From: Nostoc sp. JL34
Lineage (GTDB): Bacteria; Cyanobacteriota; Cyanobacteriia; Cyanobacteriales; Nostocaceae
Direction of reading: 5' to 3'
NCBI RefSeq assembly: GCF_017114945.1
Contig: NZ_JABXKQ010000056.1
Location: 62,001-126,000, forward strand
DNA length: 64,000 nucleotides
The notes beneath the pieces were generated by a model that did not search any database, was not told the DNA's origin, and worked only from the letters and a program-made list of their open reading frames with translations. Positions 1-64,000 of the stretch are shown here, piece after piece. Within the stretch, counting starts at the first letter, position 1. Each line of letters opens with the position of its first letter. The translations under genes and the position numbers were made by a program.

Positions 1-16
1 TTGGATTGTCACCTTG

Positions 17-274
17 ATGGCATTCCCACAGATAGCACTCTCTCAATTAAGGCAAGGAAAAGGTTTAAAATCACCAGGCTTTAGTGTTATTCAATTCCTC
101 GAAGGGGTCGTAGATGAGATGAACTCCCCCACTGATGAACAAGCGGCATTAATTCGGATAACTTTAGAGCGCAAGGCTATGAGCTACCCTGACCGATACG
201 ACCAAGAGAGTTTACTGAACTTGCATAAAGCTAAAATGCACCTTGAGATGGCTATCGGACTGCTAAATCAGTAA
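17..274 (+). CDS. Small hypothetical protein
   Basis: I do not recognise this family. The frame codes for about 85 residues with a mixed, soluble, helix-prone composition and no signal peptide or membrane segment. A TTG lies directly before the ATG at 17, and the frame stays open to the window edge, so the gene may begin upstream and be longer. A stem-loop with a T-run follows 26 bases after the stop, which supports a genuine transcript end. No function is proposed. Confidence 0.45.
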   Translation: MAFPQIALSQLRQGKGLKSPGFSVIQFLEGVVDEMNSPTDEQAALIRITLERKAMSYPDRYDQESLLNLHKAKMHLEMAIGLLNQ

Positions 275-299
275 ATCAGTTTACAAGCCGAAAGTAGTT

Positions 300-331
300 A
301 GTCCCTAGCAACCTAAAGCTGGGGACTTTTC
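300..331 (+). terminator. Rho-independent terminator
   Basis: AGTCCC-t-AGC pairs with GCT-g-GGGACT across an 8-base loop and is followed by TTTT. It lies just after the first gene and before the methyltransferase gene at 410. Confidence 0.6.
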
Positions 332-409
332 TATATCCTATATACCCAAAGGGTTTGCTGTCGCTATTAACCCTTATGCTGAAAGGGAAAATAAAAACAA
401 ACAACAGCT

Positions 410-1273
410 ATGAAATTTTTACAAAATCTCATCCTCCGTCAAAGTTTACTGAAAGCCCTGACTCTAGCTTTCCTTGTATTGGCAGCTGTGATATCCCCCA
501 ATGTTTTAGCCAACGAAAGCGAAAAAGCGACATTCAACGGCACAACCACACTCCAAACTATACTCACCAGCAGTCATCGTTCAGAGCAGAATCGCCTTCG
601 AGACAAGTACCGCCACCCAGCCCAGACTCTCGAATTCTTCGGTCTGCGCCCAAATATGACGGTAGTTGAATTGTGGCCAGGAAGCGGCTGGTATACTGAG
701 ATATTAGCCCCCTTTCTAGCGCCCAAGGGACAACTGATAGTTACTAACTTTGCTCCAAGCACAAGTAAACCCGCTTTGGCTTTGCAAGAGAAACTGGCAG
801 CGAATCCAGAGATTTTTGGTAAAGTCAAAGTAGCCCAAATCAATCCCCCAAATGAACTTACTCTAGCCCCAGAAAACTCTGTGGACATAGTTGTTACCTT
901 CCGCAATATTCACAACTGGGTGAAAGCTGGCTATGCAGAGCAGGTTTACGCAGCGGCTTACAAAGCATTGAAGCCAGGGGGCATTTTAGGAGTGGAAGAA
1001 CACCGCGCCCTTGGGGGGACTTCTTTACAAGAGAGTATCAAAACGGGCTATATGTCTGAAGATGGGGTAATTGCTGCTGTGGAGAAGGCTGGCTTCAAAT
1101 TAGTAGGTAAATCAGAGATTAATGCCAACGCAAAAGATACCAAAGACTATCCGGGCGGAGTTTGGACACTACCACCAACCTTGAGCCAAGGTGAAAAAGA
1201 TAGGGAACGCTTCCTCACTATTGGAGAGAGCGATCGCATGACCCTCAAGTTTATCAAACCCAAAGCCTTGTAA
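410..1273 (+). CDS. Secreted class I SAM-dependent methyltransferase-like protein
   Basis: This 287-residue protein starts with a basic stretch and a hydrophobic core (residues about 15-33, ending near VLAN), a Sec signal peptide, so it probably acts in the periplasm or lumen. A Rossmann-type methyltransferase domain follows, with the glycine-rich SAM motif VVELWPGSGWYTEIL near residues 83-97 and a post-I acidic/hydrophobic strand (VDIVVTFRNIHNW) near 160. It resembles the predicted-methyltransferase group that carries a leader peptide (COG4798 type). The substrate is unknown. It stands alone, convergent with the next gene. Confidence 0.75.
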   Translation: MKFLQNLILRQSLLKALTLAFLVLAAVISPNVLANESEKATFNGTTTLQTILTSSHRSEQNRLRDKYRHPAQTLEFFGLRPNMTVVELWPGSGWYTEILAPFLAPKGQLIVTNFAPSTSKPALALQEKLAANPEIFGKVKVAQINPPNELTLAPENSVDIVVTFRNIHNWVKAGYAEQVYAAAYKALKPGGILGVEEHRALGGTSLQESIKTGYMSEDGVIAAVEKAGFKLVGKSEINANAKDTKDYPGGVWTLPPTLSQGEKDRERFLTIGESDRMTLKFIKPKAL

Positions 1274-1352
1274 CAGGGAGATGATTGAATGGGAAGACAA
1301 CTTGCCTTCTGATAATCGCACAAATGGCAGCTTTCAAGCGATCGCGTGAGAA

Positions 1353-1802
1353 TTATTGACGCTGATCTAGCAAGACATCAAAATGTTTAACCTTAGTTTC
1401 GGGTTCAATTAGATACTGGTTATCTTTGGGCAAAGGGTGTACTTTTTCTATATCATTGCCAGCAAAGGCACGAATAGCATCCCTGGAATTCCAATAAGAG
1501 ATGACAGTAAACTCTGTAGTTGTGCCATTAGTACGACGAAATACTTGCACTCCTAAATTCCCAGGAATCGATTGAATTTTCTTGACTCCAGCTTCAGTTA
1601 AATATTTATAATATTCATCTGCTTTATTCGTGAGTGTTTGACCATGCCAAATACGTGCAACTACTGTTTTGGCTTGGGTAGTGCTGCCATTAATTTTAGA
1701 TGGAACAGCGTTAGGCTCAGTCTGTGCAACTGCTAAAAAAGGTAAAGAACCAACTAATAGTGTGGCTCCAAGAAGTATGCCGAAAAATTTTTCTCTTCTC
1801 AT
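1353..1802 (-). CDS. Exported antibiotic-biosynthesis-monooxygenase (ABM) fold protein
   Basis: A protein of 149 residues with an N-terminal signal peptide (basic RREK, then a hydrophobic core ending at VAQT near residue 27). The mature part looks like a dimeric alpha/beta-barrel ABM domain: RIWHGQTLTNKADEYYKYL at the start, a QVFRRTNGTTTEFTVISYW core strand pair, and a late HPLPKD segment. Such domains are heme-degrading or quinol monooxygenases, or simply ligand-binding folds, so no reaction is assigned. It is convergent with the methyltransferase, and only 79 bases separate the stops. Confidence 0.65.
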   Translation of the reverse strand: MRREKFFGILLGATLLVGSLPFLAVAQTEPNAVPSKINGSTTQAKTVVARIWHGQTLTNKADEYYKYLTEAGVKKIQSIPGNLGVQVFRRTNGTTTEFTVISYWNSRDAIRAFAGNDIEKVHPLPKDNQYLIEPETKVKHFDVLLDQRQ

Positions 1803-1987
1803 TGCGAATCTTGTGCTAGGGTTAGCAGATTTTAGCGATGATATTTTTTTAGAACATTGTCAAGCTCACAAAATAGAATACAAGATATTGGTTATGGTGG
1901 CAAAGTAGATTTGAGCGAGTAAGAATATTTGCTTTGCCACCTTATGTGCGATCGCTCCCTCGCCAGATCACAACCCCAAATTTAGCT

Positions 1988-2788
1988 TTAGCCTTTGAAA
2001 ATGATATCGTACAGTGACAGTAAAACCTCAACCACAATCAAGATCACCACATACCACTCTACTCGCTGACTACTGCTATGCTGCATGAACTCCAGCACCG
2101 TTTGGGCGGTTTGGGAAATTAGCTCTAGTTTACGTTCCAGGGCATGGTGACGCTCACGGATTTCATATTCATCTTCCAAGCGCAGATATAAGTTTTCTAG
2201 CTGTGGAGATTCCCAAAGTAACTCCGGCTTATCGATAATCTCTACTTGACCCACAATTTTATGTTGAACTAATAGGGTAGTCCCAAGTTGACGTAGTAAT
2301 TCCCGGCTTTGTTGTCTACTCCTGTTTTCACGCTGGAGACTAGCTGCAAACGGTTCAATTTGATCGAATACAGTTGCTAGGCTGGTTTCATAGTGAGACA
2401 GCACAACACTCTTAGCGAGAATATCAGCCACTATCTGCAAGCGTTCTATACTCAATTCATGCAGTAAAATTTTTCCTTCTTTAGCTCGTTCACTTTCCAT
2501 AATATTGAGATGAACTTCCACCTCTTCTGTTTCCGGGTCGCCAAAAGGGCCGCTAATTTGAGAAGATAGTTTGGTCAAAAAGGCTATCTTTTCTACAGGC
2601 TCAAGATTAAACAGGACAACTGCACCATAGCCCAAGAGTACTGCGTACCCTTCTTCACCGGCTTTAACCATTACTGGCATACTCGCCAAGCAAACGTAAT
2701 TATCCAGCGTCTGTAAGTTAATACCTTTACCAAGAAATAGGGCCTGCGCTCTAAATCTATCTTTGTCATTAAAAAGGAGTTTTTGCAT
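1988..2788 (-). CDS. DUF155 / RMD1 (YagE) family protein
   Basis: A 266-residue protein of the RMD1/Sif2 (DUF155) family, known from fungal and human mitochondria (RMND1) and common in cyanobacteria. Visible features are the N-terminal strand-rich region with GYAVLLGYGAVVLFNL near residues 47-62, the acidic segment DPETEEVEVHL, a helical middle with ERLQIVADILAKSVVLSHYE, and a C-terminal membrane helix (WYVVILIVVEVLLSLYDII) that would anchor it. The family is placed in membrane organisation or translation at membranes in eukaryotes; its bacterial role is unknown. It is a single gene without evident operon partners. Confidence 0.8.
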   Translation of the reverse strand: MQKLLFNDKDRFRAQALFLGKGINLQTLDNYVCLASMPVMVKAGEEGYAVLLGYGAVVLFNLEPVEKIAFLTKLSSQISGPFGDPETEEVEVHLNIMESERAKEGKILLHELSIERLQIVADILAKSVVLSHYETSLATVFDQIEPFAASLQRENRSRQQSRELLRQLGTTLLVQHKIVGQVEIIDKPELLWESPQLENLYLRLEDEYEIRERHHALERKLELISQTAQTVLEFMQHSSSQRVEWYVVILIVVEVLLSLYDIIFKG

Positions 2789-2864
2789 TGTTGCCCGGAA
2801 GCTATATTCTGCCTGCTTTACTGCTCTGGTAGCGATAGTAATTTATGCCTGTTGTCAGAAATAA

Positions 2865-2981
2865 CTACAATCCCAGCTTACCAATAAATTTATCCAGTAC
2901 TACTACCAGGAACTTCCAAATCAAAAAATATCCAATTGCTATGGTATCAATAGGCAGTGTCGGCATATCTAAAGCACTCAT
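2865..2981 (-). CDS. Possible 38-residue membrane microprotein
   Basis: A short reading frame starts at ATG 2981 and reads MSALDMPTLPIDTIAIG, then a hydrophobic helix (YFLIWKFLVVVLDKFIGKL). It could be a small single-pass protein, but the only support is its composition; an in-frame ATG at 3050 would give 61 residues. The rest of the spacer 2789-3169 is AT-rich and shows no further gene. Confidence 0.25.
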   Translation of the reverse strand: MSALDMPTLPIDTIAIGYFLIWKFLVVVLDKFIGKLGL

Positions 2982-3169
2982 ATAAATTTGACAAAACCCA
3001 TAATCTTGGTAACAAAATTTCAATCTGTCAAAGTACATTGGGATTGTCAAATTATGGCTGGATATATGATACCCTGTAAGCGTATTTTATAATCATAGAT
3101 ATCTTGAAATGAGTCTTCTAAGCAATCTCTAATAATTAAAAAAGATAGTGGAAATATAAAATTAACGTT

Positions 3170-3766
3170 CTAGCTTTTACTAACTATAGAAATATTTCGT
3201 AGAATACTCACAATTTCAATTGGGTCTAACCGATTAGTATAATCTGCGTCAACAAAAGCATAAACAACTTTTCCATCTTGAGAAACTACAAATGTAGCTG
3301 GGATGGGTAGTTCAAAAGACTCATCCCCATTGTATCTAGGTAACACATGACCTTTCTCGTGCAACATAGGTCTTAGATGCTCTGGGATTTGAAACACAAT
3401 CCCAAATTGACGAGCAATTATATTGCTACGATCGCTCAAAACTTCATACGTTAATTCATGTTTTTCTACAGTTGATATAGTATGATGATTATTTTGAGGT
3501 GAAATAGCAATTAGTGATGCACCTAATGTTTTAATTGCAGGTAATGCTTGCTGGAGTCCTGCTAGTTCTAAATTACAGAAAGGACACCAAGAACCTCGAA
3601 AAAAGGAAATAACTACAGGGCCAGTAACTAGGAGTTTTTGTAATTCTACTAGTTGACCGAAAGCATTAGGTAAAATTAAATTCGGAGTAATATCTCCTAC
3701 CTTTAAACTTTGGTCAATCATTCCTGAAGAAATTAGTTCATTTTTGAGAGACTCTGTAAAATTCAT
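3170..3766 (-). CDS. Peroxiredoxin-like (AhpC/TSA, redoxin) protein
   Basis: This 198-residue thioredoxin-fold protein has the redoxin core FFRGSWCPFCNLEL, with cysteines at about residues 61 and 64 (CPFC). It therefore has both a peroxidatic-type Cys and a nearby resolving Cys, unlike classical 2-Cys AhpC. The later FVVSQDGKVVYAFVDADYTNR segment is typical of PRX-like proteins. Likely role: thiol-dependent peroxide reduction in the cytoplasm using an unknown electron donor. No signal peptide is seen. A small unknown frame lies just upstream on the same strand. Confidence 0.75.
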   Translation of the reverse strand: MNFTESLKNELISSGMIDQSLKVGDITPNLILPNAFGQLVELQKLLVTGPVVISFFRGSWCPFCNLELAGLQQALPAIKTLGASLIAISPQNNHHTISTVEKHELTYEVLSDRSNIIARQFGIVFQIPEHLRPMLHEKGHVLPRYNGDESFELPIPATFVVSQDGKVVYAFVDADYTNRLDPIEIVSILRNISIVSKS

Positions 3767-3788
3767 CGTAATTTCCCTGAAAGTTCAT

Positions 3789-3998
3789 CTATACTTTTAT
3801 GTACCTTTTTAGTGCTTTATAGAGAAATACTGTTGCAGTGAATTTACTGAAAAGTAATAAAATCAATTTTTTAATAAAAGTAGACCCTTGGATTTGCATT
3901 GCTGGGATAATCGCTTTGAGTTCCAAGGGATGATTATCATCTACTACTCCTGTTACTAGAGAAGAGATGTATTTCTGCATTAATTGAGATGCTTGCAA
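3789..3998 (-). CDS. Small hypothetical protein or gene remnant
   Basis: Sixty-nine residues, starting hydrophilic and ending in a hydrophobic/basic helix (FIKKLILLLFSKFTATVFLY). It sits 9 bases downstream of the acyltransferase stop and 22 bases upstream of the peroxiredoxin-like start, all on the minus strand. I do not recognise it. It could be the tail of a decayed gene or a small membrane protein. Confidence 0.3.
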   Translation of the reverse strand: MQASQLMQKYISSLVTGVVDDNHPLELKAIIPAMQIQGSTFIKKLILLLFSKFTATVFLYKALKRYIKV

Positions 3999-4007
3999 TC
4001 CCCCTAA

Positions 4008-5390
4008 TTAAATTAAGCCTTCCAACGCATTTTGTAAATCATTCGTTACATCAGCAACAGCCTGCCTAGCAGCCAAACGATTCCCTTGATACGCGGGGTA
4101 ACGCTCAGAAACAGATATGGGTTCACCGATGGTAATTTTGACTTTTTGCTTACCCAATTGTGGACGCTGTACAACTTTATTGCCTTTGATTTTAGCTATC
4201 ATCTGCCATAAAATTAAAGTCGTTTCAGCAAACCTTTCTACAGTTGGATTTTCACGAATATAATTACCAGAAACTGCCACAAAACTTTCTACTAAACGCA
4301 TGTGCCACATCCGTGCATTCGCTTCTTCTGCAACGCGATCGCCTAAAGCTTTTTCGACAGCAGATACTCCTTTGACATCCTTAAATTCTTCTCTAAATAT
4401 ATAATTCCAACCTGCTTGTTCTACTCGCCGACAACGGTCACTCAAACTACCTTTAGACTGTAAATTAAAATATTGTTCTGATATTAACAGCGCTGCATTC
4501 AACAAAGCTTGCAAACGAACTGCTAAGGCTTCATTCCTATCAGGAATTTGCCCATCGACAATCTTGGGATCTGCTAGTTTTTGATGATAAAACCGGGTGT
4601 AAAATTCTTCCATTAGTAAAAGTAAATGTTCTGCCAAAGTCAACAAGCGGGGATAAAGCGACTCCACAGATGCATGTTCTGGTGGATTTGCAGGTAAACC
4701 ACTAGCCGCCTCTAATTCACTTAAAAGATTAGCGATCGCATCCCAAGGAGCATCAGTGTAACTATATTTAATCCCAACTGGTACAATTAGAACCTGTTGG
4801 TCACGTCCAGCTTTGTGCAAATCTTCAGCACACCAAAAGCCTAATTGGGCGATACCAGGTTCTAGGGGGCTAATATTCTCTGATAAACCATTGGTAGCAC
4901 CTTCAGGCGCAGCCGCCATCGGGAATTTTCCATTGGCGAACAAGTCACGCGCCGAACGTAACCCCGTCCAGTCAGCCTTACCTCGCTGAATCGGAGTACC
5001 ACCTAAATGAGAAGCAATCCAGCCAACGTGGGAACCTGCCCAGAGAGGAATGCCGCGATCGTAGATAAAATGAGCGTGAATGGGATGCTGTAGTGTTGTA
5101 CCTTGCGATCGTGCTACCTTTGGTACGAGTTGAGACAGCAAGTAACCTAAACAAAGTGGATCGTCTGTTTTCGGATGGCGAAATGCCAGCATAAAACGGA
5201 TCTTACCCTCCTGAAACTGGCGATAGAGATCCACTAAAACCTCTACGTTGTCTGCTTCAATTTGGGTAATAGCTGTTTGCCAGTTTATCCAACTGGGTAG
5301 CAACAGATGGACGAATCGTAGAAATAAGGGGTTAAACGCCGGAGGAATAAATTCTAAGGGTGCTTGTGCTTGATAAATTACATCTGCCAA
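4008..5390 (-). CDS. PlsC-type 1-acylglycerol-3-phosphate acyltransferase-like protein
   Basis: A 460-residue membrane-associated acyltransferase. The catalytic H(X4)D box is visible as FRHPKTDDP (His near residue 72, Asp near 77) and the phosphate-binding block as AAPEGATNG near residue 180. Another conserved element is GGTPIQRGKADW. The C-terminal half is a long helical extension with no clear domain. Expected activity is transfer of an acyl chain to a lysophospholipid or related acceptor; the substrate is not evident, and the protein is longer than PlsC (about 240 residues). It is divergent from proS. Confidence 0.75.
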   Translation of the reverse strand: MADVIYQAQAPLEFIPPAFNPLFLRFVHLLLPSWINWQTAITQIEADNVEVLVDLYRQFQEGKIRFMLAFRHPKTDDPLCLGYLLSQLVPKVARSQGTTLQHPIHAHFIYDRGIPLWAGSHVGWIASHLGGTPIQRGKADWTGLRSARDLFANGKFPMAAAPEGATNGLSENISPLEPGIAQLGFWCAEDLHKAGRDQQVLIVPVGIKYSYTDAPWDAIANLLSELEAASGLPANPPEHASVESLYPRLLTLAEHLLLLMEEFYTRFYHQKLADPKIVDGQIPDRNEALAVRLQALLNAALLISEQYFNLQSKGSLSDRCRRVEQAGWNYIFREEFKDVKGVSAVEKALGDRVAEEANARMWHMRLVESFVAVSGNYIRENPTVERFAETTLILWQMIAKIKGNKVVQRPQLGKQKVKITIGEPISVSERYPAYQGNRLAARQAVADVTNDLQNALEGLI

Positions 5391-5540
5391 GGTAGTTTTC
5401 TCCTAAAGTTGCGATAAAAAAAGGCGGAAAGTTGTAAGTAAAAGTGAAAAAGAAATAACGCTGTGTACTTTGTACTTCATCCTTAATACTTCATACTTTA
5501 GTTGACATAGAAATTAGCGATCAAAGAAAGGCTATAAACG

Positions 5541-7574
5541 ATGCGACTGTCACAAATGTTATTCGTTACACTCCGAGACGATCCAGCTGATGCTGAGATT
5601 CCCAGCCATAAGTTATTACTCCGTGCAGGTTACATTCGTCGTATCGGTAGTGGTCTTTATGCTTATTTGCCTTTAATGTGGCGGGTACTGCAAAAAGCTT
5701 CCCAGATTGTGCGAGAAGAAATGAACGCTACAGGCGCACAAGAATGTCTTTTGCCACAATTACAACCTGCTGATTTATGGAAGGAATCGGGACGCTGGGA
5801 CACTTACACGAAAGCTGAGGGGATCATGTTTTCCCTGATTGACCGCCGTGAGCAACAATTAGGATTAGGGCCAACTCATGAGGAAGTAATCACAGCGATC
5901 GCTCGTGATATGATTCGCTCTTATCGCCAGCTACCCCTACACCTCTACCAAATTCAAACCAAATTCCGCGATGAAATTCGTCCCCGCTTTGGTTTAATGC
6001 GCGGACGAGAGTTTATCATGAAGGACGGCTACTCTTTCCATGCCGATGAAGCCAGCCTCAAAGAAACTTACCAGGATATGTATAAAGCGTACAGCAATAT
6101 CCTGCGGCGTTCTGGTTTAGCTTTTCGGGCAGTAGAGGCTGATTCTGGTGCAATTGGTGGTTCTGGTTCCACAGAATTTATGATTTTGGCGGAAGCTGGT
6201 GAAGACGAAGTTCTCTACACTGATGATGGGAAATACGCTGCTAACGTAGAAAAGGCTGTTTCTTTACCAATTGACAGCGAACCTTCACGGTTTACAAGCT
6301 ATGAGAAACGCGATACACCTGGAACAGAAACGATTGAAAAAGTCTGTCAACTCCTCAACTGTTCTCCCACTCAATTGGTCAAAAACGTTCTGTATAAGGC
6401 CGTTTATGCTAACGATAATGCTTTACTCGTTCTAGTGAGTATTCGTGGCGATCAAGAAATAAATGAAGTTAAACTTCTGAACGAATTAGCAAAAGTACAA
6501 GATCAGTATGCTGGTACTTCAACAGTTTTATCTTTAACTATTTCTGACACAAGCGATCAGAATATCTGGGCAACAAAACCTTTACCTATTGGCTATATTG
6601 CTCCTGATTTACCTAATGATTATATTGCTACTCGGACATTTACAAGGCAAGAACTCCAAGAGAAACTGGAATTAAACCTGGATGAACTTAATGAGATTCT
6701 CCAAGATTTACCATTATCTCCATCGTATAGTTTGCCGGATGTAAGACAAGCAGTTGAGAAAAAATTTAATCAGTCTAATCCTAAGTCTCATTCTCCTCAA
6801 ATTAATATCCTGTTGAAGGCACTTGAAAAAACAAGAAAATTGCAATTACAGTATCCCATTCCTAAATTTCTGCGGTATATTGATAAAACCGTAGTTGACT
6901 TAAAGAACTTTGTCACCGGTGCAAATGAATCTGGTTATCACGTAGTCGGTGCTAATTGGGGTGAGGAATTTAGGCTCAGTGACTTTTATGAAGTAGATGT
7001 GCGGAAGGCAAGACCAGGCGATCGCGCCATTCACAACCCAGAACAAACTCTTGCAAGCGCCCGTGGAATTGAAGCAGGTCACATTTTCCAATTAGGCACT
7101 AAATATTCCCAAGCGATGGGTGCAACTTATACCAATGAACAGGGTGAAGAAAAGCCGTTATTTATGGGTTGTTTTGGTGTAGGCGTGTCGCGGTTAGCAC
7201 AAGCTGCCGTAGAGCAATCTTACGATAAAGATGGGATTATTTGGCCAGTTGCGATCGCACCCTATCACGCGATTGTCACAATTCCTAACATTAAGGATGC
7301 TCAACAAATCGAAATCGCTCAAAAACTTTACACAGAACTCAATCAAGCGGGAATTGAAACCCTACTAGATGACCGCGATGAACGTGCTGGAGTGAAATTT
7401 AAAGATGCTGACTTGATTGGCATACCTTATAGAATTGTCACCGGGCGGGCGATCGCTAATGGCAAAGTTGAAGTTGTAGAAAGAGCCACCCGTAAATCTC
7501 AAGAAATAGTCATTGATGAAGTTACAACTACACTTAAACAGTGGATTAGCGAAGCAATAGGGTATAGAGCATAG
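5541..7574 (+). CDS. proS: Prolyl-tRNA synthetase with an expanded editing domain
   Basis: Class II ProRS, 677 residues. Motif 2 appears as [17 protein letters not shown] and motif 3 as [13 protein letters not shown]. The C-terminal anticodon-binding domain begins near residue 575 ([11 protein letters not shown]). The bacterial-type editing insertion (INS/YbaK-like, residues about 230-460) is present, with [14 protein letters not shown] and LVKNVLYKA. Inside it, residues about 363-440 look like an extra helical, Gln/Leu/Lys-rich segment absent from ordinary bacterial enzymes, which explains a length about 75 residues above the usual 600. The flanking core (DYIAT... and [20 protein letters not shown]) is intact, so the enzyme should be functional. 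Confidence 0.93.
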
Positions 7575-7920
7575 GGCAAAACAGTTCCGAGTCCTGAGTA
7601 AATAAGTAAAATGTCCGACTAGGTACGGGCTAAACCCTAGCTATCCGCTAACAGCACTCAGTACTCAGTACTCATGAGAGCATTAGTTCTTTCTCCCTTA
7701 TCCCCCTCATCTCCTCATTCCCCACTCCCCAAAATTTACATAATTTGGTAGGTGACGAATTAGAAATAAAAATTCTAAGATTGAATTAGGGACTTGCAGA
7801 ATTAAAAGGGAAAAAGTCTCCTCCAGGTTGTGGGAAACTCTCCACTTGTAAGTATCGTCTTTAACCAGGCTGCTCCTCACATAACTACCATATCAGCCCT
7901 CAGTCAGGAAGGTTTTGAAC
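7575..7920 (+). other. Intergenic spacer with short heptamer repeat
   Basis: No gene seen. It contains a short ACTCAGT tandem repeat near 7653-7673 and pyrimidine-rich low-complexity sequence (7690-7732). A purine-rich Shine-Dalgarno (AGGAAGG) at about 7906-7912 precedes the ATG at 7921. Confidence 0.5.
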
Positions 7921-8532
7921 ATGAAAGACCAACAAGGATCTAATCGTATTTCTTCAGGCGTAATTGCAGCCGTCTCAGCAGCGGTTGTAGCGGTGGGTGG
8001 CGGCGTAGCTTGGTTTACTTCACAATCTAGCAATACTCCCATACCGTCAAACCCCTCTGGGCAAATCGCTCAACCAGCACAGCCATCAACTAGGCAGCCA
8101 GCTAATGAGCAAACCCCTAATGTTTATTGGCTAAGACCAAAGGACAAAAATGTTGCTTTGGTTCCCCAGCCTGTTAAAGTAGCTTCTGTACTGCCTAACC
8201 AGGCTTTAGAAGCAGCTTTCCAAAGTTTATTAGCAGGCCCAACAGAAGGGACAGATTCTACAACCATCCCTAAAGGAACCAAGCTGTTGGGGCTGAAATC
8301 AGAAAATGACGAGGTTCACGTTAATTTATCTGAAGATTTTACCAGTGGTGGTGGTAGCACCTCAATGATGGGCCGCGTAGGACAAGTTGTTTACACTGCA
8401 ACAACTTTAAATCCAAAAGCTAAGGTGTACATTGACGTAAACGGCAAACCGTTGGATGTTTTAGGCGGTGAGGGTGTAGAGTTACAACAACCGCTAACTC
8501 GTGAAAGCTTTCAGAAAAATTATCCGCTTTAG
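7921..8532 (+). CDS. GerMN domain protein with N-terminal membrane anchor
   Basis: A protein of about 203 residues. The ATG at 7921 is preferred over the TTG at 7915 because AGGAAGG lies about 8 bases upstream. The N-terminus has a signal-anchor helix (IAAVSAAVVAVGGGVAWF), then a Pro/Gln/Ser-rich linker to about residue 65. The GerMN (sporulation/spore germination) domain follows: ALEAAFQSLLAGPTEG, IPKGTKLLGLKSEN, VHVNLSEDFTSGG, QVVYTATTLNPKAKVYIDVNGK. In cyanobacteria such proteins are envelope proteins of uncertain role, since these organisms do not form endospores. A TCATTAG tandem repeat follows the stop. Confidence 0.8.
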   Translation: MKDQQGSNRISSGVIAAVSAAVVAVGGGVAWFTSQSSNTPIPSNPSGQIAQPAQPSTRQPANEQTPNVYWLRPKDKNVALVPQPVKVASVLPNQALEAAFQSLLAGPTEGTDSTTIPKGTKLLGLKSENDEVHVNLSEDFTSGGGSTSMMGRVGQVVYTATTLNPKAKVYIDVNGKPLDVLGGEGVELQQPLTRESFQKNYPL

Positions 8533-8605
8533 TCATTAGTCATTGGTCATTAGTCATTAGTCATTAGTTTTTCACAAATGACAAAGGACAAATGACAAAG
8601 GACAA
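8533..8605. repeat. STRR heptamer repeat (TCATTAG family)
   Basis: Roughly five head-to-tail copies of TCATTAG/TCATTGG, followed by the mirror-type units ACAAATG and ACAAAGG. The same family recurs in the spacers near 10313, 13300, 18613, 26867, 45860 and 46717. Confidence 0.8.
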
Positions 8606-8610
8606 CTGAC

Positions 8611-8958
8611 CTAACGTTTGCTATTTAACACACGAAAATTACGGGCTTGCTGCTCTAACCTTGTAGCGAGGCGATCGCAAACCCGATTACACAAATCAAA
8701 AATCATTTGATCTTCCACCCGGTAATAGGCGCAAGTTCCTTCACTGCGGCGGCTAAGAATACCTGCTTGCCACATTACCTTCAGGTGTTTTGACACATTT
8801 GCCTGAGAAGTCTGTGTTGCCTCTACCAACTCTTGCACGCATTTTTCTTCATCCCGTAATAAGTGCAGCAGCCGCAGGCGCATTGGCTCACTTAACAGGC
8901 TGAAGTATTCAGCTACTTGTTGCACCACTTCTGGTGGTAAAGGCAACGTTTGTTTCAT
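8611..8958 (-). CDS. ArsR/SmtB-family winged-helix regulator
   Basis: A 115-residue winged HTH protein. The helix-turn-helix is VQELVEATQTSQANVSKHLKV, preceded by SEPMRLRLLHLL and followed by the wing GTCAYYRVED, the order of ArsR repressors. The alpha-3 metal site of SmtB/ArsR (ELCVC) is reduced to a single cysteine (EKCVQEL), while a C-terminal helix carries CNRVC. The sensed ligand is therefore probably not the classical As/Zn site and cannot be named. No adjacent transporter or efflux gene is visible; accB lies 62 bases upstream on the same strand. Confidence 0.85.
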   Translation of the reverse strand: MKQTLPLPPEVVQQVAEYFSLLSEPMRLRLLHLLRDEEKCVQELVEATQTSQANVSKHLKVMWQAGILSRRSEGTCAYYRVEDQMIFDLCNRVCDRLATRLEQQARNFRVLNSKR

Positions 8959-9020
8959 CAGGGTTAACCCGCAAAGACTGAAAGTTTTAACAATTACTCA
9001 CTTGATATATACATTAATAC

Positions 9021-9581
9021 TTAATCAGGGTTAATTCGCATCAAAGGTTGACCATATTCTACAGCATCGCCATTTTGAAGGAGAATTTCCATCACCTGGC
9101 CAGAGACTTCGGCTTCGATTTCATTCATCAGCTTCATGGCTTCAATGATACAGACTGTTTGACCTTTGCGGACGCGATCGCCCACTTCCACAAATGCTGC
9201 TTCCCCAGGCGCAGGAGCGCGATAAAACGTTCCTACCATTGGGGAAGGCACTTCTACTAATCTTTGATCAATAGTTGAGGGAGGATTTACTGACAACTGC
9301 ATTTGTGTGCTAGTTCCAGTATTCTCAAATACACGAGATGTGGACACCTCGGTTACCTGACTTCCGCTCACCTGGTTTCCCCCAGACGAACTCGATGTCA
9401 AGCCCGAACCTGCCACACCGCCTCCTAAAGTCCCTTGACCTCCCCACAGCACCTGATTGCTGATGCCCACAGCCTTACGGACTGTTAGCTCAAAGTCATC
9501 GCTTTTGAGCGTGACTTCTGCAATATCTGTTTGTGCGATAGTTGCCAGAAGTTGGCGGATTTCGTTAAAGTCCAATGGCAC
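9021..9581 (-). CDS. accB: Biotin carboxyl carrier protein of acetyl-CoA carboxylase
   Basis: A 186-residue BCCP. The N-terminal region (DFNEIRQLLATIAQTDIAEV) is followed by a flexible Gly/Ser/Thr-rich linker to about residue 105. The C-terminal biotinyl domain carries the biotinylation motif EAMKLMNEIE (Lys near residue 150). It carries the carboxyl group between biotin carboxylase and carboxyltransferase in the first step of fatty acid synthesis. It lies directly downstream of efp on the same strand (109 bases apart), the usual efp-accB pairing in cyanobacteria, so co-transcription is likely. Confidence 0.97.
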   Translation of the reverse strand: MPLDFNEIRQLLATIAQTDIAEVTLKSDDFELTVRKAVGISNQVLWGGQGTLGGGVAGSGLTSSSSGGNQVSGSQVTEVSTSRVFENTGTSTQMQLSVNPPSTIDQRLVEVPSPMVGTFYRAPAPGEAAFVEVGDRVRKGQTVCIIEAMKLMNEIEAEVSGQVMEILLQNGDAVEYGQPLMRINPD

Positions 9582-9690
9582 AGTTTTTATTACCTCGACC
9601 TATCCGTAAATGAGCATCTTAAGTGTGGCAGGGAATTAATCCCTATGTAGGGATTTCAATCGGGAGCAAGCATCTCCGTGGAGATGAAAG

Positions 9691-10248
9691 TTATTCCCTG
9701 CTGATATATTTATCTTCCTGAGTATCAACTTTGATACGTTCTCCTTGGGAAATAAATAAAGGAACCATCACAACTGCACCAGTTTCCAGAGTTGCTGGTT
9801 TTGAGCCACCTGTGGCAGTGTCACCTTTTAAACCGGGATCTGTTTGTACAATTTCCAGAACCACAGACTTAGGCAATTCTACTCCTAGCACCTGTTCGCC
9901 CCACCGGATCACCTCGGCTTCCATACCTTCCTTGAGGTATTTGACGCGATCGCCAATCTGTGCGCGGGTCAATCTGCCTTCTTCGTAGGTTTCCATATCC
10001 ATAAAGACGAACTCATCGCCCTCTTTATAGGTATGCTGCATCGTACTTTTTTCTAGAGTGGCTTGCGGCACTGTTTCCCCTGCTCGGAACGTTTTTTCCA
10101 TTACGCTCCCACTCTGGACATTTTTTAACTTAGTTCGGACAAAGGCGGAACCTTTACCTGGCTTGACGTGTAGGAATTCAAGCACTCGCCATACAGACCC
10201 ATCTAATACAATTGAAACACCGGGTCGAAAGTCGTTACTGGAGATCAT
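9691..10248 (-). CDS. efp: Translation elongation factor P
   Basis: A protein of 185 residues with the three-barrel EF-P layout: KOW-like N-domain ([19 protein letters not shown]), then OB domains ending in [18 protein letters not shown]. The loop [11 protein letters not shown] carries Lys near residue 32, the position modified in many bacteria. EF-P relieves ribosome stalling at polyproline. No EpmA- or EarP-like modification gene is visible nearby. It is upstream of accB. Confidence 0.97.
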
Positions 10249-10299
10249 GAAACTTTCAAATTTTGGAAGACAATCGGCATTTATTGTACCCTTCTAGGG

Positions 10300-10362
10300 T
10301 CGTCATTGGGCATTTGTCATTAGTTAGTTGTCATTTGTCATTAGTCATTTGTCATTTATCCT
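10300..10362. repeat. STRR heptamer repeat (TCATTTG/TCATTAG)
   Basis: Degenerate tandem units of CATTTGT, CATTAGT and similar in the spacer between the divergent efp and cyclophilin genes. Any promoters for those genes must lie around or within it. Confidence 0.65.
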
Positions 10363-10435
10363 CCGCCCTTAACGTGGGAAGATTATTTATGGGTTACGTC
10401 CAGTCAACAATTTAATGCTGCATTTGAGTTATCCC

Positions 10436-11542
10436 ATGCTTAACTTATTAAAATCCTGGCTGAAGAACAGCCTAATGGCAATACTGCTGGTAACAATATT
10501 TTTAGGCATAACTACAGCTGGGTGGACTCCCTCCAGTAGCGCCGCACTGCCAGCCGGCAATGCAATTACCGACGGTAAGGCTTTGTTGCGGTATGCACTC
10601 CCGATAGATAACAAACCTGTACGACAACTACAAGGCAGTTTAGAGGACATTTCTGCCCAACTGCGGGCAAATCGGCGTTGGGGTGCTATTTCCAAAGACA
10701 TCAGCCAAGCATCCCGCATTCTCGATAAACCTTCCCAAATCTTAACAAGCGTTCCCGCAGAACGCCAACCCCAAGCCGAAGCTTGGATTACCGAGTTAAA
10801 ATCTGGGGTGGGTAAATTGCAAGAATTGGCGAACAGCAAAGATAAAGAACAAATTCTGCAAGAGAGAGGCAAACTGCTAAATCTTGTTACTCAGCTAGAA
10901 GAGTCAATGGTGAAACAATTTCCCTTTGAAGTACCTGCTGAGTACAGTAACCTACCGCAACTTAAAGGTCATGCTACTGTAGAAATCAAAACCAACAAAG
11001 GTGATTTGACCCTTGTCGTAGATGGTTACAGCGCCCCGGTCACTGCTGGTAATTTTGTAGATTTGGTACAGAGGGGTTTTTATAATGGCTTAGAATTTAC
11101 CCGTTCTGAAGAATCTTACTTTCTCCAAACTGGAGATCCGGCTGGGAAAGATGTGGGTTTTATTGACCCAAAAACGGGGAAATATCGCGCCATTCCCTTA
11201 GAAGTCTTAGTCCAAGGCGATAAAGCTCCTACTTATGGCGTTACTCTAGAAGAAGCTGGTCGTTACGTTGATATGCCAGTTTTACCTTTTTCTGCATTTG
11301 GTGCAGTAGTGATGGCTCGTCCTGAAAGTGAAGTAAATGGTGGTTCATCACAATTTTTCTTCTTTTTGTTTGAACCAGAACTCACCCCTGCCGGACGCAA
11401 TCTATTAGATGGTCGCTATGCCGTTTTTGGCTATCTCACCGAAGGCAGAGAAATTTTAGATAAACTGAAGGCTGGTGACAAAATTGAATCGGCAAAAGTG
11501 GTTCAGGGCATAGAAAATTTGGTTCAGCCGCAAGCTGCATAA
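10436..11542 (+). CDS. TLP40/CYP38-like peptidyl-prolyl isomerase
   Basis: About 368 residues. The start is set at the ATG at 10436, giving a compact basic N-terminus before a signal helix (SLMAILLVTIFLGITTAGW). The mature protein has an N-terminal helical bundle (residues about 50-170, PVRQLQGSLEDISAQL...) and a C-terminal cyclophilin domain (VEIKTNKGDLTL, SAPVTAGNFVDLVQRGFYNGLEF, GSSQFFFFL). This layout is that of the plant thylakoid lumen protein TLP40/CYP38, which assists photosystem II assembly. The active-site Arg of standard cyclophilins is not obvious, as in CYP38. Likely lumenal or periplasmic. Confidence 0.88.
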   Translation: MLNLLKSWLKNSLMAILLVTIFLGITTAGWTPSSSAALPAGNAITDGKALLRYALPIDNKPVRQLQGSLEDISAQLRANRRWGAISKDISQASRILDKPSQILTSVPAERQPQAEAWITELKSGVGKLQELANSKDKEQILQERGKLLNLVTQLEESMVKQFPFEVPAEYSNLPQLKGHATVEIKTNKGDLTLVVDGYSAPVTAGNFVDLVQRGFYNGLEFTRSEESYFLQTGDPAGKDVGFIDPKTGKYRAIPLEVLVQGDKAPTYGVTLEEAGRYVDMPVLPFSAFGAVVMARPESEVNGGSSQFFFFLFEPELTPAGRNLLDGRYAVFGYLTEGREILDKLKAGDKIESAKVVQGIENLVQPQAA

Positions 11543-11572
11543 GAAGAGAGCAGGGGGAGAATAATTCCTGTA

Positions 11573-11594
11573 GAGACGCGATTAATCGCGTCTC
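11573..11594. repeat. Perfect 22-bp palindrome overlapping the Uma2 stop
   Basis: GAGACGCG-ATTAAT-CGCGTCTC is fully self-complementary. The last codons (R-R-D-stop) of the minus-strand Uma2 gene lie within it. It could act as a bidirectional transcription stop for the convergent cyclophilin and Uma2 genes, or be a member of the palindromic repeat families common in Nostoc genomes. Confidence 0.75.
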
Positions 11595-12169
11595 CCCTGA
11601 TTCAGATTCCCGGCGGTGAATATTTGATCAACTACGATCGCTAATTCTGGAAAAGTCCGTGATCCAATTTGCTGATTAAGTGTAAAAACTGTTTCTTCGT
11701 AAAATCCATCTTCTAGTAGTAACACTGAAATTTTTGTTTCCAGTGGGTCTACAATCCAATATTCAGGAACCTCTAAGGCCGCATATTCCGAGCGTTTATA
11801 ACGATAGTCCCGTTTTACCGACTCTGGACTGACCACCTCGACAATTAGTAACGGTGGTGACTCAAATACTGCTGAAGCATTCAACAATTCTCTAGCTTGC
11901 TCCAGTGTTACTACACACAAATCAGTCAACCTAGATTTATTTCTACCCGTTCTCACCCCACTTTCCCGAAAACACAGCCAAGTAGAGTTACAACGTTTGA
12001 TTTCTGCATCTAGTAATTGCTCAAGAAATTTGGCAATCAAGAAATGTTCTATAGTAGGTGGATTCATTAACTCTAGCTTCCCATCCACCAGTTCATAATG
12101 GAAATCGCTACCATCATCATAGGTTAAGTACTCCTCAAATGTGATGCTGGTTACTGGTGTTGTTACCAT
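11582..12169 (-). CDS. Uma2 family (DUF820) PD-(D/E)XK nuclease-like protein
   Basis: A 195-residue member of the Uma2 family, which is greatly expanded in cyanobacteria. The start TFEEYLTYDDGSDFHYELVDGKLELM gives the family's conserved E-GKL entry. The nuclease-like core shows ESGVRTGRNKSRLTDLCVV (Asp), LLIVEVVSPES (Glu) and a downstream Lys-rich YKRSEYA. The biological role of Uma2 proteins is unclear; they behave as mobile, TnsA-fold genes. The C-terminus is encoded by a palindromic repeat. Confidence 0.88.
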   Translation of the reverse strand: MVTTPVTSITFEEYLTYDDGSDFHYELVDGKLELMNPPTIEHFLIAKFLEQLLDAEIKRCNSTWLCFRESGVRTGRNKSRLTDLCVVTLEQARELLNASAVFESPPLLIVEVVSPESVKRDYRYKRSEYAALEVPEYWIVDPLETKISVLLLEDGFYEETVFTLNQQIGSRTFPELAIVVDQIFTAGNLNQGRRD

Positions 12170-12259
12170 TCCAACTGACTCCTAGACGATACCTTTATCT
12201 TAAAACAGTAAAAGAAATCATCAGTTTTCTTCGTAATTTTGCAACACGGAAAACCGATT

Positions 12260-13282
12260 GTGAACAGTGAGTTATCTTCTCAACAAGTAAAAGACATTGG
12301 CGAACAAGGTCTTTTAGAAAGATTACAGCGCTTCTGCCCACCAGAAATTATCGGCGATGATGCCGCAGTCCTAGAGACTCTACCAGGGCAATCTTTGGTA
12401 GTGACTACAGATGTACTGGTTGATGGCGTGCATTTTAGCAACCTCACCACTTCCCCAGAAGATGCTGGTTGGCGAGCGGCGGCTGCCAATTTATCAGATT
12501 TAGCAGCAATGGGCGCTTCCCCATTGGGAATCACTGTCGGGTTGGGACTACCTGGTGAACTTAGGGTGAGTTGGGTTGAGCGACTATACCAGGGAATGAC
12601 AGAATGCCTGCAAAAATACAATACTTTAATTGTTGGGGGTGATGTCGTGCGATCGCCTGTAACTACTCTGGCAATTACCGCTTTTGGCCAAGTTAACCCT
12701 AGTCAAATTATCCGCCGTTCTGCTGCTGTTGTGGGAGATGCGATCGTCGTTACAGGGGTTCATGGAGCCTCCCACGCTGGCTTAGAACTGCTCTTACATC
12801 CCGAATTAGGACAAAACCTCAAAGATGCAGAACGCACGGCTCTAACCCGCGCACACCAACGCCCACAGCCACGATTAGATGTCTTACCAATCCTCCAGAA
12901 AATCTTTGCATCCTCATGCCCTATACCCATTGCTGGTATGGATAGCAGTGATGGTTTGGCAGATGCGATTATCCAAATTTGCCGCGCTAGTGGCGTTGGC
13001 GCTATCTTAGAACGCAGACAAATTCCCGTACCAAAAACTTTTAACCATTGGTTACCACAAGAACAAGCGCTAGCTTATGCCCTATACGGTGGCGAAGACT
13101 TTGAATTAGTGCTGTGTTTACCACAAAAGTTAGCATCAACCTTAGTGCAACATCTTGGAGAAGGTGCTGCGATCGTAGGCAAGATTACATCTGGATCAAC
13201 AGTACTATTGCACGACGAACAAAAAAAATTCCCCGACCAAGTTTTGAGTCTTAGCCAGGGATTTCAACATTTTAATCAATAG
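12260..13282 (+). CDS. thiL: Thiamine-monophosphate kinase
   Basis: ThiL phosphorylates thiamine monophosphate to thiamine pyrophosphate, the last step of cofactor synthesis. Visible motifs are IIGDDAAVLE, TTDVLVDGVHF, LSDLAAMGASPLGITVGLGLP, GGDVVRSP, the nucleotide segment GMDSSDGLADAI and YGGEDFELV. The GTG at 12260 (340 residues) is chosen because it has an upstream GGA; an in-frame TTG at 12239 would add seven residues. No TPP riboswitch is evident upstream. It is divergent from the Uma2 gene and convergent with gap2. Confidence 0.95.
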   Translation: MNSELSSQQVKDIGEQGLLERLQRFCPPEIIGDDAAVLETLPGQSLVVTTDVLVDGVHFSNLTTSPEDAGWRAAAANLSDLAAMGASPLGITVGLGLPGELRVSWVERLYQGMTECLQKYNTLIVGGDVVRSPVTTLAITAFGQVNPSQIIRRSAAVVGDAIVVTGVHGASHAGLELLLHPELGQNLKDAERTALTRAHQRPQPRLDVLPILQKIFASSCPIPIAGMDSSDGLADAIIQICRASGVGAILERRQIPVPKTFNHWLPQEQALAYALYGGEDFELVLCLPQKLASTLVQHLGEGAAIVGKITSGSTVLLHDEQKKFPDQVLSLSQGFQHFNQ

Positions 13283-13329
13283 TCTTTTGTGATTTTTCTA
13301 ATGACCAATGACTAATGATCAATGACAAA

Positions 13330-14343
13330 TTATTGCCACTTCTCAGCTACCAATTCTGCCAAATCCAAGACTCGTTGGCTGTAACCCCACTCGTTGTCAT
13401 ACCACGCCATAACTTTTACTAAGTCATTACCCAACACCAAAGTCAAGTTGGCATCGACAATTGAAGAAGCATCACTACCTTGATAATCAGACGATACCAG
13501 TTCTAATTCACTGTAGTCCAAAATGCCTTTAAGTGGGCCTTCGGCAGCATCCTTGAGAGCTTGGTTAACTTCTTCAGTAATAGTACGCTTCTCAACCTGA
13601 ACTACGAAATCTACCATTGAGACGTTCGGGGTTGGTACGCGCAAGGCAACGCCATTTAGCTTGCCTTTGAGGTCTGGGATAACCAGTGCCACTGCTTTTG
13701 CTGCACCAGTGGAGGTGGGTACAATGTTTATCGCTGCTGCCCTCGCCCGTCGCAAATCCCGGTGAGAAGCGTCTAACAAGCGCTGATCGCCTGTATAGCT
13801 GTGGGTAGTGGTCATCGTGCCTTTGATGATGCCGAACTTATCATTCAACACCTTGGCGATTGGTGCCAAGCAGTTGGTAGTACAGCTAGCGTTACTGATA
13901 ATGTGGTGTTTGTTGTGGTCATAGTCATGATGATTCACGCCAACCACAAAAGTGCCATCCTCGTTTTTACCAGGAGCGGTAATCAGAACTTTTTTGGCTC
14001 CAGCATTTACATGCTTGAGCGCTCCTTCTTTGCTAGTAAATACCCCGGTTGCTTCGATAATTAGGTCAATTCCCCAATCTTTCCAGGGCAAGTTTTCTGG
14101 GTTGCGATCGGATACGCACTTAATGGTCTTACCGTTAACGATGATAGAGTTATCATCGGCACTAATCTCAGCACCCTTGATCTTCCCTAGCATTGAGTCG
14201 TACTTCAGCAGGTGAGCATTGGTTCTAGGGTCTGATGTGTCATTAATAGCGACAAGATCGATCCTACTATTCTCTCTACCCACCCAGCAACGCGCAAAGT
14301 TACGTCCAATCCGCCCGAAACCGTTGATTGCAACTCTAATCAC
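13330..14343 (-). CDS. gap2: Glyceraldehyde-3-phosphate dehydrogenase, photosynthetic Gap2 type
   Basis: A 337-residue enzyme when started at the GTG at 14343 ([15 protein letters not shown] directly after the start), matching the usual Gap2 length; an ATG 17 codons earlier looks like an over-extension. The catalytic Cys is in [12 protein letters not shown], with the partner His in [27 protein letters not shown] and [20 protein letters not shown] are the Gap2/GapA-B signatures. It reduces bisphosphoglycerate in the Calvin cycle, using NADPH or NADH. It is a single gene convergent with thiL. A run of G (about 14407-14416) lies upstream. Confidence 0.96.
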
Positions 14344-14459
14344 AGTGTCTTGCCCTCTGTATTTATGCTTATATGTTGATATCGTTGACCCCAATCATAT
14401 CGCAAAGGGGGGGGGCACTTATAACCATAAAGTGTTAGATCAATAAAAAAACACATAAT

Positions 14460-15086
14460 TTATTCAGATTTGTGAGAGTAGAGATTGTTGTTAGTGATAT
14501 ATGATCTGACCGATTCCGGGACTAAATAACGAATTGACTGGCGTTCGCGGCAAAATTTGCGAATTAGACTTGACGAAACTCCTACTAAAGGTATATTCAA
14601 GAGTTGCCAGTGAATGGTTTGTGACTGCTCCCGAAGTTGTTCCTCCACTTGCTTGCAGATTAATTTGCTTTGAGTTATAGTCTCACCACCTAGCAGTCGG
14701 GGTGCGATTAACCAATCACACATTTGTGCTAGTTCGTGTCCACGGTACCAACCGGGTAAGGTTTTGAAAGTATCCAAGCCCACAATCCAGTACCAGTGAG
14801 TATTTGGGTAACAAGCAGATAAGTCAATCAGGGTATTAATGGCATAAGAAGTCCCAGAGCGATTTGTCTCCACTAGTGAGACAGTAAACGCTGGGTTATC
14901 TTTTGTAGCTAATTGCAGCATTTGCACACGATGCTCAAACAAAGCTGCTTCTTTGTGAGGAGGATTTAGGGATGGCACCCAAATTACCTTTTCAAGGGAT
15001 ACTTGATGCAAAGCTGTCTCGGCTACGAGCAGGTGTCCCCAATGAATTGGATCAAATGTGCCACCAAAAATTGCTAGTTGCTGCAT
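14460..15086 (-). CDS. nadD: Nicotinate-nucleotide adenylyltransferase
   Basis: NadD transfers AMP from ATP to nicotinate mononucleotide in NAD synthesis. The nucleotidyltransferase T/HIGH motif is visible as FGGTFDPIHWGHL, and the second signature as GVSSSLIRKF. The start at the ATG at 15086 (MQQLAIFGG) puts the motif at residue 8, as in the family; an earlier ATG at 15134 would add 16 poorly conserved residues. About 208 residues. It lies downstream of no obvious partner; gap2 starts 116 bases beyond its stop. Confidence 0.92.
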   Translation of the reverse strand: MQQLAIFGGTFDPIHWGHLLVAETALHQVSLEKVIWVPSLNPPHKEAALFEHRVQMLQLATKDNPAFTVSLVETNRSGTSYAINTLIDLSACYPNTHWYWIVGLDTFKTLPGWYRGHELAQMCDWLIAPRLLGGETITQSKLICKQVEEQLREQSQTIHWQLLNIPLVGVSSSLIRKFCRERQSIRYLVPESVRSYITNNNLYSHKSE

Positions 15087-15489
15087 CCAGTTAAGCCTGG
15101 GTTTTATGCAATTGAAAAATAGTTTCATTACCAATGTACTATTGTACTCAATTCACGCTTAGACTTGATGCAATTTCAAATCAGTTTCACTAAACAATGT
15201 ATTATGTAGCCAATTCCAGTAAGGTAGACAAAATTATGTATTTGACATTACAAGAATTTCTTTCCCGATGCGGCCAAATTTTTCAGAATAATCTTAAGAA
15301 CAGTTCAGGAATAGCAAAAACCTCCAACCAAGGTAAAATCATTCTGAACCAGAAAAACCAGAGCAGAAACATCTTTTGGGCATCAAAGATGAACATGATA
15401 TAGGAGTAGTTACGGTAAAAATCAAATTCCTGTTATGATACGCGTGTCATTTGTGATTATGGTGTGGTGTGGTGTAAGAGGAGCAATAA
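15087..15489. other. Intergenic region between nadD and murC
   Basis: AT-rich divergent spacer. A weak 68-codon frame (15197-15403, plus strand) lacks a Shine-Dalgarno or recognisable sequence and is not called. AGAGGAG at about 15477-15483 is the ribosome binding site of murC. Confidence 0.5.
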
Positions 15490-16953
15490 ATGACTAATTC
15501 TGTAGATTTTAGTGGTAGACCATTTCATTTTATTGGCATCGGTGGCATAGGTATGTCTGCTTTGGCATACGTTCTCGCAAAGCGTCAATTTCCAGTATCT
15601 GGTTCGGATCTTCGTCCTAACCACATTACGCACAAGTTGGAATCTATCGGTGCTCATATTTTTGGTAAACAAGAGGCAAGCAATCTTGAATTCTTTCAAC
15701 CTCAAGTATTGGCTAATGCAGTAGTATTAAATTCACAAGAACAATTACCTGCTGATACTAAGTCCAAACTGCCTCAAGTCATTTGTTCAACAGCAATTAA
15801 CACAAATAATTTAGAATATAAAGCAGCGCTGGAATTAGGTTGTCCCGTTTTACATCGATCAGATGTACTAGCCGCCTTAATAACCGAGTACTATAGTATT
15901 GCTGTAGCAGGAACACACGGCAAAACTACAACCAGTAGCATGATTGGCTATATGCTTTTGGAAGCAGGTCTCGACCCAACGATTTTAGTAGGTGGCGAAG
16001 TTAATGCTTGGGAAGGGAATGCTCGACTGGGACAAAGCCAATATTTAGTAGCCGAAGCAGATGAATCTGATGGTTCCTTGGTAAAACACGCTCCAGAGAT
16101 TGGCATCATTACCAATATTGAACTCGATCATCCTGACCACTACGATACATTAGAAGAAGTCATTGACATCTTCCAGACATTTGCTAAGGGTTGTAAAACG
16201 TTAATAGGTAGTATTGACTGTGCTACAGTGCGCGATCGCTTGCAACCCACAATCAGCTACAGCTTACACTCAGATACCGCCGCTGATTACACCGTCACCA
16301 ATATTGATTATCGTGCTGATGGCACCACAGCTTTAGTTTGGGAAAAAGGCAAAGCTTTGGGCGTGTTGAAGTTGCGGCTGCTCAGTCGGCACAATCTCAG
16401 CAATGCCTTAGCAGCAGTGGCTGTTGGTCGCGCCTTGGGCTTAGAATTCGGAGCAATTGCTAAAGGCATCGCCACCTTTGAAGGAGCAAGACGCCGCTTT
16501 GAGTTCCGAGGTGAAGTCAATGGCATTACATTCATCGATGACTATGCTCATCATCCCAGCGAGATTCGCGCTACTCTCGCCGCAGCGCGTTTACAGGCAA
16601 GACCAGGGCAAAGAGTGGTTGCCATCTTCCAACCCCATCGCTATAGCCGTACACTGACCTTTTTAGAAGAATTTGCCGAATCCTTTACTCATGCTGATTT
16701 GGTTGTGCTGACTGATATTTACAGTGCAGGCGAACCTAATTTAGGACAAATTAGTGGTGAACATCTAGCGGCAGAAATTGCTAAACAGCATTCTCCTGTC
16801 GTTTATCAACCAACTTTAGCCTCAGTGTGTGAGTACTTGCTACAAACACTACGCCCAGGAGATTTGGCGCTGTTTTTGGGGGCTGGAAACTTGAATCAGG
16901 TGATTCCTGAAGTAATTACGACACTTTGTGAGCCTGCTAAAGCCACATCCTAA
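15490..16953 (+). CDS. murC: UDP-N-acetylmuramate--L-alanine ligase
   Basis: A 487-residue Mur ligase that adds L-Ala to UDP-MurNAc, the first amino-acid step of peptidoglycan precursor synthesis. It shows the N-terminal UDP-binding GIGGIGMSALAYVLA, the ATP P-loop AVAGTHGKTTTSSM, the central AEADESDGSLVKHAP and NIELDHPDHY, and the C-terminal IDDYAHHPSEI and FQPHRYSRT signatures. A strong AGAGGAG lies 7 bases before the ATG. murB follows 122 bases downstream on the same strand. Confidence 0.97.
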   Translation: MTNSVDFSGRPFHFIGIGGIGMSALAYVLAKRQFPVSGSDLRPNHITHKLESIGAHIFGKQEASNLEFFQPQVLANAVVLNSQEQLPADTKSKLPQVICSTAINTNNLEYKAALELGCPVLHRSDVLAALITEYYSIAVAGTHGKTTTSSMIGYMLLEAGLDPTILVGGEVNAWEGNARLGQSQYLVAEADESDGSLVKHAPEIGIITNIELDHPDHYDTLEEVIDIFQTFAKGCKTLIGSIDCATVRDRLQPTISYSLHSDTAADYTVTNIDYRADGTTALVWEKGKALGVLKLRLLSRHNLSNALAAVAVGRALGLEFGAIAKGIATFEGARRRFEFRGEVNGITFIDDYAHHPSEIRATLAAARLQARPGQRVVAIFQPHRYSRTLTFLEEFAESFTHADLVVLTDIYSAGEPNLGQISGEHLAAEIAKQHSPVVYQPTLASVCEYLLQTLRPGDLALFLGAGNLNQVIPEVITTLCEPAKATS

Positions 16954-17075
16954 GTGGAGACTTTGCGAAGTTTTATTTCTGAGCAAAGCGCCCCTCTAGC
17001 AATGGTTTCATAGGTTAACTATTACCGTATCTTTGCGGTAAATAAATGTAAAAATTTTACCAATACAAAGTAAAA

Positions 17076-18074
17076 ATGACCATTTCCCAGGCAGCTGGAA
17101 ACGTCTGCACAGTTTCTGCTTTGAATACAAAGAAACACCAAACAGCTAATTCGGTGGACAGTGAAGTAATTTACTTACCCAGTACTGATTGTGCGATTAA
17201 GTCCCAGGCTTCTTTGTCGGCGTTTACTTCCTATAGAGTTGGCGGAGCCGCTGATTTGTATGTTGCTCCCCGAAACTTAGAAGCACTGCAAGCAAGTCTG
17301 AAATACGCAAAAGAACGTGATTTAAAAGTGACAACACTGGGAGCAGGTTCTAACTTGCTGGTAAGCGATGGTGGTATATCAGGCTTAGTCATTGCTACTC
17401 GTCATCTCCGCTTCAGCCACTTTGACCCAGATAAAGGTCAATTAACCGTTGCTGCCGGAGAATCAATTCCTAGCTTGGCATGGGCAGCAGCAGAATTAGG
17501 GTGGCAAGGATTGGAGTGGGCTGTTGGCATCCCTGGAACAGCAGGAGGGGCCGTGGTGATGAATGCAGGGGCACATAATAGCTGTATCGCAGATATGTTA
17601 GTTAGTGCCCAGGTACTTTCACCGGATGGTACGCTGGAAACTCTTACCCCCGATCAGTTAGGTTATAGCTACCGGACTTCATTATTGCAAGGTGGCGATC
17701 GCATAGTCACTCAAGCCACCTTACAACTCGCGCCAGGTGCCGACCCAACAAAAGTTGTGGCAATCACCAAAGAACACAAAAAGCATCGGTTAAGCACCCA
17801 ACCATACAACTTCCCCAGCTGTGGCAGTGTGTTCCGCAATCCCAAACCTTACAGTGCTGGCTGGTTAATTGAACAAACTGGTCTGAAAGGCTACCAAATT
17901 GGTGGAGCACAAGTAGCACTACTCCATGCTAATTTTATCGTTAACCGTGGTGGAGCAAAAGCTAGTGACATTTTCTGTCTCATTCGCCATATTCAACATC
18001 AAGTACAAGAACGTTGGTCTATTAATTTAGAGCCAGAAGTCAAAATGCTCGGAGAGTTTCAAGGTGCTTGTTGA
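17076..18074 (+). CDS. murB: UDP-N-acetylenolpyruvoylglucosamine reductase
   Basis: A 332-residue flavoenzyme (FAD, NADPH) that converts UDP-GlcNAc enolpyruvate to UDP-MurNAc. Motifs: TSYRVGGAADLYVAP, LGAGSNLLVSDGG, WAVGIPGTAGGAVVMNAGAH, SYRTSLLQGGDRIV, SCGSVFRNPK and the C-terminal EPEVKMLGEF. About 40 residues precede the first conserved block, a modest N-terminal extension. The TTACCG...CGGTAA inverted repeat at 17023-17042 lies in the murC-murB spacer. It forms a pair with murC. Confidence 0.97.
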   Translation: MTISQAAGNVCTVSALNTKKHQTANSVDSEVIYLPSTDCAIKSQASLSAFTSYRVGGAADLYVAPRNLEALQASLKYAKERDLKVTTLGAGSNLLVSDGGISGLVIATRHLRFSHFDPDKGQLTVAAGESIPSLAWAAAELGWQGLEWAVGIPGTAGGAVVMNAGAHNSCIADMLVSAQVLSPDGTLETLTPDQLGYSYRTSLLQGGDRIVTQATLQLAPGADPTKVVAITKEHKKHRLSTQPYNFPSCGSVFRNPKPYSAGWLIEQTGLKGYQIGGAQVALLHANFIVNRGGAKASDIFCLIRHIQHQVQERWSINLEPEVKMLGEFQGAC

Positions 18075-18264
18075 AACTTTCAATTCAGAGTATGGGGAGT
18101 GGGGGATGAGGGAGCAGGGAAGGCAGGGGGAGAAATAACTGATACCCTACTTCCTACTCCCTATTCTAAGATGCATTAATTATTGGTAAAAAAAGAGTCA
18201 AATTACTTACCGCATCTATAATTGAATTTGATTTGTTATTCAACGCACACGCGTACAAATAATT

Positions 18265-18612
18265 ATGACAGGAAAAGGACAGGGATTCGGCTTTGGCTTA
18301 GGAAAAATGAAAGAATTGGCTGAAGCTTTTAAAAAAGCGCAGCAAGTTCAAGAAGGCGCAAAGCGACTCCAAGAAGAATTGGAGCAAATGGAGATTCAAG
18401 GAGAATCTGGCGGTGGTCTGGTGAAGGTGATTGTCAGTGGGAACCAAGAACCCAAGCGGGTAGAAATTTCTCCAGATGCTTTAGCAGAAGGTGCAGAAGT
18501 ACTTTCCGATCTCGTGACAGTGGCAATGAAAGAAGCCTACAACAAGTCCACAGCAACTATGCGGGAACGTATGGAAGAATTAACCAGTGGGTTGGAGTTA
18601 CCTGGATTTTAG
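18265..18612 (+). CDS. YbaB/EbfC family nucleoid-associated protein
   Basis: A protein of 115 residues. The N-terminus is Gly/Phe-rich ([11 protein letters not shown]), then the family helix [26 protein letters not shown], the strand region [23 protein letters not shown] and a C-terminal helix pair. YbaB proteins form dimers that bind DNA without strong sequence preference. In many bacteria the gene sits beside dnaX-recR, but not here. A STRR repeat follows the stop. Confidence 0.92.
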
Positions 18613-18665
18613 TCATTGGTCATTGGTCATTAGTCACTGGACAAATGACTATTGACAAAGGACGA
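18613..18665. repeat. STRR heptamer repeat (TCATTGG/TCATTAG)
   Basis: Three to four TCATTGG/TCATTAG units followed by ACAAATG and ACAAAGG units in the 62-bp spacer between the YbaB and phosphatase genes. Both genes are on the same strand, so transcription may run through it. Confidence 0.7.
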
Positions 18666-18674
18666 ATAACATGT

Positions 18675-19184
18675 ATGGCTTATAAATTGCTGTTTGTCTG
18701 CTTAGGTAACATCTGCCGATCGCCATCGGCAGAAAATATCATGAATCATCTAATTGAGCAGGCTAGCTTGAGCGATGGCTCCGCCGATGCCAAAGGCGAT
18801 CGCATCTTATGTGACTCTGCTGGTACATCTAGTTATCACATTGGTAGCCCACCTGACAGACGTATGAGTGCTGCGGCTGTTACAAAGTTAGGAATTAAAC
18901 TGCGTGGTCGAGCCCGCCAGTTTCAAAAGTCAGACTTTCAAGACTTTGATTTGATTTTGGCGATGGATCAAGAAAATTATGAGAATATCCTCACTCTTGA
19001 TCAAACTAAGCAATATCAACATAAAGTACGTTTGATGTGCGAGTTTTGCTCTCGACATACTCTAAAGGAAGTTCCAGATCCCTATTACGGTGGTCAAGAG
19101 GGATTTAATCAGGTTATTGATTTACTGATCGATGCTTGTGAAGGTCTGCTTATATACGTTAACAGTCAACAAGCAATAATTTAA
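18675..19184 (+). CDS. Low-molecular-weight protein-tyrosine phosphatase
   Basis: About 169 residues. The ATG at 18675 puts the catalytic P-loop FVCLGNICRSPSAE (C9-X5-R15) at the N-terminus, as in the family; an in-frame ATG at 18645 lies in repeat sequence. The general-acid Asp is in VPDPYYGG. Such phosphatases act on phosphotyrosine proteins, including BY-kinases of polysaccharide export, or on arsenate. A short Gly/Ser/Asp stretch (LSDGSADAKGDR), encoded by GC-rich sequence next to a HIP1 site, looks like an extra loop before LCDSAGTSSYH. Confidence 0.92.
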   Translation: MAYKLLFVCLGNICRSPSAENIMNHLIEQASLSDGSADAKGDRILCDSAGTSSYHIGSPPDRRMSAAAVTKLGIKLRGRARQFQKSDFQDFDLILAMDQENYENILTLDQTKQYQHKVRLMCEFCSRHTLKEVPDPYYGGQEGFNQVIDLLIDACEGLLIYVNSQQAII

Positions 19185-19193
19185 AGTTAGGAG

Positions 19194-19230
19194 TTAGGAG
19201 TTAGGAGTTAGGAGTTGGGAGTTGGGAGTT
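19194..19230. repeat. STRR heptamer repeat (GTTAGGA)
   Basis: Five or more head-to-tail copies of GTTAGGA/GTTGGGA between the convergent phosphatase and response-regulator genes. A downstream AACTCCTCACTC stretch (about 19245-19268) is partly complementary and could pair with it. Confidence 0.8.
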
Positions 19231-19273
19231 ACCTGTTCTCTTATTAACTCCTCACTCTTCACTCCTCATTTTT

Positions 19274-19957
19274 TTATTCAACTAAACCATGCTTCATCGC
19301 AAAACGCACTAATTCCGCTCGGTTGCTGGTTGAGGTTTTTCTCAATAAACTGCTAACATACTTTTCGACTGTTCGAGGACTCAGGTGTAGCTGATGACCC
19401 ATTTCAGCATTAGAAAGACCATGAGTTAATAACTCTAAGACTTCCTGTTCTCGATGAGTTAGGGATGAGTGTACATGGGATTTGTGAATTTGAGTGGACA
19501 GAGAATTATGCGCGTCCGCCGCTTTTGTCGAGGGGGGAATGCTCAAACTCTCTTTATGAGAGAAGCGATACTCTGATTGAATAATTTGCGATCGCTCCAA
19601 AAGATTACGGATTGCTGCTGCTAACTCTTCTAGTTCAAAAGGCTTAGGTAAATATAAATCGCATCCTGACTGGTAGCCCATAATTCTTTCCTGCGTCTTA
19701 GTGCGTGCCGTTAATAAAATTACAGGCAATAAACGAAACACTGGTTGTTGACGCACCCGACGCACCAGTTCATAGCCATTCATCCGTGGCATAACGATAT
19801 CCGTGACAATCAAATCAGGATGATACTCATCCACCATAAACAAAGCCTCTTGACCGTCATTAGCCGTGATCACCGAGTAGCCAGACAGTTCAAGATAGTC
19901 GCTAACAGACAGACGAGTGCCCAAATCATCATCCACTACAAGGATCGTCAAGGGCAT
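19274..19957 (-). CDS. NarL/LuxR-type response regulator, Rre1/Ycf29-like
   Basis: A 227-residue two-domain regulator. The receiver domain (1-120) has the acidic cluster VVDDD, phospho-acceptor Asp53 in IVTDIVMPRMNGYE, Thr in LLTAR and Lys105 in LPKPFE. The C-terminal LuxR HTH is LTHREQEVLELLTHGLSNAEMGHQLHLSPRTVEKYVSSLLRK (split here only as one domain). The receiver sequence resembles cyanobacterial Rre1 and its plastid relative Ycf29, a stress and plastoquinone-linked regulator; this orthology comes from memory of the family, not a search. No partner kinase is adjacent. Confidence 0.85.
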   Translation of the reverse strand: MPLTILVVDDDLGTRLSVSDYLELSGYSVITANDGQEALFMVDEYHPDLIVTDIVMPRMNGYELVRRVRQQPVFRLLPVILLTARTKTQERIMGYQSGCDLYLPKPFELEELAAAIRNLLERSQIIQSEYRFSHKESLSIPPSTKAADAHNSLSTQIHKSHVHSSLTHREQEVLELLTHGLSNAEMGHQLHLSPRTVEKYVSSLLRKTSTSNRAELVRFAMKHGLVE

Positions 19958-19984
19958 GGATAATACACCCCTAGCATTTTATTA

Positions 19985-20567
19985 CTCAGAAATTTGCTTC
20001 TATGTACTCCATCAGTGAACACAGACAATAATAGTGTTCTTATGTCTCATACTATGACAGGATTACCAGCTAATGACTGCCTTTAGGGTTTATTTATAAA
20101 GAAAATCTTAAATCTCTAGGATGAGTTAACGAAGTTAAACTCAGCTTTGACTCCCTCTGCTTAGGAGGAATAGAGAGCTTTGTAATTTGTAACAACTCAT
20201 CAATAAGGTAGAGTAAATGTTTATCATAGTGTAAATTATTAACTTAATCAATAATTTCCCAAAAGGTAAGTAAGTATAAATATCTTTTGTTTTTTGTCTC
20301 CGTTAGCGCAGCGTCTCTCTTAGTAGAGTTCTGAACTGAGGCTTCCTCCAGTCAGACTTCTCTGTTTGGCATTAATCCTTAGCCAATCACTAATGATTAT
20401 TGGCGTCAAGTAAATTAGAATTACCAGAAAACTCTTAATTGTGAACTTAGAAAAGCTAAATTAGTGATATACAGTTCAGCGTTTATAGCGATTCTAAGAT
20501 ACGCCCCATAATTCACAAGTCAATCCAAATAATTTTTTAAGTACATTTAAAGCACACAAAATTATCA
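19985..20567. other. Long intergenic region upstream of smpB
   Basis: No coding sequence or RNA gene recognised. It carries one copy of a small dispersed motif (GTTAGCGCAGCGT at 20302-20314), also found at 30500-30512. It must include the promoters of the divergent response-regulator and smpB genes, but no confident -35/-10 pair can be picked. Confidence 0.5.
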
Positions 20568-21035
20568 ATGAGCGACAAGAACGAAGGTTACAAAGTTATT
20601 TGCGACAACCGTCAAGCCCGTTATTTGTATGAAATTCTCGAAACTTACGAAGCTGGAATTGAGTTGACAGGAACAGAGGTGAAGTCGATTCGTGCGGGGA
20701 AAGTCAATCTCCAAGATGGCTATGCTTTACTTCGCAATGGCGAAGCATGGTTGATCAATGTGCATATCTCGCCTTATAACGCTAGTGGACAGTATTTCAA
20801 TCATGAACCACGGCGTACACGCAAGCTGCTGCTGCATCGCCAAGAACTCCGTAAGCTAATTGGCAAAGTAGAACAGCAGGGTTTAACTTTAATACCTTTG
20901 AAAATGTATCTCAAACGAGGCTGGGTAAAAGTGAGTATAGCCCTTGGCAAAGGTAAAAAGCTCCACGATAAGCGAGAAGACCTGAAACGACGCCAAGACC
21001 AGCGTGACATTCAACGGGCAATGAAAAGTTATTAG
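20568..21035 (+). CDS. smpB: SsrA-binding protein SmpB
   Basis: A 155-residue OB-fold protein that delivers tmRNA to stalled ribosomes for trans-translation. Signatures: ICDNRQARYLYEILETYEAGIEL, GTEVKSIRAGKVNLQDGYA, HISPYNASGQYFNHEPRRTRKLLLH and the basic tail KKLHDKREDLKRRQ. The length is typical. No tmRNA gene (ssrA) is recognised in the window. It is a single gene. Confidence 0.97.
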   Translation: MSDKNEGYKVICDNRQARYLYEILETYEAGIELTGTEVKSIRAGKVNLQDGYALLRNGEAWLINVHISPYNASGQYFNHEPRRTRKLLLHRQELRKLIGKVEQQGLTLIPLKMYLKRGWVKVSIALGKGKKLHDKREDLKRRQDQRDIQRAMKSY

Positions 21036-21216
21036 GGGTGAGTGTCAACCAAACTACTACACCAGAGTGAGAAACGGATTGCTGTGAAAACCATATTGTA
21101 TATCCACAGCGTGAGTTATGAAAATGCCTAGTTTATAGCCGCAGATTGATTTTGTTAAGGTTAAAACTCTATACAGTGGTGAGTAACTTCAGACGGCATC
21201 AGGAATTTTCACAATT

Positions 21217-21495
21217 ATGAAAAGTAATTTCATTACAGCTGTTGGCGCTGGCGTTCTCAGCTTGAGTATGGGAATTTTACCCTTAACTCTATCTGCACAG
21301 GCTCAGACAACTACTGATCCCGGAGTGAATACGGCTCCAAGAACGACTACCTCTGATCGCAACGATTTTGATTGGGGTTGGCTAGGATTAATTGGTCTAT
21401 TAGGTTTAGCTGGTTTGGCTGGCAAAAAGCGTGATAACGAACCGACCGCTTATCGCGACCCTAATGCCCCAGGTGCTACCACCTACAGAGACTAG
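21217..21495 (+). CDS. WGxxGxxG family exported protein
   Basis: A 92-residue protein with a Sec signal peptide (hydrophobic core VGAGVLSLSMGILPLTLSAQA, cleavage near AQA-QT). The mature part has a Thr/Asp-rich spacer, then the defining WGWLGLIGLLGLAGLAG helix followed by KKR and a 25-residue hydrophilic tail. The WGxxGxxG block is a C-terminal membrane/sorting-like segment known in cyanobacteria; its processing enzyme is not established. It is a single gene, convergent with ictB across a strong hairpin. Confidence 0.85.
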   Translation: MKSNFITAVGAGVLSLSMGILPLTLSAQAQTTTDPGVNTAPRTTTSDRNDFDWGWLGLIGLLGLAGLAGKKRDNEPTAYRDPNAPGATTYRD

Positions 21496-21528
21496 ACAAT
21501 TCATAATTTATTCATTCAAAATTCAAAA

Positions 21529-21563
21529 GTTGTCAGTTGTTTAGTAAAAAAACAACTGACAAC
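21529..21563. terminator. Bidirectional stem-loop terminator
   Basis: A perfect 14-bp inverted repeat (GTTGTCAGTTGTTT and its complement) around a 7-base loop, lying between the converging WGxxGxxG and ictB genes. The A/T-rich ends give U-runs on either strand. Confidence 0.75.
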
Positions 21564-21571
21564 TACTCATG

Positions 21572-22990
21572 TTAGTTTAGTGTTGGTTCTGAGTTAGATG
21601 AATTTATCTGGTTTTGAGCTAAAGGTGTCCAGTAGCTGGCAATTAAGGCAACAATCAGCCACCAGAGGGTATTGACTTCAGGACGATACCAGACAGTATC
21701 TACGGTGCCATGAGCTAGCATACCCAACAAAATAGCGATCGCTCCAATTAACCAAAATCCCTCTACACTTCTGATTTGTCGCAATCGTCGCACTTGCAGC
21801 AGTGCCGTATTAAATGTGACGATTATTAGCCAGAGAAAGAAGGCTAAACCAACAAAGCCAGTTTCTACAGTCACTTCAAACAATATTGAATAAGCACTCA
21901 AGGCAGTGTAACGAGGGTGTTGGTAGAGAGGATAAACTTTATTAAAAGAGTTGTGACCAGGGCCAATGCCGAAAATCGGGCGATCGCGAATCATCTCAAA
22001 GACAGCATCCCACACATTTCGGCGAAAATTATTACTGCTATCTTTACGGTCGGCAAAAATACTGAAAACTCGCAGGCGCACTGGCTCTACAAATATCACT
22101 GCTAGAAGCAATACGCCAATCAAACCTCCCAAGACAATCGGCAGCGACCAAGTACGCCAAAAACGAGGCATTTCCACGCTTTTCCAATAAACTAGCAATG
22201 CCATCACAGCTAAAACTGCCACTACTAGTCCAATCCAACCGCCACGACTAAAAGTCAGAATTAGGCAGGAAGTATTGACAATTAGCATTGTTAATGCTAG
22301 ACCTTTTTTGAGCCAGCCTTGCCATGCAAAAATTGCCACTAAGCTAAAAATTACTGCTGGTAAGAGGTATCCAGCCAATAAGTTGGGATTGCCTAAATAA
22401 CTATAGACTCTTGTAGTCTTAGACATCGGAGATTCTGGATCAACCCAAGTCGCTAGTGCTGTGGCTCCAAAAAACCATTGCCGCAACCCATATACACTGA
22501 CAATTAACGATACGTGCAGGTAAAGAATGATAATCCACGACCGGAGGCGAGGCGACCTCAATACCCTGGCACAAAGGGCAAATAGTAGCAAATACAAGGT
22601 CAACGTTCCCAAGTCGTTAAGTGCTGCCTTTTTCACTGGTGATAATGCTGTTGCAACTACGGCAACTCCCCAGTAGAGCAATACCAGCAGATGAATGGGA
22701 GTGACTGACGAGACATTTGTTGGTGTTGCTTCATCAGATAAAGTCAACAACAGCCAAAATCCGACACAAGCCACCAACAAAAAACCCACCAACGTACTCG
22801 AAGCAAAAGGTGCAAGGGCGTATATTGAGCTGAGTAAAACAGCTGCGATCGCATCTCCCCACTGGAGCAAGACGCTGGTTTGCCGCCAAGAACTTAACAA
22901 TCCCACCAGAGAACGATGTACATAACTGGTAGCAAAATATTCTTTGAGCGGTAAAGATGATAAAGTAAATCGTTGCCAGACTGAATTCAT
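21572..22990 (-). CDS. ictB: IctB family protein (putative bicarbonate transport-related, Wzy-like)
   Basis: A polytopic membrane protein of about 472 residues, started at the ATG at 22990 (MNSVWQRFTL) because this matches the IctB N-terminus; upstream ATGs at 22999 and 23008 are possible. At least ten hydrophobic helices are seen. Conserved blocks: TPIHLLVLLYWGV, TRVYSYLGNPNLLAGYLLP, LTFSRGGWIGLV, IFADRKDSSNNFRRNVW, FGIGPGHNSFN and HGTVDTVWYRPE. IctB was linked to inorganic carbon accumulation in Synechococcus, but the fold is that of O-antigen ligases/polymerases (Wzy_C), so its true activity is debated. Confidence 0.9.
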   Translation of the reverse strand: MNSVWQRFTLSSLPLKEYFATSYVHRSLVGLLSSWRQTSVLLQWGDAIAAVLLSSIYALAPFASSTLVGFLLVACVGFWLLLTLSDEATPTNVSSVTPIHLLVLLYWGVAVVATALSPVKKAALNDLGTLTLYLLLFALCARVLRSPRLRSWIIILYLHVSLIVSVYGLRQWFFGATALATWVDPESPMSKTTRVYSYLGNPNLLAGYLLPAVIFSLVAIFAWQGWLKKGLALTMLIVNTSCLILTFSRGGWIGLVVAVLAVMALLVYWKSVEMPRFWRTWSLPIVLGGLIGVLLLAVIFVEPVRLRVFSIFADRKDSSNNFRRNVWDAVFEMIRDRPIFGIGPGHNSFNKVYPLYQHPRYTALSAYSILFEVTVETGFVGLAFFLWLIIVTFNTALLQVRRLRQIRSVEGFWLIGAIAILLGMLAHGTVDTVWYRPEVNTLWWLIVALIASYWTPLAQNQINSSNSEPTLN

Positions 22991-23159
22991 AAAAAACATT
23001 GCGATCAATTAGCCTGCCGACGCAGAACTTGGAATTGATCATAATGCCTATGGCTATAAAAAGGTAATAACAGAGATTGCACATCGCGCGATCGCGCTCT
23101 TATTCCTAGCCATCAGCCAATACAAAGTTAAGATAGTCCTTCATGTACTTAGTACAGCT

Positions 23160-23262
23160 TTACGTAAAATCGTGGCGAATTGAGGGTTGAAATTTAAACG
23201 CATAGGTCAGCGCAAAAGCACGTAGAGAATTCGCTACGAATTAATGAAATTATAGATAGAAA
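23160..23262. repeat. Dispersed repeat copy A (about 95 bp)
   Basis: This spacer sequence matches 32797-32892 over about 90 bases at roughly 75 percent identity. Shared blocks include GAATTGAGGGT, GAAATTT, CGCA-AGG and AGAGAATT-GCT-CGA. Both copies lie between genes, just beyond the 3' end of a minus-strand gene (histidine-kinase-like here, rhomboid at the other). No reading frame is shared. Confidence 0.65.
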
Positions 23263-23300
23263 ATACGTCTTTCCCAATCCCCAATCCCCAGTTTCCAAGA

Positions 23301-24860
23301 TTAGACATCGCTAATTGTTTGTGAGGGAGTCGCTAGTTGCAGTGGTAAAGAAAGCACATAACGATATCCTGATTCTGGTGAACCTTGAATCAAAATATGT
23401 CCGCTATGCAATTCTGCCAGTTGACAACTTAGTAATAGACCCAAGCTTTCACGAGAAAGACTTCCATGTGATTTAGCTAAATTTATACCTGAACTAGTAG
23501 CAAAGAAATTTGAGTGGGAATCATTCAAGTTTTTTGAATTGTCCACTGCTACTGATGAAGTATCTGGTTGCTCTTGGTTTTCTGCACGAGTATTGTAAGT
23601 TGCTACCTCACCTGTTAGCTCTAGCAGTGACAAAGAATTGAGACGGAAGTAGGGATCAACCTCAGTTATACCGTCCCCCAGCCAGGGATGGGAAACCCAA
23701 ATAGTAATGTTGAGCGTATCTTCCTTGTAAGAAACATGAATCCGAACAATGCTACCTGTAGCCGAAAGTTGAATCACGCTGAAAACCAGGTGATAGAGGA
23801 TTTGCCGCACCTTGTCTTTATCTAAAGGCCAAATGCGATTGCGTCCCGGTTCTATAGACAGGCGAATATCTTGCTCGCGGCGATTAGCCACTTCTTCTAG
23901 GGTATTGATAGCTTGTTGGCATAGCATTTCAATATCCACGGGAGCTAGATTTAGCACAGTTGAGTTTTCATCCATTGCTCCTAGTTCGGTAATTTCGTTT
24001 ACTAGGGAAAGTAAGTACCGACCACTGTGTTGGATAATCTCTAAATATTCTCTCTGCTTAGTCGTCAAAGGCCCATAAATCTCACGTCCTAAAACACTAG
24101 CCATACCGAGTACAGATGTTAAGGGCGTGCGTAACTCCTGAGTTAGCTGACCCAAAAGTTCCAGCTTCAGTTGCTTGGTAGAAACAGAGTCACTATCTTT
24201 AGTGGCTGCCGTGATTTTAATCTCAGTGTTACGTTCCTCATTGAGTGAAAATATAGGAGCGCTCTTGGGAGTGTTTGATTCGAGTTTCCCTTGCAGGAGT
24301 CGGTTCCGTTCAAATTCACTCATGCTCCAACGAGCGATGATTTGTAAAAATTCAATGTCTCGAGTTGTAAAATTGCGCGGGACTAAATCCATCACCGCCA
24401 ATGCACCCAAACAATGTCCCTCAGCATCAATCAGTGGCGCTCCTAAGTAAGCACGGATACCATAATCCTGCACCAACTTGCTGTTAGCTAGTACTGGATC
24501 TGTCAATTTGTGCGTATCATTAATTACAAAGACTTGCAGGCTCTCTACTACCTGAGTGCAAAATGATTCCCGGCGTAGTAGTTGGCGGCTTTGTGCCAAA
24601 TGATTCATTAATCCTAATCTAGATAAGCCCACCGACGACTTGAACCAGTGGCGTTCTTGATCCACAAATCCCAATATAGAAATTGGTGCTTCCAAAAAAT
24701 GGGCAGCAGTCTGTGTGGCTTCTTCAAAAACCGGAATCGTTTCTGGTTGCCGCAAACCTAAATCTGACAAAGCTTTGAGGCGTTGTTGTTCTCTTGATTC
24801 ATGAGAATCCCAACCATCCTTTAGGGCAAATAATTTGTTTTCAGGCTCTATCATTGCCAC
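23301..24860 (-). CDS. GAF-domain histidine-kinase-like protein lacking the phospho-acceptor His
   Basis: A 519-residue protein. The N-terminal GAF domain spans residues about 30-190 (FLEAPISILGFVDQERHWFKS, YLGAPLIDAEGHCLGALAVMD). The HisKA-like region near 231-295 reads LTQELRTPLTSVLG, where the usual His before ELRTPL is Gln241 (codon CAG at 24140-24138). In the ATPase part the N-box Asn is absent (ILYHLVFSVIQLS) and no G1 DxGxG is seen, although LGLLLSCQLAELHSGHI keeps the G2 outline. It is best read as a pseudokinase: it may sense through GAF and act by protein interaction. ictB lies downstream on the same strand. Confidence 0.85.
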   Translation of the reverse strand: MAMIEPENKLFALKDGWDSHESREQQRLKALSDLGLRQPETIPVFEEATQTAAHFLEAPISILGFVDQERHWFKSSVGLSRLGLMNHLAQSRQLLRRESFCTQVVESLQVFVINDTHKLTDPVLANSKLVQDYGIRAYLGAPLIDAEGHCLGALAVMDLVPRNFTTRDIEFLQIIARWSMSEFERNRLLQGKLESNTPKSAPIFSLNEERNTEIKITAATKDSDSVSTKQLKLELLGQLTQELRTPLTSVLGMASVLGREIYGPLTTKQREYLEIIQHSGRYLLSLVNEITELGAMDENSTVLNLAPVDIEMLCQQAINTLEEVANRREQDIRLSIEPGRNRIWPLDKDKVRQILYHLVFSVIQLSATGSIVRIHVSYKEDTLNITIWVSHPWLGDGITEVDPYFRLNSLSLLELTGEVATYNTRAENQEQPDTSSVAVDNSKNLNDSHSNFFATSSGINLAKSHGSLSRESLGLLLSCQLAELHSGHILIQGSPESGYRYVLSLPLQLATPSQTISDV

Positions 24861-25597
24861 TGCTACCTTAATAATTTCTCGATACTGTAATTGATATAAG
24901 CCCTATTTCTGGGTTATCAATTGCTATTTTTAAGCATTCCCTAATTTTGCCTCTGACAAACAAATTTGGGGCAAAAATTTTTTATCCCTTCCATTAAGCC
25001 GATGATGTGGTATCCGCTAGTTACTAGTTACTGATGCTGAATGTTCTTTATTTAGCACTGGTGTAGTCTTTATTGCTTGAGATTTTGCAATTAGACTGCG
25101 TTAGATTTTGATTCCGCCAGGGTAACCTAATCCTAACGATACAATGCAAAGGGGCTGTCATTCTTTATGTATATAAGGGAAAACTTTTATTGGCATATTC
25201 AAAGTGAATTTACTTAAATTGCTACTATATTAGTGTAATTATTTGTGGACGCTTTTACTGGTAACAGCTAGCACCCAGAGATGACAAATCTAGTACAGGA
25301 TGACGTAAATAGACCAACTATATCCCTATGGGTAAGCAAGCTACAAAATTAGTGAAAAGCTTAGTTGATCAGCTTTTGGAATTTTGAGAGAACTTGGCAG
25401 TGGCAGCTGCAAAGAAGTCTGATGGTAACTTCGGGCGCTCAACTGAACAGGGTGTGATTTTGAATTACCTATAGCGGACTAGATAGTTGATACAAGTCTC
25501 CATCTTATAGATTAAAGCTATTACAATTTCACGCCGAAAATTGTGCAGGCTTTCTATTTTTTCCATCTGAGAAAAAATTTTTTGAGGACAACTGGTA
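24861..25597. other. 737-bp gene-free spacer
   Basis: No frame with credible coding character on either strand. It contains a short hairpin (AAAAGCT...AGCTTTT at 25355-25377) without a T-run. It separates the minus-strand kinase-like gene from the plus-strand DegT gene, so it must contain both promoters. Confidence 0.5.
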
Positions 25598-26791
25598 ATG
25601 AATAAAATGACTATTAGAGTTCCTTTTGTAGATTTAAAGTTACAACACGAACCAATTCAAACGCAATTACAAGATGCAATCCAATCTGTATTGGAACAGG
25701 GAGATTTTATTTTAGGGCAAGCCCTCTCAGATTTTGAAGCAGCATTTGCGGCAGTGTCTGGGGCAGAATATGGAGTTGGTGTGGCATCAGGAACAGATGC
25801 GATCGCTCTCGGATTGCAAGCGTGTAATATTGGTGCTGGTGATGAAGTAATTTTACCAGCAAACACTTTTGTCGCAACATTGATTGGTGTGCTACGCGCT
25901 GGTGCCAAGCCAATTCTGGTAGATTGCGATCGCCAAACAGCTTTAATTGACTTAAGAGAAGCAGCAAAGGCAATTACGCCTCAGACCAAAGCAATTATCC
26001 CAGTGCATCTTTATGGTCAGATGGTATCTCCACGCGATCTAGTGAACTTTGCCGATACTTACAGACTACTAATTTTTGAAGATGCAGCCCAAGCACACCT
26101 CGCCCAAAGAGACGGATATCACGCTGGTTCAGTAGGAGTAGCAGCAGCTTTTAGTTTCTATCCCAGCAAAAATTTGGGCGCATTTGGCGATGGAGGAATG
26201 CTGCTGACACGAGATTCAGATGTAGCCCAGAAAATGGTGCGCTTGCGAAATTATGGTGCATCGCAAAAGTATTTTCATACTGAAGCAGGTACAAATAGCC
26301 GCTTGGATACTTTGCAAGCAGCTGTCTTGCAGCAGAAACTACCATATTTACCACAGTGGAATCGCGATCGCCTGACTATTGCCCAGCAGTATGATAACGA
26401 ACTAGCACCCTTGGCAACTGCTGGCATTATCCCTATGGAAAACCAAAGTGATACAGGACATGTGTATCATCTTTATGTGATTAAAGTTGATGATTCTTGC
26501 CCTATAGAACGCCAGCAACTCCAGGAAAAACTCACAGAGGCGGGAATTCAAACAGGCATTCACTACCCAATTCCTTGTCATCTCCAGCCAGCATTTACCA
26601 ACTTAGGCTATCAACTGGGAGATTTTCCCCAAGCAGAGAAGTTGTCAAAGCAAATATTATCATTACCGATGTATCCTGGTTTGAGTAGTAGCCAAGTTAA
26701 AGAAGTTGTAGCAGCGATCGCTCATGCAGTCTCAACAATTTCTCAGGCAGATGAACCCTCGCCTGCTGACCTTAGTAGCGTAATAGCCTAA
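25598..26791 (+). CDS. DegT/DnrJ/EryC1/StrS family sugar aminotransferase
   Basis: A 397-residue PLP enzyme of fold type I that installs an amino group on a nucleotide-linked keto sugar. Conserved blocks: VPFVDLKLQHEPI, GVASGTDAIALGLQA, EVILPANTFVAT, PVHLYGQMV, EDAAQAHLA, the PLP-lysine motif SFYPSKNLGAFGDGGM, and NSRLDTLQAAVL. A second ATG three codons in is also possible. It precedes the exosortase gene by 135 bases on the same strand and probably supplies an amino sugar for the surface polysaccharide exported by the following genes. Confidence 0.92.
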   Translation: MNKMTIRVPFVDLKLQHEPIQTQLQDAIQSVLEQGDFILGQALSDFEAAFAAVSGAEYGVGVASGTDAIALGLQACNIGAGDEVILPANTFVATLIGVLRAGAKPILVDCDRQTALIDLREAAKAITPQTKAIIPVHLYGQMVSPRDLVNFADTYRLLIFEDAAQAHLAQRDGYHAGSVGVAAAFSFYPSKNLGAFGDGGMLLTRDSDVAQKMVRLRNYGASQKYFHTEAGTNSRLDTLQAAVLQQKLPYLPQWNRDRLTIAQQYDNELAPLATAGIIPMENQSDTGHVYHLYVIKVDDSCPIERQQLQEKLTEAGIQTGIHYPIPCHLQPAFTNLGYQLGDFPQAEKLSKQILSLPMYPGLSSSQVKEVVAAIAHAVSTISQADEPSPADLSSVIA

Positions 26792-26866
26792 AGTTAATTC
26801 ATGCCTAATGTGCGTCTCAAATTAGACATTTTTTCGTTAGATTGTCATTTATTCTTTCTTCTTTGC

Positions 26867-26897
26867 TAATGACTAATGACTAATGACTAATGATCAA
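26867..26897. repeat. STRR heptamer repeat (TAATGAC)
   Basis: About four copies of TAATGAC in the DegT-exosortase spacer, the complement of the TCATTAG family elsewhere in the window. Confidence 0.8.
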
Positions 26898-26926
26898 TCA
26901 CCAAAGTTTTTGAATTACTTAAAATC

Positions 26927-27820
26927 ATGGTACTCCGGCAACAGGTTAAAAACATCAACGCATCAGGCTTGTTAAATATAGCTATTTTAGGCGTTTTGCT
27001 GCTACTTTATGCTCCTATATTGCTACATTGGTTGGATGGTTGGCTGCACAAAAATATCAGTACAGAACATGAATATTTCAGCCACGGGATTATTGGTTTA
27101 CCATTTGCTACTTATCTGGGCTGGATGAACCGGAAAAAGTGGAAACGTTTGCCAGATACCATCCATCCTTTGGGCGCTATTTTATTGTTATTAGGAGCAA
27201 TTTTTTATCTTAGCGGTGTTACAGAATGGGTTAACCTTTCCTTGCCCGTTATATTAGTAGGATTATGTTTGTGGTTTAAGGGAATATCAGGTTTGCGATT
27301 GCAAGGATTTCCCCTGCTACTAGTATTTTTGGCAACCCCAACAGCATTACCCTATCTTATTGCTCCCTATAGCTTGCCTCTCCAAAGCTTCATCGCTGGC
27401 ACAGCAGGCTTCATACTGAATCAATTTGGGATGGAAGTAACCGTGGATGAGATAAATCTCTATGTGGGAGGACGGATTGTAGAAGTTGCGCCCTATTGTG
27501 CGGGGCTAAAAATGCTGTTTACTACTCTTTACGTTGGCTTGATGCTGCTTTATTGGACAGACGCTTTGTCTTCACGCCGCACAACTATATCGTTTTTATC
27601 TCTTGCTGCGATCGTTAGTACTAGTGCCAATATCATTCGTAATACCTTACTGACTTTCTTTCACGGTACAGGTCAAGAAGCGGCTTTTAAATGGCTGCAT
27701 GAGGGTTGGGGTGGTGATCTCTACTCTGCTTGTATGCTGGTATCATTAGTACCCTTACTCAATTGGATTAATAGCTATTTTTCAGCATCTCTAGAAACTG
27801 AGCAAGAAGCAGAAAGTTGA
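26927..27820 (+). CDS. crtB: Cyanoexosortase B
   Basis: A 297-residue polytopic transpeptidase of the exosortase/archaeosortase family, with about eight membrane helices. The catalytic triad can be placed as Cys191 (VAPYCAGLKML), Arg238 (SANIIRNTLL) and a His, most likely 258 (WLHEGWGG). Exosortases cut PEP-CTERM tails at the inner membrane and transfer the protein to the cell surface or glycan. The partner gene follows after 180 bases and a predicted substrate (35794) lies 8 kb away. The symbol crtB follows cyanoexosortase naming and is not phytoene synthase. Confidence 0.88.
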   Translation: MVLRQQVKNINASGLLNIAILGVLLLLYAPILLHWLDGWLHKNISTEHEYFSHGIIGLPFATYLGWMNRKKWKRLPDTIHPLGAILLLLGAIFYLSGVTEWVNLSLPVILVGLCLWFKGISGLRLQGFPLLLVFLATPTALPYLIAPYSLPLQSFIAGTAGFILNQFGMEVTVDEINLYVGGRIVEVAPYCAGLKMLFTTLYVGLMLLYWTDALSSRRTTISFLSLAAIVSTSANIIRNTLLTFFHGTGQEAAFKWLHEGWGGDLYSACMLVSLVPLLNWINSYFSASLETEQEAES

Positions 27821-28000
27821 ACTGGGGACTGGGGAGTTGGGAGACAAGGAAAATAACCCATGCCCAATGCATATATATCAAGGTTTCCACACATGAATGG
27901 CCTTTCTGATTGGAAAGTATTAGGTAGATTGTCAATATTACTGAACCCACAGTGTTATTTTATAAAGTAAAATTTTGCCTAAGTATTGCAAATTTTACTG

Positions 28001-28735
28001 ATGATTTCCTTCTCCAAGTTTTTCAAGGAAAACCAATTGAGTCAGGTAGCAGCGCTTTTGTTATTGCTACTGCTACTGACAATTGCAGGGATTCCCGGAT
28101 ACCTGACAGGACACTGGCAATGGAAACAGCCGCCCCCTGTTACTACCCTCAATGAGTTAAGACAGATCCGCAAGACTGGGTTAACCCTTCCTGGTTGGCA
28201 AACCATTGAACAAGCAGAACAGCAAATTGGTGAACACAAATGGTCTTTGCAGGTAATTAAAAAAGAAGGTTCCCAATCCCAGGCAATCTTGCTTTTGTTG
28301 CCGCAAAATGGGCCTATGGATCAACCAGAGGTAGAGTGGACAGACGTTAACGGCTGGGGAAGGTCACGCTGGGGAAAGTGGGATGTTGCTCAATCTCGTT
28401 CTGCGGAATTTACTGTGAAACCGCCTGCAAAGTTGGCTTCTAGTATCGAAACTAAAGTAGAAGCGAGGTTTTTTCGCGCCTCCACACCACAGCAAACCTT
28501 TGCTATCTTGCAATGGTACGCTATGCCAGACGGCGGAAATACATCACCTTTACACTGGTTCTTAGCGGATCAATTGGCACAGTGGCATAAGCAACGCACT
28601 CCTTGGGTGGGCGTGAGCATTCTGATTCCAATGGAACCTTTAGGGCAGGTAGAAACATCTTGGTCTTTAGCCCAGTCTATTGGGGAAACAGTCCAAGCTG
28701 CATTGATGGCAGGCCCTTTGTCAAGTCTGTTATAG
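28001..28735 (+). CDS. Cyanoexosortase B system-associated (EpsI-like) protein
   Basis: About 244 residues, started at the ATG at 28001 rather than an upstream TTG at 27986. An N-terminal membrane helix (VAALLLLLLLLTIAGIPGYL) is followed by a periplasmic domain with WQWKQPPPV, LTLPGWQTIEQAEQQIG, VEWTDVNGWGRSRWGKW and LQWYAMPDGGNTSPLHWFLADQL. It is the accessory gene regularly found after cyanoexosortase B. By analogy with EpsI fused to or next to XrtA it probably helps sorting or EPS assembly; its biochemical activity is unknown. Confidence 0.85.
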   Translation: MISFSKFFKENQLSQVAALLLLLLLLTIAGIPGYLTGHWQWKQPPPVTTLNELRQIRKTGLTLPGWQTIEQAEQQIGEHKWSLQVIKKEGSQSQAILLLLPQNGPMDQPEVEWTDVNGWGRSRWGKWDVAQSRSAEFTVKPPAKLASSIETKVEARFFRASTPQQTFAILQWYAMPDGGNTSPLHWFLADQLAQWHKQRTPWVGVSILIPMEPLGQVETSWSLAQSIGETVQAALMAGPLSSLL

Positions 28736-28954
28736 ATGCCTTTGTGCAGAAATTTATCAAAAGTATCTCTATAATTGCGTTCACTCTAAAACTCAGCTAA
28801 AAGATGTTAACAATATGAAGCTAGAAATTAAATTTAGCAAAATTCTTCTCTTTCTCTTAGTAAATACTTGCAGATAAAAGAGATATCTAGGACATTTTTA
28901 GAGTAAAATAACCACTCGGCGCGACTAATTCCTATATCAGTATTTTCTACACCG

Positions 28955-30313
28955 ATGTTTATAGATCCCAGTTATTATATGCGTGGATTCAGCGCCCTGT
29001 GTTGTGTAAGTCTTCAAGTAGGAGTTTTCTTAACAACACCTATCCAACTTGTTGTTGCCCAGCCTTTTCCACCTCAAGGACAATCACCAAGGCAACCCCC
29101 CTCGCCTGTACCAGGTACTGAGGTTGTACCTCCAGGTGCAAATGACGAAATTTCCCCCCAACTCAGCCGCTACCTCTTGGGCCCAGGAGATATAATTGGC
29201 GTTGTACTTCAGCGTCCTCCTGGCCCATACCGCTTAGGAATAGGAGATGGAATTAGCGTTTCGGTTCAACGCTTTCCAGATTTGAGCTTTCAAGCTTTAA
29301 TCAACCCAGAAGGTAATATTGTGGTGCCGTTACTGGGAACAGTTTTCTTACAAGGTTTAACTTTGCAAGAAGCTAAAGAAAAAATTCGCTTGGGTTTAAA
29401 TCGTTATGTGGTTAATCCAGTAATAGTTTTAGCCTTAGCAACACAGCGTCAAGACTTCGGTTTTCAAGCTGTAATTAGTCCAGAAGGCAACATCGTAGTG
29501 CCGCAAGTGGGAACGGTGTCATTACAAGGTTTAACCTTGGAAGAAGCTCAAGAAAAAATTCGCTTGGGTTTAAGTCGCATTTTCCCAGATTCAATCGTGG
29601 TAGTATCTTTGGCAGGGACGCGACCAGTTCAAGTTACCATTAGCGGGGAAATATTTCGACCAGGAATTTATCCGATTAATTCATCAACACCCCGTGTTGC
29701 TGATGCCTTGCTAATATCTGGTGGTTCAACGTTGAATGCAGACCTACGACAGGTGCAAATACGGCGGAAGTTGATTGATGGTTCTGTGATTTCACAAACT
29801 ATTGATTTATATGCAGCACTGCAAAATGGTGGTTCAATCCCTAATTTACGCTTACAAGACGGAGATGCAATACTCGTACCCCGTCGGGAAGTTGGTACTG
29901 ATGACGGTTATGATCGCAATTTGGTAGCACGTTCATCCTTGGCTGTACCACAGATTAGAGTCCGGGTTTTAAATTATGCTGCGGGAGGTCTTTCCATTCA
30001 AGCACTGCCTAACGGCAGTACATTTGTAGATGCTTTGGGAGGAGTAAATCTCGACACTGCTAACCTGCGAGACATCGCTCTGGTTCGCTTTGATCCGGAA
30101 CGAGGTCAAGCTGTTACCCAGAAACTTGATGCTAAAAAAGCTCTGGGCGGTGATGCGTCCCAAAATGTAGCACTTCAAGATAATGATGTTCTTGTTGTTG
30201 GTCGGAACCTCATCGGTAGAATTACTAATTTCCTGACTACTATTACCCAACCTTTCTTCAATGTTCAATCCTTTCTGCGATTTTTTGACAACTTCGGTGG
30301 TGGTTCAAATTAG
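28955..30313 (+). CDS. Wza-like polysaccharide export protein with internal duplication
   Basis: A 452-residue protein with a signal peptide (ALCCVSLQVGVFLTTPIQLVVAQ), a Pro-rich linker, then poly_export and SLBB domains. The entry strand YLLGPGDIIGVVLQ is repeated as YRLGIGDGISVSVQ. A 58-codon unit (FQALINPEGNIVVPLLGTV... and FQAVISPEGNIVVPQVGTV..., offset 174 bp at 29288 and 29462) is tandemly duplicated. SLBB-type segments follow (VQVTISGEIFRPGIYPI; IRVRVLNYAAGGLSIQAL). The protein should form the periplasmic/outer-membrane channel for EPS export. It lies just upstream of a Wzc/GumC gene and after the exosortase pair. Confidence 0.9.
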   Translation: MFIDPSYYMRGFSALCCVSLQVGVFLTTPIQLVVAQPFPPQGQSPRQPPSPVPGTEVVPPGANDEISPQLSRYLLGPGDIIGVVLQRPPGPYRLGIGDGISVSVQRFPDLSFQALINPEGNIVVPLLGTVFLQGLTLQEAKEKIRLGLNRYVVNPVIVLALATQRQDFGFQAVISPEGNIVVPQVGTVSLQGLTLEEAQEKIRLGLSRIFPDSIVVVSLAGTRPVQVTISGEIFRPGIYPINSSTPRVADALLISGGSTLNADLRQVQIRRKLIDGSVISQTIDLYAALQNGGSIPNLRLQDGDAILVPRREVGTDDGYDRNLVARSSLAVPQIRVRVLNYAAGGLSIQALPNGSTFVDALGGVNLDTANLRDIALVRFDPERGQAVTQKLDAKKALGGDASQNVALQDNDVLVVGRNLIGRITNFLTTITQPFFNVQSFLRFFDNFGGGSN

Positions 30314-30562
30314 TGACTTTAAAAGAAGGATACAATCTGGAAATAGTTGGGAGTGGAGGAAGCCACATCTCCAACTTATGTTTGAATTCATTAATGGAAA
30401 AATTTTAAAGATATCAACCGATATATACAGTAGGAAGTTGATAGCGTCCTTATATCCAAGCCACTATCTTGAGTTTGGTGCTTCCTAATTTTGAATTTTG
30501 TTAGCGCAGCGTTAGCGAGTCTGCGAGCGTCATTTTAAATTTTGAATTGGAGCGAAGCGACC
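30314..30562. repeat. Spacer with small dispersed repeat
   Basis: The segment at about 30490-30562 consists of ATTTTGA-like units interrupted by GTTAGCGCAGCGTTAGCGAG (30500-30519) and ends in GAGCGAAGCGACC directly before the start codon at 30563. The first 13 bases of the insert also occur at 20302. No gene is seen. Confidence 0.6.
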
Positions 30563-32752
30563 ATGACCCCACCAATTGTTAAGCGCTATCTTATTGCTTT
30601 TGATAAGTATAAGTGGATTGGACTAGCTAGTTTTGTTTTAGTTGTAGCAGGGTCAACGGTAGTGGCTATGCAACCAGAGCCACCTACTAGCTATATAGCA
30701 TCTGCCGCACTTACTTATAATGGCCCACCAGTTTCTTTCTCTACAACTGGTAGTCAAATCCAACAGCAAGGAAAGGAACTGAATGAGGATGTTTTACTAT
30801 CAAACCAGATAATTGGGGCAGTGGCAGAAAAAGTCGGTGTCAAACCGAAAAAGCTCGGTGATAGTATCGTCCTTTCTCTACCTAAAAAAAACGCCAGGAC
30901 TGGAGAATTAGAGTCTACGACCTTTGAACTGAAATATGTAGATAGTGACGCCAAACGAGCTATACAGGTCTTGGCGGAATTGATGCAAGCGATGATCAAG
31001 TTGAGTAGTGATATCAATACTGGGCGATTACAAGCAATTATTCAAAAAATTAACGATCGCACACCACAAGTTAAACGAGAATTGCAAATTGCTGAGAAGA
31101 AGTTGGAACAGTACGATCGCATAGAGCGAACGGCAATATTGGCAGCAGAGAATGGTAGCTTATTAAGCGCCATTACTGCCAGCCAAAATCTCCAACGGCA
31201 AATTCAATTAACTATTTCTGGGGTTGATGGTCAAGTTCGCAGTTTACAAAATAAGTTAGGCTTAACAGTCGGACAAGCTTATATTTCTTCTGCTTTGAGT
31301 GCCGATCCAATTATTGGTAACTTACGAGCGCAAATTTATCAAAGTGAGTCGCAAATCGCCGTTCTGAGAAAAGATTTGCGACCGGAACACCCAACGATGG
31401 TTCAGTTGCTGCGTCAGAAACAAGCTGCTGAGGAATTGCTGCAACAACGGGCTGCGGAGGTATTAGGTGGTGATGGGACGGCGGCTCCGCTTCAGGGTAG
31501 TGTTGCAGGTATTCGCACCCAAAGCAGCTTAGATCCAGCCCGCCAGCAATTAGCAAACCAAATGGTGTCTTTGCAAACCCAACGGGAGACGCTGCAACAA
31601 CAACTAACTCAAGAAATCCAACAAGAAGCGCAACTACGGCGAGAGTATTCTCTGATACCTAATAAGCAATTAGAGCGATCGCGTTTAGAACAGGAGGTTG
31701 CCCTCAAAAAAGCCATCTATGACCAAATGCAGGTGAAGCTAACCGATGCTAAAACCGCAGAGGCAGAAACTACTAGCAGCCTCAGCATTGCCAGACGCCC
31801 CACAGTCATTGTCGATCTCAAACCTCCCAAGAGTGTGCCTATTACCCTAGCTGTGGGTGGTTTATTAGGTGTGGTGATTGGTGGCGGGGTAATATTTTTG
31901 TTAGGAGCACTGGAAGGGACTTTCAAAACCAGGGAGGATATCCGCCAGAGTCTCAAGCAACGAGAAGTGGCAGTGTTGGGAGAATTGCCTTTAATGCCAG
32001 TTGATGATTTGGATCAAGAAGCTGTGCCGGTGGTACTTTCCCAGGATTCTCCTTATTTAGAATATTATGAAAAATTCCGTAGTAATCTGCGCCGAATTGG
32101 TGGTAAAAACTTAAAGGTGGTGTTGATTACTAGCACCAGTAGCCTAGAGGGTAAAACCGCAAGTGCATATAACTTGGGTGTTGCTTCTGCCCGTGCTGGG
32201 AAAAGAACCTTGATTATCGAAACAGATTTGCGATCGCCTTCCCGTTGTACATCTTTGAAAGTAATTCCTGATCCCGACGCCACTATTGAACCCCTGCGTT
32301 ATTACGCTAATTTAAGTGAATGTATTCGTTTAGTTCCTGATGTAGAAAATTTATACATTGTTCCTAGCCCTGGCCCTGTGCGGCAATCCGCTGCTATTCT
32401 TGAATCTAGCGAAATGCGACGGCTCATGGAGGATGTTCGTGAACGTTTCGATTTAGTCATTTTAGATACTAGTTCTCTCAGCATATCCAATGATCCTTTG
32501 TTAATCCAACCCTACAGCGATGGGATCGTACTAGTGGCGCGGCCACACTATACACAAGAGAATATGCTAGGTGAAGCTATCGATCAATTGGTTGAATCTG
32601 AACTAGGGTTATTGGGAGCAATTATTAATGGTGCTGATATCATCGTTTCTGTACCTGAAGAAGTTGCACAATCATCAACATTTACATCTGAGGTAGAACC
32701 GAAAATTGTAGAAGAATCTGAAGAAGTTTCAGCAAGTGCCAACAAAAACTAA
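30563..32752 (+). CDS. GumC/Wzc-like chain-length protein with degenerate BY-kinase domain
   Basis: About 729 residues, started at the ATG at 30563. Wzz-type topology: a first membrane helix (WIGLASFVLVVAGSTVV), a long periplasmic coiled region (residues about 150-420) and a second helix (ITLAVGGLLGVVIGGGVIFLL). The cytoplasmic P-loop domain is altered: Walker A reads TSSLEGKTASAYNLG without the usual PGEGKST, Walker A' reads IIETDLRSPS with Glu for the first Asp, and the C-terminus lacks the Tyr cluster. It probably regulates polymer length with the Wza-like protein upstream rather than acting as a normal tyrosine autokinase. Confidence 0.85.
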   Translation: MTPPIVKRYLIAFDKYKWIGLASFVLVVAGSTVVAMQPEPPTSYIASAALTYNGPPVSFSTTGSQIQQQGKELNEDVLLSNQIIGAVAEKVGVKPKKLGDSIVLSLPKKNARTGELESTTFELKYVDSDAKRAIQVLAELMQAMIKLSSDINTGRLQAIIQKINDRTPQVKRELQIAEKKLEQYDRIERTAILAAENGSLLSAITASQNLQRQIQLTISGVDGQVRSLQNKLGLTVGQAYISSALSADPIIGNLRAQIYQSESQIAVLRKDLRPEHPTMVQLLRQKQAAEELLQQRAAEVLGGDGTAAPLQGSVAGIRTQSSLDPARQQLANQMVSLQTQRETLQQQLTQEIQQEAQLRREYSLIPNKQLERSRLEQEVALKKAIYDQMQVKLTDAKTAEAETTSSLSIARRPTVIVDLKPPKSVPITLAVGGLLGVVIGGGVIFLLGALEGTFKTREDIRQSLKQREVAVLGELPLMPVDDLDQEAVPVVLSQDSPYLEYYEKFRSNLRRIGGKNLKVVLITSTSSLEGKTASAYNLGVASARAGKRTLIIETDLRSPSRCTSLKVIPDPDATIEPLRYYANLSECIRLVPDVENLYIVPSPGPVRQSAAILESSEMRRLMEDVRERFDLVILDTSSLSISNDPLLIQPYSDGIVLVARPHYTQENMLGEAIDQLVESELGLLGAIINGADIIVSVPEEVAQSSTFTSEVEPKIVEESEEVSASANKN

Positions 32753-32796
32753 TAGTTTCCCAATAGTGAATTGCCAAGTTGGAATTACTTGTATAA

Positions 32797-32892
32797 CTTT
32801 GGGTAAAACCTTGGGGAATTGAGGGTGGAAATTTTAATGCCCAGGGGCGCACAGGTACGCAGAGAATTTGCTCCGAGTTTAGAAAATACTGT
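32797..32892. repeat. Dispersed repeat copy B (about 95 bp)
   Basis: Second copy of the element at 23160-23262, abutting the 3' end of the rhomboid gene. It shares GAATTGAGGGT, GAAATTTTAA, CGCA-AGG and CAGAGAATTTGCTCCGA blocks. Confidence 0.65.
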
Positions 32893-32894
32893 AT

Positions 32895-33566
32895 TTAGTC
32901 ACGCCTAAACAACCCAAATAGGGGAGCGAGAATTACCCCAAAAACAAAACCACCGATGTGGGCCCAGTAGGCAACACCACCAGTTTCCACAGTCATGTTA
33001 GCGGCTGTTTGCAGGGTAGCAAGACCAGATATCACATTTTGCACAATGAAAAGTCCAATTATTACTAGCGCTGGAACTCTGATTGTGGTGATGAAAAATC
33101 CCAAAAATATTAAGGTCATAACTTTAGCGTGGGGAAAGCGGATAATGTACGCACCCAAAACCCCAGAAATTGCACCACTTGCCCCCAAGGAAGGAATCGC
33201 AGAATTCATACCAATAAACCATTGGCACAAGGCAGCTAAAGCACCACACGCCAAATAAAAAATCAGATATTTGGCATGACCCAATCGATCTTCAATATTG
33301 TTGCCAAAAACCCAGAGAAACACCATATTTGAAATTAAGTGCCACCAACCACCGTGTAAAAATTGCGACGTAAATAACGTTATCCACTCTCCACTCAAAT
33401 TGGTGGTTAACTCTTGAGGCACTACCGCATACTGACTTAAAAACTGATTCAATTGTCCATGTGACAGACTCACCTCGTGAATAAAAACTAAAATATTCAT
33501 GCCAATTAACCCGTAGGTGAAATACGGGGTGATTCGCGTCGGATTTTCGTCGTAGAGGGGAAACAC
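32895..33566 (-). CDS. Rhomboid family intramembrane serine protease (copy 1)
   Basis: About 223 residues. The GTG at 33566 is preferred: it aligns with the start of the next rhomboid (PLYDENPTRITPYFTYGL versus PIRDNNPTKITPYVTYGL) and has AGGA about 9 bases upstream; a TTG at 33599 is an alternative. Six membrane segments are visible. The catalytic dyad sits in PSLGASGAISGVLGAY (Ser) and AYWAHIGGFVFG (His), with the auxiliary HLISNMVFLWVFG. Rhomboids cleave transmembrane helices; the substrate here is unknown. A paralogue lies immediately upstream on the same strand. Confidence 0.92.
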   Translation of the reverse strand: MFPLYDENPTRITPYFTYGLIGMNILVFIHEVSLSHGQLNQFLSQYAVVPQELTTNLSGEWITLFTSQFLHGGWWHLISNMVFLWVFGNNIEDRLGHAKYLIFYLACGALAALCQWFIGMNSAIPSLGASGAISGVLGAYIIRFPHAKVMTLIFLGFFITTIRVPALVIIGLFIVQNVISGLATLQTAANMTVETGGVAYWAHIGGFVFGVILAPLFGLFRRD

Positions 33567-33698
33567 AGGTGTTTTTCCTAAATTATTGACTAACTGCAAT
33601 ATAGCTTGTAAGGCTAGCAGTTGCGAAGGTTAGACAATTTCACCTATTAAATCAAACAGTATAATTGAGGGGTACGACGATACTATGAAGAATTACTT

Positions 33699-34412
33699 CT
33701 ACCAAGATTCTTCCTGAGATTTATCGCTAAATAAACCCAATAGTGGGCCGAGAATTGCCCCAAAAATAAACCCACCGGCATGGGCCCAGTAGGCAATACC
33801 ACCGCTTTCCATACCGATGTTAGTACGTGCTTCAAGACTAGTAAGACCGTAGAAGGCTTGTTCCAGAAACCAGAATCCTAAAAAGAAATATGCCGGGACA
33901 CGGAAAGTTGGGAAGAAAATCCCTAAAGGTACAACGCCGAGAACTTCGGCGTTGGGAAAACGGAGAATGTATGCACCCATAACACCTGCGATCGCACCAC
34001 TTGCACCCAACGAAGGAATGCTAGAATCTTGAGCGAAGAACCACTGGGTCAAGGATGCCAAAATACCGCAAGATAAATAAAACAGCAAATATTTGGCATG
34101 ACCTAACTTATCTTCAACGTTGTTACCAAAAATCCACAGAAACAACATATTGCCAGCTAAATGCAAGAAACCGCCGTGCAAAAATTGTGAGGTAATCAAA
34201 GTTGCCCACTCTGGTACTGGTTGATGTACAGAGATGCCTCCAAAGCTTAAAGTCAGTTCTCGTGGAACTACTGCCGCAAGGTGTAAAAATCCATTTAATG
34301 CTTGTGGGGGAAGACTTGCTTCATAAAGAAAAGCGAGGACATTGGCAGCAATCAGTCCATAAGTTACATAAGGCGTGATTTTTGTCGGATTATTATCTCT
34401 AATGGGAACCAC
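33699..34412 (-). CDS. Rhomboid family intramembrane serine protease (copy 2)
   Basis: A 237-residue protein that begins with GTG at 34412, AGGA lying upstream. Motifs: HLAGNMLFLWIFGNN, PSLGASGAIAGVMGAY (Ser nucleophile) and AYWAHAGGFIFGAIL (His). It carries an extra loop in the first periplasmic region (LSFGGISVHQPVPEW) and a hydrophilic tail (SDKSQEESW) compared with copy 1. The two genes are 132 bases apart, in the same direction and similar along their whole length, so they are tandem duplicates that have diverged. Confidence 0.92.
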   Translation of the reverse strand: MVPIRDNNPTKITPYVTYGLIAANVLAFLYEASLPPQALNGFLHLAAVVPRELTLSFGGISVHQPVPEWATLITSQFLHGGFLHLAGNMLFLWIFGNNVEDKLGHAKYLLFYLSCGILASLTQWFFAQDSSIPSLGASGAIAGVMGAYILRFPNAEVLGVVPLGIFFPTFRVPAYFFLGFWFLEQAFYGLTSLEARTNIGMESGGIAYWAHAGGFIFGAILGPLLGLFSDKSQEESW

Positions 34413-34587
34413 GAGCGTTTTTTCCTGATTTTAAGACAGCAATTCTACAATACTGAATTCTGTAAGTAGTTTCTTCTACCTCGTGGATGGCTTTCGCTTT
34501 TAGACTTAAAAACTGAAAGCCAAACCCCTAAACCATTCACTGCATCTGATTCCAATTCAATAGCTGACCAAACCCACTGACAAACTC

Positions 34588-35309
34588 ATGTTTTTTTCAA
34601 ATTCTCTGGAAAATCAACTCCAACGGTGGAACGAAACCATTCGGAATCAGCCGAAAAATCCTAATGCTTACATTCGCCGAGGCATGGTTAACTTTCAACT
34701 GGCCAAGATTGATGAATCTATTCAAGATTTTGATATGGCAGAGCAATTAGATGCTCGTATCAAACCCTACCTCTGGCAACGAGGATTGTCGTATTATTAT
34801 GCAGAAAGATTTACTGAGGGCACTGAACAATTTGAAATAGATTTGACAGTGAATGCTCAAGATGTAGAAGAAACAGTATGGCGATATCTCTGCATAGCTC
34901 GTTCGTTAGGTGTTGAAGAAGCACATAATTCTTTACTAACTGTAAAAAATGACCCTCGACGGATTATGCAGCGCGTATATGATTTGTATGCAGGAAATTG
35001 TACACCAGATGATGTTTTAATTGTTGGTCAATCCGAAGGGATAAAGGGAAATTTTTACAGTCATCTTTACTTGGGATTATATTACGAAGCTGAAAATAAT
35101 CTTGATTTAGCTCAGGAATACAGCGCTTCCCGCTATTATGCAGCACATTTTTTTTCTTGCCCCTTTCTTAGCATACTTTTCAGTTTTAATGATGTACCTC
35201 ATAGCTGCCGGAAGTGCTGTATATAGTGAAAGCTGCTGATAATTACAAAATTGATGATTATATGTGGTATCTGGCAGACGTACATAAAACCCTGCGACGA
35301 TGGTCTTGA
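34588..35309 (+). pseudogene. TPR-repeat protein gene interrupted by a 99-bp insertion
   Basis: The frame starts at ATG 34588 and codes for tetratricopeptide-like helices (NPNAYIRRGMVNFQLAKIDES, IKPYLWQRGLSYYYAERFTEG, HLYLGLYYEAENNLDLAQEY). After 35120 it reads unrelated sequence and stops at 35226. The proper tail, KAADNYKIDDYMWYLADV..., is found in another frame at 35229-35309. Removing 101 bases (35121-35221: the 99-bp element plus one TA copy) rejoins them exactly as ...QEYIVKAADNYKID..., giving 206 residues. The present product would be 212 residues with a foreign C-terminus. The function of the intact protein is unknown; such repeats mediate protein binding. Confidence 0.85.
35121..35219. 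mobile_element. 99-bp MITE-like element with TA target duplication
   Basis: The left end CAGCGCTTCC and the right end GGAAGTGCTG form imperfect terminal inverted repeats, matching at 9 of 10 outer positions and about 20 of 28 overall. TA flanks both sides (35119-35120 and 35220-35221), as left by IS630/Tc1-mariner-type transposases. It has no coding capacity. It interrupts a TPR gene, and its precise removal restores the frame. Confidence 0.8.
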
Positions 35310-35793
35310 TTTGCTCAATAGTAAATAAATTAAGCGTTATGGAAAGGGAAAGGTAGAAAATATTCCCTAGACGAGGAGGCTTTTCGTAAGCGTTGATGCT
35401 TTAGAGCGGCTATACGGATGAAAGAGACAATCACGATCGATTGGTAATCTGCTGCAAGTTGCTTTAATCCTTGTTTCCGTGTCCCTATATCTTTGCGTTA
35501 CCCCTAATCATAAGTATTTGACCAAAATTAAACACATATTGTCTAATCTGTCAATCAATAAGTTCTAATTTAGATTTTTTATAAAGATTGCGTAAAATTA
35601 CTAGTTCTCGTGATAAAGCATTACAAGAATTGCTTTATAAATCAATCTATGAGTAGATATAAACTCAGTTAGCAATCACACATTAACCACTATTTATCTA
35701 GCAGGTAGATAGCAGTTTCAAAGTGGGTTTTTGCTGTTTGATTTAACCCACGCGGTATAGCATTCTGTTAATCAATATCAAAAGGACACAAAT
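35310..35793. other. AT-rich upstream region of the PEP-CTERM gene
   Basis: No gene seen. Inverted repeats: AAAGCA...TGCTTT (35616-35637) and GTGGGTT...AACCCAC (35723-35751). The latter lies about 40 bases before the start codon and might be a regulatory or leader hairpin. AAAGGA at about 35780 is the ribosome binding site. Confidence 0.45.
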
Positions 35794-36450
35794 ATGACTA
35801 GAATTACAACAAAAATAGCCTTGTCTGTTCTAGGAACAGCAGGAATTAGTTTTTTGTCTTGGACACCAGCAAGAGCCGTCATCTTTGTAGAACCCATTGT
35901 GACGACTCAAAATCAAGACATACTCGACACGAAAAAGCCAAGAACCCTTACAGACTATCTACCAGGGCAAGTAATAGAATACGGTGTTCCAGATGTAGCT
36001 AATAACTTTCTAAATGCCACCGGGTACGATATAAATAGCTTGGTCTTTGATTTAAAAACGCTGTCCTATAGTAATCCGAATTCTACTCCACCATTTGATA
36101 ATGAACCAGTGCAGTGGGGAGATGTTAATGGAGATGGAAAGATTGGTTACTCTGCTAATCCTGATCTAAAAAATATTTTTACAGACATTACCGTTGATGG
36201 TAGTACTATCACTTTTAGTGGTGGCGTAATCCCAAACGGAACTCTATTTTACAATCCATTCGCTACCCTGCCTAATCTAGCGCCAGGTGGTGGAATTATT
36301 CCACCAATACCAGCAGAGGTAGAGGATAAAGATGGACCTATCAGAGTGGCTGCTTATTACACCGCTATTCCTGAATCAACTAACGTTTTGAGTGTACTGG
36401 TCTTTGGCGCTTTAGGCGTAGCTTTAAAAGTAAAGCGATCGCTTTGTTAA
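35794..36450 (+). CDS. Predicted PEP-CTERM surface protein
   Basis: A 218-residue protein with an N-terminal signal peptide (IALSVLGTAGISFLSW, cleavage near ARA) and a C-terminal sorting signal: IPESTN, a hydrophobic helix (VLSVLVFGALGVAL), then KVKRS. This is the tripartite layout recognised by exosortases, and the cyanoexosortase gene lies 8 kb upstream. The middle is acidic, strand-rich and contains WGDVNGDGKIGY, a short dockerin/EF-hand-like Ca-binding loop. Enzymatic function is not indicated. AAAGGA precedes the ATG. Confidence 0.82.
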   Translation: MTRITTKIALSVLGTAGISFLSWTPARAVIFVEPIVTTQNQDILDTKKPRTLTDYLPGQVIEYGVPDVANNFLNATGYDINSLVFDLKTLSYSNPNSTPPFDNEPVQWGDVNGDGKIGYSANPDLKNIFTDITVDGSTITFSGGVIPNGTLFYNPFATLPNLAPGGGIIPPIPAEVEDKDGPIRVAAYYTAIPESTNVLSVLVFGALGVALKVKRSLC

Positions 36451-36580
36451 TTCTGTTATATCAAGTCCGGTTAATTACTTATGATTACCGCATCCGTGCA
36501 AAAATCAGGAAAATCTCTTTCTCCCTGCTCCCTGCACCCCTGCGGTCTAAATGATAAGTGCTTTACCCGAACATGATATT

Positions 36581-36618
36581 ACTGGGGACTGGGGACTGGG
36601 GACTGGGGACTGGGGACT
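36581..36618. repeat. STRR heptamer repeat (ACTGGGG)
   Basis: Five perfect head-to-tail copies of ACTGGGG plus a partial one. It lies between the convergent PEP-CTERM and GT4 genes. A shorter relative occurs near 27822-27840. Confidence 0.9.
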
Positions 36619-36659
36619 AGTAAAACATAACTGATAATCACCAATGCCCCATGCCCCCC

Positions 36660-37718
36660 TTATTCTGTAATTAATTCACGATACACTGCCAGTGTTTCCT
36701 GATGGACGCGGGCAACATTCAGCCGCTGTAGGTTTTTATTTGCCCGTTGTTTCCACTCGTGCAGCATCTCGGCATTACTCAGTAATTGTACCAAGACCAC
36801 AGCCAAAGCATTACTATCTTTTGGTGGTACTAAAAGACCCGCTTGCCCATTGTCTAAAGCTTCAGGAATTCCGTCTACCTGAGTGCCGACGATCGCAGTT
36901 CCAGTTTCTCTAGCTTCCGAAAGTACCAAAGGGCAAGGGTCACGGTGGGAAGCCAGCACAAATATGTCACAAGATATCAGATAGCGTTGAGGTTCTGGTT
37001 GAAAGCCTTCAAAATGAATGCGTTCCTTTACCGAAGTTGCTTCTGCTTGTGCCTCAAATAGCTGTTTATCAGGGCCATTTCCGACCAAATAAAGATGGGC
37101 TTGGGGAAAATCTGAGGCAATTTGTTCAAAGGCAGCAATTAACTCAGCAATGCCCTTGCGTTGATACATCCCGGCTACAGTGGCGATCGCTGGATGCTGT
37201 AATGGTAAAGGTTGATAATCTTGTATCTGTCGGGTGCGGGGACTGCCCAAAGTTCCGTTACATACTACCCGCAACTTGTTTTCTGGAATACCACGCCTAA
37301 TCATAGAATCACGCACAGCCTTACTGACAGCAATTACCCTGTCAGCTAAACCCATTAGCAGGCTGGCACGCTGAAATTCGTTGTGGACTGTAGAAACTAA
37401 AGCATACTTGTGTCCCTTAAAAATACGTGCTAATATTATGCCTGTCATCATGTGGGCATGAACAATATCCGGTTGAAATTCAGCTGCGATCGCTCGGTAA
37501 CGCATAGCTGCTTTGATCGTATTTATCGGTTTCCTGCTTTGGTCTAGTTGGTAATGTTTGACACCACAAATATCTAGTAAAGCCTCATATTCACCACCAG
37601 CAGAAACAACCGCTACCTCATAACCAGATTTTGCCTGTAGACAAGCCAGATCCACAGCCACATTCACAATACCGTTACCTATTTCTTGAACGTGGTTCAA
37701 AATATGTATGATTCGCAT
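36660..37718 (-). CDS. Glycosyltransferase family 4
   Basis: A 352-residue GT-B enzyme. The N-domain begins RIIHILNHVQEIGNGIVNVAVD with DIVHAHMMTGII. The C-domain has VAGMYQRKGIAELIAAFEQI, LYLVGNGPDK and the donor-binding EX7E region (LVLSEARETGTAIVGTQVDGIPE). It transfers a sugar from an NDP or lipid donor with retention, probably in surface polysaccharide synthesis given its neighbours. It is a single minus-strand gene between the PEP-CTERM gene and the large DUF4347 gene. Confidence 0.9.
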   Translation of the reverse strand: MRIIHILNHVQEIGNGIVNVAVDLACLQAKSGYEVAVVSAGGEYEALLDICGVKHYQLDQSRKPINTIKAAMRYRAIAAEFQPDIVHAHMMTGIILARIFKGHKYALVSTVHNEFQRASLLMGLADRVIAVSKAVRDSMIRRGIPENKLRVVCNGTLGSPRTRQIQDYQPLPLQHPAIATVAGMYQRKGIAELIAAFEQIASDFPQAHLYLVGNGPDKQLFEAQAEATSVKERIHFEGFQPEPQRYLISCDIFVLASHRDPCPLVLSEARETGTAIVGTQVDGIPEALDNGQAGLLVPPKDSNALAVVLVQLLSNAEMLHEWKQRANKNLQRLNVARVHQETLAVYRELITE

Positions 37719-38336
37719 AATCTTTGAGATGTGTATAAAAAATAAAGATAAGTAACTGAGTATAAATCAACATAATTATTGAGGTCTTCAGTGACTACTC
37801 AAAAGTAGTAAGTAGTGCGTAAAATTGACCACTTTCTACTGATTAAGAGCGCTTCTAACCAGTTACTTAGCTTAAAGACTTATTCAGTAACGGCTCGATA
37901 AATCGGGGTAAAACTTCAAAATTATCAAGACTGAATCTGCTATTTTAAGTCACTACAGCCTTATTTCCTATTTCCCAATACCTGGCATCTAACTCTAGTA
38001 CAACAAAGCAGAGATATAAATATCATTCAACACAGCAGTCAAAACAGAGAATAAAAGTCTTTTGATTTTTGAGTTCTAATTACTCCAGATTGAAGCAAGC
38101 CAAGCATTGCGTCCTAGTTTCTATTCCTCGTTTGTTTCCAGAGTCACTCAACAGTTCATTTATCAGCACTCCTGAAATACTGCTTTACAAAAACAGCAAT
38201 TTGCCTGATGATAAACAAAGGAAATTAATAGTAACAAATAATTCATTATTACTGTTAATAATTGTGTGAAAACCCTGTAATGACAAAGCTTCAGTCTGTT
38301 TGAGTTGAACTCATAACCTTAGTTTAAGGTAATAAA
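37719..38336. other. 618-bp divergent intergenic region
   Basis: AT-rich, between the minus-strand GT4 and the plus-strand DUF4347 gene. A weak 66-codon frame at 38069-38269 is not supported by composition or family resemblance. AAGG about 10 bases before 38337 is a plausible Shine-Dalgarno. Confidence 0.5.
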
Positions 38337-41300
38337 ATGGCAACGTTACATACTCCACACTTCCAATTAAATTCCGTAATTCCCACTTCATATACGCATA
38401 ACCTGGTCTTCATCGACACGGCAGTTGAAGATTATCAGAGTTTAATTAATGGTGTTATCCCCAACACCGAAGTATTCGTTATTGAGCCGACGCAGAACGG
38501 TGTTGAGCAAATTACGGAGATTTTGGCAACTCATGCTGACCAGAATCTTAGCAGCATTCATATTGTTTGCCACGGTGTCCCTGGTAGCTTACAACTGGGC
38601 AATACTCACTTGGGACTCGATACCCTCGAATACCATAGCCAGCAACTGCAACAATGGCAGAAGATATTTTCCACCTCGTCCAAAACAGATCAACGATTAG
38701 TTCCATTTGCTACAGATTTTGTAGCAAACTTACTCATCTATGGTTGTAATGTAGCTGCAGGTGATGTGGGGTCAGAATTTGTTGCTAAATTACATCAACT
38801 TACAGGAGCGAATATTGCTGCTTCGCGTCAGCTCATAGGCAGTGCGGCATTAGGAGGTAACTGGGAACTGGAAGTACGCACCACTGATATGGAAGTGAGT
38901 TTAGCGTTTGCAGAAACGACGCAGAAAGCTTACGCGGGAGTACTGGCGACCTTCACAGTAAATAATACCCAAGACGCAGATGATGGTGATACAAACAATG
39001 GTATCACAACACTCCGCGAGGCAATTAACTTAGCTAATGCGACTACTGGGGATGATGCGATCGCCTTTGGGGGTATATTCAGCGATACCACGCCAGATAT
39101 TATCACTCTCACCTCTGGGCAACTGACAATTACCGATGATGTCACCATTCTTGGAACTGGAGCATCAAAGCTCACCGTGAGCGGAAATAATGCCTCTAGG
39201 GTGTTTGAGATATCGGGATTCGGGAGAGACGTCAGTATTGATGGTTTAAAAATTGCTAACGGCAATGATAGCGGTATTTTGGTTGATACCAATACCTTCC
39301 TTAGCCTAAGCAATAGTAATGTATCTGATAATACGTCAACCTCCAGCGGCGGCGGTATTAATAACAAAGGCACCCTTAAACTTGCCAATACTAATGTCTC
39401 TGGCAATACGACAATCTCTAGCGGCGGCGCTATATCTAATCAAGGCGTCCTTAACTTAATTAAAAGCAGCGTCTCTGACAATACTGCAACCTCCAGCGGT
39501 GGCGGCATTTATAGCGAAGGCGTCCTCAACCTAACCGAAAGCAGCGTCTTCGGCAATACGGCAACTTCCAGCGGTGGCGGCATTTATAGCGAAGGCGACT
39601 TCAAGCTTACCAATAGCACTGTCTCTAACAATACGGCGAACAACGGCGCCGGTATTAATAACGGAGGAACTTCTTTTTTTAGCTTCGGTACAAGTACCCT
39701 GACTAATAGCACTGTCTCTGACAATAAGGCATTAGAAGATGGGGGTGGAATTTCTAATCTTAGCAACCTTAACCTCATCAACAGTACGATTACCAATAAC
39801 ACCGCTGACTCGAACGGCGATGGTGTTGGTAATGGTGGTGGTATTTTCAGTCTTGAGCCTGATTTTTATCTTCAGAACCCACTCACCGTTGTGGGCAACA
39901 CCATTATTGCAGGCAACTTCGACAAATCTAGCTCTGGCGATATCAACCCCGACGTGTCCGGCAGCAGTTTCAGAGATTCGGGCAATAACCTGATTGGTAA
40001 TCAGACTGGTAGTACTGGTTTTACCACTAGCACCTTAGTGGGCACAAGCGCCAACCCCATTAATCCAAAACTCGAGCCGCTGCAAAATAACGGTGGTGCA
40101 ACCTTAACTCATGCCTTACTTGCAGAGAGTCCCGCCATTAACGCAGGCAATAATTCCCTAGTTGCAACTAATGTCACTACTGACCAAAGAAGTGTTGGAT
40201 TTAACCGAATTTTCAACGGTACAGTTGATATTGGTGCTTATGAAGTCCAGTCTCCCATCAACCCGCTACCTGTTAACACTGACACAATAGTGACTAATAC
40301 CAACGATTCTGGAGCAGGATCGTTGCGGCAGGCGCTCCTGAATGCCAACGCGACTGCTGGGGCGGATACGATTACCTTTGCAGGCAGCGTGTTCACTGAT
40401 GCTACCCCAGATATCATCACCCTTACTTCTGGGCAACTGACGATTACTGATGATGTAACCATTGTGGGAACTGGAGCATCTCAACTGAGCATCAGCGGCA
40501 ATAATGCCTCCAGTGTATTGGAAATCACGGGCACAGGGACAGATGTCAGTATTGATGGCTTGAAGATTGCCAATGCTAATGATGTCATATATGGCAGTAT
40601 TTTCCTTGATAGCAATGCCAGCCTCAACTTGACTAATAGCACGATCTCAGACAACCAAGGAGCAGTAGGAGGCATTTTTAACAGAGGCAACCTCAACTTG
40701 ACCAACACCACTGTCTCTGGAAATCGGGGATCAACATTAGGTGGTGGTGTATTTAACACAGGTACTCTCAGTCTGACTAATAGTACTGTCTCTGGGAATA
40801 GAGCATACCTCTACGATTTATTCAATGCCTACGGTGGCGGCATATTTAACACAGGCACTCTCAAAATAACGGGAAGCACTGTCTCTAATAATACAGCATA
40901 TGCCGAAGGTGTATCGTACCGTAGTCCTAACATCTACCCATCCTATGGTGGTGGCATTTATAACTCTGGCACTGTCGATATAACAGGAAGCACTCTCTCT
41001 GGTAATGGAGCAGGAGACGGCGGTGGTGTCTTTAACGATGGTACTTTTAGCCTGACTAATAGCACAGTCTCTGACAATAATGTATTTTCTAGAGGCGGTG
41101 GCATTTATAACAACAACGGCACTCTTACTCTCACCAACGACACTATTACCAATAACCAGGCAAGAGGTAGTTACAACATTGAAGCTGAGAATGGAGGTGT
41201 TTTCAATGAATCTGATGCCATTATTATCGTTGGAAATACCATCATTGCAGGCAACTTGGTTCAAGGAGGAAGCTCTATCATTAACCCTGATGTTGAAGGA

Positions 41301-42569
41301 AACTTTACCGACCTTGGCAACAACCTAGTTGGTGATAACACTGGTAGCACTGGCTTTACTACCAGCATTCTCATCGGCACCAGCGCCAACTCCATTGACC
41401 CCAAACTTAGCCCCCTGCAAGATAACAGCGGTGCAACCTTTACTAATGCCTTAATTGGGAATAGTCCCGCCATTAACGCAGGCAATAATGCTCTACTTCC
41501 AGCAGGTATTACCACAGACCAACGCGGCGCTGGATTTGACAGAATATCTAAGGGTACAGTTGATATTGGTGCCTTAGAGTTCAACGGGCTGAATGGAACC
41601 AATGACGCTGATAATCTAATGGGCAACAATTATGGTGACATAATTAACGCTCAAGCCGGGAATGATACCATCACAGGTAATCAAGGCAACGACATCTTAA
41701 CTGGTGGCGGTGGCAAAGATAAATTTGTTTACAATTTAGGTGATGGTGTTGATATCATCACCGATTTCGGCGGGTTAGGAAAAGGTTCAAATCCCTCGGC
41801 AGCGATCGCTAGCGAATTGGATACGCTAAAATTCCAAGGTGCTGGATTGACAGCCCGAAATCTGCTAATCACCCAGAATGCTAATAATCTGGAACTGAGC
41901 TTTCAAGGGGTGGCTGATGACAAAGTTATCCTACAAAACTTTCCCCTGGAAAACCTAGACAACCTATCAACGCTGGGCAATATCTTGTTTGATGAGCAAA
42001 GCAACATTCGTGACAGCTTTGATGTTTTTAATGCCAACTCTACCCAAAGCACCATCTTCAATAAAAACACAGTCACCTTTCTGAATGACCTGAACAACAA
42101 TGTCGATGGATTTGACAACTCAGATGATGTCATTAATGGTCAGGGGGGTAATGACCGCATTGATGGCAAGAGTGGCAACGACCTACTACGCGGTGGTGAA
42201 ATTTACGATAACGATACTCTCATTGGTGGTGCTGGCGATGATACCCTAATTGGTGGTGCAGATCGCGATACTCTGACTGGCGGTAGTGGTCATGACCAGT
42301 TCATCTACCAAACCTTGAGTTATCTTGATGATACCATCACTGACTTTAATCAGAGCGAGGATAAGTTAGTCCTGACTGAAGCGTTTAAGAATCTTGGCTA
42401 CAGTGGCAGCAATCCCATTTTAGATGGCTACTTACAGTTTGTGCAGTCGGGTACTTCTACCCAAGTTAATTACTCTTCTTATGGTATTGGTTCTTACTTT
42501 TTCACCTTGGCGACTTTGAGTAATTTCACTGCGACAAATCTGGTACTTGGTAGTAACGTCCTCGTCTAG
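38337..42569 (+). CDS. Giant DUF4347 / beta-helix / RTX calcium-binding protein
   Basis: A 1410-residue protein without a classical signal peptide. Residues about 20-190 form a DUF4347 domain with IHIVCHGVPGSLQLG (His79) and LLIYGCNVAAGDVG (Cys137). Two large repeats follow (about 205-640 and 650-1080). Each starts with a TLREAINLAN-like or SLRQALLNAN block, then TPDIITLTSGQLTITDDV, many LTNSTVSDNTA rungs of a parallel beta-helix, and an end SPAINAGNN...DIGAYE (choice-of-anchor Q type). The C-terminus has RTX nonapeptides (GNDTITGNQGNDILTGGGGKD; GGAGDDTLIGGADRDTL; each split by short linkers), pointing to type I secretion and Ca-dependent folding outside the cell. No transporter gene is adjacent. 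Confidence 0.9.
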   Translation: MATLHTPHFQLNSVIPTSYTHNLVFIDTAVEDYQSLINGVIPNTEVFVIEPTQNGVEQITEILATHADQNLSSIHIVCHGVPGSLQLGNTHLGLDTLEYHSQQLQQWQKIFSTSSKTDQRLVPFATDFVANLLIYGCNVAAGDVGSEFVAKLHQLTGANIAASRQLIGSAALGGNWELEVRTTDMEVSLAFAETTQKAYAGVLATFTVNNTQDADDGDTNNGITTLREAINLANATTGDDAIAFGGIFSDTTPDIITLTSGQLTITDDVTILGTGASKLTVSGNNASRVFEISGFGRDVSIDGLKIANGNDSGILVDTNTFLSLSNSNVSDNTSTSSGGGINNKGTLKLANTNVSGNTTISSGGAISNQGVLNLIKSSVSDNTATSSGGGIYSEGVLNLTESSVFGNTATSSGGGIYSEGDFKLTNSTVSNNTANNGAGINNGGTSFFSFGTSTLTNSTVSDNKALEDGGGISNLSNLNLINSTITNNTADSNGDGVGNGGGIFSLEPDFYLQNPLTVVGNTIIAGNFDKSSSGDINPDVSGSSFRDSGNNLIGNQTGSTGFTTSTLVGTSANPINPKLEPLQNNGGATLTHALLAESPAINAGNNSLVATNVTTDQRSVGFNRIFNGTVDIGAYEVQSPINPLPVNTDTIVTNTNDSGAGSLRQALLNANATAGADTITFAGSVFTDATPDIITLTSGQLTITDDVTIVGTGASQLSISGNNASSVLEITGTGTDVSIDGLKIANANDVIYGSIFLDSNASLNLTNSTISDNQGAVGGIFNRGNLNLTNTTVSGNRGSTLGGGVFNTGTLSLTNSTVSGNRAYLYDLFNAYGGGIFNTGTLKITGSTVSNNTAYAEGVSYRSPNIYPSYGGGIYNSGTVDITGSTLSGNGAGDGGGVFNDGTFSLTNSTVSDNNVFSRGGGIYNNNGTLTLTNDTITNNQARGSYNIEAENGGVFNESDAIIIVGNTIIAGNLVQGGSSIINPDVEGNFTDLGNNLVGDNTGSTGFTTSILIGTSANSIDPKLSPLQDNSGATFTNALIGNSPAINAGNNALLPAGITTDQRGAGFDRISKGTVDIGALEFNGLNGTNDADNLMGNNYGDIINAQAGNDTITGNQGNDILTGGGGKDKFVYNLGDGVDIITDFGGLGKGSNPSAAIASELDTLKFQGAGLTARNLLITQNANNLELSFQGVADDKVILQNFPLENLDNLSTLGNILFDEQSNIRDSFDVFNANSTQSTIFNKNTVTFLNDLNNNVDGFDNSDDVINGQGGNDRIDGKSGNDLLRGGEIYDNDTLIGGAGDDTLIGGADRDTLTGGSGHDQFIYQTLSYLDDTITDFNQSEDKLVLTEAFKNLGYSGSNPILDGYLQFVQSGTSTQVNYSSYGIGSYFFTLATLSNFTATNLVLGSNVLV

Positions 42570-42575
42570 CGCCCA

Positions 42576-42605
42576 GACTTCAACGTGAGCGCTCACGCCG
42601 AAGTC
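42576..42605 (+). other. Stem-loop after the DUF4347 gene
   Basis: GACTTC...GAAGTC encloses the palindrome TGAGCGCTCA. It lies just after the stop and before the stronger terminator. Confidence 0.5.
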
Positions 42606-42607
42606 TA

Positions 42608-42654
42608 CCAGTCGCACAGAATTTAATTCTGAATTCTAGCGACTGGCGTTTTTA
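42608..42654 (+). terminator. Rho-independent terminator
   Basis: CCAGTCGC pairs with GCGACTGG across an AT-rich loop and is followed by CGTTTTTATT. It ends the DUF4347 transcript and faces the convergent GT2 gene. Confidence 0.75.
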
Positions 42655-42680
42655 TTCTGGGTATTTTGCCGGACATCAGA

Positions 42681-43625
42681 TTACGACTCAATTAACACAA
42701 GTTTGCGAACCTGAGAATTGTTTCCCTGAGAGCGGCGTGATGAGGCAGCAGTGAGCAAAAACTTCCAAGACTGAGGAGAAAGTATAGACGGATCTATCAT
42801 TGAAAGAAAACTCTTGAGATTTTTTTGCTTCAGTGCTACTAAACTCCAATGGAGTTTCAGGTAATTTTTGATATCTTGAAGCAAAGGAATCTTTGAGCGA
42901 TGTTGCTCATTTACCAAGGCGTAAATTTTTTCCTTCATCAAAATATTTGTCGCCAACCGCCGAGACAAAGAAAACTTTTGATTATACGCACCCGGCCAGA
43001 TAGTCCGGTAAGCAAGACACTGGTTGAAGAAAATAGCATCGCCAAACTGGGCAATCCGAATCCAGGAATCGATGTCATCACAGTTAGCATCGAGTGTGGA
43101 GTCCCAACCACCAGTTTGCAGGAAAGCATCACGTCGGCAAGCTACTTGTACAGGTGTGCCAAAGGGTACAAGCTCTAAAAGCATACCGTAGTGAATATCA
43201 GCTTGTGGGATATAAAAAGCTAAACCAGGGCCAACTTGGGGGGTGCGAGAAAGTTCAACTTCATTACCATCCACCTGAGCCGCCACACAAGAACAGATTA
43301 CAGCATCGGGACAAAGTGCGATCGCCTTTGCCATCTCTTCTATGCAGTTAGGCGCTAAATAGTCATCATCATCTAAGAACTTAATCCAGTCGCCACTAGC
43401 TTTGGCAACTCCAGCATTCACCGTTGCTGCATGACCAAGGTTCACTTCATTCCGGTGGTAAACAACCTTGTCCCCTAAGCTTTTGAGATATGTTTGGGTG
43501 TCATCAGAAGAACAATCGTCGGCAACAACCACCTCACACTCGATTGTTTGGTTACGAGCCGAATCAATTGCTCTTTGTAGCAAATTCAAGCGATTATAGG
43601 TACTGATGACGACGCTAAATTTCAT
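42681..43625 (-). CDS. Glycosyltransferase family 2
   Basis: About 314 residues from the ATG at 43625 (MKFSVVISTYNRLNLLQRAI), which has GGGGTG just upstream; an earlier in-frame ATG at 43709 would add an unlikely leader. GT-A fold motifs are VVADDCSSDDT, NLGHAATVNAGVAKASGDWIKFLDDDD (DxD metal site) and CDDIDSWIRIAQFG. It is an inverting transferase expected in polysaccharide or glycoprotein synthesis. It is convergent with the DUF4347 gene; whether it glycosylates that protein is unknown. Confidence 0.92.
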   Translation of the reverse strand: MKFSVVISTYNRLNLLQRAIDSARNQTIECEVVVADDCSSDDTQTYLKSLGDKVVYHRNEVNLGHAATVNAGVAKASGDWIKFLDDDDYLAPNCIEEMAKAIALCPDAVICSCVAAQVDGNEVELSRTPQVGPGLAFYIPQADIHYGMLLELVPFGTPVQVACRRDAFLQTGGWDSTLDANCDDIDSWIRIAQFGDAIFFNQCLAYRTIWPGAYNQKFSLSRRLATNILMKEKIYALVNEQHRSKIPLLQDIKNYLKLHWSLVALKQKNLKSFLSMIDPSILSPQSWKFLLTAASSRRSQGNNSQVRKLVLIES

Positions 43626-43778
43626 AAATTTCACCCCTGTGGTACAGCATTCTGCAATATAGCTTTGATCTTTAGGCTGTTGTATCAGTAAAATTATCAA
43701 TCCTAACAAGTAGACTGAAATAGGATTATCGATTTATCATTGATGATTGTGAGTTTTTTTTAAGCAGACAGAAAGACT

Positions 43779-44141
43779 ATGAACGCTCAAGAGATTATCC
43801 GCTCCATTGAAGCGGAACACATAAAATCGAATTTGCCTGACATTTATGTGGGCGATACTGTAAAAGTAGGAGTGAAAATCAAAGAAGGCGAAAAATACCG
43901 CGTACAACCCTACGAGGGAGTAGTGATTGCCAAACGCAATGGTGGCATCAACGAAACTATTACAGTCCGTAAGGTTTTTCAAGGCGTAGGCGTTGAGCGG
44001 GTATTTCTGTTGCATTCTCCCCGAATTGACAGCATCAAAGTATTACGTCGCGGTAAAGTCCGCCGTGCTAAACTGTATTATCTCCGCGATCGCGTAGGTA
44101 AGGCAACCCGGATCAAGCAACGGTTTGACCGCCCTTTGTGA
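43779..44141 (+). CDS. rplS: Ribosomal protein L19
   Basis: A 120-residue 50S protein at the subunit interface. Signatures: [59 protein letters not shown] and the basic C-terminal [20 protein letters not shown]. It is the first gene of the rplS-trnW-secE-nusG-rplKAJL cluster, with 152 bases to the tRNA. Confidence 0.98.
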
Positions 44142-44293
44142 TTCATCCTTTAAAAGTATGGGAGAAATCTCAAGCTGCAAGCGGCATCTGCCGCTGACTT
44201 GTTTTAAGGGCAAAACTAAGGTATGATATAAATCGCATATTGCGTTAAACTGAAATTTAGTTCAGCGCAATCACTGGATCAAAAACAGCTTGT

Positions 44294-44366
44294 GCGCTCT
44301 TAGTTCAGTTGGTAGAACGCAGGTCTCCAAAACCTGATGTCGGGGGTTCAAGTCCTCCAGGGCGCG
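44294..44366 (+). tRNA. trnW: tRNA-Trp (CCA anticodon)
   Basis: A 73-nt cloverleaf. Acceptor GCGCTCT pairs with AGGGCGC (one G-U), with G as discriminator; the 3' CCA is not encoded. The anticodon loop is CTCCAAA with anticodon CCA, closed by CAGGT and ACCTG. The T arm reads GGGGG-TTCAAGT-CCTCC. No intron. An imperfect inverted repeat (TTGCG...CTGAA / TTCAG-CGCAA, 44240-44270) lies just upstream. Confidence 0.96.
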
Positions 44367-44386
44367 CTCAAGAGCAAAAAACAAAG

Positions 44387-44439
44387 CCCGAAATAATTAC
44401 GCAGCTGCTAACATAGCAGTTAGCGCTAATAATTTCGGG
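44387..44439. other. Strong hairpin between trnW and secE
   Basis: CCCGAAATAATTA pairs with TAATAATTTCGGG (12 of 13), and an inner GCTGCTA/TAGCAG stem extends it. There is no clear T-run afterwards, so it may be a processing or attenuation structure rather than a full terminator. Confidence 0.55.
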
Positions 44440-44554
44440 TAAACTTATTGTATTTGCAGTTGTTTTGCTTCCAGTAAGTGAAATAGAGTCGAAACTGCAA
44501 AGCTAGATGACAATTAAACAGGATCTGGTATAAGAAACGGGGGGATAAACGGTC

Positions 44555-44776
44555 GTGGCCAAAAAAAGTGAAGCAGAATTGCCAGAAACCACAAATGGGT
44601 TTAGCTTTGGCAACTTCATACAGGGAACCAAAGAAGAACTTGAAAAAGTAGTTTGGCCCAGTCGGAAACAGATAGTGAGCGAATCCGCCGCTGTGTTGTT
44701 AATGGTGGCACTCTCCGCATCTTTGATATACTTGGTCGATGGATTGTTTGCTTGGGCAGCAAAACAGGTGTTCTAA
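44555..44776 (+). CDS. secE: Preprotein translocase subunit SecE
   Basis: A 73-residue single-span SecE, shorter than E. coli SecE but normal for cyanobacteria. It begins with GTG at 44555 after GGGGGGATAA. The conserved amphipathic helix is GTKEELEKVVWPSRKQIVSES, followed by one membrane helix (AAVLLMVALSASLIYLVDGLF). It is an essential part of SecYEG. Its stop overlaps the nusG start (TAATG), so the two are translationally coupled. Confidence 0.95.
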   Translation: MAKKSEAELPETTNGFSFGNFIQGTKEELEKVVWPSRKQIVSESAAVLLMVALSASLIYLVDGLFAWAAKQVF

Positions 44777-45426
44777 TGAGTTTTGCAACAGATGAACCAC
44801 GCAACTCAATGTTGCAGTCAGAAGAAACAGCAGAAGCAGCAGAAGCAGCAGAAGCAGCGTCAAAAGAAGCACGCTGGTATGCAGTACAAGTAGCTTCCGG
44901 CTGTGAAAAGCGTGTAAAGACTAACTTAGAGCAACGCATTCAAACTTTTGATGTAGCTGACAAAATTATCCAGGTAGAAATTCCGCAGACGCCAGCGGTG
45001 AAAATCCGCAAAGATGGCAGTCGCCAGCATACAGAAGAAAAAGTTTTCCCTGGCTATGTGCTGGTGCGGATGATGATGGATGATGATACTTGGCAGGTGG
45101 TACGCAACACCTCTCATGTAATTAACTTTGTCGGCTCAGAACAAAAACGTGGTAGCAGCAAGGGTCGCGGTCATGTCAACCCCATACCACTGAGTTCTTC
45201 GGAAGTTGAACGTATATTCAAACAAACCAGCGAACAAGAAGCTGTTGTCAAAATTGACATGGCTACTGGTGATAAGATAATGGTGCTTTCTGGTCCATTT
45301 AAAGACTTTGAAGGCGAGGTGATTGAAGTCTCTCCAGAGCGGAGTAAACTTAAAGCCTTGCTCTCAATTTTTGGCAGGGATACACCAGTAGAATTGGAAT
45401 TTAATCAGGTAGAGAAACAGAGTTAA
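44776..45426 (+). CDS. nusG: Transcription termination/antitermination factor NusG
   Basis: A 216-residue protein from the ATG at 44776, which shares its A with the secE stop. The NGN domain has RWYAVQVASGCEKRVKTNL, EEKVFPGYVLVRMMMDD and WQVVRNTSHVINFVG; the KOW domain has GDKIMVLSGPFKDFEGEVIEV. The N-terminal 32 residues are a low-complexity Glu/Ala tract encoded by a 9-bp GCAGAAGCA-type tandem repeat (about 44829-44855). NusG couples RNA polymerase to ribosomes and affects pausing and Rho action. Confidence 0.97.
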   Translation: MSFATDEPRNSMLQSEETAEAAEAAEAASKEARWYAVQVASGCEKRVKTNLEQRIQTFDVADKIIQVEIPQTPAVKIRKDGSRQHTEEKVFPGYVLVRMMMDDDTWQVVRNTSHVINFVGSEQKRGSSKGRGHVNPIPLSSSEVERIFKQTSEQEAVVKIDMATGDKIMVLSGPFKDFEGEVIEVSPERSKLKALLSIFGRDTPVELEFNQVEKQS

Positions 45427-45432
45427 ATACAA

Positions 45433-45858
45433 ATGGCGAAGAAAGTAGTGGCGGTCATTAAACTGGCCCTGAATGCTGGAAAAGCCAACCCAGCACCGCC
45501 AGTTGGGCCCGCCTTGGGTCAACATGGTGTCAACATCATGATGTTTTGTAAAGAGTACAACGCCAAAACAGCAGACCAAGCTGGAATGGTGATACCTGTA
45601 GAAATTTCGGTTTTTGAAGACCGGAGTTTTACATTCGTACTCAAAACGCCACCCGCATCAGTACTGATTCGGAAGGCGGCGAAAGTTGAAAAAGGCTCGA
45701 ATGAACCCAACAAAAAGAAGGTTGGGTCAATTACCAAAGCACAATTGCAAGAAATAGCCCAAACCAAACTCCCCGACCTCAATGCCAACGATATCGACGC
45801 GGCAATGAAGATTGTGGCAGGAACGGCTAAAAATATGGGTGTAACAGTTACGGATTAG
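45433..45858 (+). CDS. rplK: Ribosomal protein L11
   Basis: A 141-residue L11 of the GTPase-associated centre. Signatures: [29 protein letters not shown] (N-domain), [16 protein letters not shown], and [20 protein letters not shown]. It starts 6 bases after the nusG stop. L11 binds 23S rRNA and the L10-L12 stalk. It is followed by a repeat-filled spacer before rplA. Confidence 0.98.
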
Positions 45859-45902
45859 TCATTAGTCATTAGTCATTGGTAACTGACGAAGGACAAATGA
45901 CA

Positions 45903-45931
45903 TAGACGCGCCAGCGGCTTCCCGCAGGGTA
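45903..45931. repeat. Small dispersed repeat, copy 1 (29 bp)
   Basis: A 29-base GC-rich sequence (TAGACGCGCCAGCGG...CCCGCAGGGTA) identical to 46779-46807. Both copies lie inside TCATTAG/ACAAAGG heptamer tracts (45859-45950 here) in spacers of the ribosomal-protein cluster. Confidence 0.85.
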
Positions 45932-46000
45932 TGACAAAGGACAAATAACTAAAAATTATCGGGGGAGAGGCGAGGCTTCGGAATTACCCCAGGAGAACAA

Positions 46001-46714
46001 ATGCCAAAAATATCGCGTCGTTTGCAGGGTCTGCAAGCAAAAGTAGAAGAGAAAGACTATCATCCCTTAGAGGCTTTAGCCCTTCTCAAAGACACAGCAA
46101 CAGCTAAATTTACCGAAGCTGCTGAAGCCCATATCCGGTTGGGAATTGACCCCAAGTATACAGACCAACAGTTGCGGACAACGGTAGCACTACCCAAAGG
46201 TACAGGACAAATCGTCCGCGTGGCGGTGATAGCCAGAGGTGAAAAGGTAAACGAAGCCAGCAATGCTGGTGCTGATATAGTCGGTTCAGAAGAACTGATT
46301 GACGAAATCCAGAAAGGTAGAATGGATTTTGACAAGCTGATTGCCACACCCGATGTGATGCCACAGGTGGCAAAGCTGGGTAAGTTGCTTGGGCCGCGTG
46401 GTTTGATGCCATCGCCCAAGGGTGGAACCGTAACATTTGATTTAGCTGGTGCGATCGCAGAATTCAAAGCTGGTAAATTAGAATTCCGGGCTGACCGAAC
46501 TGGTATTGTCCATGTTATGTTTGGTAAGACAACCTTCTCGCCTGAAGATTTGTTAGTTAACCTGAAGGCATTGCAGGAGACGATTGACCGTAACCGTCCT
46601 TCAGGAGCTAAAGGTCGTTATTGGCGCACATTTTATGTGTCAGCCACTATGGGGCCATCGATTAAAGTTGATATCAGCGCCCTACGAGATTTGAAACTGA
46701 GCGAAGCAGGTTAA
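46001..46714 (+). CDS. rplA: Ribosomal protein L1
   Basis: A 237-residue protein of the L1 stalk. Signatures: ARLGIDPK-type [26 protein letters not shown], the central [39 protein letters not shown] (read as adjoining blocks) and [22 protein letters not shown] and AGGAGAA precede the start. L1 often represses the L11-L1 mRNA, but no L1-binding stem is identified here. Repeat-filled spacers lie on both sides. Confidence 0.98.
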
Positions 46715-46778
46715 TTTTTAGTCATTAGTCATTAGTCATTAGTCATTAGTCATTTGTAAAGGCAAAGGACAAAGGACA

Positions 46779-46807
46779 TAGACGCGCCAGCGGCTTCCCG
46801 CAGGGTA
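46779..46807. repeat. Small dispersed repeat, copy 2 (29 bp)
   Basis: Identical to 45903-45931, inserted in a heptamer tract (46717-46825) between rplA and the L10 leader. Confidence 0.85.
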
Positions 46808-46839
46808 GACAAATGACTAATGACAAAATTAAATAGGCA

Positions 46840-46990
46840 AAGCCGGAGACAGCAGGTGCTAATAGCTTAATATCCTGCCGAGGTTAAAACTCTAATAGTC
46901 AGAATTACCACCCATAAAGGTGTGATAACTATGGCGTCAAGAGTCTTAATACTCAACCCCGGCTAAATTAGCTGGGGTTTGTTGTTTGGG
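46840..46990 (+). promoter_or_regulatory. Ribosomal protein L10 leader with attenuator
   Basis: Upstream of rplJ, GCCGGAGACAGCAGGTGC...TTAATATCCTGCCGAGG (46841-46883) matches the conserved L10(L12)4-binding leader. Its AGCAGG/CCTGC stem and internal-loop AGAC are recognisable. A GC-rich hairpin (AACCCCGGCTAA-A-TTAGCTGGGGTT, 46955-46980) with a T-rich tail follows, a likely terminator. The stalk complex is expected to bind the leader and reduce rplJ-rplL expression; in this arrangement, through premature termination. Confidence 0.85.
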
Positions 46991-47055
46991 TTCAGGTTGA
47001 GAAAAAACGCATAATTAGGGCACTTCCCCGATTGTTTTAAGGAGGTGAGATTGGA

Positions 47056-47670
47056 ATGGGTAGAACACTAGAAAATAAAAAAGAAATAGTAGCTGACCTC
47101 AAAGAAACTTTGAGTGAGTCAACTCTGGCACTGGTAATTGACTATCAGGGGCTAACAGTTTCGGAAATCACAGACTTACGGCGGCGGCTGCGTCCTAGTG
47201 GCACTGTTTGTAAAGTGACGAAGAACACCCTGATGGGTATTGCCATTAAAGATGATGAAAAATGGCAACCTCTGTCGGAATTGCTCAATGGTGCTTCCGC
47301 CTTTTTGCTGGTAAAAGAAGATTTTTCATCGGCAATTAAGGCATACCAAGAATTCCAAAAGGTCACCAAGAAGACAGAACTTCGTGGTGGTGTACTGGAA
47401 GGTCGCCTACTCAAAGAACCTGATGTCAAGGTACTAGGAGACTTGCCATCTAAGGAACAACTCATCGCCCAAATTGCTGGGGCTATCAACGCCTTGGCTA
47501 CCAAGATTGCTGTGGGTATCAACGAAGTTCCTGGTTCACTGGCTCGTGCTTTACAGGCTGTGGCCGACCAAGAGCAAAGTGGTGGTAGCACCGAAACTGC
47601 TGCTGTCCAAGATAGCAGCACCGAAAGTACTGCTGAAGGTGATGGCAGCACTGAAACTGCTGCTGAATAG
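47056..47670 (+). CDS. rplJ: Ribosomal protein L10
   Basis: A 204-residue stalk base protein. Signatures: [34 protein letters not shown] and [28 protein letters not shown]; the C-terminal helix that binds L7/L12 follows. A near-perfect Shine-Dalgarno AAGGAGGTGA is 7 bases before the ATG. The last 30 residues (after QEQSGG) are a Ser/Thr/Glu-rich tail made of three degenerate STETAA units, longer than the usual end. It is regulated by the L10 leader upstream. Confidence 0.97.
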
Positions 47671-47763
47671 ACTTCGTGGTTCATCAGTCAAAAGTCAAAA
47701 GTCTATAGTTAAAGACCAATGACCCATGACAAATAAATAATCAAAATTACAGGAGTTATATCA

Positions 47764-48153
47764 ATGTCTGCTGCAACCGATAACATTTTAGAACAACTAA
47801 AAGGCCTGTCTTTGCTGGAAGCTTCTGAGTTAGTCAAGCAAATTGAAGAAGCTTTTGGTGTGAGTGCCGCTGCACCTGTTGGCGTAGCGTTTGCAGGCCC
47901 TGGCGTTGGTGCTGCTCCTGCTGAGGAAGTTGTTGAGCAAACCGAGTTTGAAGTGATTCTCGAATCAGTCCCAGCTGATAAGAAGATTGCCGTGCTGAAG
48001 ATTGTCCGGGAATTGACCGGTTTGGGTCTGAAAGAAGCTAAAGACTTGGTGGAAGCTGCGCCCAAGGCAGTTAAAGAAGGTATTGCTAAGGATGCTGCCG
48101 AAGATGCTAAGAAGCGGATTGAAGAAGCTGGCGGTAAGGTAACTATCAAATAG
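47764..48153 (+). CDS. rplL: Ribosomal protein L7/L12
   Basis: A 129-residue stalk protein. The N-terminal dimerisation domain is [27 protein letters not shown], then an Ala/Pro/Gly hinge, and the C-domain has [37 protein letters not shown] (as consecutive blocks), the factor-binding surface. ACAGGAG precedes the ATG. A strong terminator follows, closing the ribosomal cluster. Confidence 0.98.
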
Positions 48154-48183
48154 TCACAATTCTATTACCAGTTTTTTATTATT

Positions 48184-48212
48184 AAGGAGCCTAACTTAGG
48201 CTCCTTTTTTTA
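48184..48212 (+). terminator. Rho-independent terminator of rplL
   Basis: AAGGAGCCTAA pairs perfectly with TTAGGCTCCTT around a single C, followed by TTTTTTT. Confidence 0.93.
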
Positions 48213-48291
48213 TCATAGAGTCTTCTGTTGGATATAAAAATACTATTAAGTATTACAACGCTCATTTGTTGTTAAAAGGGCAAGGGTTACA

Positions 48292-48428
48292 TTAAGTTGG
48301 GTTGCTTAGCTTTCTTACCCATTGACGAAATGCTCTAAGTGTTGGACTTCTACCTAAAGCTTGGCTCTGTTCGACAAACTGGGGAATTTCTTTAACAACG
48401 GGCAAGTTGGGAAAAGTAGAACTAATTA
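48292..48428 (-). pseudogene. C-terminal gene remnant next to the IS element
   Basis: On the minus strand a 45-codon frame runs into a TAA at 48294-48292 and reads SSTFPNLPVVKEIPQF, then VEQSQALGRSPTLRAF and RQWVRKLSNPT. It has normal coding character but no start; it abuts the left end of the IS. On the far side of the IS the same frame reaches a stop within about ten codons, so the upstream part of the gene is missing. The family is not recognised. Confidence 0.5.
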
Positions 48429-50126
48429 GGGCTTGCTGAAAAAGAAAGAAAAGGTGGCAGTCTCTAGATTATTAGAGCCTAAAAATATATTCAGGTGCAA
48501 GAGTTGAGGGTAAAATAGTGCAAAATCCTTGCATCACAGTGGTCAAAAATGACATAGAGTATCATTAGTCACAATGTACCGAAAAGAAGAATCAACGCCA
48601 ATTCCACCAGAAAATTTTGAACTTCCATTTGAAGGAAAGTTATCATCAGATAACCGTTGGGTAATTATGGCTGATTTAATACCCTGGAAAGAATTTGAGT
48701 CGGAATATTCTTCGGGATTCTCTCCAGAGATGGGAGCGCCAGCAAAATCTTTTCGGATGGCATTGGGGGCATTAATAATCAAAGAAAAGCTAGGGATAAG
48801 CGATAGAGAAACAGTAGAACAAATAAGGGAGAATCCATATCTACAGTATTTTCTGGGGATGTCATTATATAGTAATGACATGCCATTTAACCCATCAATG
48901 TTAGTACATTTTAGAGAAAGAATAAGTGGGGAGTTAGTTAACAAAGTGAATCAAGAGATGGTGAGGAAGATGTTAGATAAAACCTCATCTCAATCAACTC
49001 CCAAAAAAACAGCAGAACCAGAAGAAGAAGGAAGTGAGCCAAAAAATCGGGGGAAATTAATATTAGATGCGACTTGTGCGCCGGGAGATATCAGTTATCC
49101 GACAGATTTAGAGCTATTAAATCAAGCCAGAAAACAAACAGAAAAAATTATAGACTTCCTGTATGAACAGGTGAAAGAACAATTAAGTAAAAAGCCAAGA
49201 ACCTATCGAGAAGTCGCACGCAAAGATTATCTATAAGTAGCAAAAAAACGTCGAGCATCCCAAAAAGATAGAAGCAAAGCTATAAAAAAACAACTGCAAT
49301 ATATCAAAAGGAATTTAGCACATATTGAGCAATTAGTGTTGTTAGAGTCCAGTTTGGTAAATTTAAGTCATAGACAATATAAGATGTTGCTTGTCGCAAC
49401 AGAAGTTTATCGTCAACAACTATGGATGTATGAAAATAAAAAGCAGAGTATTGAAGACCGGATTGTGAGTTTAAGCCAACCACATATTCGTCCAATTGTC
49501 CGAGGTAAAGCCGGTAAAACCGTGGAATTTGGGGCAAAATTTTCGGTTAGCTGTTTTGATGGCTATGTGTTTTTAGACCATATTAGTTGGGATAACTTTA
49601 ACGAATCAACCGACTTAAAAGTACAAATAGAATCTTTTAAAGACTATACTGGGTATTATCCAGAATCCGTTCATGTTGATAAAATTTATCGCACCAGAGA
49701 GAATCGAGCTTGGTGTAAAGAACGAGGTATTAGAATTAGTGGAGTTCCGTTAGGTAGACCTCCAAAAACTGTGAGTCAAGAAAAAAAGAAGCAAGCTAAA
49801 GAGGACGAAGGAATTCGTAATTCTATTGAGGGTAAGTTTGGACAAGCTATAAGAAGATTTGGCTTGGATAGAGTGATGGCGAAACTAAATCATACTTCTG
49901 TTACTGCAATTGCTATTACTTTTTTAGTCATGAATCTTTCTACTCAAATGTCACAGCTTTTGTGTACTTTTTTGTGTCCATTTTTCAATATTAGACCTAG
50001 TATACGGTCTAATATTATTGATACTTATAATTTGATAGCAAGCAGATAGGACACAGTTATGATTAACCCTTATTGAGTAACTAATCAATCCTTCTCCTGC
50101 CGGTTTCTGACTTTTTCAGCAACCCC
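48429..50126 (+). mobile_element. Insertion sequence, IS5/IS1182-like
   Basis: The ends GGGCTTGCTGAAAAAG (left) and GGGGTTGCTGAAAAAG (right, complement) are terminal inverted repeats with one mismatch in 16. TAATTA flanks both sides (48423-48428 and 50127-50132) as a 6-bp target duplication; an adjoining C makes a 7-bp repeat equally possible. The element is about 1.7 kb and carries one transposase gene with an internal stop. It lies between the rplL cluster and the EPS operon. Confidence 0.88.
48574..50049 (+). pseudogene. IS transposase with one in-frame stop
   Basis: A DDE transposase reading frame of 491 codons broken once by TAA at 49234-49236 (ARKDYL-stop-VAKKRRASQ). The N-terminal part has the DUF772-type domain (SFRMALGALIIKEKLGISDRE, NPYLQYFLG). 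The catalytic acids are placed as Asp in LILDATCAPGDIS, Asp in ESVHVDKIYRTREN and Glu in NSIEGKFGQAIRR. Frame and sequence continue on both sides of the stop without a shift, so a single nucleotide change inactivated it, unless the stop is read through. Confidence 0.88.
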
Positions 50127-50173
50127 TAATTATAAGGTAATGTATACATCATCTACTTTTTGAATTCATTAAA

Positions 50174-52363
50174 CTACACCAAGCGCTCTCTACTCCCTAT
50201 TTCAACAGTTTCTTGAAGATTTTTTTCCTCAGTCGAGTAGTAGTAATTGTAGCGTTCAGTCTGTGAAATAACTCCATTTACTACCTGTCCCAGGACATTC
50301 TGACCAGATTTTTCTAAAAGCTCCTTCGCGATACTGGCACTAACAGAATCAACTACCCCTGGACGAACTACAAATAAAACACCATCAGCCATTTGACCGA
50401 GAGTAACAGCATCAGCAGCAACGTTTAATGATGGAGCATCAATAATTACGAAGTCGTAATAGATAGACAAAGTTTGGATTAATACAGCCATTTTTTTCGA
50501 GTCGAGAAGAGAACCTGGATTAGGAGGTGTAACTCCAGAAGTAAGGACATACAAATTATCCATTACTTGTTTGATAGCCGTCCTAATTTCACCTTGTCCA
50601 ACAATCAGATTACTTAGACCTTCATTATTAATCACTTCCCAGATTTTATGCTGAACAGGACGGCGCATATCTGCATCTACTAGTAAGACTTTGCGCTCCA
50701 TCTGAGCCATTGTTACAGCTAAATTAGCAGCTACTGTTGATTTACCTTCTCTGGGAACAGAACTAGTAACAACTATAACTTTTAGCTCCTTATCAGCACT
50801 GATAAACTTCAGATTTGACCGCAACATTCGGTAGGCTTCATTAATTGGCGATCGCGGCATATCTCGAACTACAAGCCTTTTGTTATATGCCTCAATTTCT
50901 TCATTGCCAATAATAGATTTATTGGAATTATTAAAGTTAGGAATAATCCCTAACAAAGTAAATTTTAACAATTCCTTAGCCTGCTCGGTAGTCTTAATTG
51001 ATTTATCTATTTTTTCCAAAACATACACGGTTGCTAAAGCTGTCAAACTAGCCAATAAACCTGTACTCAAATACAAAAATATCGGAGATGAAATTGACTC
51101 TTCCGGTACTTCAGCTTCGGATATCATGCTTGCATTCCCTAAATTTTGATTTTCCGCTATTCGACTTTCTTGTAGCTTTTGTAGTAATAGGGAATAGGTA
51201 GATTGTGCAGCTTGTACTTTCCGTTCAAATTGGCGCTGTTGTTGTTCCAATCTTGGTAGATTGTTCAAGCGTTGTTTATAAGCAGTTTGTAACCCAGATA
51301 AAGTAGTGATTTGGCTTGCTAAACCCAGACGGTTTGACTCTAATTCTACAAGCCTTGCAGAAAGTTGCTGTTGTAACTCTCCTAATTGAAAGTTATTATT
51401 TAGTTGTGATGAGGTTGTTCCGACAACATTTTTTATCCGTTGTTGTAGTAGCCCATTTAAAGATTGTAATTTGTATTGCAAATCGATAATTTGCGGATGG
51501 TTGTCCTGCAAAACAGTCCGCCTAGCTGCCAGTTGTGATTCTAGCTGTTGGATTTCTTTGAGAATATCTTGTACCCCTGAAGTTTGGCTAAGGGAAGTCA
51601 TAACTACTGCTTGCTGGGAGTTCATACCCAATTGTTTACGAATTCCTTGAATTTGTGCTTCAGCATCAGCAAATCTAGATTGAGCTTCACTAATTTGCTG
51701 TTGTAATGATGTAATGACTTCCAGTGCCTTAGTCGCTTCTTCTTGCAGAGAAACAATTTTGTACTTTTCTTTAAACCCTGCTAGTTCTGCTTCTGCTTGC
51801 CGAACAACTAATTCCGCATTTGGTAATTGTTTTTCTATAAACTTGCGAGCAGTAGCTGCTTGAGTTCTATGAGCAGATATATTGTATTCTAAATAGACAT
51901 CTATCAGAGTATTAACAACCTGTGCGGCTAATTGTGGATTTTTATCTTTATAGGAAATACTTAGAACGTCAGCTCCCTTAATTTCCTTCACTGTTAGCAT
52001 TTGTAGAAACTGTTTGGTTTTTAAATTTACGCTTTTATTGTCTTTGAGATTGAGTTTATTTATGGTACTTTTCACAACTGGGACAGAACGGATAACTTCT
52101 GCCTCTGTATTCAGAGGATTATTTTTATCATCAACTAATGGCTCTAGTTTTCCCATTTCTGTTCCTACTCCTGTTAATGAAGAAGTAGTATTTATTCTTT
52201 GAAATTTTAATTTTCCTTCTGCTAAGTAATAAGGCTTCTTGAATAATGTAGCTACCTGTAAAATTATAAATACACAAACAAAAATACCTAAAGTTGGAAT
52301 CCAACGGCGCTTCAGGACTTGTAAATATTTATCAAAGGTTCCAGAAGATTCTTGTATTGTCAT
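50174..52363 (-). CDS. Wzc/CpsD-type polysaccharide tyrosine autokinase
   Basis: About 729 residues from the ATG at 52363; an upstream ATG at 52447 would add a 28-residue leader. Wzz layout: membrane helix (LGIFVCVFIILQVATLF), long coiled coil (residues about 180-420), second helix (FLYLSTGLLASLTALATVYVL). The kinase has a complete Walker A (TSSVPREGKSTVAANLA), Walker A' (LLVDADMRRP) and Walker B (FVIIDAPS), and ends with the Tyr cluster ERYNYYYSTEE, the autophosphorylation site. It controls polymer length and export. It is the last gene of the minus-strand EPS operon. Confidence 0.95.
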   Translation of the reverse strand: MTIQESSGTFDKYLQVLKRRWIPTLGIFVCVFIILQVATLFKKPYYLAEGKLKFQRINTTSSLTGVGTEMGKLEPLVDDKNNPLNTEAEVIRSVPVVKSTINKLNLKDNKSVNLKTKQFLQMLTVKEIKGADVLSISYKDKNPQLAAQVVNTLIDVYLEYNISAHRTQAATARKFIEKQLPNAELVVRQAEAELAGFKEKYKIVSLQEEATKALEVITSLQQQISEAQSRFADAEAQIQGIRKQLGMNSQQAVVMTSLSQTSGVQDILKEIQQLESQLAARRTVLQDNHPQIIDLQYKLQSLNGLLQQRIKNVVGTTSSQLNNNFQLGELQQQLSARLVELESNRLGLASQITTLSGLQTAYKQRLNNLPRLEQQQRQFERKVQAAQSTYSLLLQKLQESRIAENQNLGNASMISEAEVPEESISSPIFLYLSTGLLASLTALATVYVLEKIDKSIKTTEQAKELLKFTLLGIIPNFNNSNKSIIGNEEIEAYNKRLVVRDMPRSPINEAYRMLRSNLKFISADKELKVIVVTSSVPREGKSTVAANLAVTMAQMERKVLLVDADMRRPVQHKIWEVINNEGLSNLIVGQGEIRTAIKQVMDNLYVLTSGVTPPNPGSLLDSKKMAVLIQTLSIYYDFVIIDAPSLNVAADAVTLGQMADGVLFVVRPGVVDSVSASIAKELLEKSGQNVLGQVVNGVISQTERYNYYYSTEEKNLQETVEIGSRERLV

Positions 52364-52443
52364 AAAATGATTGCAAGCTTTTTGATTAGTGTTAAAATTA
52401 TCAAATATCGAATTACTCAGAATGCATGTGTAGAAAATTAAAA

Positions 52444-53637
52444 TCAAGTTGTCAGATAAACTTTTTCAGTAACCATGAACATAGAATTTTGATTTTTTTG
52501 AGTTTTATAATGAACTGCTTTGATTTGATTAATTACTATTTCTAAATCTTCGTCTGTGAGATTAGATCCAGAAGGCAAGCAAAGACCGTAGTTAAATAAA
52601 TCTTCTGCTACTGCACCACCAAAAAATTCACACTGAGCAAAAATAGGCTGGAGATGTAAAGGTTTCCATACAGGACGAGATTCAATTTGCTGTTCAAGAA
52701 GTGCTAGGCGGATTTGTTCTCTATTTGCACCAAAAGCTTCAGTATTTATTGTTAAGCAGGTGAGCCAGCGAGTAGCGCATCCATAATTAGCTTCAGGCAT
52801 AAATTCTATTCCTGGTATATTTTTTAAGCCTTGGTAGTAAATTTCAAAGTTGCGCCGTCTAGCTGCAACTCGCTCACTTAAAACACGCAACTGACCGCGA
52901 CCAATACCAGCTAAAATATTACTTAGGCGATAGTTATAACCAATCTCTGAATGTTGGTAATGCGGAGCGCGATCGCGTGCTTGTGTTGCTAGAAAACTGG
53001 CTCTACTTACTAAGTATAAATCATTAGAAACTAACATTCCACCACCAGAAGTAGTGATAATTTTATTGCCATTGAATGAGTAAATGCCAATCCGTCCAAA
53101 AGTTCCTAAAAAACGCCCTTTATAAGTAGCTCCTAAAGCTTCAGCAGCATCTTCAATTAAGGGGATATCATACTGATTACAAGCTTTCAGGATTGGATCA
53201 ATATCTGCACTTTGACCATATAAATGTACAACTACAACAGCTTTGGGTAGTTTGCCCTTTCGGGCGCGGTGATCTAGGGCTTCTGCTAATAGTTCTGGAT
53301 TCATGTTCCAAGAAGTGCGATCGCTATCAATAAATACTGGTTTTGCTCCTAAATAAGTAATTGGATTCGCACTAGCAATAAACGTTAAAGTAGAGCAAAA
53401 AACTTCATCCCCAGGCTCAACACCAACTAATCGCAAAGCTAAATGTAGAGCCGCTGTACCAGAACTAACAGCAACAGCATGGCTAGCGCCAGTTACTTGA
53501 CAAAATTCTTGCTCGAAAGCGTCAACATGGGGGCCAACAGGAGCAATCCAGTTAGTTTCAAAAGCTTCTTTGACAAATTCTAGTTCGCGATCGCTCATGT
53601 GAGGTGTTGAAAGCAAAATTGGTTTATTCATCCGCAT
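52444..53637 (-). CDS. DegT/DnrJ/EryC1/StrS aminotransferase (UDP-4-amino-sugar type)
   Basis: A 397-residue PLP enzyme. Motifs: LSTPHMSDRELEFVKEAFETN, VSSGTAALHLALR, FCSTLTFIASANPI, EDAAEALGATYKGRFLG, the PLP-lysine segment SFNGNKIITTSGGG and GYNYRLSNILAGIG. The sequence style is close to PglE/PseC-type enzymes, which make UDP-4-amino-4,6-dideoxy sugars. With the phosphoglycosyl transferase and acyltransferases beside it, an N-acylated amino sugar is the likely product. No 4,6-dehydratase is visible in the window, so that step must be encoded elsewhere. Confidence 0.93.
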   Translation of the reverse strand: MRMNKPILLSTPHMSDRELEFVKEAFETNWIAPVGPHVDAFEQEFCQVTGASHAVAVSSGTAALHLALRLVGVEPGDEVFCSTLTFIASANPITYLGAKPVFIDSDRTSWNMNPELLAEALDHRARKGKLPKAVVVVHLYGQSADIDPILKACNQYDIPLIEDAAEALGATYKGRFLGTFGRIGIYSFNGNKIITTSGGGMLVSNDLYLVSRASFLATQARDRAPHYQHSEIGYNYRLSNILAGIGRGQLRVLSERVAARRRNFEIYYQGLKNIPGIEFMPEANYGCATRWLTCLTINTEAFGANREQIRLALLEQQIESRPVWKPLHLQPIFAQCEFFGGAVAEDLFNYGLCLPSGSNLTDEDLEIVINQIKAVHYKTQKNQNSMFMVTEKVYLTT

Positions 53638-53710
53638 TACCTAGATCACTTCGCTATTTTTTGTTGATATATTTACATAAAAGTTTTGCGTAAGTCTTGT
53701 TATTTATCCC

Positions 53711-54784
53711 TCAATTAAGAGAACGATAGGCAGGGAAAAAACTTGAGTTAAGTAAACTTTTTGGCTCAGTTTTTAAAGATTTTGCTCGTAATTTAACTAA
53801 ATAAATATATTTTTCTTCATCTGTAATTAGACGCAGTGTCAAAAAGGAATGTCTTTGTTTAGAAAAACCTGCTTTGAAATTGTAGAGACTATCTTTAGCT
53901 GCACCAACACCACCGCCCAAATGCAAAAATTTATTTCCACGTTCTTTAGCCCAAAATCGAACGTAATCAAACATTAACTTGCTAGGAGCTTGTTTTAGGA
54001 ATTCGTTTTTTGTTCCTCCAAGGTGGTATTGAACTATTTCACAGCATTCAGTAAATATTCCAGCACAGGCAACTTGATTATTTAACTCTAAAATACACAA
54101 GTGGATATTTTCATTCATATTTGCTAGAGAAGCAAAATATTTATTATCAAAATAAAAATATTTTTTAGCTTCTACACGTTCCATTGTTTCAGTATATACA
54201 TCAATAAAATCATTGATACAATCCTGAAAATTAACCATTTTTGCTGTAAATCCATTCCGTTTACATCTATTGATATAAGTGCGGTGTTCCGGTCGGGTTT
54301 GCTGCCATATTTCTGTTGTTGATAGGCTTAAGTTAATAGATATAGTTTCTCCCGATACTTGACATAATTGAGGGATTAAAACTTCATTAACATTTTGATT
54401 TAGTATTGGATGCAAGCGTAAGAATGCTGAACACACGTTTTTAGATAAAAATACAGATTTGAGTTTTTCAAGTGCCAAATTTAAAAACTCAGGTGTGTTA
54501 GCCGCTGCTTCACTTAATAGAAATCCAGGATAACCATAAGGCGAAACAACATCAAACACTTCTGGAATCGTTAACTCTGCGTCAAATAAATCATCACAGC
54601 GGCGCAGTAAATAAGGTAAAAAAAATATTTTTTCACCATCGACTATTAAAATAGCCTCTGGTATGGATTGAGTTCTTTGAGACTCTAAATATACATATTC
54701 AGGCAAATGATAAACATCATAACTGAGATGTTCCAGTGTTTGTAACCACAAAGGATTAGCTAAATCAATTACTTGAATATCCAT
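53711..54784 (-). CDS. FemAB-like GNAT acyl/aminoacyl transferase
   Basis: A 357-residue protein with the duplicated GNAT fold of the FemAB/acetyltransf_6 group. The N-domain has HLPEYVYLESQRT and VSPYGYPGF; the C-domain has EIWQQTRPEHRTYINRCKR, NNQVACAGIFTECCEIVQYHLGGT, SKLMFDYVRFWAKERGNKFLHLGGGVG and LYNFKAGFSKQRHSF. FemAB proteins transfer amino acids from aminoacyl-tRNA to peptidoglycan or sugars; PEP-CTERM/EPS loci of proteobacteria often contain a relative. Here it probably modifies the amino sugar made by the DegT enzyme next to it. The donor is unknown. Confidence 0.85.
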   Translation of the reverse strand: MDIQVIDLANPLWLQTLEHLSYDVYHLPEYVYLESQRTQSIPEAILIVDGEKIFFLPYLLRRCDDLFDAELTIPEVFDVVSPYGYPGFLLSEAAANTPEFLNLALEKLKSVFLSKNVCSAFLRLHPILNQNVNEVLIPQLCQVSGETISINLSLSTTEIWQQTRPEHRTYINRCKRNGFTAKMVNFQDCINDFIDVYTETMERVEAKKYFYFDNKYFASLANMNENIHLCILELNNQVACAGIFTECCEIVQYHLGGTKNEFLKQAPSKLMFDYVRFWAKERGNKFLHLGGGVGAAKDSLYNFKAGFSKQRHSFLTLRLITDEEKYIYLVKLRAKSLKTEPKSLLNSSFFPAYRSLN

Positions 54785-54853
54785 CTTTAAAATTAATTAC
54801 GAATTACAAGTAGCGAGTAAATGAGCGTCCGTAAAAGCGTCATTACGAGTTAT

Positions 54854-55714
54854 TTAGTCATGCCCAACTAGACGATAATATTTGTGTGGATATCGCCAGT
54901 GGATGAATCTCTCAATAATGGGATTTATCTCTACTTTTGCAGGAATATGCTTTACCTGAAAGCCCATTCCTTCTTTGAAAATACAGAGTTTTTCATCTTC
55001 ACGAGAGTGCAGACCGTTGACAAGCTCACGAATTAACCCAGAACGGCGACAGACCTGGGCAAATTCAAATAGCAATCCTGTACCAATGTAGGTAGACAAT
55101 GCCTCAGTGGCGATGATTACTTCATCAATGTAAGCAATACCGTTGACAGCGTATCCTGTAACATAACCGCAAAGGTCTGCACCATTAAGACCTGCAAGAA
55201 TCAACCGTTGTTCAGGGGCGACATAATCGGCTAGTCCCGTCAAATAGTCTTTTTTTGAAGGGATTTGACGATAAGCTGTTCGCTTTAATGCCGACAAAAA
55301 GACTTCATAACCCTGCTCCTGCAAGAGTGTGAGTTCATTTAACTGCACAATATTTACTCGTTTGTAACACCTTCGTAGATGATTTCGACGATTTGCTGTC
55401 ACACTTTGGAGATCATAGTTTTCTAGATTAGGTAAGCAGTGAATCGGCATTGAAGCGTTAGCAATAGTTGTATCAATCTCACATAATGTTGTTTGGAATC
55501 CCCAAGATAAGGAGGTTGGGAAAGTTGCTTCTTCAGCACTCAAGCGTGCCAACCAATGAAGCGGCTGATAGAAACCCCGAACAGTCTCCTTCCAGTAGCG
55601 ATCGCAATGGCGAATAACATGCGTTCCCCGTTTGCGATGCCAATCAGCACATTCTTCTTCTGTCATTGAGGTTAACACCGCTGCGGATACATCTTGTATC
55701 TGTTGAAAACTCAT
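54854..55714 (-). CDS. GNAT-fold acyltransferase-like protein
   Basis: A 286-residue protein without a clear named family. The C-terminal half has the FemAB/BioF2-like GNAT pattern: RRNHLRRCYKRVNIVQL, LILAGLNGADLCGYVTGYAVNGIAYIDEVI (in two strands), GTGLLFEFAQVCRRSGLIRELVNG and IFKEGMGFQVKHIPA. The N-terminal part (EECADWHRKRGTHVIRHCDRYWKE) is unassigned. It lies 69 bases upstream of the FemAB-like gene in the same operon, so the two may acylate the same or successive sugars. Confidence 0.7.
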   Translation of the reverse strand: MSFQQIQDVSAAVLTSMTEEECADWHRKRGTHVIRHCDRYWKETVRGFYQPLHWLARLSAEEATFPTSLSWGFQTTLCEIDTTIANASMPIHCLPNLENYDLQSVTANRRNHLRRCYKRVNIVQLNELTLLQEQGYEVFLSALKRTAYRQIPSKKDYLTGLADYVAPEQRLILAGLNGADLCGYVTGYAVNGIAYIDEVIIATEALSTYIGTGLLFEFAQVCRRSGLIRELVNGLHSREDEKLCIFKEGMGFQVKHIPAKVEINPIIERFIHWRYPHKYYRLVGHD

Positions 55715-55754
55715 GTTTTTCTAGTTCCAATACTTCTATTGCTTAGGAAAACCG

Positions 55755-56426
55755 CTATTGTTCTTTAAGTTGACCTTTGAATTCCTCTGATGTAACGTGA
55801 CCTTCCTGGGTGATGCTCTTTCGTTGCAGTACTTGCCATAAAGTCATGAACAGAATTTTCAGATCAAGTGATAGACTCCAGTGATCGATATACCAAACAT
55901 CTAACTGAAATTTTTTATTCCAAAATTGATCTAATGTGCGGCGACCATTAACTTGCGCCCAGCCAGTAATACCTGGCTTCACTTCATGACGACGTGCTTG
56001 TTTAGGGGTATAGCGGTCAAGATACTTTACTAATAATGGACGAGGGCCAACAAAACTCATGTCTCCTTTCAAGACATTCCAAAGTTGAGGTAATTCATCA
56101 AGACTAGTTTGACGCAGGAATTTACCAAAGGCTGTGAGGCGTTTTTCATCAGCAAGAAAATTACCTTCAGTATCTCGTGCATTAGTCATAGTACGGAATT
56201 TGTAAAAGTTGAAAATCCGAGCATTTTGACCGGGACGGGGTTGGGTGAAAATAACTGGGCTACCCATACGAAAATAAATAGCGATCGCTACACTCATGAG
56301 TAAAGGAAAAAGAAAAATCAAAGCGATCGCTGCCACAACTCTATCTAATATAGATTTGATTAATCTACTGTCTTTTTTTAAATTAACGCCCTGTAAATTA
56401 TGACGATGCATAGATACGTTTTTCAC
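55755..56426 (-). CDS. Undecaprenyl-phosphate sugar-1-phosphate transferase (PglC/EpsL type)
   Basis: A 223-residue monotopic phosphoglycosyl transferase. The N-terminal re-entrant helix is VVAAIALIFLFPLLMSVAIA. The catalytic Asp-Glu dyad is in TSLDELPQLWNVLKGDMSF, next to VGPRPLLVKYLDRY, then PGITGWAQVNGR and the C-terminal DVWYIDHWSLSLDLKIL. It starts polymer assembly by moving a sugar-1-phosphate from a UDP sugar to the lipid carrier at the inner membrane face. It lacks the long N-terminal domain of WcaJ/WbaP. It is in the middle of the EPS operon. Confidence 0.94.
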   Translation of the reverse strand: MKNVSMHRHNLQGVNLKKDSRLIKSILDRVVAAIALIFLFPLLMSVAIAIYFRMGSPVIFTQPRPGQNARIFNFYKFRTMTNARDTEGNFLADEKRLTAFGKFLRQTSLDELPQLWNVLKGDMSFVGPRPLLVKYLDRYTPKQARRHEVKPGITGWAQVNGRRTLDQFWNKKFQLDVWYIDHWSLSLDLKILFMTLWQVLQRKSITQEGHVTSEEFKGQLKEQ

Positions 56427-56462
56427 TCTGAAAATACTTCTAATCTCTAGTTTGCCTCAAAT

Positions 56463-57632
56463 TTATAAGTCTTGATAGTACTTATAAAGTCGTTCAAAAA
56501 CTAATTTTTCATCATATTCAACTTCCACCCGTTCACGGCCGTATTGACCATAAGCTTGTCGCAATTCATAGTTAGACAATAGTGTTTTTAAAGCCTCAGC
56601 TAACTTTTCACTATTTTGAGGTGGCACAATTAAACCTGTTTTTCCATGAATTACAGCTTCTCGACAGCCGCGAATATCTGTAGTAACAACTGGTAAACCC
56701 ATTGACATTGCTTCTAGGATAGATCGTGGTAGTCCTTCATGAGTGAATGTAGGCAGCACAAAGATATCTAACAGCCCTAAAAGTTCTGGTATATCTTGAC
56801 GTTCGCCTGTCAAAGTAACATGTTGCTCAATTCCTAGAGAGTGAATTTTTTTTATCAGTTCTGTGTGAAAAGGTTCAGGATCACTGCTGAGTTGAGAGCC
56901 TATCACCAGAACTTGCAAATTGGGGAAATCAGGCAGCAATTTCGCTGCTGCTTCAATCAAATATCCACTCCCTTTTTTCTGGGTTATACGCCCAATTGTG
57001 CCAATAATCAAGTCGGTATTATCAGGAATACTCAAGGATTTTCGTAATAAGCTTTGATGAGTAGAATTGAGGCGATGTCTACGATGGGCTACGCCTACGC
57101 GCTTAAAACGATTAATGTCTACACCGTTACCTAAATAATATATTTTTTCCAGCGGACAAAGACCTAACTTTTTAGCTGTGGCAATATCTTCATAATTTTG
57201 GGTAAGGATGAGATCGGTTATGAAAGCAGCAAGTTTCTCAACAATAAAATAAAAACGATATTGACTAGGTGAGGATTGATCGTGAAATGGAAAACCGTGA
57301 GCAGTGTAAACAATTCGTTTAACACCAGCCAGTTTCGCTGCAATGCGACCCAAGACAGCAGCAATAGGAGTATGGACGTGAACAAGGTCGTACTGATTCT
57401 TTTGAATTAATTGCGTCAGTTGATAAATACTTCTCAAATTCCAGATAGGAGATATCTGACGGTCAATTTGAATTGGATGAACTATATATCCTTGTTGTTG
57501 TAATTCTTCAACCTCTGAACCTGGAGAGCAAGCTATTTCAACTGACAGATTATGAGACAATAAGTAATCAATTTGAGGCCGTAAAAGCGTCTGGACAGTA
57601 CCTCCAATTGCACAAATATGCAGTATTTTCAT
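56463..57632 (-). CDS. Glycosyltransferase family 4 with a repeat-encoded insertion
   Basis: A 389-residue GT-B enzyme of the EpsD/PglA kind. N-domain: ICAIGGTVQTLLRPQIDYL and YDLVHVHTPIAAVLGRIAA. C-domain: IIGTIGRITQKKGSGYLIEAA, VLVIGSQLSSDPE, LPTFTHEGLPRSILEAMSMGLPV (EX7E motif) and GKTGLIVPPQN. Between GNGVDINRFK and LSIPDNTD sits RVGVAHRRHRLNSTHQ, encoded by a small dispersed repeat at 57078-57101 and its flanks. The start codon overlaps the epimerase stop by one base (TAATG), indicating coupled translation. Confidence 0.92.
   Translation of the reverse strand: MKILHICAIGGTVQTLLRPQIDYLLSHNLSVEIACSPGSEVEELQQQGYIVHPIQIDRQISPIWNLRSIYQLTQLIQKNQYDLVHVHTPIAAVLGRIAAKLAGVKRIVYTAHGFPFHDQSSPSQYRFYFIVEKLAAFITDLILTQNYEDIATAKKLGLCPLEKIYYLGNGVDINRFKRVGVAHRRHRLNSTHQSLLRKSLSIPDNTDLIIGTIGRITQKKGSGYLIEAAAKLLPDFPNLQVLVIGSQLSSDPEPFHTELIKKIHSLGIEQHVTLTGERQDIPELLGLLDIFVLPTFTHEGLPRSILEAMSMGLPVVTTDIRGCREAVIHGKTGLIVPPQNSEKLAEALKTLLSNYELRQAYGQYGRERVEVEYDEKLVFERLYKYYQDL
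57078..57101. repeat. Small dispersed repeat inside the GT4 gene
   Basis: A 24-base core starting TCTACGATGGGCT and ending TACGCG, matching 60500-60523 at 22 of 24 positions. It lies in frame inside a coding region and encodes part of RVGVAHRRHR. Confidence 0.8.
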
Positions 57633-58684
57633 TATTTATTACTCCCCACCCTCACCCAGGAGTTTTGAGTTAATCGAGTATTAGCGTTCTGATAATAAGA
57701 ACAATACCAAGCTACAAAACGTCCAATTCCTACCTCAATAGTTGTGCTAGGTCTAAAGCCTACATCCTTGACTAGATCATCAACATCCGCATAGGTGACG
57801 GGGACATCACCAGGTTGCAAAGGGAGCAAATTCTTTTCTGCTTTCATCCCCAAACAGTCTTCCAGCACTTCTATGAAGCGCATTAATTCAACTGGTTGAT
57901 TGTTACCTATATTGTAAATCTTATAAGCAGCTTTACTCGTTCCTGGGTCGGTTGCATCTCCTGTATTTGACTCAGGAATTTTATCCATCACCCGGATAAT
58001 ACCCTCTACAATGTCGTCAATATATGTAAAATCTCGGCACATCCTCCCGTAATTAAAGACATCAATCGGCTGGTTTGACAAAATTGCCTTAGTGAATAAA
58101 AACAGCGCCATATCTGGACGTCCCCACGGCCCATAGACAGTAAAGAAGCGGAGTCCAGTTGTTGGTAAACCATATAAATGGCTATAACTATGAGCCATTA
58201 ACTCGTTAGCTTTTTTAGTTGCAGCATATAAACTAACTGGATGGTCTACATTGTCATGAATAGAAAAGGGTGTTTTAGTATTAGCACCATAGACAGAACT
58301 AGAAGAAGCAAATACCAAGTGTTGGACGCCTGAATGGCGACAACCTTCCAAGATGTTAATAAAGCCTACTAAGTTGCTATCTACATATACATGAGGGTTC
58401 TTGATGGAGTATCGGACACCAGCCTGAGCTGCTAAGTTAACCACCACATCAAACCGTTGTTCAGCAAACAGTTGAGCTATAGCTACTGAGTCTGCCAAAT
58501 CCAGTTGATAAAAACTAAAACTTGAGTTTTCCTCTAGTTGAGCTAAACGGTCTTTTTTCAGCAGGACATCGTAGTAATCATTTAGGTTATCTAGACCAAC
58601 AACCTCATCACCTCTGGTCAATAGGCGTTGGCTGAGGTGAAAACCAATAAAACCAGCAGCACCAGTGACTAAAACCTTGACCAT
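57632..58684 (-). CDS. NAD-dependent UDP-sugar 4-epimerase (UDP-glucuronate epimerase type)
   Basis: A 350-residue extended short-chain dehydrogenase. NAD-binding: [17 protein letters not shown]. Catalytic: [15 protein letters not shown] and [21 protein letters not shown] (YxxxK). Further: [21 protein letters not shown], typical of UDP-glucuronate 4-epimerases (CapI/LspL), and [15 protein letters not shown]. It should turn UDP-glucuronate or UDP-GlcNAcA into the galacto form, using the product of the neighbouring dehydrogenase 10 bases upstream, much as TviC follows TviB. It overlaps the next gene by one base. Confidence 0.93.
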
Positions 58685-58694
58685 GATGTTTTCC

Positions 58695-59975
58695 CTATAA
58701 GCTCCAGTAATGAATATGGGGTGGTAGTGTAGCTTGGCTAAAAATGGACTTGATATCCATCAACACTCCACCTGGATGCAAGCAGTTAAAAAGTTGTTCG
58801 CAAGGCATATCTAAGTAAGCCTGATGACTGACTGCAAGTATTACCCCGTCTAAATCAGACAGATTATGCCAATCTACTAAATGAATCCCATATTCCTGCT
58901 GTGCTTCATCGGGATCTACCAGAGGATCGTGTAAGAGTGGTTCAATACCGAATTGCTGCAATTCTGCCACGATATCTGGTATGCGACTATTACGAATGTC
59001 GGGTACATTTTCTTTAAAGGTAAGACCAAGAATTCCTACCCGTGCTTCTTTAATCGACAGGTTAGCTTCAACTAAGAGTTTGACAAAACGCTGACCGAGG
59101 TAAGTACCCATACTGTCGTTAATTCGACGACCGGCTAGGATGACTTCGGGATGGTATCCCAATTCTTCTGCCTTGGTAGTTAGATAGTAGGGGTCAACTC
59201 CAATGCAGTGACCACCAACAAGTCCTGGGGTGAATGGCAAAAAGTTCCATTTAGTGTTTGCAGCTGCTAAAACATCGTGGGTGCGGATACCGATGCGATC
59301 GCATATTAGCGCCAGTTCATTCATCAAAGCAATATTTAAGTCTCGCTGGGTATTCTCAATCACTTTGGCAGCCTCAGCTACTTTAATTGAGGAGGTGCGA
59401 TAGACTCCTGCATCAATAATGGCTGTGTAAATGCTTGCAACTCGTTCCAGAGTTTCTGCATCTTCCCCAGCTACCACTTTGACAATCTTTTCCAGTGTAT
59501 GAGCGTTGTCACCCGGATTAATCCGTTCTGGAGAGTAGCCCAGCTTGAAATCAACACCTACCTTTAAGCCTGATACCTTTGCCAAAGTTGCTCCGCAGAT
59601 ATCCTCTGTTACCCCTGGATAGACTGTGGATTCGTACACCACAATTGCTCCAGGTTGTAGCACTTTACCGACGAGTTCGGAGGCTTTAATCAGCAAGGTG
59701 AGGTCAGGATTATGGTTGCGGTCAACTGGGGTTGGTACAGCAATCACAAAAAAGTTTGTATCTACTAGATCATAGAGGTCTGAAGTGATGATTAGACTAG
59801 AATTGATTAACTCATCAGTGGAGATTTGACCTGTGCGATCGCTACCTTGCTTTAAACTTTTAACTTTCTCTAAATTGATATCAAATCCAATAGTATGAGG
59901 AAATCTTTTAGCAAATGCCAGGGCAACGGGTAGACCAACGTAGCCAAGACCAATAACTGCAATGCGGTTGCTCAT
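58695..59975 (-). CDS. Nucleotide-sugar 6-dehydrogenase (TviB/WbpO type)
   Basis: A 426-residue UDP-glucose/UDP-HexNAc dehydrogenase family member. NAD-binding: [20 protein letters not shown]. Substrate/catalytic: [46 protein letters not shown] and the active-site Cys in [23 protein letters not shown] (consecutive blocks). The C-domain has [15 protein letters not shown]. The DIRNSR and [11 protein letters not shown] style is that of UDP-GlcNAc/GalNAc dehydrogenases, so the product is probably a UDP-HexNAc uronic acid. With the epimerase it supplies an acidic sugar that could be amidated by the asnB-like gene. Confidence 0.93.
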
Positions 59976-60364
59976 AGCTCAACAGAAGCATGTTTTGAAT
60001 ATACGAAATTTGACCATTGTTATTTATCAAAAAGACAAATATTTTGAGAATTGAAATAACCCTTATTCGGACAGGTTAAAACTTGCAATCAGGTAATACA
60101 GCAGTCTTATTGATTTCTATCTCAATTTTGTAACACTTTTTTCTTTGAGTCATGCCAACTTGGCGCAGCTTCTACAAATAAAAAGACATAACCGCATCTA
60201 TTTAATTGTTTGGCTGTAGTTATTATTGCTTTTGAGATTTTTACTGGTTCATATACTCTGTCAAGGAATAATTGACGATGCTATATCTATATTTTAATTA
60301 TTAGAATCAAGAATCTCCCAATTGTAAACTAACGCGATTGCTCAGTTTCACAGTCAGGAGAGGA
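59976..60364. other. 389-bp spacer within the EPS locus
   Basis: AT-rich, no gene seen. It may hold a separate promoter for the dehydrogenase-to-kinase part of the operon, since other gaps in the cluster are mostly below 100 bases. Confidence 0.45.
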
Positions 60365-62023
60365 TCAATAAGAAGAAAGTTTCTCTATTTCTTCACCCAA
60401 CTGTCGCCGGACTGATTCCAGCAGATTTGGATCTCGCGTCCAGTTTTTCCAGTCAAGACCGACACGCCTAGCTAATCGAAGCCCCCATTCTTGGTGATAT
60501 CTACGATGGGCTGCGCTTACGCGACTTTTGAAGATTTCGAGATATTCGTAATCTTCTACCCCTTCTCTGATCCATTTGAGTCTCATGGAAGGGACAACTC
60601 CTTTCAAACCAACCTGTTTACCAGGATAAAACAACATCCCTTCACCAGGATAATAGTCTTTTTCCTGGGAATAAGTTTGAACGTCCTTCCACGGATCTTT
60701 TGTCCATAGGTCAACTCGCCAGTATAAAATCCCTGTCAGTCCCAGGCTTTGGCTAATGAAGCCTGGATGAATTCTGTAGTTGATTGGTTCAAAGTCTATC
60801 TGCCATTTAGGAGAGTACCCATCCTGTACCAAAGCATTGTAAGACCAAACTTTGTCTCCTTTTTGTAGAACGTCAGATATTTGTTTTGGAGCCTCATCAT
60901 AGGATTCTGGTAATACTACCCAGATATCTATAGCTGAACGTCCAGTACCGGAACCATCATCATAAAGTGCAGGTGTAGGAGTCATTGCTAAGGCAGTTGC
61001 GATTCCAGCCTGGTGAAAATTTTGCGCCCATTGTTTCACTGGTTTAATCAGACTTGGACAGTTATCAATCTCATCAGCATATCTAGTGTAGAGAAATAGA
61101 CCAGATTCATGTTTAGCAGCAGTAGTTTTAATCTTATTGATAGAAGGGGCTGAAGCCATTTTGCAAGTACTAACATTAGCCCCGCTCCAAAAGGGAAGAC
61201 TTCGGGAACGAAGTCCCCACTGCTTCATTAATTCCGGTTCATCTACTGGGTTAAAATGTGCATCTGGCATTAACTTATGTTTGAGAAGTTCTACCATATC
61301 GCTTTTATCTTGATGTTCATAGAATGTAAACTCAGAATTGAGCGATGGTTTTATCGGTAACTCAAAATTCCAAACTTTAAGGTGGATTTTGCCTGTAACA
61401 TCTCCTTGGTCACTGCTAACAGTGAAAGTGCCATAATATTGACCGGCTTGAGTGTCGCGAGGTACAAATATATCTACCCAAATAGGTTGGTTATTCCTAG
61501 CTTTGAGGTTGAATGGAACTGCATCTAATTCAGCACCTTTAATATCTCCTTTATTTTCAGGATTATTAAACGGAATTAGTCCATCAGCATACCATCCAGT
61601 ACCTAAAGGTGGATTGGTACTGCCTTTTTTGTTAGGACTAGAATGAGTAACATGAACGTAATGTTCTCTATAGAGTGTAATGTTAGTCTTGGGGATTATT
61701 TGATTGTTTGGCCCAGATAAGTTGGAGACTGAAACGTTGACGTTTGTCAGACCACTATTGGGTGCGTGAATTCCTATCTGAAAAGGCTCATATTCCCCAC
61801 GGGCCGCATACAAATCAATGCTATTTTTATTTTTTGCTAGGTCTTCTCGCTTTATCCTTTCTAAATTTGAAGTCACCCATACAAAGGGACGATCGGCTAA
61901 AAATGAGTTCTTTGCTAATAGATCGATACTTGAACAAGCAAATACAGTAAATACTGTTAATAGCATCCAGACAAGAAGTTTTAACCTGCTAATAAATCTT
62001 GTTTTTCTATTATAAAGAGACAT
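60365..62023 (-). CDS. DUF4091 glycoside-hydrolase-like lipoprotein
   Basis: A 552-residue protein. The N-terminus is basic with a hydrophobic core (LKLLVWMLLTVFTVFACSS) whose VFAC suggests a lipobox. A beta-sandwich follows (residues about 45-235, NSIDLYAARGEYEPFQIGIHA... DIFVPRDTQAGQYYGTFTV), then a barrel-like region and the conserved DUF4091 end (GLTGILYWRVDLW, EGMLFYPG, SMRLKWIREGVEDYEYLEI). Such proteins are predicted glycosidases or polysaccharide-processing enzymes; the catalytic residues are not assigned. After EIFK lies SRVSAAHRRYHQE, from a small dispersed repeat. It lies between asnB and the sugar dehydrogenase. Confidence 0.85.
   Translation of the reverse strand: MSLYNRKTRFISRLKLLVWMLLTVFTVFACSSIDLLAKNSFLADRPFVWVTSNLERIKREDLAKNKNSIDLYAARGEYEPFQIGIHAPNSGLTNVNVSVSNLSGPNNQIIPKTNITLYREHYVHVTHSSPNKKGSTNPPLGTGWYADGLIPFNNPENKGDIKGAELDAVPFNLKARNNQPIWVDIFVPRDTQAGQYYGTFTVSSDQGDVTGKIHLKVWNFELPIKPSLNSEFTFYEHQDKSDMVELLKHKLMPDAHFNPVDEPELMKQWGLRSRSLPFWSGANVSTCKMASAPSINKIKTTAAKHESGLFLYTRYADEIDNCPSLIKPVKQWAQNFHQAGIATALAMTPTPALYDDGSGTGRSAIDIWVVLPESYDEAPKQISDVLQKGDKVWSYNALVQDGYSPKWQIDFEPINYRIHPGFISQSLGLTGILYWRVDLWTKDPWKDVQTYSQEKDYYPGEGMLFYPGKQVGLKGVVPSMRLKWIREGVEDYEYLEIFKSRVSAAHRRYHQEWGLRLARRVGLDWKNWTRDPNLLESVRRQLGEEIEKLSSY
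60500..60523. repeat. Small dispersed repeat inside the DUF4091 gene
   Basis: Second copy of the element at 57078-57101, also in a coding region and in the same orientation and reading frame, giving RVSAAHRRYH. Confidence 0.8.
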
Positions 62024-62171
62024 TTTAACTTCTCCTGATTGAAATATTTGTTAATCCAGTATTTCATTAATTCATAGCGAATTTTGTTAGAAAAACTCCG
62101 TGTTGCGCTTACTTTGCGTGCCTACCCTGCGCGTTGAAAATCGCTATGTTGATTGAGAATGCTGCAAGAAT

Positions 62172-64000
62172 TTAATGGTTTTCTTCTAACCACGCCTGAA
62201 ACATCAACACATCCCACAAATAATTTTGCCAGTCTCGCTCAGATGAAAGATGTTCTGCCCATTTTTGGCGAATCGGCTGCGGATTCAAAAATCCTTCTTG
62301 CTGTAGCCGATGTTCATCTAGTAAGGCTTCTGCCCAGTCTCGCAAAGGAACGCGCAACCAACTATCAATCGGCATCCCAAACCCCATTTTGGGGCGCTCA
62401 ATCAGGTTTTGAGGTACATACTTGTACAAAATCTGACGCAATAGCCACTTACCCTGACCGTTACGGATTTTCATGGACATAGGTATGCGCCAAGCTAATT
62501 CCACTACGCGGTGATCTAAAAATGGTATCCGACTTTCTAAGCTCACACCCATACTGGCTCGATCAACTTTGACCAGGATATCGTCTGGAAGATAATTTAC
62601 CGTGTCGTGGTACATCATCTGTTGAATGAAGTCGGGTAACTGCGTTAATTGGTGGCGATCGCTATAATTCATCAAAGGCTTTAAACTATTTACTATTAAT
62701 GCTTCTCGCTCTTTCCAATGAGAAATCATGCTTGTGTATAAAGCTTTGGTATCAGAAACAGCCAAAATTTCCGCAATCCAGTGCAATTTATCCCCAGGAG
62801 TAGGTTGCTTGAGTTTAGCTGGTAGTAAGCCATGAAAGTTAGCCAAACCCCGATTCCAAGTTTGAGGCGATAAGCTAGACAGGGAGCGTGCAACAGCTTG
62901 ACGCAGCGTTGGAGGTATCCAGCCAATCTTTTGCCAAGTGCTGCGACCCCAAAAATAGCGTTTGTACCCTGCAAAGAGTTCATCGCCGCCATCCCCGGAA
63001 AGACTGACTGTTACATGCTGTTTTGCAAGCTGGGATATTAAGAAAGTTGGAATCTGGGAACTGTCGGAGAAGGGTTCATCGTAAAGTGTCGGCAGCTTGG
63101 GGATGACAGCAAGTGCATCTTTTGGGGTTACATAAAGTTCTGTATGGTCTGTGCCTAAGTGCTGTGCTACTGCTTTAGCATAATGTGCCTCATTGTAGCT
63201 ATCTTCATCAAAACCGATGGTAAATGTTTTCACCGATTGGCTACTTTGAGCCTGCATTAGGGCTACTACTGTGGAAGAGTCAACCCCTCCTGAAAGGAAG
63301 GCTCCTAAAGGCACATCTGCAACCATGCGTAGTCCGACTGCATCTTGTAATAACGCCTCCATCTGTGTTACAGCTTCTATTTCCGAGCCGATGAAGGGTT
63401 GATTAACACCCAACTCGGCGGCTTTGAGTGCAGACCAGTAGGGTACAGGATTGGGATGAGCATCCATACCGTTCCAAGTGAGGACTGTTCCCGGTGGTAA
63501 CTTATAGATGCCTTCGTAGATTGAATAGGGTGCAGGTACGTAGTTATTTCGGAGAAACACTGCTAAGGCATCACGATTGATTTTTGCCTGGAAAGCGGGA
63601 TGGACTTTCAGAGCTTTTAGCTCAGAGCCAAATAAAAAGGTTTGACCCATCCAACCATAATAGACAGGTTTTTCACCCAAGCGATCGCGCCCTAAATGCA
63701 AAATTCGCTCTTGACGATCCCACAAGGCAAAAGCAAACATCCCATTAAAGCGCCCAAGTGCCTCATGTAATCCCCACTGACTAAAACTAGCCAACATCAC
63801 CTCAGTATCAGAACGTCCCCGAAAATGATGCCCTAGTACTTCAAGTTGCCGCTTTAACTCCAAAAAGTTATAAATCTCGCCATTAAAAACAATTACATAC
63901 CGACCATTCGCAGATATCATCGGCTGATGTCCTTCTGGCGAAAGGTCTACAATCGCTAGTCGTCGATGTCCCAAAGCGATCCCTATCTCTGCATCAACCC
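62172..64000 (-). CDS. asnB: Asparagine-synthase-like glutamine amidotransferase (partial)
   Basis: At least 608 residues; the frame runs through the window edge (VDAEIGIALGHRRLAIVDLS), so the N-terminal MCG and catalytic Cys lie outside. The class II glutaminase domain shows GHQPMISANGRYVIVFNGEIYNFLEL and RDRLGEKPVYYG; the synthetase domain has the PP-loop FLSGGVDSSTVVALM, LSGDGGDELFAGYKRYFWG and KVDRASMGVSLESRIPFLDH. In polysaccharide loci, enzymes of this kind often amidate uronic acids or related sugars instead of making asparagine; the setting here favours that. It is the first gene seen of the minus-strand EPS operon. Confidence 0.92.
   Translation of the reverse strand, partial: VDAEIGIALGHRRLAIVDLSPEGHQPMISANGRYVIVFNGEIYNFLELKRQLEVLGHHFRGRSDTEVMLASFSQWGLHEALGRFNGMFAFALWDRQERILHLGRDRLGEKPVYYGWMGQTFLFGSELKALKVHPAFQAKINRDALAVFLRNNYVPAPYSIYEGIYKLPPGTVLTWNGMDAHPNPVPYWSALKAAELGVNQPFIGSEIEAVTQMEALLQDAVGLRMVADVPLGAFLSGGVDSSTVVALMQAQSSQSVKTFTIGFDEDSYNEAHYAKAVAQHLGTDHTELYVTPKDALAVIPKLPTLYDEPFSDSSQIPTFLISQLAKQHVTVSLSGDGGDELFAGYKRYFWGRSTWQKIGWIPPTLRQAVARSLSSLSPQTWNRGLANFHGLLPAKLKQPTPGDKLHWIAEILAVSDTKALYTSMISHWKEREALIVNSLKPLMNYSDRHQLTQLPDFIQQMMYHDTVNYLPDDILVKVDRASMGVSLESRIPFLDHRVVELAWRIPMSMKIRNGQGKWLLRQILYKYVPQNLIERPKMGFGMPIDSWLRVPLRDWAEALLDEHRLQQEGFLNPQPIRQKWAEHLSSERDWQNYLWDVLMFQAWLEENH

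Follow-up and report, generated by a model that had tools for sequence, protein, structure and literature searches.

The window analysed here, a stretch of 64,000 nucleotides from the genome of Nostoc sp. JL34, contains a TPR-like gene that is interrupted by a 99-bp element, which is a member of a new MITE family of an already known type. Very probably, an IS630/Tc1-mariner transposase, either of the group of ~1019-bp elements described below or of a near relative, mobilised this MITE in trans and inserted it at A-TA-T in the TPR-like gene (Table 1).

Table 1. Features of the interrupted TPR-like gene and of the inserted element (positions in the window).
Feature	Position	Strand	Basis
5' part of interrupted TPR-like gene, 177 codons	34588..35118	+	ORF; weak Pfam TPR_2 match
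Present ORF, 212 aa, terminal residues element-encoded	34588..35226	+	ORF list
Left TA of target duplication	35119..35120	.	empty site TA in 28/29 orthologues, AA in L049
Left terminal inverted repeat including TA	35119..35148	+	arm pairing; end motifs compared with IS630 ends
99-bp MITE, ends CAGCGCTTCC...GGAAGTGCTG	35121..35219	+	empty in orthologues; genus-wide family
Right terminal inverted repeat including TA	35192..35221	-	arm pairing; end motifs compared with IS630 ends
Right TA of target duplication	35220..35221	.	orthologue comparison
Displaced gene 3' end to TGA, now in another frame	35222..35309	+	sequence; orthologue comparison

The gene region was searched in 79 genomes (the own genome and 78 relatives), of which 50 matched. 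Strong matches to the 5' gene part were counted in 41 same-genus relatives from the table of matches, and 29 of these 41 loci were examined. In 29/29 the element is absent from a precise empty site (TA in 28, AA in L049) and the gene runs on uninterrupted with IVKAADNYKIDDYM or near it. With the element and one TA deleted, the window reads ...LAQEYIVKAADNYKIDDYMWYLADVHKTLRRWS, which is collinear with all 29 orthologues, including the displaced 3' end. Since the repaired window reads like the orthologues, the insertion added 101 bases, namely the element and one TA. An earlier sequence-only reading had proposed just this, that the C-terminal codons of the TPR gene resume past the element in another frame and that removal of the element with one TA restores the gene without a gap, and it had suggested looking for an empty TA site at the orthologous locus. 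The opposite case that it had named, orthologues in which this sequence belongs to the conserved gene, was seen in 0/29. The assignment of the 5' part to TPR_2 is a Pfam match below the curated cut-off of 27 (E 3.3e-5, 24.1 bits). Beside the gene, two similar adjoining ORFs lie on the minus strand (window 32895-34412), which by their look we take to encode rhomboid-type membrane proteins.

The element is short, carries no transposase gene and has terminal inverted repeats, the features by which MITEs are recognised. Its arms (35118-35148 and 35192-35222) are inverted and imperfect, with 74% complementarity over 31 nt, and a TA stands on either side, both as first read from the letters alone. 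The claim that the element has no coding capacity was right in that it holds no gene, but three of the six frames of the 99-bp copy are stop-free. They are too short for a transposase gene and allow read-through only; the interrupted gene therefore continues through the element as a 212-aa ORF.

Strong matches to the element are present in 36 of 46 same-genus relatives, with a single weak match in three and none in seven, which argues against chance similarity; of the 32 relatives that belong to other genera, G072 alone has a match, a weak one. For element and IS630 matches alike, at most 6 to 11 candidates per genome were scored. A pattern scan of named genomes yielded at least 118 stretches, and the organisms among the matches listed include Nostoc, Desmonostoc, Cyanocohniella, aff. 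Roholtiella and Calothrix. Plasmids account for 13 matches (11 in Nostoc, two in Calothrix), 12 of which cover at least 80% of the query, and the two plasmid copies inspected together with annotation each run into the end of a short ORF annotated as hypothetical. No match was found among 50,697 phage records. The copy set was collected by end motifs with few mismatches allowed and thus misses worn copies. It comprises 136 rows, in which the window copy stands twice (again as L058), and 113 of these 136 rows, among the matches listed, measure 103 bases with the two TAs included. The element is dispersed in many copies with a target duplication: 131 of the 135 distinct copies listed have TA at both ends, the left TA being fixed by the search pattern for copies fetched through the pattern scan. 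Among the matches listed, one identical sequence occurs 12 times at different sites in Nostoc sp. NMS2, a second 11 times across six organisms, and a third eight times, with seven copies in Nostoc sp. CCCryo 231-06 and the eighth in another genome. These identical copies within and between organisms indicate that the family was amplified recently and that several organisms have identical copies in common. A genome-wide search for the element, as proposed earlier, thus found it in multiple copies in related genomes, but in the own genome (7.8 Mb draft, 184 contigs) the window copy is the sole full one found. A literature search over titles and the beginnings of abstracts gave no name for the element, so that an earlier description is possible, and the available part of PMC5987646 contains no word starting with MITE.

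Among the matches listed, 122 of the 131 copies bounded by TA on either side are inserted at A/T-TA-A/T (WTAW), compared with a background of 34.5% in the named loci, where 62,342 TA sites were counted. The corresponding binomial value of 2.6e-45 is not a true probability, as the copies are related. The ~1019-bp IS630 elements with related ends show the same preference (23 of 24 at WTAW), which many IS630 elements may share, the comparison here being with one group. The duplication of TA on insertion, a hallmark of IS630/Tc1-mariner elements, is found for the window copy and for seven others: 128 other copies have long flanks, and a spanning empty match was obtained for ten of these, in seven of which the junction carries one TA and in three another dinucleotide. 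Several of the ten spanning matches are distant (identity 74-90%), with one or two subjects inspected per copy, and one of the seven, L304, has TA at the junction against L239 but CA against L232. Taken as a second empty-site test, the flanks of the copy in G021 fall in a variable region and matched for the most part on one side only or with the two sides apart, which added no evidence. As a separate observation, the MITE copy at L061 335-437 in G017 interrupts a sequence whose empty form is L190 887-1283, a G020 locus with an IS630-type gene.

The candidate partners are IS630 elements of ~1019 bp that have MITE-like ends and carry PF13358 (DDE_3). As many as 27 of 30 bases at their ends agree with the end motifs of the MITE, whereas none of 662 mononucleotide-shuffled TACAG sites reaches 20 of 30. 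In L178 of G020 the IS630 transposase is spread over two frames. No IS630 element with ends identical to those of the MITE was found among the PF13358 loci of the own genome and relatives. The own genome contains pieces of the matching IS630 (85-93% identity) at eight places. Seven of them reach a contig end, in keeping with a repeat at which a draft assembly breaks. The longest piece, on C117, extends past the end of its contig and by eye seems to carry a frameshift, and the draft of 184 contigs showed no intact transposase from these IS630 elements. One of 18 own PF13358 loci has a MITE-like end, and a loose motif revealed no paired ends at these loci. Across the 46 genus relatives, the presence of the MITE and strong presence of the nearest IS630 were not significantly associated (17, 19, 2 and 8 genomes; Fisher p = 0.16). 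Independently of this, the MITE at L113 1377-1479 in G002 adjoins a truncated IS630 copy, the IS match ending at the TA of the MITE.

The same kind of MITE could have been moved by another transposase, of a divergent or lost element, with the IS630 group of L007 and L178 merely a cousin. This would fit with the seven MITE-bearing genomes that have no match to the nearest IS630, and with three of them (G004, G040, G041) in which MITE-like ends were found at 0/30 fetched PF13358 loci (33 matches in all); in G006, another such genome, one of six PF13358 loci has such ends, which are weak (L168, 23 and 21 of 30). The left inner repeat likewise reads TGCAATACA in the MITE family consensus and TGAGGTACA in the IS. 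However, the close agreement of the ends and the shared WTAW preference speak for the IS630 group, and the copies in G041 vary in match score, which fits old relics. The MITE copies in genomes without a partner may be relics, or another transposase may be at work there, and we regard a different mobiliser of the window copy as possible but rather unlikely. Of the original proposal of an IS630/Tc1-mariner transposase acting in trans, the similar ends and the common target preference are borne out, but an element with the same ends did not emerge and the identity of the mobiliser stays inferential. There is virtually no chance that the element is a conserved regulatory RNA or hairpin instead of a transposon: folding of the 103 bases (element and both TAs) does beat dinucleotide shuffles (z -4.18 as RNA, -3.18 as DNA), but the sequence lies at many genomic places with TA flanks and is missing from the orthologues. 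Nor does 34500-36600 match any Rfam family at gathering score (0 matches), and the empty sites contradict the RNA reading, which is rejected.

By the insertion the protein lost its last 28 residues and gained 34 element-read ones, so that it is 212 aa long now and was 206 aa, by count, when uninterrupted. Probably the interrupted gene is a damaged allele that lost a conserved C-terminus. The idea that the new 34-residue C-terminus is instead a usable remodelling of the protein draws on the ORF that is open through the element and on replacement changes that are not in excess upstream. Upstream of the insertion the window gene has four silent and two replacement private codons, and the 29 orthologues have 0-4 and 0-7, respectively, over the same gene part; the window gene lies within this range and decay is therefore not visible. 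Against remodelling, the lost C-terminus is a conserved one among the 29 orthologues examined, except in L035, which has an in-frame stop slightly beyond the site, and the insertion is apparently too recent to reveal selection. We consider remodelling very unlikely and favour damage.

The insertion had been called recent from the start, and both the inconspicuous private codons and the nearest copy agree with this. Among the matches listed, the nearest copy, in G021, differs at one of 103 bases, whereas the shared gene region is 6-10% different. The chance of so few changes at 6-8% divergence is 0.013-0.002, a flattering value since the nearest of 135 copies was chosen. As the nearest copy is in another genome and the own genome has no second full one, the window copy likely came from outside, from another lineage, judging from these sequence comparisons. 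The donor would have belonged to another Nostoc lineage and perhaps was plasmid-borne. An IS630/Tc1-mariner transposase of the ~1019-bp group or a near relative would bind both inverted repeats, excise the MITE from the donor DNA and paste it into A-TA-T under duplication of the TA, and the end of the host protein would be replaced as a consequence. In a wider picture, the genus-wide family would spread between species, partly on plasmids, persist without a matching transposase, enter genomes as a single horizontally acquired copy and be able to provide host proteins with new ends. This ability would follow from the fact that most copies have some frames without a stop, but we hold this picture as a whole to be improbable.

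Nezha is reportedly a cyanobacterial MITE with short inverted repeats and without a transposase, and the window MITE resembles it and other cyanobacterial MITEs by description, not by sequence. For the cyanobacterial IS630 element ISY100, the available part of the report describes that the transposase alone suffices for excision and insertion, that TA is duplicated, and that in vitro mini-elements with 30 bp of each end move as well as the whole element (PMC2170065). The ISY100/ISTcSa mini-elements of Synechocystis have short imperfect inverted repeats and duplicate TA like the window MITE, and having only ends they move in trans, as is proposed here (PMC2170065). Since such ends are all they need and the MITE has just these, movement in trans by an IS630-type transposase is the simplest account, and we infer this step by analogy. 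The likeness is one of organisation, the repeats being 24 bp in ISY100 and about 27-31 here, and the ISY100 transposase is a single protein, whereas that of the candidate partner L178 lies in two frames (PMC2170065). In Anabaena sp. 90, 15 of 147 MITEs lie inside disrupted ORFs, as the window MITE does, a likeness of description and not of sequence; according to the available part of that report, those MITEs do not evidently resemble the inverted repeats of that genome's IS elements, in contrast to the similar IS630 ends here (PMC3542288).

As the insertion is exact, its site is empty in 29 orthologues and IS630 elements offer a candidate partner, the locus is a test case for the movement of a MITE by an IS630 element with merely similar ends, and it is useful for the question of MITE passage among Nostoc species. 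Apart from such uses it is an ordinary, well-supported gene interruption. The window also contains a dispersed repeat of ~125 bp (36456-36583), shortly past the next gene, with inverted-looking ends (ATATCAAG.../...CATGATAT). It has at least 40 scored matches of 88-100% in the own genome, itself included (301 first-look candidates), and is far commoner there than the 99-bp MITE. Furthermore, a longer element of ~260 bp with the ends TACAGC...GCTGTA and apparently another repeat inside is present in the own genome at L003 1270-1529 and L004 1270-1529, with A-TA-T at both places.
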